Below are positions 1 through 25,782 of a stretch of 25,782 bases of DNA, one piece after another. The notes under the pieces were generated by a model. That model was not told where the DNA came from, ran no database searches, and worked only from the letters and a program-made list of their open reading frames with translations. Position numbers and translations under genes: made by a program. Origin of the DNA: a virus; IMG/VR virus record IMGVR_UViG_3300046467_001025, positions 1 through 25,782 of that record; one strand, given 5' to 3'. The number at the start of each line of letters is the position of its first letter. Position 1 is the first letter of the stretch.

Positions 1-87
1 GAAGTTGCTACCTGGAAGAATTCCTCCAGGAATGGCAAAACATTCCGTACTTTTAGAATGAAGAGAAGGAGAGAAGAAAATGAGTAA
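1..87 (+). CDS. 3' end of an upstream gene (partial, tentative)
   Basis: Frame 1 is open from the first base to the TAA at 85-87, giving 28 residues that end in a strongly basic/acidic tail (KRRREENE). The segment around WKNSSRNGKTF resembles the C-terminal pattern of small DUF736-like phage proteins (tryptophan, lysine/asparagine, then NGKT/F), but that is a weak resemblance over few residues. It would overlap the start of the next gene (ATG at 80) by 8 bases, in keeping with the tight packing here. A second frame is also open to a TGA at 59-61, so the frame choice is uncertain. Confidence 0.35.
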   Translation, partial: EVATWKNSSRNGKTFRTFRMKRRREENE

Positions 88-850
88 AATTACAATGGAC
101 TCTATTATAAAGGGAGTCGAAACAGTACCGCTAGTTACCATTATCCATGGTAAAGAGGCGGTGGGTAAAACATTCATGGCCTGTCAGAGTGACTCGCCAA
201 TTATGCTGGACCTGGAACATGGTGCAGAGATCCATGCTAACCAGAAGATCCCCTTGTATGGAAAGGACATAGTCTTTGACGATTGTATTGAAGCACTACG
301 TCTTATCTATGCTAACCATAAAAAAATGGGCGTAAAAACAGTTGTTGTTGACTCATTTGACTGGGTACAGAAACTTATCCATAATGAGGTCTGTAAGCAA
401 AAGAATGTGGAGACCATTGACGAGCTCAAATGGGGAGCAGGATATCAACTCTCTGCATCACTTGCCCAGGACTTTATCAATGGCCTGGACTCACTGAGAC
501 AGTTGGGCCTGGAGATTATTATAATCTGCCACACCCAGATAGTGAAAGTCGATGAGCCCATCCATGATTTGTACGAGGTCTATGATCTCAAATTGGATCG
601 GCTGATTCGGAATAATTTAAAGGAGTGGGCCACAATAATTGCCTTCTGTGAATTCGATCAGAAAACTCATCTCAAGGGTGAGAGATTTGGTCAGAAAGTT
701 TACAAGGCCATCTCCACTGGTGACCGGGTCATGCACACCGTACCACAGGCTGGCTTTGTTGCGAAGTCACGAATTCCAATACCTTCTCCGCTGCCATTAG
801 ATTGGAAGGTATTTAAATCAGAAATTAGTAAAGCTAGAAAAGGAGAATAA
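80..850 (+). CDS. Sak4-like AAA/RecA-fold ATPase (phage recombinase)
   Basis: 256-residue P-loop ATPase. Walker A is GKEAVGKT at residues 24-31 and Walker B is the hydrophobic strand ending VVVDS at 88-92. ICHTQ at 149-153 fits the polar-sensor position of RecA-fold ATPases. Length and motif spacing match the AAA_24/Sak4 group of phage single-strand annealing or recombination ATPases, which act with a ssDNA-binding protein in phage recombination and replication. The next gene is such a DUF669-type partner, which strengthens the call. The start has an AAGGAG-type ribosome site about 10 bases upstream. The stop overlaps the next ATG by one base (TAATG), so the two are probably translationally coupled. 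Activity is inferred from the family. Confidence 0.8.
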   Translation: MSKITMDSIIKGVETVPLVTIIHGKEAVGKTFMACQSDSPIMLDLEHGAEIHANQKIPLYGKDIVFDDCIEALRLIYANHKKMGVKTVVVDSFDWVQKLIHNEVCKQKNVETIDELKWGAGYQLSASLAQDFINGLDSLRQLGLEIIIICHTQIVKVDEPIHDLYEVYDLKLDRLIRNNLKEWATIIAFCEFDQKTHLKGERFGQKVYKAISTGDRVMHTVPQAGFVAKSRIPIPSPLPLDWKVFKSEISKARKGE

Positions 851-1386
851 TGGATTTAGGATTCAACGTAATGGACTACGCTCCCGGAAATGCTTCGGAG
901 ACAGAGTCCAAAGAATACACCCTGGCAACGCCAGGGAAATACAAGGTAGAGATCATCGATTCCAGTGAGGAAATTTCCGGAGCAGGAAATCGATATCTTA
1001 AATTGAAACTCTCTATCATGGAGGGTACGCACAAAGGAACATGGGTATGGGACAATTTAAACCTGTACCACCCCAAAGAAGATGTCCAAGGTCTGGCCCG
1101 TCAGATCCTGGGTACAATCTCAAAATCCTGTGGAATAATTGGTCCGAAAGATACTTCGGAGCTACATTATAAACCATTGTTTGCCCTCCTGGATGTTGAA
1201 CCGGAAGGAGATTATCCTGCCAAGAATGTGGTTAAGAAATATTCCCCCTTGGATCCTGGCACTGTAAAAGAGGCTGCGGTAAAGGTCACCAAAATACAAC
1301 TCGATAAGATTTCGGCCTTGCCGAATAAAGAGGGTGATGCACCTGTTGTGGACTCTGAGCCCCAGAAAGATGGGATTCCATTCTAA
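850..1386 (+). CDS. DUF669-type ssDNA-binding protein
   Basis: 178 residues. The N-terminus (GFNVMDYAPGN) followed by a beta-rich segment with GKYKVEIIDSSE, GNRYLKLKLSI and GTWVWDNLNLYHP is the pattern of DUF669 phage proteins, which are predicted OB-fold-like ssDNA-binding partners of Sak4 or similar recombinases. The C-terminal tail from about residue 150 is charged and ends GIPF, an acidic/hydrophobic tip of the kind SSB proteins use to recruit partners (inference). It has a good AAGGAG site and overlaps the ATPase stop by one base. Its own stop overlaps the HNH gene start by one base. No enzymatic motif is visible. Confidence 0.75.
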   Translation: MDLGFNVMDYAPGNASETESKEYTLATPGKYKVEIIDSSEEISGAGNRYLKLKLSIMEGTHKGTWVWDNLNLYHPKEDVQGLARQILGTISKSCGIIGPKDTSELHYKPLFALLDVEPEGDYPAKNVVKKYSPLDPGTVKEAAVKVTKIQLDKISALPNKEGDAPVVDSEPQKDGIPF

Positions 1387-1787
1387 TGGATCCAAAATTA
1401 TGTGTGTTTTGCGGGGGGGAGTACTATCCCCGCAACTCCCAAAGTAGACAAAAATATTGCAGCCGATCCTGTAAAGATAAACAGGCCTGGAAAAGGTTCA
1501 AGGACTCTGGAGATATTCGCCAAAGGAAGGGTGGATATAATCGGCTTACTTATATTTCAATCTGGTTGGAGCAGATGGACCTGAGTGTTCCCTGTTACTA
1601 CTGCAAAAAAAGATTGTTCCCGGAAGATAAATGGGTCCTGGATCATATGACTCCATTGAGTCAATTATCTAGTCGGAAGGAAATGCAATCCAAGGAGAAC
1701 CTCTGTATTGCGTGTGTATCTTGTAATGTCAAAAAGGGTAGCACTCCACTAAAAGAATTCCTGAAGCAAATTAAAAAAAATGGATAG
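1386..1787 (+). CDS. HNH homing-type endonuclease with N-terminal zinc knuckle
   Basis: 133 residues. An N-terminal zinc-binding module (C6, C9, C25, C29) is followed by an HNH core: CYYC at 70-73, the catalytic D86-H87 pair, ENL at 104-106, and CVSCN at 110-114 followed by KKG. The four cysteines of the core would hold a structural zinc and H87 is the expected general base. It starts on the TAATG overlap with the DUF669 gene and has no separate ribosome site. Free-standing HNH enzymes in phages are commonly selfish homing endonucleases or packaging-associated nickases. Its place in the replication module, away from the terminase, favours the former. Whether it acts on the intron sites in the capsid gene is unknown. 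Confidence 0.85.
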   Translation: MDPKLCVFCGGEYYPRNSQSRQKYCSRSCKDKQAWKRFKDSGDIRQRKGGYNRLTYISIWLEQMDLSVPCYYCKKRLFPEDKWVLDHMTPLSQLSSRKEMQSKENLCIACVSCNVKKGSTPLKEFLKQIKKNG

Positions 1788-1920
1788 ATTCTGTAACGAA
1801 TATTTTGCAATGAGGAAAAGAGTTAGGAAGGCAATTGCAAGTGAGAAGCATCGACAAAAAAGGGCGAAAGATTCTTACCAGTGTTACCTGGTGTACATGA
1901 AACGTAGAAAACTCATTTAA
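1780..1920 (+). CDS. small basic protein, 46 residues, unknown function
   Basis: ATG at 1780 overlaps the end of the HNH gene by 8 bases and the frame runs to TAA at 1918-1920, just before the ribosome site of the next gene. The product is rich in Arg and Lys (MRKRVRKAIA, KHRQKRAK, KRRK) and has two cysteines. It fills an otherwise empty gap in a tightly packed operon, which is the main support. The basic character suggests nucleic-acid binding, but no family is recognised. Without it there would be about 140 bases of non-coding sequence here. Confidence 0.45.
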   Translation: MDRFCNEYFAMRKRVRKAIASEKHRQKRAKDSYQCYLVYMKRRKLI

Positions 1921-1929
1921 GGGAGAGAA

Positions 1930-4083
1930 ATGATGCAGCTATCTATGTTCTACGGAGCTCGGGCCACCAAACCCACAAGGGTGGACTCGGATGAGTTCTG
2001 GGAGGACATAAGAACAGGGAAGTGGGAGACGGAGATAACAGATCTAAGAAATTTGCTCCGCTCGAAGGGCAAGGAGGCCTACAATGAAAAGAAGAAGGAG
2101 CTCTCGGCAATTACTATGTCTGGACTCTTCCTTCAACGTGCGGCTAACAGTATGGTCAAATACTCTGGTCTTATCCAGGGGGACATTGATTCTGTTGAGA
2201 ATCCGGAGCAGCTTAGGGACGAGCTCTCTCTGGATCCGCACGTTAGGGCCTCCTTCCTTTCTCCTTCCGGAAAAGGAGTTAAAATTGCTATCCGGGTTCC
2301 AGATAATCCTGAGAAACACAAGGAAGCATTCTTTGCAGCAGAACAGTATTTCCTGGAGAAACATGGAGTCACCATTGATCCATCCTGCAAAGATATTAAT
2401 CGGATCTGCTTCACCTCCTGGGATCCGGAGCTCAAAGGTAACGAGGATGCAATTCCGATTGAAGTTGGAGAGCGCCAGGAAATAGTTAAAACAGCTAGAC
2501 CCACTCAACAATATCAATATGGGACCGTTAGGTGGGGTGAGGTGTTTGAAAGTCAGGGGATGGTGCTCAAGGCGATTGGGAACACTATCCTGGTGCAATG
2601 CCCCTGGAGAGATCTCCATACCACTGGAAAAGATGGGGATCGATCCACTATCGTATTTACTGATGGAACTAAAGCTTTTAAATGTAGTCATGCCCATTGC
2701 GAAAGTCGTGGACCAAAAGACCTGGAGAATTATTTCACCAAGGGGGTCATTGCCAGGCACGCTGATCCATTCGAGAATAATTTTGCTGAGCCAATTGGCA
2801 GACCCCGAAAGACTAACCTGGTAAAAAAACAGGAACGTACAATTCAACCAATTGCAAAGGAGCTCCTGAATCCTCCTGGATTTGTTGGGGATTGGGCATC
2901 CTTCATTACTGATACTGCATGGTTCCCGCAGCCTGAGCTCGCCATTGGTGCTAGTTTGGCATTCACTGCTACTATGCTTGGTAGGAAAATTAGGGATGAA
3001 TCAGATATCAGACCAAATATATATGTTGCGGCCCTCGGAAGGACCGGAATAGGCAAGGAGCACGCTAGAAAGCTCACCAAGCTAATGTTTGCTCAAACAG
3101 GTGTCTCAGGGTTTGGAGCAGAGAAACTTTCAAGCAGGAGCGCAATTGAGCGCACGATTTCTGCTTCACCGTCCGCTTTGTACATGATTGATGAGTTCGG
3201 ACACTATATCTCTTCCATTATGAATCCCAACTCAAACTCACACCTGAGAGATGTTTCTTCCATGTTCCTGGAACTATATGGTTCGAGCTCAAGTAAGTTC
3301 TTTGGGACCGATAAGGCAAACGCCAGAGAAAATCCCAGGTTTGAGATCGATCAGCCAAGTGCATCAATTTATGGCACATCAACAAAAGAATCCTTTTGGG
3401 GATCCCTAACCAGTGAGGCTGTTAGTTCTGGAACACTCAATCGCTTCTGTATATTTGATGCACCGGAGGATAGACCGCCTGTTAATGAGGCAGGAATAAT
3501 TGGGAGCATACCAGTGGCACTCACTACCAAGGTTAGAGCATACAACGATATGCCTATTGACCCTGGTGCTAAAGGTAACATCACTGAGCTAAGTATCCCA
3601 AGGCCGTTGGTCATAACATCATCTGATGCAGCTAAGAAGATATTCCGGGCATTCCAGAAAGAAACACTGAGACTCTCAGATCTGGGAGCAGAGACCTCAT
3701 CAATGTGGGTGAGGGCTGCGGAGACTGCAAAGAAGATAGCACTCATCCTGGCTGGGTCCAGGTTCACAGATATTACTGCTGATGATGCAAACTATGGCTG
3801 CGAACTAACCTGCACTTTGGTGAAAAATGCGTGCGTCTCAATTAGAGAGAATCTAAGTGACAATGAGTATGAACGAGAAAGCAAAAGAGTTGAGACCATA
3901 ATTAGGAATAGTGGACCGAAGGGAATATCCATGAAAGATCTCGTCCAAAGAACACGGTTTCTCAAGTCCAGGATCCACCGAAAAGCATTGCTCGATGACC
4001 TGTATGAATCCGAGCTAATAAATAGGGAATCAAGAGCGATAGGTGTAAGCTCTAAACCGTCAATTGTCTGGTTTTGTGAATAG
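1930..4083 (+). CDS. primase-helicase fusion (VirE/BT4734-type AEP primase plus SF3/DUF3987-like ATPase)
   Basis: 717 residues with three visible parts. Residues about 60-180 form a primase-polymerase core of the VirE N-terminal/BT4734 type, with the acidic GDID motif at 84-87 and SPSGKGVKI at 111-119. Residues 224-257 carry a primase-like zinc motif (CPW, H230, then KCSHAHC). The C-terminal half is an ATPase with Walker A LGRTGIGK at 369-376 and Walker B YMIDEF at 418-423, resembling DUF3987-type phage helicases. It probably primes and unwinds DNA at the phage origin. The ribosome site GGGAGAG is 5-6 bases before an ATGATG pair, so the start may be either codon. No replicative DNA polymerase is in this window. 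A repeat-rich region begins at its stop codon. Confidence 0.8.
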   Translation: MMQLSMFYGARATKPTRVDSDEFWEDIRTGKWETEITDLRNLLRSKGKEAYNEKKKELSAITMSGLFLQRAANSMVKYSGLIQGDIDSVENPEQLRDELSLDPHVRASFLSPSGKGVKIAIRVPDNPEKHKEAFFAAEQYFLEKHGVTIDPSCKDINRICFTSWDPELKGNEDAIPIEVGERQEIVKTARPTQQYQYGTVRWGEVFESQGMVLKAIGNTILVQCPWRDLHTTGKDGDRSTIVFTDGTKAFKCSHAHCESRGPKDLENYFTKGVIARHADPFENNFAEPIGRPRKTNLVKKQERTIQPIAKELLNPPGFVGDWASFITDTAWFPQPELAIGASLAFTATMLGRKIRDESDIRPNIYVAALGRTGIGKEHARKLTKLMFAQTGVSGFGAEKLSSRSAIERTISASPSALYMIDEFGHYISSIMNPNSNSHLRDVSSMFLELYGSSSSKFFGTDKANARENPRFEIDQPSASIYGTSTKESFWGSLTSEAVSSGTLNRFCIFDAPEDRPPVNEAGIIGSIPVALTTKVRAYNDMPIDPGAKGNITELSIPRPLVITSSDAAKKIFRAFQKETLRLSDLGAETSSMWVRAAETAKKIALILAGSRFTDITADDANYGCELTCTLVKNACVSIRENLSDNEYERESKRVETIIRNSGPKGISMKDLVQRTRFLKSRIHRKALLDDLYESELINRESRAIGVSSKPSIVWFCE

Positions 4084-4097
4084 GTGTTACACCTATT
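4079..4097. promoter_or_regulatory. perfect 19-bp palindrome over the primase stop codon
   Basis: AATAGGTGT, one T, then ACACCTATT: nine-base arms with a one-base centre, overlapping the TAG stop of the primase-helicase gene. Its half-site ACACCTATT is the same word that recurs at 4230-4238 and inside the tandem repeats at 4285-4311. This suggests one protein recognises all of them, either as an operator or as replication-origin sites. Confidence 0.6.
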
Positions 4098-4284
4098 GAA
4101 TTGTGATACACCCAACAGAGGTAGCAATAGTAAGGTCTAGTAAGTAATAAGTGTAATATATATATGTATATGTACATACATAATATAAGGGTATTTAGGG
4201 GGGTATTATAGGGGATACCCTACACTTATACACCTATTGGCTGAGATCAATTGGAGTTACTGGGCTGGAAGCACATTTATAAAT
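4098..4284. other. AT-rich non-coding region, candidate DNA-unwinding stretch
   Basis: No convincing gene. The stretch from about 4125 to 4195 is very AT-rich, with runs of TA and a 10-bp palindrome TATGTACATA at 4169-4178. An imperfect hairpin GGGTAT/ATACCC lies at 4201-4220. A single ACACCTATT word is at 4230-4238. An AT-rich tract next to repeated binding words, directly after the primase-helicase gene, is the usual architecture of a phage or plasmid origin. A promoter for the terminase operon is an equally possible role. I found no clean -35/-10 pair. Confidence 0.4.
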
Positions 4285-4311
4285 TTACACCTATTACACC
4301 TATTACACCTA
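4285..4311. repeat. three tandem 9-bp repeats (TTACACCTA)
   Basis: TTACACCTA occurs three times head to tail without interruption at 4285-4293, 4294-4302 and 4303-4311. The array ends about 10 bases before the ribosome site (AAGGGA) of the small terminase gene. The unit shares ACACCTA with the palindrome at 4079-4097 and the single copy at 4230-4238. It is iteron-like or operator-like. Nine bases is slightly under one helical turn per repeat, so adjacent proteins would wrap around the DNA. Confidence 0.6.
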
Positions 4312-4331
4312 TGATCATTTGAAGGGATAGA

Positions 4332-4817
4332 ATGCCGAAGAGAAAACCAGTCATTAAAAGTAAGAAAGCACTGAGGAAAATCAGAGTCGATGCTGCAATG
4401 GAAACGGAGGAGTTTTGGGACAAGATATTCGATGCGATCTCTTCTGGCATTGCTCTCATGGAATACTGCCAGGTGGAGGACATACCATATACTGTGGTGC
4501 AAGGAAGGATGCGAAGGTCGCCTGAGCTCACGGCCCGCCTATCTCGCGCACGCGAGGCCAGGGCGCTCGTTCACGTTGAACAGATGGAGTCTGTTATTTC
4601 ACGCGTCGAGTCCGGAGAGTTGGATCCGAAACGGGCTTCGGTCAGTCTGGCTGGGCGGCAGTGGCTCAGCAGCCGAATGGATTCAAAGATCTGGGGAGAT
4701 CTCCAGAAGGTCCAGGCAGATATCAAAGTACAAGATGTTACCGAAGTATACCTGGACCAACTCAAGGATCTGATGCTGAAGCGTGAACCCAAGGTGATTA
4801 ACCCGGATGATGAGTGA
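4332..4817 (+). CDS. terminase small subunit
   Basis: 161 residues, basic N-terminus. A helix-rich DNA-binding region (about 25-85) with a helix-turn-helix-like segment (VEDIPYTVVQGRMRRSPEL) is followed by the terminase-type oligomerisation motif AGRQWLSSRMDSKIWGDLQ at about 106-124, resembling the KWLAGKLDPKKYGD signature of small terminases. It recognises the packaging site and stimulates the large subunit. The large terminase follows about 480 bases downstream, which supports the call. The ribosome site AAGGGA sits 6 bases before the ATG. The downstream charged tail ends PDDE. Confidence 0.75.
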   Translation: MPKRKPVIKSKKALRKIRVDAAMETEEFWDKIFDAISSGIALMEYCQVEDIPYTVVQGRMRRSPELTARLSRAREARALVHVEQMESVISRVESGELDPKRASVSLAGRQWLSSRMDSKIWGDLQKVQADIKVQDVTEVYLDQLKDLMLKREPKVINPDDE

Positions 4818-4860
4818 TCTATATGTTCGATTCCTAACATTATCGTACATATAGATTTTA
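4817..4860 (+). terminator. long hairpin followed by T-rich tract after the small terminase gene
   Basis: ATCTATATGT at 4817-4826 pairs perfectly with ACATATAGAT at 4847-4856. CGA/TCG can pair further inside, after one T-T mismatch, leaving a loop of about 12 bases. TTTTA follows the stem. It starts on the last base of the TerS stop codon. The stem is AT-rich, so it would be a weak intrinsic terminator. It may instead be an mRNA-processing or packaging-site element. Confidence 0.4.
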
Positions 4861-4870
4861 TCGGATAAAG

Positions 4871-5089
4871 ATGCAGACGAAATGCACACGGATGAGGAAG
4901 GATAATCGTAAGGCCAGCAATTGCAACGGATTGGAGCGGGGACTACTGGATTCATTACCCAATGACCCTCACTTTTGCCATATTTTTGGCCCCCCTTCGC
5001 GAAATGTTGGGGGCGGGTACGAGAGCAGGGTCACTATGCTCCCGGAATTATTTTTCAAAAAAAAATTCAAAAAAAATTATGTCAATTGA
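4871..5089 (+). CDS. uncertain small ORF between terminase genes (72 residues)
   Basis: An open frame starts at ATG 4871, with no good ribosome site, and ends in a lysine-rich tail encoded by the A-tract near 5058-5076. Its middle segment (FGPPSRNVGGGYESRV) looks protein-like, but I do not recognise a family. A second frame (from 4962) is open over the same stretch and runs into the small membrane protein at 5079. Both cannot easily be real, and the region may instead be a non-coding packaging site, since it carries a GC-rich hairpin. If it is a gene, expect a short accessory protein. Confidence 0.25.
   Translation: MQTKCTRMRKDNRKASNCNGLERGLLDSLPNDPHFCHIFGPPSRNVGGGYESRVTMLPELFFKKKFKKNYVN
4989..5014. 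other. GC-rich hairpin with central TTCGCGAA palindrome
   Basis: GCCCCC at 4989-4994 can pair with GGGGGC at 5009-5014, enclosing the palindrome TTCGCGAA at 4996-5003. It is a conspicuously GC-rich island in an AT-rich gap between the two terminase genes, where phages often place cos or pac sites. No T-run follows, so it is not a standard terminator. Its function is inferred from position only. Confidence 0.3.
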
Positions 5090-5222
5090 TATCACATTAG
5101 TTTGGTACTTTGTTTTCTCCTACATCTTTGGAGTTGCCACAGGGATGCTTGGTCTATTCTGGATCATGTTCTTCCTGGTGGAAGGTGGCAGCAAGATTAT
5201 TATAAAGAAGGAAGATCTGTGA
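5079..5222 (+). CDS. small membrane protein, 47 residues
   Basis: ATG at 5079 preceded by an A-rich tract, without a classic Shine-Dalgarno. The product has one long hydrophobic stretch (about residues 6-35; VWYFVFSYIFGVATG then GLFWIMFFLV) and a short lysine-rich tail, so one or two membrane passes with the tail in the cytoplasm is likely. The same frame is open further upstream (ATG 4962), but the hydrophobic part starts here and the longer N-terminus looks non-native. Its stop overlaps the next small ORF (TGTGA). It could be a holin-like or membrane-anchoring accessory protein. No family recognised. Confidence 0.5.
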   Translation: MSIDITLVWYFVFSYIFGVATGMLGLFWIMFFLVEGGSKIIIKKEDL

Positions 5223-5311
5223 AGACTGAGAGAGAGAAGCACCTGGAGCGATTGAGATTCCTCCATGAAGACGCTTTAAAATATTACAAAAAAAAATATG
5301 AAAAAAAATGA
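5219..5311 (+). CDS. tiny charged peptide, 30 residues, GTG start
   Basis: A GTG at 5219 overlaps the previous stop and is preceded by AAGGAAG with ideal spacing. The peptide is highly charged and helix-forming (KTEREKHLERL, then KYYKKKYEKK). It overlaps the start of the large terminase gene by 14 bases, so its translation may feed ribosomes to that gene, whose ATG sits in an A-tract with no Shine-Dalgarno. A leader role is inference. The upstream extension of the same frame lacks protein character. Confidence 0.4.
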   Translation: MKTEREKHLERLRFLHEDALKYYKKKYEKK

Positions 5312-6722
5312 ATTAGCATCCACCCTGGAGAAGTTCCAGAAGCGTTACGTCAACAACCCAAATTTATTTGTCCAGGAGATCCTGGGTGCAATCCCGGATG
5401 ACTGGCAAGCGGATGTATTGGACATGGTAGCAGGAGCAGGAAAGTACAAAGAGCAAATAAGGCGTATAAGTTGTGTTTCGGGTCATGGAGTGGGCAAAAG
5501 TTGTTGCGCGTCCTGGGTGGCAATTTGGCATATGATCTTCCGTTTTCCACAAAAGACAATAGTGACAGCGCCCTCTCACTCGCAATTGCATGACGCATTG
5601 GGCTCAGAAGTTCGTGCATGGATAACGATGCTTCCCAGTGTAATCCAGGATCAATTAGAGGTCCTTACAGAGCAGATCCGGCTGAAGGCTGCACCCAACG
5701 AAAGTTTCATTTCGTTCAGGGTTTCCAGGCCCGAATCGAGCGAGACATTGGCTGGAGTGCATTCAGAGAACGTAATTTTAATTTGCGATGAAAGTTCTGC
5801 TATCCCGGCCCAGATATTTGAGAGTGCAGCATCATCTCAATCTGGGGAGCACGCCACGACTTTACTGTTAGGTAACGGCACTCGAGCAACAGGATTCTTC
5901 TACGACACGCACAATAAGTTAGCCAGGGATTGGGAGACCCGGCGCATTTCCTGTTTAGATTCAAAGCGAGTCTCAAAAAAATTCGTTGAAGAGATCAAGT
6001 CTCGATATTCCGAAAATTCCAATCAATGGCGGGTACGCGTCTTAGGTCTCTTCCCGGAAGCAGATGAGGATTCGATCATTCCCAGGCATTTAGTTGAGAA
6101 GTCTATTGACCGGAAAGTAGATCCGATTGGTGGCCCAGTAACGATTGGAGTTGATGTAGCTCGTTTTGGTCAAGATAGCTCCGCTATCGCATTACGCCAG
6201 GGGAACACACTATTGGGCAATGTACAGACAAAGCGCGGCCTGGATACTATGCAAGTTGCAGGGTGGGTTAGGTCAGAGATGGAGGTCCTCAAGAAGAAGA
6301 AGCTTGAGATTGGCGATGTTTGTGTGGATTCCATAGGAATCGGAGCGGGGGTTGTAGATAAGTTGTTATCCGATGGCATAGATTGTCGCGGTATCAATGT
6401 TTCTGAGGCTCCCTCTATAAAGGGGCAGCATCTCAACTTACGCTCCGAGCTCTGGGAGAAGTGCAAGGAATGGTTCGAGGGCCGTGATGTAGTCATCCCC
6501 AATGATGAACAATTAGTAGCAGAGCTCTGTTCGGTCCGCTACAACTATTCTGCTTCCGGAAAAATAAAAGTTGAGAGTAAGGACGAGATCCGCCGCCGTC
6601 TTGGCCGCAATGCATCTCCCGATGCAGCAGACGCCCTCATTTTAACATTTGCCTCATATGCCACCAGGAAGTCTATCCCCTGGAACAAGCCCCTCATCCG
6701 TGAAATGCCTGGAATAGTATAA
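5298..6722 (+). CDS. terminase large subunit (packaging ATPase/nuclease)
   Basis: 474 residues, normal length for this family. The ATPase has Walker A SGHGVGKS at 61-68, Walker B VILICDES at 159-166, and the coupling motif TTLLLGN at 187-193. The RNase H-like nuclease has its acidic residues in GVDVARFG (D286), VCVDSIGIGAG (D344) and SPDAADALI near the C-terminus. It drives DNA into the prohead through the portal and cuts the concatemer. All catalytic motifs are intact. It overlaps a 30-residue ORF at its start and has no clear ribosome site of its own. A repeat-rich gap follows before the portal gene. Confidence 0.95.
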   Translation: MKKNELASTLEKFQKRYVNNPNLFVQEILGAIPDDWQADVLDMVAGAGKYKEQIRRISCVSGHGVGKSCCASWVAIWHMIFRFPQKTIVTAPSHSQLHDALGSEVRAWITMLPSVIQDQLEVLTEQIRLKAAPNESFISFRVSRPESSETLAGVHSENVILICDESSAIPAQIFESAASSQSGEHATTLLLGNGTRATGFFYDTHNKLARDWETRRISCLDSKRVSKKFVEEIKSRYSENSNQWRVRVLGLFPEADEDSIIPRHLVEKSIDRKVDPIGGPVTIGVDVARFGQDSSAIALRQGNTLLGNVQTKRGLDTMQVAGWVRSEMEVLKKKKLEIGDVCVDSIGIGAGVVDKLLSDGIDCRGINVSEAPSIKGQHLNLRSELWEKCKEWFEGRDVVIPNDEQLVAELCSVRYNYSASGKIKVESKDEIRRRLGRNASPDAADALILTFASYATRKSIPWNKPLIREMPGIV

Positions 6723-6724
6723 AA

Positions 6725-6790
6725 GTGTTACCGTGTTACCGCGTTACCGGGTAACAGTAATTTGTTACTATTCGTTACCGGGTAACGGTA
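6725..6790. promoter_or_regulatory. array of GTTACC half-sites (operator-like or late control region)
   Basis: GTTACC occurs at 6727-6732, 6735-6740 and 6743-6748, an exact 8-base spacing. Inverted GGTAAC follows at 6750-6755. A second perfect inverted pair GTTACC-G-GGTAAC lies at 6774-6786, and an isolated GTTAC at 6764-6768 is between them. Two identical 13-bp palindromes plus direct half-sites in 66 non-coding bases strongly suggest a repressor or activator binding region ahead of the structural operon. The word differs from the ACACCTA repeats before TerS, so a second DNA-binding protein is likely. Confidence 0.6.
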
Positions 6791-6814
6791 ATTTCCTATG
6801 GACTTCCAATAAGC

Positions 6815-6843
6815 TTGACTTTAAGTTGTCTTCGAGTTAGTGT
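6815..6843 (+). promoter_or_regulatory. weak sigma70-like promoter candidate before the portal gene
   Basis: TTGACT at 6815-6820 is a good -35 match. A 17-base spacer leads to TAGTGT at 6838-6843, which is a poor -10. It lies between the GTTACC array and the portal start, where a late-operon promoter would be expected. The portal ATG at 6906 has no obvious Shine-Dalgarno. Low confidence. Confidence 0.25.
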
Positions 6844-6905
6844 GCCTCTATATGTAGATTGGTCATACCACTTTACCAATTATCAATAACATAAACGCAC
6901 AATAC

Positions 6906-9197
6906 ATGGCCCTAACCGACTCCGAGATAAGATCCCAAACAGCAGAGCTCGAAGCAGAGCAGATTCGCCTGGCGGGTGATGAGCCAATGGATGAGGATGA
7001 GCTCGAGTCTATAGTTGCAGGGCTTATTGATGATGCCCAGGACTACATTGACCAGACCGAGGCTCTTGATCGCAACCAGGCAAATGACTATTTCCAGGGG
7101 CGGCCATTTGGTAATGAAGAAGACGGGCGCAGCCAGGTAGTCTCTCGAGATGTTCGCGACACTGTGGCGCTAATGATGCCCCAGGTTATGCGGACCTTTT
7201 TCGGGTCAGAGAAGGTTGTTGAATTCCAACCTCGCGGCCCCGAAGATGTTGCGTTATGCGAACAAGCCACAGATTTTGTAAACCAAGTTGTTCTTAACCA
7301 GGACAATGAGGGGTTTTCAACTTTTTACAATATATTCCGGGATGCCTTGGTCAAGAGGATTGGAGTGGCCAAAGTAGACTGGGTTAGTAGAGAGGAGGTT
7401 GAGCACGAAGAGTATACCGGGCTGGATGACCAGGGTCTGCAAGCATTAATGTCTGACCCAGATATCGAAGGTTCATCTTTAGAATCGTACCCGGATCCAA
7501 ATTTTGTTCCACCACCGCCACAACCGCCACAACAACCGATCTCTCCCGGCGGACCGCAGCCCGCGCCACCGCAGAACATGGAAGCTCCGCAGTTGCACGA
7601 TGTTGTGATCCGCCGTCTTACTAGGGAGGGGAAAATAACGATTGAAGCTTTGCCTCCAGAAGAATTCATCATTGATCGCAGAGCTAAGGGACTTTTAGAA
7701 GATGAATTCACTATTTGCGGCCATAGACGTTATTTGACTGTCAGTGAATTAGTTTCAATGGGGTATGACTATGAGGATATGCTCGACCTGGCCGGGGATG
7801 AAGACTCTTTCGGCACAAACACGGAGTTGCTCAGTCGCAATCCGTTGGGTAATTACGCAGATCATTTGGACGCAGGGGAAGCGAATAAAAGAGTCCTATA
7901 TGTTGAGGCATATTGTAAAGTGGATTTTGGAGGTTCAGGAATCGCTAGTCTCCGCCGCTTTTGTTGCGCTGGGTCTCATTTTAAATTGCTACATCATAGT
8001 CCAGTTAACGATGTACCGTTTCAAATCTTTTCTGGCTACAAGGAGCCGCACCTTTGGAAGGGCCAAAGTGTGGCGGATTTGACCAGCGATATTCAGAAAA
8101 TTAAGAGCTCCGTTTTACGTTCAACATTAGACAGTCTCAGCAAGAGTATATTTCCAGACACCTGGGCCGTTGAGGGACAATGCAGCCTTGACGATCTAAG
8201 TTCTAATCGAGTCGGAAAAATAATCCGCACCAGGGCTCCAGGAATGATTGGCGAATTTTCAACATCATTCAATGGAAAGGAAGCTTTTCCGATGTTGGAC
8301 TATTTAGATGAGGTAAAGGGTGACAGGACCGGAATGTCCAAAGCGTCACTCGGTTTAGATCCATCGGCGCTTCAATCATCGACAAAAGCAGCAGTATCTG
8401 CGACTGTGGCAGCTTCGGCTGCACAATTAGAGCTCCTATGCAGGGTATTCGCAGAAACTGGGATGAAGCCTTTATTTAAAAAGATTCTAAAATTATTACA
8501 TACTCACCAGGACAAGGCCCGAATGGTTCGTTTACGGAACGAATGGATTCAGGTGGATCCACAGACCTGGAACCAGATGGACGTTTCAGTCAATGTTGCC
8601 CTGGGCCTGGGAACAAACGAGGAGCGAATGGGAATGCTGGCGGGTTTAGCTGCAAAGCAGGAACAAATTCTCGAGAAGCAGGGACCAGAGAATCCATTGG
8701 TTAACTTCCAGCAGTATCATACTACATTGGCAAAAATGACCGAGTTATCTGGATACAAGGACGTACAATCTTTCTGGACCAATCCATCGACTTATCAAGC
8801 GCCGCCCCCGCCCCCTCCGCCAGAGGATAGTCCAGATGAAATTTTCGCCAAAGCACAAGCTGCGAAGGCCACCGCAGATATTACACGGGACCAGGAGAAA
8901 CTCAAATTAGATCGCGAGAAAATGATTCGAGAGGATGATTTAAACAGGGACAAATTAGATGCAGATCTTTCGATGAAGAAAGACGAGCTCGAGAGTAAAT
9001 ATCAGACAACAATTGATCAGACAGAAATACGGGGACAAATTGAAAAGGACCGTGAGCAGATAAAGCTGGAGCAAATGCAACAACAACAAGCTCAGCAAGC
9101 TCCGCCTCCGATGCCCCCGCAGGATATGAATCCAGAGCAGATGGGTCCACCATCGATACCGGACTTTCCGCCTGACCAGATGCCTTTACCATCGTAA
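6906..9197 (+). CDS. portal protein (SU10 p19-like)
   Basis: 763 residues. The N-terminal region (FQGRPFGNEEDGRSQVVSRDV near 63-83, then MMPQVMRTFFGSEKVVEFQP) is typical of the p19-like portal family found with SU10-type capsids. It forms the dodecameric DNA gate at the packaging vertex, docking the terminase and later the tail. Two features look added to the core: a proline/glutamine-rich segment at about 197-228 and a C-terminal third with a long charged coiled coil (about 640-715) ending in a Gln/Pro/Met-rich tail. The C-terminal part could form a barrel or crown inside the capsid (inference). It is followed directly by small head genes and scaffold, the usual order. Confidence 0.85.
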   Translation: MALTDSEIRSQTAELEAEQIRLAGDEPMDEDELESIVAGLIDDAQDYIDQTEALDRNQANDYFQGRPFGNEEDGRSQVVSRDVRDTVALMMPQVMRTFFGSEKVVEFQPRGPEDVALCEQATDFVNQVVLNQDNEGFSTFYNIFRDALVKRIGVAKVDWVSREEVEHEEYTGLDDQGLQALMSDPDIEGSSLESYPDPNFVPPPPQPPQQPISPGGPQPAPPQNMEAPQLHDVVIRRLTREGKITIEALPPEEFIIDRRAKGLLEDEFTICGHRRYLTVSELVSMGYDYEDMLDLAGDEDSFGTNTELLSRNPLGNYADHLDAGEANKRVLYVEAYCKVDFGGSGIASLRRFCCAGSHFKLLHHSPVNDVPFQIFSGYKEPHLWKGQSVADLTSDIQKIKSSVLRSTLDSLSKSIFPDTWAVEGQCSLDDLSSNRVGKIIRTRAPGMIGEFSTSFNGKEAFPMLDYLDEVKGDRTGMSKASLGLDPSALQSSTKAAVSATVAASAAQLELLCRVFAETGMKPLFKKILKLLHTHQDKARMVRLRNEWIQVDPQTWNQMDVSVNVALGLGTNEERMGMLAGLAAKQEQILEKQGPENPLVNFQQYHTTLAKMTELSGYKDVQSFWTNPSTYQAPPPPPPPEDSPDEIFAKAQAAKATADITRDQEKLKLDREKMIREDDLNRDKLDADLSMKKDELESKYQTTIDQTEIRGQIEKDREQIKLEQMQQQQAQQAPPPMPPQDMNPEQMGPPSIPDFPPDQMPLPS

Positions 9198-9206
9198 GGG
9201 TCGATA

Positions 9207-9404
9207 ATGCATGAGGTTACAGAGACATACGAGATTGATGGTTGGCATCATGTCATACCATCTAAAGGCAAAAATAAGGGCAAGACCCTAGCAAAGTTTA
9301 AAACGGAACGTGAAGCCAATGAGTGGGCAAGATTGCGTTCAAAGAATTATAAGCCACCAAAAGGGCTGCTTGAAAAAGAAAAAAAAGGGTCTCTCCGCTC
9401 GTAA
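9207..9404 (+). CDS. small conserved-looking protein, 65 residues
   Basis: Short basic protein between portal and scaffold. The sequence reads as a compact beta-rich domain with a GKNKGKTLAKFKTEREANEW stretch, resembling small phage proteins with an embedded lysine-rich loop and a repeated-strand pattern. No family is named with confidence. It starts 9 bases after the portal stop. Its 3' end overlaps the next gene by about 35 bases. Confidence 0.55.
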   Translation: MHEVTETYEIDGWHHVIPSKGKNKGKTLAKFKTEREANEWARLRSKNYKPPKGLLEKEKKGSLRS

Positions 9405-9642
9405 GACAACCGAGGAGCAGATCCAACAAGGAAATGCGGCAGAGGCCGTTTTAACTTCTCCAGTTTTCATAGAAGCATTTGAGATCCTGGAGGAAAAATA
9501 CATCAACTCATGGCTTTCCAGTGGGATATCAGACAAGGACCACCGTGAGACTCAGTTTTTGAGTCTGCGAGTCCTCTCTGAGATGAGATTGGAATTAGAG
9601 TCCATGGTGAATGGTGGAAAGATCGCCAAAAACAATTTATAG
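9370..9642 (+). CDS. small helical protein between portal and scaffold, 90 residues, TTG start
   Basis: The frame is also open from ATG 9310, but the first 20 residues of that version are the out-of-frame shadow of the preceding gene. TTG at 9370 is preceded by AAAAGGG at good spacing and yields a product starting with a lysine run. The remainder (TTEEQIQQGNAAEAVLTSPVF, then a helical EILEEKYINSWL and SEMRLELESM) is alpha-helical and acidic. Proteins of this size and position are common in podovirus head modules, but the function is unknown. The start choice is the least certain part. Confidence 0.6.
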   Translation: MKKKKKGLSARKTTEEQIQQGNAAEAVLTSPVFIEAFEILEEKYINSWLSSGISDKDHRETQFLSLRVLSEMRLELESMVNGGKIAKNNL

Positions 9643-9677
9643 GATTCGCTGCGAGCGAACAACCTGGAAAGTAATAT

Positions 9678-10646
9678 ATGGCAGAAGAAGTACAGGGGGA
9701 AGTTCTACACATTGGAACTGAACTTGAGGATGCCGCAAAGGCATGGGGAAAGGACTTGGCCCTCGAATCTGGTGAAGAGCCAGAGGACGAAGATAACCAA
9801 ACTGACCCGGAAGAGGTTCCAGAAGATGAACCAGAAGAGGAAGAGCAGCAGGAGGAATTAGAAGAAGAGGAAGAAGACGAGGAGGCAGAATCAAACGCCC
9901 AGAAATTTCAGGTGCGTTCTGATGGCGAAGACCTAGAGGTCAGCCTGGATGAACTTATCTCCGGCTACAGTCGTCAATCTTCTTTTACTAAGAAATCCCA
10001 AAGCCTGGCAGAAGATAAAAAGGGCTTTGAAAACGAAATTGCAGAATCAAGGGAAATGAGGGCTCAAGCTCTTCAGATCCTGGAGAATGCAAAATCGGCT
10101 CAGACTCAAGCGCCAGAAAAGGATGCAAACTATTGGACCGATCTCAAAGACACGGACCCCATGCAGTTTATGTTGGAGCGCGATGCTGTTCGAGAGGAGC
10201 AGTTCCAGGACCAAATGAGGGAGCAGCAGATACAAACGCTGAGAGCTCAGGAGGACGCGGAACAAAGATCTAATCTCGAAAAATATGTTGACTCACAAAA
10301 GGGAGTTCTAAAGGAGCTCGTTCCAGAGTGGGGTGATAAAAAGGTAGCAGATGCAGAGAAGAAACTAATCCTTGAGTATGGACTTGGGGTGGGTTTCGAT
10401 CAAAAGGAGCTAGACCAGGCATTCGACGCCAGGGCCGTAGCGACTATGCGGAAGGCTGCACTTTACGATCAACTAACGGCAAAGCGAAAAGGGTTAAAAC
10501 CTATCCAGAGAACTAACATGAAAGGTGGATCCCAGGCGGGAGATCCCAAACAAATACGCTCCGGGAAGGCGTCGGCAAGGTTAAAGAAATCTGGCAGCGT
10601 CGATGATGCGGCTTCGGTTTTTTATAATATGATTCGTCAAAAATAA
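9678..10646 (+). CDS. capsid scaffolding protein
   Basis: 322 residues. The N-terminus (about 30-75) is extremely acidic with Glu/Asp runs. Residues about 85-110 carry a LDELISGYSRQSSFTKKSQ segment seen in phage scaffolds of this type, followed by long coiled-coil helices with Gln/Glu (about 110-215). A basic C-terminus ends in a helix (DDAASVFYNMIRQK) of the kind that docks scaffold to the capsid protein. It directs prohead assembly and leaves before packaging. It lies immediately upstream of the capsid gene, with 16 bases between. The acidic segment makes the + strand purine-rich (GAA/GAG). Confidence 0.85.
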   Translation: MAEEVQGEVLHIGTELEDAAKAWGKDLALESGEEPEDEDNQTDPEEVPEDEPEEEEQQEELEEEEEDEEAESNAQKFQVRSDGEDLEVSLDELISGYSRQSSFTKKSQSLAEDKKGFENEIAESREMRAQALQILENAKSAQTQAPEKDANYWTDLKDTDPMQFMLERDAVREEQFQDQMREQQIQTLRAQEDAEQRSNLEKYVDSQKGVLKELVPEWGDKKVADAEKKLILEYGLGVGFDQKELDQAFDARAVATMRKAALYDQLTAKRKGLKPIQRTNMKGGSQAGDPKQIRSGKASARLKKSGSVDDAASVFYNMIRQK

Positions 10647-10662
10647 ATAAAGGAAAAATACT

Positions 10663-12089
10663 ATGGCAATTGTTTCAAACACTTTTGAAACGTATCAAGG
10701 CATAGGCAACAGAGAGGACCTCGCGAATACGATCTGAACAAATTGGATCGAAATCGGGTGAATTGCTGGGATCCCCTAACGGTAATGCCGAGGGCAATCA
10801 GCAGCCAAGACTGCGAAAGTGCAAATAGTAGCAGTACGGTTCAACGACTAGAGAGTGAGCAGCACAAGCGATAACCTCTCCAAGAGCGCCCGACACCTAA
10901 CGGTGATGATATAGTCTGAGCTATACGGAGACGTATAGAAGTAGTAATTAAAAAAGCTACGGTAACAAAACTGATAATATATCGCCAAGCGACGTCCCTT
11001 TCATGTCTATGATTGGACGCTCAAAAGCCAAGAACACTCTAGTAGAGTGGCAAACAGATGCGTGAACAAACTAGCGCCCTTAGCCAGTAATGGCTATTGC
11101 AAATCCTGTGAATTGCGGGGACGCCCAGAACGGGTAATCCGCAGCCAAGCCTCCAAGGGAGGACGGTTCAACGACCATTCCGAAAGGAAGTACACTCAAG
11201 TGAGTGGAAGCGCAGGAAACCCCGGAAGGGGTTATGAGATGGTCTCATCTAGTTAGGAATAACTAGCAGTCTTATGGCGGTCCAAAGATTAACGACTTTG
11301 GGCGAAGATAATGTAGCATCCGCAGTGGCAACTAATGCACAGATCGAAGGTGATGAGTACGCCTTTGATGCAGTCGTACCAACGGTACGTTTACAAAACT
11401 ATACTCAGATTTCTCGTAAGACAATAATCGTGTCTGGTTCCCAGCAAGCTGGAAATCATGCAGGAGTTTCTTCGGAGCTCGCATATGGTTTAGCTAAGCG
11501 GAGCAAGGAATTAAAGCGCGACATGGAATCGTGCTTGACTAACAAAGTGGCAAAAGCCGCCGGAGCTTCAGGAACTGCCAGGAAACTAGGTGGACTTGAA
11601 ACCTGGATTTCATCCAACACATCTCGCCATAGTGGCGGGTCTGGTGCTGGAGGTGGTGCTGCACCAGTGGATGGCACTCAAAGGGCCTTCACCGTTGCAA
11701 TGTTGAAAACCGTTATCCAGGCTTGTTATTCGGCTGGATCGGATTCCAATACCATTATGGTTGGTCCATTTAATAAAGGAGTCCTCTCCGGCTTTGCAGG
11801 TCGTGATGGAGCCCGTCAGATGGGATCAGAGAAGAAAATCAATGTAGCTGCTGATCTTTTTTCCTCCGATTTTGGAGATTACAAGGTAATTCCAAATCGT
11901 TTCCAGCGCGATCGCTCGGCATTCATCATTGATCCAGAATATTGGTCTGTGGCGTATTACCGTGATTTCCGCCAGGAAGAAGTTGCGAAAACTGGCGATG
12001 CAATCAAGCGCGCGCTTTTGGTAGAATTTTCTTTGGTCTCAAAAAACCAGGGAAGTTCGGGAATTATCGCGGATTTGACCACAAGCTAA
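10663..12089 (+). CDS. major capsid protein, SU10/DUF5309 type, split by two group I introns
   Basis: Spliced gene: exons 10663-10735, 10974-11063 and 11314-12089, total 939 nt coding for 312 residues plus stop. Exon 1 encodes residues 1-24 (starting MAIVSNTFETYQGIGNREDL), exon 2 restores YNISPSDVPFMS and ends EWQTDA, and exon 3 continues LASAVATNAQIEGDEY. The joined N-terminus matches the conserved start of SU10/DUF5309 capsid proteins. Without splicing translation stops at a UGA after residue 24. The visible ORF from ATG 11274 would begin with 13 intron-encoded residues and lack the conserved N-terminal 54, so it is not the full capsid protein. A ribosome site AAGGA lies at 10650-10654. Both introns sit in phase 1. 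Exon 3 encodes the HK97-fold body, with a Gly/Ser-rich loop near SGGSGAGGGAA. Confidence 0.88.
10736..10973 (+). ncRNA. group I intron 1 in the capsid gene (238 nt, subgroup IA-like)
   Basis: Helices paired by hand: P1 between exon CGATCT (10730-10735) and internal guide GGATCG (10745-10750), with the required U-G wobble at the splice site. P3 is TCGGG 10754-10758 with CCCGA 10889-10893. P4 pairs GCTG with CAGC (P element GAATTGCTGGGA, Q element CAATCAGCAGCCAAG). P6 is ACTGC 10810-10814 with GCAGT 10831-10835. P7 is GACTA 10846-10850 with TAGTC 10912-10916, inside the R/S signatures TTCAACGACTA and GATATAGTCT. P7.1 is GAGAG with CTCTC. P8 is CACC with GGTG. P9 is CTATACG/CGTATAG with a GAGA tetraloop (10921-10938). 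The last base is G (10973), as expected. There is no internal ORF. The P7.1 insertion points to subgroup IA, the usual phage class. Confidence 0.9.
11064..11313 (+). ncRNA. group I intron 2 in the capsid gene (250 nt, subgroup IA-like)
   Basis: P1 pairs exon GCGT (11060-11063) with guide GCGC (11074-11077). P2 is AGCCA/TGGCT with a GTAA loop (11082-11095). P3 is TCCTG 11104-11108 with CAGGA 11213-11217. P4 is TGCGG with CCGCA. P6 is CCTCC/GGAGG. P7 is GACCA 11173-11177 with TGGTC 11240-11244. P7.1 is TTCC-GAAA-GGAA and P7.2 CACTC/GAGTG. P8 is AACCCC-GGAA-GGGGTT (11218-11233). P9 is CTAGTTA-GGAA-TAACTAG (11249-11266). An extra hairpin CCAAAG/CTTTGG (11282-11301) follows. The final G is 11313, and a P10 is possible between 3' exon TAG and CTA next to the guide. 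The intron starts with the same GAACAAA as intron 1 but is otherwise diverged. No homing ORF; a 69-codon open frame inside is incidental. Confidence 0.9.
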
Positions 12090-12097
12090 TTTTAACA

Positions 12098-12388
12098 ATG
12101 AGTTCTAAAAAACTCTTAGACTGGTCCCAGAATCGGAAAGAAATCTTCCACTGGGATCAGCATGATAAAACTTTCACGATTGAAGCTAAGGAAGACTGTG
12201 AGCCGCTGATTAAAGTGGCGAAGGATATGTCTGAGCTTCAACCATCAAAAGAGTGGAGGCATTCTGCGGTAATACCGCGGTTTGTCCTCGACCAAAGTAT
12301 GAGGGAGAGATGGGAACCAAAGGATTGGAAACGGTGGGCAAACGATTCCCACAACAAGATGTTCAGGACCTGGCCTGGGAGACTCTAA
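12098..12388 (+). CDS. conserved head-module protein, 96 residues, unknown role
   Basis: Begins 8 bases after the capsid stop, with no strong ribosome site. The C-terminal half (IPRFVLDQSMRERWEPKDWKRWANDSHNKMFRTWPGRL) reads like a small phage protein conserved beside the capsid gene in related genomes, with an IP..V..Q..RE.W...DW..W.ND...FRTW.G pattern. I recognise the pattern but not a biochemical function; a role in head completion or capsid decoration is inference. The end overlaps the following gene in another frame. Confidence 0.7.
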   Translation: MSSKKLLDWSQNRKEIFHWDQHDKTFTIEAKEDCEPLIKVAKDMSELQPSKEWRHSAVIPRFVLDQSMRERWEPKDWKRWANDSHNKMFRTWPGRL

Positions 12389-12987
12389 AGGTTGCAGTTG
12401 TAGTTCCATCATGTTCGGGATTATGGCCAGCAAGGTTTGGCGAAAGCCTGGCAAATATGGTTACCTATTTTCAGGGTAGTCATTTTGAGGGAGATCACGA
12501 AATAAAAGTCTTTTCCTTTTGCGGAAAAGTAATGCCAGAGATAAGGCATCATCTAATTGGTGAGTCAATAGCCTGGGGAGCAACCCATGTTTTGATGTTG
12601 CAGCCGGAGATCACATTTCCAGTGGATTCAATACACCAGTTACTTGCTCGAGGGCGAGCGATTATTGGAGTTAATTATTTAACCGATATAATCAAAAATG
12701 ATTATGCTGCATACCGGAAAAATGGAACGGTACATCCGGATCCAAAAGGGCCTGAAACTGAGGCCGTTGATGGAGTTGTTCCAGGAATGGTTTTATTTAA
12801 CATCCCAGTTTTCGACGTCCTGGAGATACCGTTTTTCATTCATCAGCAGATCGATGATTCACCAGGTTTTACGGAGGACCACATTGGGTTCTGGGAACAA
12901 GTAAAAAAGCATAAGATTCCATGCGTCATTGATCACAAATTGTCGCTAGGGATTAAAAGTTTACATCATGGAGAATTGTGGCACTAG
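12310..12987 (+). CDS. glycosyltransferase-like protein (GT-A fold)
   Basis: About 225 residues from ATG 12310 (GAGGGAG just upstream); the frame is also open from ATG 12253. The conserved part starts at LKVAVVVPS, right after the previous gene's stop, so the N-terminus is uncertain and a later alternative start is possible. Features: a Rossmann-like VAVVVPSCSGLWPARF opening, GATHVLMLQPEITFP (an acidic position where GT-A enzymes usually have a DxD-type motif, here degenerate), GRAIIGVNYL, VDGVVPGMVLFNIPVF, then EDHIGFWEQVKKHKI. This layout fits family-2-like glycosyltransferases that some phages carry among structural genes. The substrate is unknown. The degenerate DxD leaves open that it is a structural relative. 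Confidence 0.6.
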   Translation: MGTKGLETVGKRFPQQDVQDLAWETLKVAVVVPSCSGLWPARFGESLANMVTYFQGSHFEGDHEIKVFSFCGKVMPEIRHHLIGESIAWGATHVLMLQPEITFPVDSIHQLLARGRAIIGVNYLTDIIKNDYAAYRKNGTVHPDPKGPETEAVDGVVPGMVLFNIPVFDVLEIPFFIHQQIDDSPGFTEDHIGFWEQVKKHKIPCVIDHKLSLGIKSLHHGELWH

Positions 12988-13589
12988 GTACATACAGTGA
13001 TCTAAAGGCAAGCGTGGCCGACTTCCTAAACAGATCTGATCTCACTTCAGTGATACCAGATTTTGTGACAATGGCAGAAGCAGACCTTAACCGTTCTCTA
13101 AGGGTACGGGAAATGTCTATTCGGACCAGGGCTCCAATTGATTCTCAATATGTAAAACTTCCAGCAGATTTCCTGGGTATGCGGAACATTGATCTTTTAA
13201 CGGATCCAGTGACTCCCATGACATACAAGAATCTCCAGAACCTGGATATCCACAGGGCCGGAGATGCAACTGGCAAACCAATTTATTATTCAATTATGCA
13301 GAATAATATCGAGTTTGCTCCCGCCCCCGATGGTGATTACACGATTGAGATTGTGTATTACCAGAAGGTTCCGCCGCTCTCATTAAACACTACAAATTGG
13401 CTTTTGGACGCTCATCCGGATGCGTATTTGTATGGTACGTTGCAACATTCTGCGCCCTATTTACAAGCCGATGAGAGGGTAGGAATTTGGGCTGGAAAAT
13501 ATCAGCAAATCATTGAGCAAATAACAACCTCGGACGAGAAGGCCAAATTCAGCGGCTCGACTCCGAGCATTTCATTCACACCATTCTAA
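12978..13589 (+). CDS. head-tail adaptor / connector protein
   Basis: 203 residues from a GTG at 12978 that overlaps the previous stop (GGAGA upstream). The N-terminal pattern YSDLKASVADFLNRSDL, then IPDFVTMAEADLNRSLRVREM, then LPADFLGMRNIDL is the signature of the helical adaptor proteins that attach below the portal in podovirus-like phages. YQKVPPLS, TNWLLDAHPDAYLYGTLQHSA and a final long helix are also family-like. It forms the ring joining portal to tail. It follows the capsid module, as usual in this order. Confidence 0.75.
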   Translation: MALGTYSDLKASVADFLNRSDLTSVIPDFVTMAEADLNRSLRVREMSIRTRAPIDSQYVKLPADFLGMRNIDLLTDPVTPMTYKNLQNLDIHRAGDATGKPIYYSIMQNNIEFAPAPDGDYTIEIVYYQKVPPLSLNTTNWLLDAHPDAYLYGTLQHSAPYLQADERVGIWAGKYQQIIEQITTSDEKAKFSGSTPSISFTPF

Positions 13590-13598
13590 TAAACGACT

Positions 13599-14012
13599 AT
13601 GGCCGGATTCACGAACTATCTCGAAGATAAAGTAATAAACCATTTATTTGGGAGCGTTTCCTTTACGCGTCCAGGAACATACTACTGTGGGCTTTTAACA
13701 GTCACTCCGACGGATAGCGCCACGGGGACCGAGGTGTCTGGCGGTGCATATGCCCGGCAATCAATCGCCTGGACTATTACTGGCTCGGGTGTCAGTCAGG
13801 CTGCGTCCTCGGCAGACCTCACCTGGCCAGCGGCAACGACTGACTGGGGAACCGTGATTGTAGCGGGCGTCTATGATGCTTTGACAAGCGGTAACCTGGT
13901 TGCATTTGAGACCCTGACAAAATCAGACTTCGTCACTTCTAACCCTAAAATTATTAACTCCGGTGACATTTTCAAAATAACGTCAGGTTCGCTTAAAATT
14001 CAACTTGACTGA
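13599..14012 (+). CDS. tail fibre-associated protein (Gp80-like)
   Basis: 137 residues. MAGFTNYLEDKVINHLFG, then TYYCGLLTVTPTDSATGTEVSGGAYARQSI, then WPAATTDWGTVIVAGVYDA is the recognisable pattern of a widespread small phage protein annotated as tail fibre or Gp80-like. The fold is mostly beta, probably part of the receptor-binding or head-proximal fibre apparatus. It starts 9 bases after the adaptor gene and its TGA overlaps the next ATG by one base (TGATG). Confidence 0.7.
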   Translation: MAGFTNYLEDKVINHLFGSVSFTRPGTYYCGLLTVTPTDSATGTEVSGGAYARQSIAWTITGSGVSQAASSADLTWPAATTDWGTVIVAGVYDALTSGNLVAFETLTKSDFVTSNPKIINSGDIFKITSGSLKIQLD

Positions 14013-14371
14013 TGCTAGGATTCGGATCCGCAAATTTTAATCAAGGACGTTTTGGTATAGGAGTCCAGCAGGGATTTGTAAAACCTTTAAGCACTGCTGA
14101 CGTTCAGGTTGCAAATCATGTAATCTGGGCTGGATATCCGAATTATTCGATAAATGCCAGTAGCACTGCACTTATTTACGGTGGTCTGGTTCAAGGAGCA
14201 TTTTTGGATATTCAGGGTACTTCAACAATCTATGCAAATAATATTTTAATGATCTGGGATGGAAACTTAAATTTAGGTGTAGGAACTTCAACCATGTATT
14301 CATTCGGAAAAATTGCATGGGATTCTCAATTGGTTTCCGATGCAACCTGGACAAATCAAACTGTAAGTTAA
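14012..14371 (+). CDS. small tail-region beta protein, 119 residues
   Basis: Begins on the TGATG overlap with the preceding fibre-associated gene, so probably translated with it. The product is poor in charged residues and rich in Ser, Thr, Asn, Gly and aromatics, with repeated short strand-like words (STALIYGGL, TSTIYANNIL, TSTMYSFGKI). This suggests a repetitive beta structure such as a fibre or decoration protein. I do not recognise a family. It ends one base before the tail-collar gene. Confidence 0.6.
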   Translation: MLGFGSANFNQGRFGIGVQQGFVKPLSTADVQVANHVIWAGYPNYSINASSTALIYGGLVQGAFLDIQGTSTIYANNILMIWDGNLNLGVGTSTMYSFGKIAWDSQLVSDATWTNQTVS

Positions 14372-14372
14372 A

Positions 14373-15248
14373 ATGGCAAACACAACTAATTTTACTATAG
14401 AGAAACCTAGCGTAGGTGGAGCCCGTAATTCCTGGGGAGGAATTGCAAATGTAGGGACCGACAAAATCGATGAATTATTGGCTCTCGCGATGCCACTTGG
14501 GACGATTCAAATGTATCCTCTTGCAACTGCACCAACAGCCACCACAAATGGAGGAGAGTGGTTACTCTGTGCCGGAGGTTCTCTAGCAAGAGTAGGAGTC
14601 TATCAACCACTTTTTGCTTTAATCGGCACGACTTATGGAATAGGTAGTTCCTCAGATTCATCCACATTTTCCCTTCCAGATTTGAGAGCAAGAGTTCCAG
14701 TTGGTTACAATAGTGGAGCTATTGGTTCTGGAGTTACTGTAAGGTCTATACGAGCTATTGCTTCAACTACAGGAGGCACTGAGGGTCATATTATAACTGA
14801 AGGTGAACTTGCTGCACATAGTCACCCAATCCCTGCAACGACTCACGATCACGATATTGATCCAGTTACCCATGCTCACGTTGGACTCAGAGAGGATGCC
14901 GCCGCTGGAACTGAGGATGCCACATTAGCAATAACTGATCCGGGTCATGTCCATGGTATAAATGCCGTACCATCTTGGGGGACCCATACTATTTATGCTC
15001 CAGAATGGGGGCCGGGGCCAAGCACAACTGTACCTAATACAAATAACGCTTTTACCGCAATCAGCATTGCAGACCACAAACACACTTTTGCTACAGACGC
15101 CGTTGGGCATGGAATAACAACAACCGAAACAGAGGTGATAGGTATAACATCCACCGCCCCAGATACAGGGTCCAGTGCTTCGCACAACAATATGCAACCA
15201 TACATCACGGTTCAGTATATAATCCTGGCAAAACATCCTACATTCTAA
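14373..15248 (+). CDS. tail-collar domain fibre protein
   Basis: 291 residues. The N-terminal NFTIEKPSVGGARNSWGG...N...DKIDELLA segment (about 6-37) is a virion-attachment-like module shared with the next gene. Residues about 40-110 are a Phage Tail Collar domain (MPLGTIQMYP, GGEWLLCAGGSLAR, YQPLFALIGTTYG, STFSLPDLRARVPVGY). The C-terminal part has repeated His-X-His motifs (HSHP, HDHD, HAHV, HVHG, HKHTF) as in long-tail-fibre tips, where they bind metal ions along a trimer axis, and ends NNMQPYITVQYIIL. It is probably a receptor-binding or short tail-fibre trimer. No catalytic residues seen. Confidence 0.8.
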   Translation: MANTTNFTIEKPSVGGARNSWGGIANVGTDKIDELLALAMPLGTIQMYPLATAPTATTNGGEWLLCAGGSLARVGVYQPLFALIGTTYGIGSSSDSSTFSLPDLRARVPVGYNSGAIGSGVTVRSIRAIASTTGGTEGHIITEGELAAHSHPIPATTHDHDIDPVTHAHVGLREDAAAGTEDATLAITDPGHVHGINAVPSWGTHTIYAPEWGPGPSTTVPNTNNAFTAISIADHKHTFATDAVGHGITTTETEVIGITSTAPDTGSSASHNNMQPYITVQYIILAKHPTF

Positions 15249-15278
15249 ACCGGAAAATTTTTTGAAGAATAGGAACTC

Positions 15279-17207
15279 ATGAGTACGATAAATTATACAG
15301 TCACAGTAGCAGATGCTAAGTTTCTGATTGACGGTGCAGTTGCACCGAAGCTCACCTTTCGAGATGGAGACACATACGTTTTCGATCAAGCAGATTCATC
15401 GAACTCTGGTCAAATACTCCAATTTTCTATAACGTCAAACAACTCAGGAGGAGCAGAGTACACCACTGGAGTTACGAAAACGGGTACTCCGGGCAGTGCA
15501 GGAGCAAAGACCACAATTATCACCTCTGGATCGACCACAGATACCTTGTATTTCTATTCAAGTGGTGGGGGGACTTATGGAGAGGAGTTTAGCAACTCAG
15601 GTTTCAATACTTCCACAAACTATTCATTCCTAAAACCGATTGTTGGTGGATCGGCAACTGCGGAGAAGTGGGGTAGCATGGTCAACCATGCAATTGACCA
15701 GATTGACCAGAATATTACTGCTCATACTCCTGAAGGAACTGCGGTCAAGTCAACAGGAGAAGGAGGTGGGAGTAAGTTTTTAAGAGAAGATGGAGATGGT
15801 ACTTCTAGTTGGCAGACTGTCCCAACTCCTGCTCAATACAACGATGATGTAATCCAAACCAACATAGCAATGCTAGGATTCAAAGTAGCAGTAAACGGAT
15901 CACTTGCAAAGTATGACCTGCAAGATCAGATTATTGATGAATATGAAACTGAGGCAGGGGTAAATACTGGAGATTCGACAAATCAAACTTATACTTCTGG
16001 TGAATATTATAGTGGTGCAGTTCCTCCAGCAACTGGTGGAACAATAGACTCATCAGTATCTGGTTATAAAATTCACACATTTTTACTTGCACAAACTGGT
16101 ACTAATTTTACTCCTGCCGCCAATATGAATGTTGAATATCTTGTAGTTGCCGGAGGTGGAGGCGGTGGACGTAGTCGAGGTGGAGGCGGTGGTGCTGGAG
16201 GTACGGAAACCGCAACAGGATTTGCTGTTACTGCTTCCACAGCATATAATATTGTTGTTGGTGCTGGTGGGAGTAGTGGTATATTTGTCGCCCCTTCGGG
16301 AGGTGGAAGAGGAGGAATAGGAGGAACTTCCTCATTTTCATCCATTTCAACAACTGGAGGAGGAGGTGGTGCTGGTGATGCGACTGGTCATGGTACAGGT
16401 GGAGATGGTGGTTCTGGAGGGGGTTCAACAAATCCCGATTATGACGCTGGAACTGGTGTATCTGGGGAAGGATATGCTGGAGGAGTTGGAGGAACGCCTG
16501 CTGGTTATGGTGGAGGAGGTGGGGGAGGAAAAGGAGCATTAGGAAGTGCTGGTTCCTCTACTGCTGGTGGAACAGGAGGACTTGGTCTAAATTCATCTAT
16601 TACTGGTTCAACAGTAGGATATGCTGGAGGCGGTGCAGGTGGGGCATACCTTGCTGGTACAGGTGGAGTCGTTAATGGAACAATAGCAGGAGGGGGAGGT
16701 GCTGGAGGAGATGGTCATGGAGTTTCAGGTGGCCCTGCTGCTGGAGGAGCTGGAACCGCAAATACTGGCGGTGGAGGCGGAGGTGGAGGAGCGCTTATAA
16801 TAGATTCAAGTATTCCCGGTGGAGCAGGAGGATCGGGGATAGTAGTAATTAAATATGCAGACGCAGTCGATGACTTAACCCTACAATCCTCAGACACAAC
16901 CGCAGAAGCCGCACCAACAAAAGCAGACATGGTAATGTTAATAGAAGATGCTGGTTCTGGAGTTGGAACTGTAAATACTCACATTAAAGGATGGGTTTCA
17001 AGATATGAAACTGGTGGTACAAAAACTTGGACAGAAGGAGTTTTAGTTGATGAAGGTAATTGGGGAGCCAACAAAAGAATACTAGCATTTCATGATTTAA
17101 CTCTAACAGGAACAAGTGGAACACAGATGGCTTACAAAATAACCACTCATTCTGCATCAGCAGTTTATAACACAAAGATTCACGCAACTTCAATAGGATG
17201 GAGATAA
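15279..17207 (+). CDS. tail fibre/adhesin with large glycine-rich domain
   Basis: 642 residues in four parts. Residues about 1-105 are a cupredoxin-like beta domain (LTFRDGDTYVFDQADSS, Q.L.FSITS, GTPGSAGAKTTI, DTLYFYS) that lacks the usual copper-type His/Cys end. Residues 113-146 carry the shared KPIVGGSATAEKWG...N.AID.ID module. Residues about 286-527 are a glycine-rich domain with dozens of GGGG runs bracketed by VEYLVVAGG and GSGIVVIKY, the pattern of glycine-rich phage adhesin domains. Residues about 530-642 are a C-terminal beta domain (VSRYETGGTKTWTEG, LVDEGNWGANKRILAFHDL, IHATSIGWR). It has a ribosome site AGGA 7 bases upstream. It is probably a host-binding appendage. Confidence 0.75.
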   Translation: MSTINYTVTVADAKFLIDGAVAPKLTFRDGDTYVFDQADSSNSGQILQFSITSNNSGGAEYTTGVTKTGTPGSAGAKTTIITSGSTTDTLYFYSSGGGTYGEEFSNSGFNTSTNYSFLKPIVGGSATAEKWGSMVNHAIDQIDQNITAHTPEGTAVKSTGEGGGSKFLREDGDGTSSWQTVPTPAQYNDDVIQTNIAMLGFKVAVNGSLAKYDLQDQIIDEYETEAGVNTGDSTNQTYTSGEYYSGAVPPATGGTIDSSVSGYKIHTFLLAQTGTNFTPAANMNVEYLVVAGGGGGGRSRGGGGGAGGTETATGFAVTASTAYNIVVGAGGSSGIFVAPSGGGRGGIGGTSSFSSISTTGGGGGAGDATGHGTGGDGGSGGGSTNPDYDAGTGVSGEGYAGGVGGTPAGYGGGGGGGKGALGSAGSSTAGGTGGLGLNSSITGSTVGYAGGGAGGAYLAGTGGVVNGTIAGGGGAGGDGHGVSGGPAAGGAGTANTGGGGGGGGALIIDSSIPGGAGGSGIVVIKYADAVDDLTLQSSDTTAEAAPTKADMVMLIEDAGSGVGTVNTHIKGWVSRYETGGTKTWTEGVLVDEGNWGANKRILAFHDLTLTGTSGTQMAYKITTHSASAVYNTKIHATSIGWR

Positions 17208-17254
17208 TTAACCATGAAAATTAGAAACACAACTCCTATATAACAAGGATATGA

Positions 17255-17683
17255 ATGAAATTTATAAAAAGATATTTGCCGGGAATCTTAATATTTCTAT
17301 CAATCGCCTTGCTGATTGGGGTTATATTCTTTTCTATGCCTCACCGCCCAAAAGCAGAGCCGCCTAATTATGACCAGCATAGTTACCGAATTTCACCACA
17401 TCAAGGCGAGGAAAAGAGTAATGTAAACACCGCCTTGGATGACATAATTGACCTAATTCTTAAACAAGGATTCGCTGGTGCAATCATAGTCTGCTTGGGG
17501 TTTTGGACGTTTCGGACGGACAAGGTTAATCGGGCAATGCAGAAAGAGAATATTGATAAGTTCGTGGAAATTAGTGCAGAGTGTTCTGGTCACATGGCTT
17601 CTGTATCCGCAAGATTGGAGAACATAGAACGAGAAATTGAGCAAACGAAGGCAATAGATATGATGCAGATGCGGAAGGGGTAG
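17255..17683 (+). CDS. two-pass membrane protein, holin-like
   Basis: 142 residues. A basic N-terminus (MKFIKRY) leads into a hydrophobic helix at about 8-28, then a polar loop, a second hydrophobic segment at about 71-85 (FAGAIIVCLGFW), and a C-terminal coiled coil (about 100-135) with Glu, Arg and Lys. It could be a holin or a two-TM inner-membrane spanin. It opens the lysis cassette between the tail-fibre and large tail protein genes. AAGGA lies about 8 bases before the ATG; a competing ATG at 17251 is in a frame without membrane features. Confidence 0.55.
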   Translation: MKFIKRYLPGILIFLSIALLIGVIFFSMPHRPKAEPPNYDQHSYRISPHQGEEKSNVNTALDDIIDLILKQGFAGAIIVCLGFWTFRTDKVNRAMQKENIDKFVEISAECSGHMASVSARLENIEREIEQTKAIDMMQMRKG

Positions 17684-17690
17684 CATTAGA

Positions 17691-17828
17691 TTGTTTCTGG
17701 TAATTATTTTTTTAACAGGATGCTCAAGTACATCTCGATTAGGATATTGGATTGATACTCATCCGAATAGCTTGGCTATTTGGCAATGTGTCGAAACCTT
17801 TGAACCATTCAAAAACAAGGAGTGTTAA
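17691..17828 (+). CDS. very small lipoprotein, 45 residues (o-spanin candidate)
   Basis: Short frame ending TAA at 17826-17828, missed by ATG-based gene finding. A hydrophobic leader (FLVIIFLTG) ends in the lipobox LTGC, then STSRLGYWIDTHPN and a tail with Cys and acidic residues. TTG at 17691 is one possible start. ATT at 17685, preceded by GGAAGGGG, would add I-R and supply the positive charge expected in a signal peptide, so the start is uncertain. Its position after the holin-like gene suggests an outer-membrane spanin or a small lysis lipoprotein. Mature length would be about 35 residues. Confidence 0.5.
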   Translation: MFLVIIFLTGCSSTSRLGYWIDTHPNSLAIWQCVETFEPFKNKEC

Positions 17829-17829
17829 T

Positions 17830-18009
17830 ATGCCATTTTTAGTTCCATTAATAGGGGGAGTCGTAAAAACCATGTGTATGAGTATGCTCTCAGAGAAGCT
17901 TTTAACTCAGGTTATTCTGGTTCTTCTTACCAGACTCTGCGCTTCTACGTCTAATAAAATCGACGATGAATTTTTGATACTTTATAAAAAAAGTATCGAA
18001 AGTAAATAG
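17830..18009 (+). CDS. small conserved phage membrane-associated protein, 59 residues
   Basis: ATG at 17830 follows AAGGAG at good spacing and lies 1 base after the lipoprotein stop. The frame is also open upstream (ATG 17752), but that overlaps the lipoprotein and lacks protein character. Sequence MPFLVPLIGGVV, then a hydrophobic LLTQVILVLLTRL and STSNKIDDEFLILYKK, resembles the small PLIGG-type proteins often found in phage lysis or tail modules, with one likely amphipathic or membrane helix. Possibly a second holin or antiholin. Function not established. Confidence 0.55.
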   Translation: MPFLVPLIGGVVKTMCMSMLSEKLLTQVILVLLTRLCASTSNKIDDEFLILYKKSIESK

Positions 18010-18072
18010 TACTAGTTTAGTCCTATTTTACTTCGCCGAACATTCTTTAAAATTTTAACCGTATGGATAACT

Positions 18073-18453
18073 ATGCTGGCTTGTAAGAATTTTACCGAAG
18101 AGGAACTTGCCTGTAAGGGTACGGGTTGTTGTGGCGGGGAAAATAAATGCCAGGATGAGCTCGTTGAAAAGCTCCAGCAATTAAGGGACGAAGTCGGATT
18201 CCCAATTTCGATCTCCAGCGCTTACCGCTGCGAAGTGCATAATCGTGTAATAGGGGGGCATCCATCCTCGAGCCATATGGAGGGCCTCGCAATTGACGCG
18301 CTCTGTTCGGGCCAGAGGGCATTAGATTTAGTGGCTGCGGCCATTCCTATATTCGAGGGCGTCGGTATCTCACAGAAGAGCAAATCGCACAATAAACGAT
18401 TCGTACATTTGGATATTAAAAAAACTGGTGGGAAAAGAATGTGGTCATATTGA
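18073..18453 (+). CDS. endolysin, M15-type peptidase (D-Ala-D-Ala/L-Ala-D-Glu class)
   Basis: 126 residues. Peptidase M15 core with ISSAYRCEVHNRVIGGHPSSSHMEGLAID: zinc ligands H68 and D75, and the third ligand H112 in the FVHLDIK segment. The N-terminus is cysteine-rich (CKGTGCCGGENKC), a pattern also seen in phage M15 endolysins starting with F..EE..CKG. It cleaves peptidoglycan stem peptides to release progeny. There is no signal peptide, so release depends on a holin, in keeping with the small membrane proteins upstream. All three zinc ligands are present. Confidence 0.85.
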   Translation: MLACKNFTEEELACKGTGCCGGENKCQDELVEKLQQLRDEVGFPISISSAYRCEVHNRVIGGHPSSSHMEGLAIDALCSGQRALDLVAAAIPIFEGVGISQKSKSHNKRFVHLDIKKTGGKRMWSY

Positions 18454-18791
18454 AATGGAAATCGAACTTACTCTTGAGTCTGGCCTTGTTGTTGATTTTG
18501 ATCCCGATTTCCGGGTGCAAACAAACACCTCCGATCAGACCAAAGTTTTATGGCGATTACCCAACTCTAGAGCTCCGGGGACTGTGGGCGTTTTGCCACC
18601 AGAACTTTCGGATGAAATCACCATTTACCCCCCTACCCCTGGTGGGTCAGATGTGTGATTGTTATTTAGATCAAATGCGAATGGATCACTCCCATTCACA
18701 TATTAATAAATTGAATGATAATGAAACCAGGGCAATGGGTCAAAAATTAATTAGAGTCTGTAATGTCCAGTCTCCAGTCCAGAAAATATAA
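18441..18791 (+). CDS. lysis-cassette lipoprotein, 116 residues
   Basis: GTG at 18441 overlaps the endolysin's last 13 bases. A signal peptide with basic start (ILKWK), hydrophobic stretch (LLLSLALLLILIP) and lipobox ISGC puts the acylated Cys at residue 26. The mature part has five further cysteines, two as the pair MCDCYLDQM, and a C-terminal helical region. This fits an outer-membrane lipoprotein made late in infection; an o-spanin-like or superinfection-exclusion role is possible. The motif CDCY..D...M with a C-terminal Cys pattern recalls small lipoproteins of aquatic phages and bacteria, but I cannot name a family. Confidence 0.6.
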   Translation: MVILKWKSNLLLSLALLLILIPISGCKQTPPIRPKFYGDYPTLELRGLWAFCHQNFRMKSPFTPLPLVGQMCDCYLDQMRMDHSHSHINKLNDNETRAMGQKLIRVCNVQSPVQKI

Positions 18792-18859
18792 TGTTGAAAC
18801 TTTGCTTACCTACAGGATACCCGGATACAGATGTTTTATAGTTAGGGTTAAAAAGAAGG

Positions 18860-19024
18860 ATGAAAATAAAACTGGCAAAAAAGATTGTGTGCGATGGTGA
18901 TAAATTAATCGGTAACTACATTGCCAGGGAGAATGAACTGGTTACTCTGAATCCTCTTGGGCATAGACCGATTAAGAATATTGAATGGAAAAAAGAGGTT
19001 GAAGAAGTTATTTACAAAACATGA
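18860..19024 (+). CDS. small ORF, 54 residues, unknown
   Basis: ATG at 18860 immediately after an AAGAAGG tract, so ribosome-site spacing is short. The product is MKIKLAKKIVCDGDKLIGNY..., then VTLNPLGHRPIKN and an acidic tail, and reads as a small beta-rich protein. It is not on the list of longer ORFs but fills the gap before the next small gene. Family unknown. Confidence 0.45.
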   Translation: MKIKLAKKIVCDGDKLIGNYIARENELVTLNPLGHRPIKNIEWKKEVEEVIYKT

Positions 19025-19196
19025 GCGCCAAAGCCAGAAACAAAAAGAGCAGTATAGGTCGTATGTTGCACAAAAACTTGATGAAACTTTGGTTGAGCAA
19101 GTGGATGAGCAAGGGAAAATTTTTGTTGACCAGGAACTCCATCCTCAATGTGAATTTATTAAAATAGTAAAAAAAGATGGCACTGTTACCAATTAA
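18999..19196 (+). CDS. small charged ORF, about 65 residues, unknown
   Basis: The protein-like part is ERQSQKQKEQYRSYVAQKLDE, then EQVDEQGKIFVDQELHPQCEF, ending just inside the start of the large tail gene (overlap 20 bases). A TTG at 18999 and another at 18957 are possible starts; none has an ideal ribosome site. An internal ATG at 19021 opens a different frame that looks less protein-like. Helical, charged, no family recognised. Confidence 0.4.
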   Translation: MKKLFTKHERQSQKQKEQYRSYVAQKLDETLVEQVDEQGKIFVDQELHPQCEFIKIVKKDGTVTN

Positions 19197-21450
19197 AATT
19201 GCTCCAGGGTTCTTCAAGAATGGGACCCAGTACCAGGCAAAGAATCGTTGGTATGGTGGAAACCTGGTTAGGTTCTCTGAGGGTAGGCTGAGGCCTATTG
19301 GAGGTTGGCAGCGCCTGGCAGAAACTCAGATCACCAAGAAGGGTGGAATAGAAACGCTTACAATCACAACAGCGGGAACCGGGTACTCAGGCAGTGGGAC
19401 GCTAGGATTCACAGGTGGGGGTGGATCATCTTTTACGGGAACGTATACAGTTTCCGGGGGGGCGATTGCCACAGTATCGATTGCCACTAATGGTACTGGT
19501 TTTACGTCTGCACCCACTATTACAATCTCAGGATCAACGTCTGGAACAGCGGCAGTCATCACACCAACTTTCTTTGCCGGAGTTGATCCGATTCGGGGCT
19601 TGCACTCATGGAGACTATCCACTGGAGTAAGATACCTGGCGGTCGGATCTGTTCAATCTCTGAGACTTTGGGATGGATCACAGAGCGCGGGTGTTAATGC
19701 GCCCATTTACGATGTTACTCCCAGTTCTTCACCGGGGTCGGCCATACCCTTCGCGTCCCAGGATGATTTCCAAATATCTGGTTTGGGATATGGAGCTCTT
19801 GAATATGGAGGTGATACTGGAGTTACAAATTTTGGTAGTTCTACTGCCACATTTACGGCTAGCAGTTCATCGGGATTGCTTATTACTTCAACAGCCCACG
19901 GCATGGTAGATACAACGAGAGTACAGGTATCAACTACGGGAACATTACCAACTGGACTGACTGCATCAACTGATTACTTTGTTAGGGATAAAACAACTGA
20001 TAATTTTAAATTGGCAACATCTTCGGGTGGGACTGCTATAGCTTGGACAGATGCAGGAAGTGGCACACACTCATGGAGAACAGAGATAGGTATATCACCC
20101 GGAGGCGATCTGTTCGGAATTTGCCGATATCCTCCGGTGGATAGTGGGGTGACTGATCCGGATGCATTTCGAGACAATTTTTCCCCGGTGGTAAGTTTTG
20201 ATAACTTCGGCGATGATCTTTTAGCCTGTCATACTGGAGAAGGAACGATCTGGTACTTAGACGTTTCCGGAGTGTCATTTAATAATGCTACACAAACAGC
20301 AACTGCACCAGTAGCATTGCAAACATTGGGTGGATCGACTGGAGTTCCAACAAATTCAAATGTTGCGGTCCTGGTAACACCGGAACGACACATAATGATC
20401 CTTGGTCCTGGAGGAGCTCAGAGAAAAATTCAATGGGGATCCCAGGAAAGCCTCACAGATTTCACCCCGAGTTTAGTCAATACAGCGGGGGACCTGGAGT
20501 TACAAACAAAAGGTAGGATCATTGGCGGATTTAAAACTCGCTATGGTGTTTTGATTTTCACTACGTCGGATGTGTGGCGTACAAATTACCTTGGACCTCC
20601 ATATGTCTATGGTACTGAACGTCTCACAGAGGGTGGAGGCCCAGTTGGCATGAAATGTATCGCCGGATCAGCCGACTTTGTAGCGTGGATGAGCAGGGGA
20701 CGTTTCTGGTCATATACAGGAGGATATATCAAGGAGCTAAGTTGTGAGGTGGCAGATTATGTTTTCGCAGATATAAACCTGGATGTTGAGGGATTAATCG
20801 CAGCGGGACATAATAGTGATTTCGGCGAAATCACTTGGTTTTATCCCAGGGAAGGGGACTCAGTTTGCACCAGGTATGTGACTTACTCATACCGTGAGCA
20901 GCATTGGGTGACCGGAGAACTTGAGAGAACTGCATTGGAGCCCTCTGACGCATTGGGCTATCCAGTTTGGGCTGGAGCGGATGGATACCTTTACCGCCAC
21001 GAAATGGATCCCGATACCCAATCCACACCAATACCCAGGGATACAACCGTGATTGTTCCTACTGATGTGACTACTTTATCTGCCAAGGCAAACAGAGTAG
21101 TGGCCAAGGGTGTTTCTACAGATACACATCCAAACGTCGCAACAGAGAATCACCTCTGTTATGCAGAATCGGGGGCAATAGAAATTGCGGGTGGAAATAA
21201 GATGATGAGTGTTAAACAAATTCTGACCGATACTGACGCCGGAACCAACGGACTACGCATGGAAGTCGTTACGGGGAAAACACCAGACGCACCAGGTGAG
21301 ACCCACGGACCATTTACTTTAGAGGGGGACGGGTACACGGATTGCCGATTCACTGATAGACAAACATTTTTGAAGGTCTCTAGTCCCTTTGACCAGGAGT
21401 GGCGTTTCGGTGAGGTCCGTTTTATGGCAGCAGCTTCAGGAGAAAGATGA
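19177..21450 (+). CDS. large tail protein (nozzle/stabilisation-like) with inserted beta domains
   Basis: 757 residues. MALLPIKIAPGFFKNGTQYQAKNRWYGGNLVRF...RPIGGWQRL is the opening of a tail protein family common in podovirus-like phages with this capsid type. Family-like segments continue at DPIRGLHSWRLSTGVRYLAVGS, RHIMILGPGGAQRKIQWGSQE, RIIGGFKTRYGVLIFTTSDVW, and VTYSYREQHWVTG. Two stretches look inserted: about 53-127, with a duplicated GTGYSGSG/GTGFTSAPT beta motif, and about 220-303, with an STAHGMVDTTRVQVSTTGTLPTGL...TDYFVRDKTT domain typical of phage decoration modules. It probably forms part of the tail tube tip that closes or opens for DNA ejection. It overlaps the previous ORF by 20 bases and lacks a Shine-Dalgarno. 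Confidence 0.75.
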   Translation: MALLPIKIAPGFFKNGTQYQAKNRWYGGNLVRFSEGRLRPIGGWQRLAETQITKKGGIETLTITTAGTGYSGSGTLGFTGGGGSSFTGTYTVSGGAIATVSIATNGTGFTSAPTITISGSTSGTAAVITPTFFAGVDPIRGLHSWRLSTGVRYLAVGSVQSLRLWDGSQSAGVNAPIYDVTPSSSPGSAIPFASQDDFQISGLGYGALEYGGDTGVTNFGSSTATFTASSSSGLLITSTAHGMVDTTRVQVSTTGTLPTGLTASTDYFVRDKTTDNFKLATSSGGTAIAWTDAGSGTHSWRTEIGISPGGDLFGICRYPPVDSGVTDPDAFRDNFSPVVSFDNFGDDLLACHTGEGTIWYLDVSGVSFNNATQTATAPVALQTLGGSTGVPTNSNVAVLVTPERHIMILGPGGAQRKIQWGSQESLTDFTPSLVNTAGDLELQTKGRIIGGFKTRYGVLIFTTSDVWRTNYLGPPYVYGTERLTEGGGPVGMKCIAGSADFVAWMSRGRFWSYTGGYIKELSCEVADYVFADINLDVEGLIAAGHNSDFGEITWFYPREGDSVCTRYVTYSYREQHWVTGELERTALEPSDALGYPVWAGADGYLYRHEMDPDTQSTPIPRDTTVIVPTDVTTLSAKANRVVAKGVSTDTHPNVATENHLCYAESGAIEIAGGNKMMSVKQILTDTDAGTNGLRMEVVTGKTPDAPGETHGPFTLEGDGYTDCRFTDRQTFLKVSSPFDQEWRFGEVRFMAAASGER

Positions 21451-21710
21451 GAACCCAAAAGCCATTGCCGAATCCGCCCAAAGAATATGAGCCAGAGTAT
21501 ATGTATGATCTCTCATCGTTAATAGTTGCGGAAGAAGCAATCACTGCAAAAACTTCCAGGGACAATGTTTTCGACAAGGGATCAATTGTACTTAGATCGC
21601 CGAATGGTAGTTATTTTAAAATAGTGGTATCGGATGCAGGAGTAATCAGTGGTACTGCTGTGACAACTGTAGGGAGTAGACCAATAACATCAACGAATCC
21701 ATACGTTTAA
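21447..21710 (+). CDS. small virion-region protein, 87 residues
   Basis: Overlaps the tail gene stop by 4 bases (ATGA). The N-terminus is Pro/Glu-rich (NPPKEYEPEYMYDLSSLI) and the C-terminal half reads as a compact beta domain (SIVLRSPNGSYFKIVVSDAGVISGT). The latter resembles small phage domains with a G.Y.K/W.V.V.D.G pattern; function unknown. It is translationally coupled to the tail gene and so probably a tail or ejection accessory protein. Confidence 0.55.
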   Translation: MRTQKPLPNPPKEYEPEYMYDLSSLIVAEEAITAKTSRDNVFDKGSIVLRSPNGSYFKIVVSDAGVISGTAVTTVGSRPITSTNPYV

Positions 21711-21718
21711 AGGAAAAT

Positions 21719-23161
21719 ATGAGAAAAAAGAGAAAAAAGTCAGATGCACTTGATTCATTTCTGAGTGGAATGCGAGGTGATCCAGAAAGTGTGGTACGGT
21801 CCAGTGAGTATGCACTCTCTAAGCGTGATCCAAGCAGTGTAGTCAGACCTGGAGAAATGGACCTACAACAAGCAAGAAAACTACTCAATAGAAACGCACC
21901 TCCAGGGGAGTTCGCAGCATACATAGATCCCCAGGAAGCATCCTGGCTAAAAGGCATGGGCGGCAAAGGAAAGAAAACTAAATCTGGACTGAGGAGTTTT
22001 TCACCAAATTATAGTGGCCCAGCAACTGGTGCTATGGGTGCAGCAGGTTATGGTGGCGCACAGAAACAGGAATGGTGGGAGGGTAATCAAAATAGTGGTG
22101 TGACTGGTACACCCCAATCAAGAGGTGTTGGCGGTGACGGCGGTGGAGGGTCTGGTTCAGGAGGTTCTGGAGGTTCTAGTGGACATAACACCCGCACACC
22201 TCGAGGTCCTGGCTCAGTGACCAATCCAAATGATCCATATGGAATCCAGAAGAAGATTGCAGGAGGTGCATCTGCTTTGATTGATAAGGAATATGTAGCA
22301 CCAACACTGACACCAGAACAAAGGATCGCTGCAACATCTCAACAGACCTTGGACGCAAGGAAGGGTGTCCAAGATATGCAAGGGACTGGTCAGGTTGCAT
22401 ACGGTGAAGCTGCGGGAGTTGGTAAAGATGTTTCCGGATATGCACCCGAACAGGTTGGTGGGCAATCGTTCCTGACAGGACAAGGCGTTGATGAATATAT
22501 GTCCCCGCACACTGGGAATGTTATCAAGGGGATGCAAGATTCTGCCATGAGAACGATGCAGCAGCAAAGAGGAGCTTTACAGGCTCAGCATCAGATGGCG
22601 GGTGCAGGAATTGGCTCACGCGGAGCTCTCGAGAATGCAGCAATGGCAGGAGAAGTACAAAGGAATCTGGGTGAGCAAGTGTCCGGAGCCTTGGAAGGAT
22701 CCTACGCACAAGCCGCAGGAATGAAACAGCAGGACATGGCACGGGCGCAACAGGCAGCAAGATACAATCAACAGGCGGGCCTGGCAGGACAGGATGTTAA
22801 CTTGCGTGGTGCAAATGCTCAGATGTTGGCTACAAACGCTGGAAGAAATGCTGCTGCTGCGGATATTAATATGCTCTCCGGAGTGGGTGCAGATGTTGAA
22901 GGTCGTAGCCAGAATGTCCTGGATGAAACTATGGGTGATTTCTATGAGAAGCGTGACTGGGGTGAGAACAAACTAGCCTCGGCTGCAAATATTGCTTCCT
23001 CACAACCTACAGGAACAACAACAACAACAACCGGAGCTCCACAACATCAGAAGAAAGATAAGTTCGGGCGGGTCATTTCTGGAGCCGCGGCTGGATGGTT
23101 AGCTTCTGGAGGCAACCCTTGGGGAGCCGCTGTTGGTGGTGGTGCAGCCCTATTAAGCTAA
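21719..23161 (+). CDS. internal virion / DNA-ejection protein
   Basis: 480 residues. A basic start, then a Gly/Ser-rich linker (about 110-165), then a long helical region. It carries the pattern YMSPHTGNVIKGMQDSAMRTMQQQRGAL and GIGSRGALENAA, corresponding to the YMNPYT...V.D.T...M and GSR/A motifs of ejection proteins in related phages. Gln/Ala-rich coiled coil follows (QQAARYNQQAGLAGQ). The C-terminus (ISGAAAGWLASGGNPWGAAVGGGAALLS) is small-residue-rich and hydrophobic, suggestive of membrane insertion during ejection. AAGGA precedes the ATG at 21719. Confidence 0.7.
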   Translation: MRKKRKKSDALDSFLSGMRGDPESVVRSSEYALSKRDPSSVVRPGEMDLQQARKLLNRNAPPGEFAAYIDPQEASWLKGMGGKGKKTKSGLRSFSPNYSGPATGAMGAAGYGGAQKQEWWEGNQNSGVTGTPQSRGVGGDGGGGSGSGGSGGSSGHNTRTPRGPGSVTNPNDPYGIQKKIAGGASALIDKEYVAPTLTPEQRIAATSQQTLDARKGVQDMQGTGQVAYGEAAGVGKDVSGYAPEQVGGQSFLTGQGVDEYMSPHTGNVIKGMQDSAMRTMQQQRGALQAQHQMAGAGIGSRGALENAAMAGEVQRNLGEQVSGALEGSYAQAAGMKQQDMARAQQAARYNQQAGLAGQDVNLRGANAQMLATNAGRNAAAADINMLSGVGADVEGRSQNVLDETMGDFYEKRDWGENKLASAANIASSQPTGTTTTTTGAPQHQKKDKFGRVISGAAAGWLASGGNPWGAAVGGGAALLS

Positions 23162-23170
23162 AGGAGAATT

Positions 23171-24001
23171 ATGGCAGAAAAACGAGTAAATAAACCAGTC
23201 TCAGGATTTGGGAGCAGTAAACTTCGCAAACCTTGGTATTTAGATCTGTTCCCCGATTCTTTGCATCCATTCTTAACGGGACTCTTTCGTAAAGATTCCA
23301 ACGAATGGTCAAGGAAGGAAAACGAACAATTCGAGCAAGCAGTTTCCATGGCAAAAAAGCTGAAGGGAGTTGAAAATAGAATGGGTCTTTTGAACCCTGG
23401 CCTCGATGAAGAAACCGACGATCCTCACTTGGGTGAAGTAGAGGGTAATATGATGGCATATAAAGATGATTACCAATCATGGTCACCGGAAGTATTAAGC
23501 CCAAGCACAGGGAAGGAGGATGAGGGGGACAGTGCTCTTGATGTAATTGCATTAGATGATAAAAGACGCGAGGATGAATATTTAGCAGGGTTATTAGCGT
23601 CAGAAGAGAATTTAGATATGTATGATGATTCTCCGGATAAACAGGATATGTTAGATATTGGAGGAAGGTTTGAAAGTCGAGCTCTGGCTAGTGAGGGCTC
23701 CCGTGATTATGATCCAGATGACGAAGCATTTGATCATGCTCCTGGAGGATCTTCCGGAGGAACTTTTTTTGCTTCTGGAGAATCTGGGGGAGAATCCAAG
23801 GGATTATCTCCGATGCAGAAGTATGGAGCAAAATTAGTTATGGATATGTTTAAAGAAAAAGAGCAAAGACCACAACAGTCAATCGGAGCATCTCCGATTT
23901 TACCAGGAAGAACTATGGATATGAGTAAGTATGTATCCAGCAGACGCCCTAGTAAAGAGCGGTATCGTAATTTGGGATTATTAGCAAGAGGTACAGTATA
24001 A
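23171..24001 (+). CDS. acidic virion-region protein, unknown (276 residues)
   Basis: Good AAGGAG site 5 bases upstream. An N-terminal basic part (KLRKPWYLDLFPDSLHPF) is followed by a long acidic, low-complexity middle (about 80-210) rich in Asp and Glu, a Gly/Ser stretch, then a conserved-looking C-terminus (SPMQKYGAKLVMDMF, PGRTMDMSKYVSSRRPSKERYRNLGLL). Lies between two ejection-type genes and overlaps the next by one base (TAATG), so probably part of the same complex. No family named. Confidence 0.55.
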   Translation: MAEKRVNKPVSGFGSSKLRKPWYLDLFPDSLHPFLTGLFRKDSNEWSRKENEQFEQAVSMAKKLKGVENRMGLLNPGLDEETDDPHLGEVEGNMMAYKDDYQSWSPEVLSPSTGKEDEGDSALDVIALDDKRREDEYLAGLLASEENLDMYDDSPDKQDMLDIGGRFESRALASEGSRDYDPDDEAFDHAPGGSSGGTFFASGESGGESKGLSPMQKYGAKLVMDMFKEKEQRPQQSIGASPILPGRTMDMSKYVSSRRPSKERYRNLGLLARGTV

Positions 24002-25782
24002 TGGCAAATCCTTTATTAGATCAAGGACCAGTAAAAGGGTGGAGTTATCCTTTGTCAGATGAGGCAAAGGCTCAGATAAAAGAAGAGGAAGAAGAGGAAG
24101 AAGGACCATCCCCTTTAGCAATGGGTCTGCTTCAGCTTGGCGCTTCTATGATGCGCGACGAAGGCTGGCAGGATCGACCCATCACTCTTGGTGAATCCCT
24201 TGGAAAAGCAATCCCTCATGGCATCGCTGGTTACTACAACCAGGATGCATTGAACCGTCAACATGAGGGCGAGGCAAACGAGCAGAGAATGCTCGAGGAA
24301 GCTGCTGCAAAAGAAGCCGCCCTGGAGGAAGCAACAAGACTCCAGGGGATAGAGAAGCAAGAAGAAAAGGTAAGACGCTACAAGGCATTTGTTGCTAATG
24401 TCGAGAGTACCCCCGATGCTGCTTTCGGAAGAACACCAGGCAGCGCATCCAATCGAAAACAAAATCTAATCCAGATGTTCCTGGACAATCCCGAAAAGGC
24501 AATGAAGGCCCTGGAGGATATCTGGGCAAAGCAGGAAGAGATTGTGAATCGTCCCGCATCCCCAAAGACTTATACCGAGATTAAAGCAGAGGAGAAGTCT
24601 GCGATCCTGAAGATAAGACGTGATGGGATCCAGAATAAACTTGCGGGACTGGGGATGATGGATGATGTCCCCGATGCTACAAAGCAAAGGATGCAAGATT
24701 TGTATGGGGATCCAGACACATTGACTGAGGAAAATGTAATAAAGTTTCGGGATGATTATGCTACAGCAATGGGTACAAAGAAAGCTCGGGATTATACTAA
24801 TGAACGCAATAGATTATCTGAATACCTAAAAACAAAAGATGTATATGATACATTAAGTCCCGACGAAAAAAGGATCGTTCATGCTTCCCAATTTAAAGAG
24901 GATCCAAAAGAGGGCCTGGATATGTTAGAAAAAATGATGGAGAAATCCGAGTACCAGGCAGATTGGCAATTAGTGGATACTACTCCAACATATGACCTAG
25001 AGGGGAATGAAAAGAAAGTTACAAAAAGATATGTCAATAGAGTCACTGGGGAAGAATACAAAGAAGTCTCCAGGGGAGCTCTTGGTTCAGTAAAAATACA
25101 ATCCATGACGGGTGCAGCAATCAAAGAAAAATACCTAAAATGGAAGGATGCTAATCTTGATGATGAAGATATGTATACTATTGAAACTGACATGGCAGGG
25201 AATGTCCGTTTCGCTGGAACCATTCTTGACCTGACCGAAAAGGATCCGGACAAAGCACAAGAGTATGCAGACAATATGCTGCTGAGTGCAGTGAATATGG
25301 GACTCATTTCTCAGACCGATGCTTTCGAGATGGAAGACTGGCAACCAGACTCTGTGATCCGGAACCTCAACACTTTGTTTATCAAGGATAAAGATAAAGG
25401 TCCAGCGGGTGATCCAAATGCCGGGCTCATAAGAAGTGGTGCAGAGATAAATATAGCGTTGGATCCTACCGGGAAGAGGAAAGTATTTAAGGAAGATGCA
25501 GACGGTAAAGAGAAAAATTATTATTGGGATGGCACAACCTGGAAGGATATTGAAGAAGGTGACGCCCAGGCTTTATTTGCTAATGAAGGAAAACTCCGCC
25601 TTGAATATGACAAGAATACTAAGAAGTTTAAGGATTCGATCTTTGCATATAACTCCATCGTTGCAGGATACAAGAACAGTCTGAAGGATCCAGCCTCTGC
25701 TGGTGTAAACGACATAATGATTGTACGGGCATTCCTGTTAATGATCGAACCAAACTCTGTGGTCCGTGAGTCTGAGTTTGCT
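24001..25782 (+). CDS. large ejection-type virion protein, 5' part only (594 codons, cut by the window end)
   Basis: The frame from ATG 24001 is open to the last base of the window without a stop, so it appears in no list of closed ORFs. Start MANPLLDQGPVKGWSYPL, an acidic Glu run near residue 30, then LLQLGASMMRDEGWQDRPITLGESLGKAIP and a long charged coiled coil (about 75-130). Near the cut end it has a GVNDIMIVRAFLLMIEPNSVVRESEF motif, seen in phage structural proteins of the ejection class (V.AF...L.P.SVVRE.EF). Probably a DNA-ejection or internal core protein, possibly with a lytic transglycosylase further downstream, which is outside the window. Confidence 0.7.
   Translation, partial: MANPLLDQGPVKGWSYPLSDEAKAQIKEEEEEEEGPSPLAMGLLQLGASMMRDEGWQDRPITLGESLGKAIPHGIAGYYNQDALNRQHEGEANEQRMLEEAAAKEAALEEATRLQGIEKQEEKVRRYKAFVANVESTPDAAFGRTPGSASNRKQNLIQMFLDNPEKAMKALEDIWAKQEEIVNRPASPKTYTEIKAEEKSAILKIRRDGIQNKLAGLGMMDDVPDATKQRMQDLYGDPDTLTEENVIKFRDDYATAMGTKKARDYTNERNRLSEYLKTKDVYDTLSPDEKRIVHASQFKEDPKEGLDMLEKMMEKSEYQADWQLVDTTPTYDLEGNEKKVTKRYVNRVTGEEYKEVSRGALGSVKIQSMTGAAIKEKYLKWKDANLDDEDMYTIETDMAGNVRFAGTILDLTEKDPDKAQEYADNMLLSAVNMGLISQTDAFEMEDWQPDSVIRNLNTLFIKDKDKGPAGDPNAGLIRSGAEINIALDPTGKRKVFKEDADGKEKNYYWDGTTWKDIEEGDAQALFANEGKLRLEYDKNTKKFKDSIFAYNSIVAGYKNSLKDPASAGVNDIMIVRAFLLMIEPNSVVRESEFA

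Follow-up and report, generated by a model that had tools for sequence, protein, structure and literature searches.

Short palindromic or repeated sequences between genes have been described in several systems. In T4-like phages, PeSLs are intergenic stem-loops that lie beside promoters, occur at high density and are linked to gene swapping (PMC4503421). Bacterial REP sequences and REPINs are dispersed extragenic palindromes that form hairpin doublets (PMC3116915). Mycobacteriophages possess start-associated sequences, short words repeated in short intergenic spaces and mostly in one orientation (PMC3203893), and stoperators, likewise repeated intergenic words of phages (PMC9283540). These accounts, and the comparisons below, refer to excerpts of the four sources.

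The array of GTTACC words studied here lies between the genes for the terminase large subunit (terL) and the portal protein, in a stretch of viral DNA of 25,782 nucleotides that was analyzed as a whole and is called the window. As in the PeSL excerpt, a predicted stem-loop is found next to a promoter-like site in intergenic DNA, with a presumed tie to phage gene swapping. In contrast to PeSL carriers, the window phage is not of the T4 type, as judged from its gene order and its profile matches for TerL, portal and major head (phrog_2/5902, 1216 and 1328), and its relatives are phages other than T4 type. Moreover, the hairpin stands upstream of the promoter-like site, some copies leave no room for a promoter, and the high density of PeSLs contrasts with one GTTAC locus per contig, the contigs being fragments. 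With intrinsic (Rho-independent) terminators the element shares a predicted hairpin soon after a stop codon and a T-leaning tail, and two relatives (L007, L149) have hairpins with a seven-T tail in the same slot; unlike terminators, it has duplicated arms and only a short run of T, and a terminator scan was blank. Like the REPINs of the excerpt, it comprises a doublet of palindromes that can fold into a hairpin (the window fold; L093, L098), but it occurs on phage contigs, at one locus each, and its word drifts between lineages. As short repeated intergenic words of phages, the copies resemble stoperators and start-associated sequences; unlike these, which according to the excerpts have many sites per genome, they are limited to one locus per contig and patchy among close relatives. 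The GTTAC element hence lacks a testable defining feature of PeSL, REPIN and stoperators or start-associated sequences alike, and our search of open-licence papers found no description of a GTTAC hairpin element.

Results

The array follows terL (ORF at 5298..6722, plus strand, stop codon 6720-6722; matched by phrog_2 and phrog_9, profiles of the terminase large subunit) and precedes the portal gene (ORF at 6906..9197, plus strand; phrog_1216 portal protein, E 3e-144), the first of the structural block. It consists of two units on the plus strand. Unit 1 (6727..6763), by direct reading, has GTTACC words at 6727, 6735 and 6743, that is, in exact 8-base steps, and a palindrome at 6743-6755 followed by AGTAATTT; the third tandem word doubles as the left half of this palindrome. 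Unit 2 (6764..6794) reads GTTACT-ATTC-GTTACC-G-GGTAAC-GGTAAT-TT; it represents the dispersed element treated below in its standard form and has an identical copy in the relative L002. With the covariance model R1, unit 2 scored 56.1 bits, the R1 alignment including unit 2 itself, and the part of unit 1 at 6735-6763 matched as one 31-position unit with a shortened spacer (35.8 bits). The palindrome GTTACCGGGTAAC occurs at 6743-6755 and 6774-6786, a step of 31 bases that arises because a 22-nt block, CGTTACCGGGTAAC[A/G]GTAATTT, is repeated at 6742-6763 and 6773-6794. This block had escaped the sequence-only reading, which had otherwise described the three words at an 8-base period and the two palindromes 31 bases apart at the place where we located them.

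The array is real, exact and beyond chance. It had been called non-coding, and it indeed lies in the terL-portal gap, inside no listed ORF of at least 60 aa. Dinucleotide shuffling of this gap bore out its non-random nature, since none of 20,000 shuffles contained the 8-bp triplet and none the two palindromes. The whole-genome motif search that had been suggested found GTTACC 20 times on both strands of the window against 7.65 expected, a count reached by 0 of 100 shuffles. Exact GTTACCGGGTAAC is confined to the two sites in the 25.8-kb record, and up to two mismatches add only the overlapping tandem words.

Downstream of the array, the conserved part of the gap contains a promoter-like TTGACT - 17 - TAGTGT at 6815..6843 on the plus strand (alignment A2, in which the L007 row was miscut and is not relied on). 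For comparison with relatives, a TerL search of viral contigs was used with the best 80 of 146 related stretches, and a second scan with the L105 TerL gave 14 loci. From 35 loci, minus seven identical ones (L012, L013, L015, L023, L025, L028, L029), a set of 28 distinct terL-portal gaps was obtained. It omits non-spanning loci (L004, L024), loci whose contig ends before portal (L142, L148, L153), loci of the same phages as L145 and L095 (L104 and L105, respectively) or of the same contigs as L095 and L105 (L140 and L141), and the more distant L026, L027 and L030-L080. The pattern TTGANN-N16-18-[TG]ANNNT was present in 27 of the 28 gaps, L022 being the single failure, at a shuffled background of 0.13 per gap; in L145 and L149, it matched on a TTGAT just within the box judged to be the -35. 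A strict sigma-70 scan of 6400-7200 flagged no site, and the promoter call therefore rests on conservation, from which a conserved promoter for the portal/structural operon appears likely. The array was thus rightly placed ahead of the structural operon, directly upstream of a likely promoter; the operator role attached to it found no support.

Eight of the 28 gaps, that of the window included, contain the GTTAC element, which is missing in the other 20. Among phages with 85-91% identical TerL, the unit GTTACTATTCGTTACCGGGTAAC is carried by L002, L003 and L005, in L003 after a 188-nt insert and with rearranged downstream arms, and the array is absent from the gaps of L001, L006, L007 and L008. 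A more distant lineage is similarly divided: L095/L105, L104/L145, L143 and L149 carry the unit or a drifted form, and the gaps of L144, L146, L147, L150 and L152 contain no GTTAC unit. The terL stop and the -35-like box are separated by 5-15 nt in 13 of the 28 gaps, by 53-177 nt in ten, all array-holding, and by 616-937 nt in four, which have an inserted gene. Judged by these distance classes, the arrays appear to be optional insertions that come after the stop codon and before the promoter. The slot is permissive, as relatives have nothing, other-word hairpins or inserted genes there.

This comparison also bears on the proposal that the 8-base period reflects cooperative protein binding. Spacing is not conserved, an outcome that this proposal itself had named as refuting it: the window has two 8-bp steps and L002 has one, and other copies have half-site steps of 10 bp or, in L143, another step; words change, and the array is often missing among relatives. 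An operator with a fixed 8-bp period was rejected, as neither spacing nor presence is conserved. The same reading had proposed at least two separate control words near the terminase genes, GTTACC and an ACACCTA family. Their contrast stands: the ACACCTA family was kept in all five sequences spanning the primase-terS gap, with substitutions in L004 and L006, and therefore has the look of a constrained control region, which the GTTACC array has not. In the window the family occupies 4081-4311 and includes a palindrome located at the stop codon of the primase gene as well as three words that recur every 9 bp.

Hairpins built from other words occur in the same slot. L007 carries CGGACTTACTTCGGACTGTCCGATGAAGTCCGACTTTTTTT after its inserted gene (z -3.79); this CGGACTT hairpin ends in TTTTTTT, and a related CGGA form, also with a seven-T tail, lies directly 3' of the GTTAC unit of L149. 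AGGAAWCATG repeats are common to L006 and L003, and the slots of L150 and L152 hold hairpins of CGTTTGTT-like words, L150 also GTGGAG words. Direct 6-mer pairs exceeded shuffles in the window, L002, L006, L003, L007, L149 and L150 and were not above shuffles in L005, L095, L104, L143 and L152. For inverted 6-mer pairs, the excess was clear in the window, L002, L006, L150 and L152 and weak in L095 and L149, with L003 and L005 not above shuffles. The L007 slice in this count started inside its element and is not relied on. Microrepeat counts hence back a class of multi-arm hairpins only in part.

Three observations concern the surroundings of the slot. L003 has an insert at the terL 3' end (2408-2591) whose 27-nt inverted ends are 85% complementary and separated by 130 nt, and which has the look of a small non-autonomous mobile element; a terL-like 3' end lies between this insert and the GTTAC element. 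In the portal 5' leader, an inverted repeat ATTGGT...ACCAAT was seen by eye in the window (6858-6880), and a different 16-18-nt inverted repeat is located at the same place in L001 (4477-4520) and L005 (1494-1537). In the gaps of L020 and L021, 3' of the promoter-like site, a stretch of about 95 nt is bounded by CAGACGATA...TATCGTCTG and conserves its inner words; for L020, an Rfam search gave nothing of weight, and the stretch is probably a structured leader RNA.

Outside the terL-portal gap, we found the unit at other gene junctions. Viral contigs scanned with exact and degenerate patterns yielded 11, 16, 14 and 23 stretches, some of which match by chance or within coding sequence, and the dispersed unit of about 31 nt has the consensus 5'-GTTACT-ATTC-GTTACY-N-RGTAAC-RGTAAT-TT. 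In L089, L093, L098, L100 and L103 it stands between a gene of unknown family and a replication gene (weak profile matches), it lies 3' of an integrase gene in L096 and L099 and 3' of a 464-aa gene in L097, and further real copies are present in L102, L084 and L108. At 13 of 16 loci, which are not independent of each other, the unit starts 2-16 nt past a same-strand stop codon. Three loci depart from this placement: L003 (188 nt, behind the insert), L102, where no upstream gene was seen, and L084, whose element is reversed relative to its genes and overlaps the end of an HNH gene. A spacer of 9-23 nt separates the element from the start of the following gene in L093, L096, L099 and L097. The window and every contig examined, the latter being fragments, held one GTTAC locus each. 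Chance or coding matches (L087, L088, L091, L101, L125, L127) were set aside, and L092, L124 and L128, which also matched the scans, were left aside. Of eight stretches with CGGACTTACTTCGGAC, three (L132, L135, L137) are hairpin-like and five are not.

A site for packaging (pac or cos), replication or recombination that lies near terL by chance is a most improbable explanation. That the element directly follows terL in eight distinct gaps, the window's among them, would suit such a site, yet 20 of the 28 gaps have no copy, and copies occur also at replication, integrase and other junctions. More probable, although still doubtful in our view, is a REP-like palindromic repeat, mobile or neutral, that has no function for the phage and is tolerated just after stop codons. 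That one sequence recurs at unrelated junctions, that its presence is patchy and its copy number varies, and that it resembles hairpin-forming REPIN doublets, as far as the excerpt describes them (PMC3116915), agrees with such a repeat. A single locus per contig instead of many copies is not, and the degenerate pattern gave two chance-like matches in 84,980 genomes (L106, L107), so that no host reservoir was seen; furthermore, tail orientation and pairing are conserved, which suggests selection on RNA.

A host chromosomal repeat was rejected for the 84,980 genomes, as their two matches, L106 (cyanobacterial MAG) and L107 (Thermoplasmata MAG), are without a full unit with RGTAAT tail. Among isolated phages, a search of phage records at BLAST sensitivity found no copy, with one weak partial match at E 6. 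In L107 (2342-2374), four GTTACY half-sites are arranged symmetrically with 4-nt spacers outside a one-base centre; this looks like a genuine operator-type palindrome and probably has no relation to the phage element. Another viral group (L122, L123, L126, L129, L130) has a dense GTTAC/GTAAC array soon after an ORF of about 681 aa, which was not counted as the 31-nt element.

In the window, a long RNA hairpin joining units 1 and 2 is predicted at 6735..6792 on the plus strand (-24.4 kcal/mol, z -2.17), and 5 of 200 shuffles fold as well. A 95-nt stretch of the window gave nearly equal values for the gene strand and the other strand (-26.9 vs -25.9). Pairing was assessed in alignment A1, a hand-chosen set of 12 distinct units of standard spacing that omits window unit 1, L002 unit 2, L003, L143, L108 and the second units of L098, L100, L103 and L097. 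Its inner stem is paired in 100% of cells, in 12 of 12 distinct units, and shows two double changes, GC to CG (L149) and CG to UA (L097), in one sequence each. Two double-change pairs were reached by 8 of 500 shuffles and the paired-cell share by 21 of 500, relatedness being retained in these figures. Outside A1, L143 keeps pairing with GTTACA/TGTAAC. When G-T and A-C mismatches in the inverted repeats were scored alike on the gene strand, 13 G-T and two A-C were counted at 16 GTTAC loci, of which four are close relatives. L108 folds into a 17-bp hairpin with three G-T pairs and a z of -5.12 on the gene strand versus -3.65 on the other strand. Of 15 loci, 11 give a better fold on the motif strand than on the complementary one, and a fold z of at most -2 was reached in nine; weak folds come from single-unit loci (L005, z +1.16; L096, -0.15; L084, -1.05; L143, -1.27; L095, -1.41; L003, -1.44). 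A simple terminator scan of 6400-7200 gave no terminator-like site, and the T run after the stem comprises only 2-4 T in most GTTAC copies, the window tail being TTTCC. A known Rfam RNA was rejected, the best match in 6650-6920 being P36 with 17.4 bits against a gathering score of 36 (E 0.3).

Formation of an RNA hairpin by the GTTAC unit is moderately supported. The opposing assumption is a DNA operator, where a phage or host regulator binds direct and inverted GTTACY half-sites and thereby controls the promoter of the portal gene. The 10-bp spacing of half-sites in most units, arrays upstream of the promoter-like site in terL slots, an array in L102 upstream of a small ORF that by eye appears XRE-like, and the symmetric layout of four half-sites in both L108 and the Thermoplasmata match L107 would agree with an operator. 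Nevertheless, we consider it unlikely: word spacing and number vary among relatives, 20 of 28 gaps keep the promoter-like site and do without the array, and one locus per contig means no regulon within the fragments examined. Double changes that alter the word yet keep pairing, and the bias of G-T over A-C, likewise speak against a protein site, to which an RNA hairpin is preferred as more likely.

Discussion

The explanation that we favor, and to which we give about an even chance, is that the array comprises two copies of an exchangeable, multi-arm intercistronic RNA hairpin that marks or attenuates the 3' end of the terL message before the next promoter. Located right after the terL stop codon and ahead of the presumed portal/structural promoter, the element would be transcribed, and the arms of both units might then pair into one long nested hairpin that, at the RNA level, marks where the upstream message ends. 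Such a hairpin could attenuate or end read-through from the packaging genes, or it could protect the terL mRNA end. The extra GTTACC words at 8-bp steps would accordingly represent duplicated 5' arms and not separate protein half-sites; additional duplicated arms are found, one in L002 and others in L097 and L084. We infer that the element is transcribed, that it spreads horizontally and that it either protects the message or terminates transcription, termination staying inferential since the T run is short. In the four copies whose next gene begins 9-23 nt downstream, complete termination would deprive co-directional genes of transcription, which makes attenuation or protection of the mRNA more plausible there than a hard stop.

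We may further speculate, with only a small chance of being right, that multi-arm RNA hairpins with rapidly changing words but a constant layout are exchanged at the terL-portal junction of these phages, which would make them exchangeable boundary modules. The layout kept would be tandem 5' arms followed by inverted arms, and all arms would drift jointly, as from GTTACC to CTTACC in L149 and to GTTACA in L143. Joint drift would need concerted copying, for example by template switching. The modules would also flank inserted 2OG-Fe(II) oxygenase genes (L003, L084). If true, such boundary modules would let phages insert genes between operons without merging transcripts. Genes of this oxygenase family (phrog_61) adjoin GTTAC elements at different genome places, at 2670-3299 in L003 and at 793-1371 on the minus strand in L084.

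If the hairpin explanation is right, uncultured tailed phages would insulate or trim adjacent operons via small swappable RNA hairpins, and the elements would indicate places in the late region where new genes can enter. Repeated palindromic words by a promoter are not necessarily an operator, and it was the comparison of relatives that separated the conserved ACACCTA region from the fast-changing GTTACC array. Further downstream in the window, between the scaffold gene and the major head ORF, we noted two group I introns (10667-10938 and 11054-11266; Rfam RF00028, 85.9 and 77.6 bits), both of which apparently split the 5' part of the major head gene.
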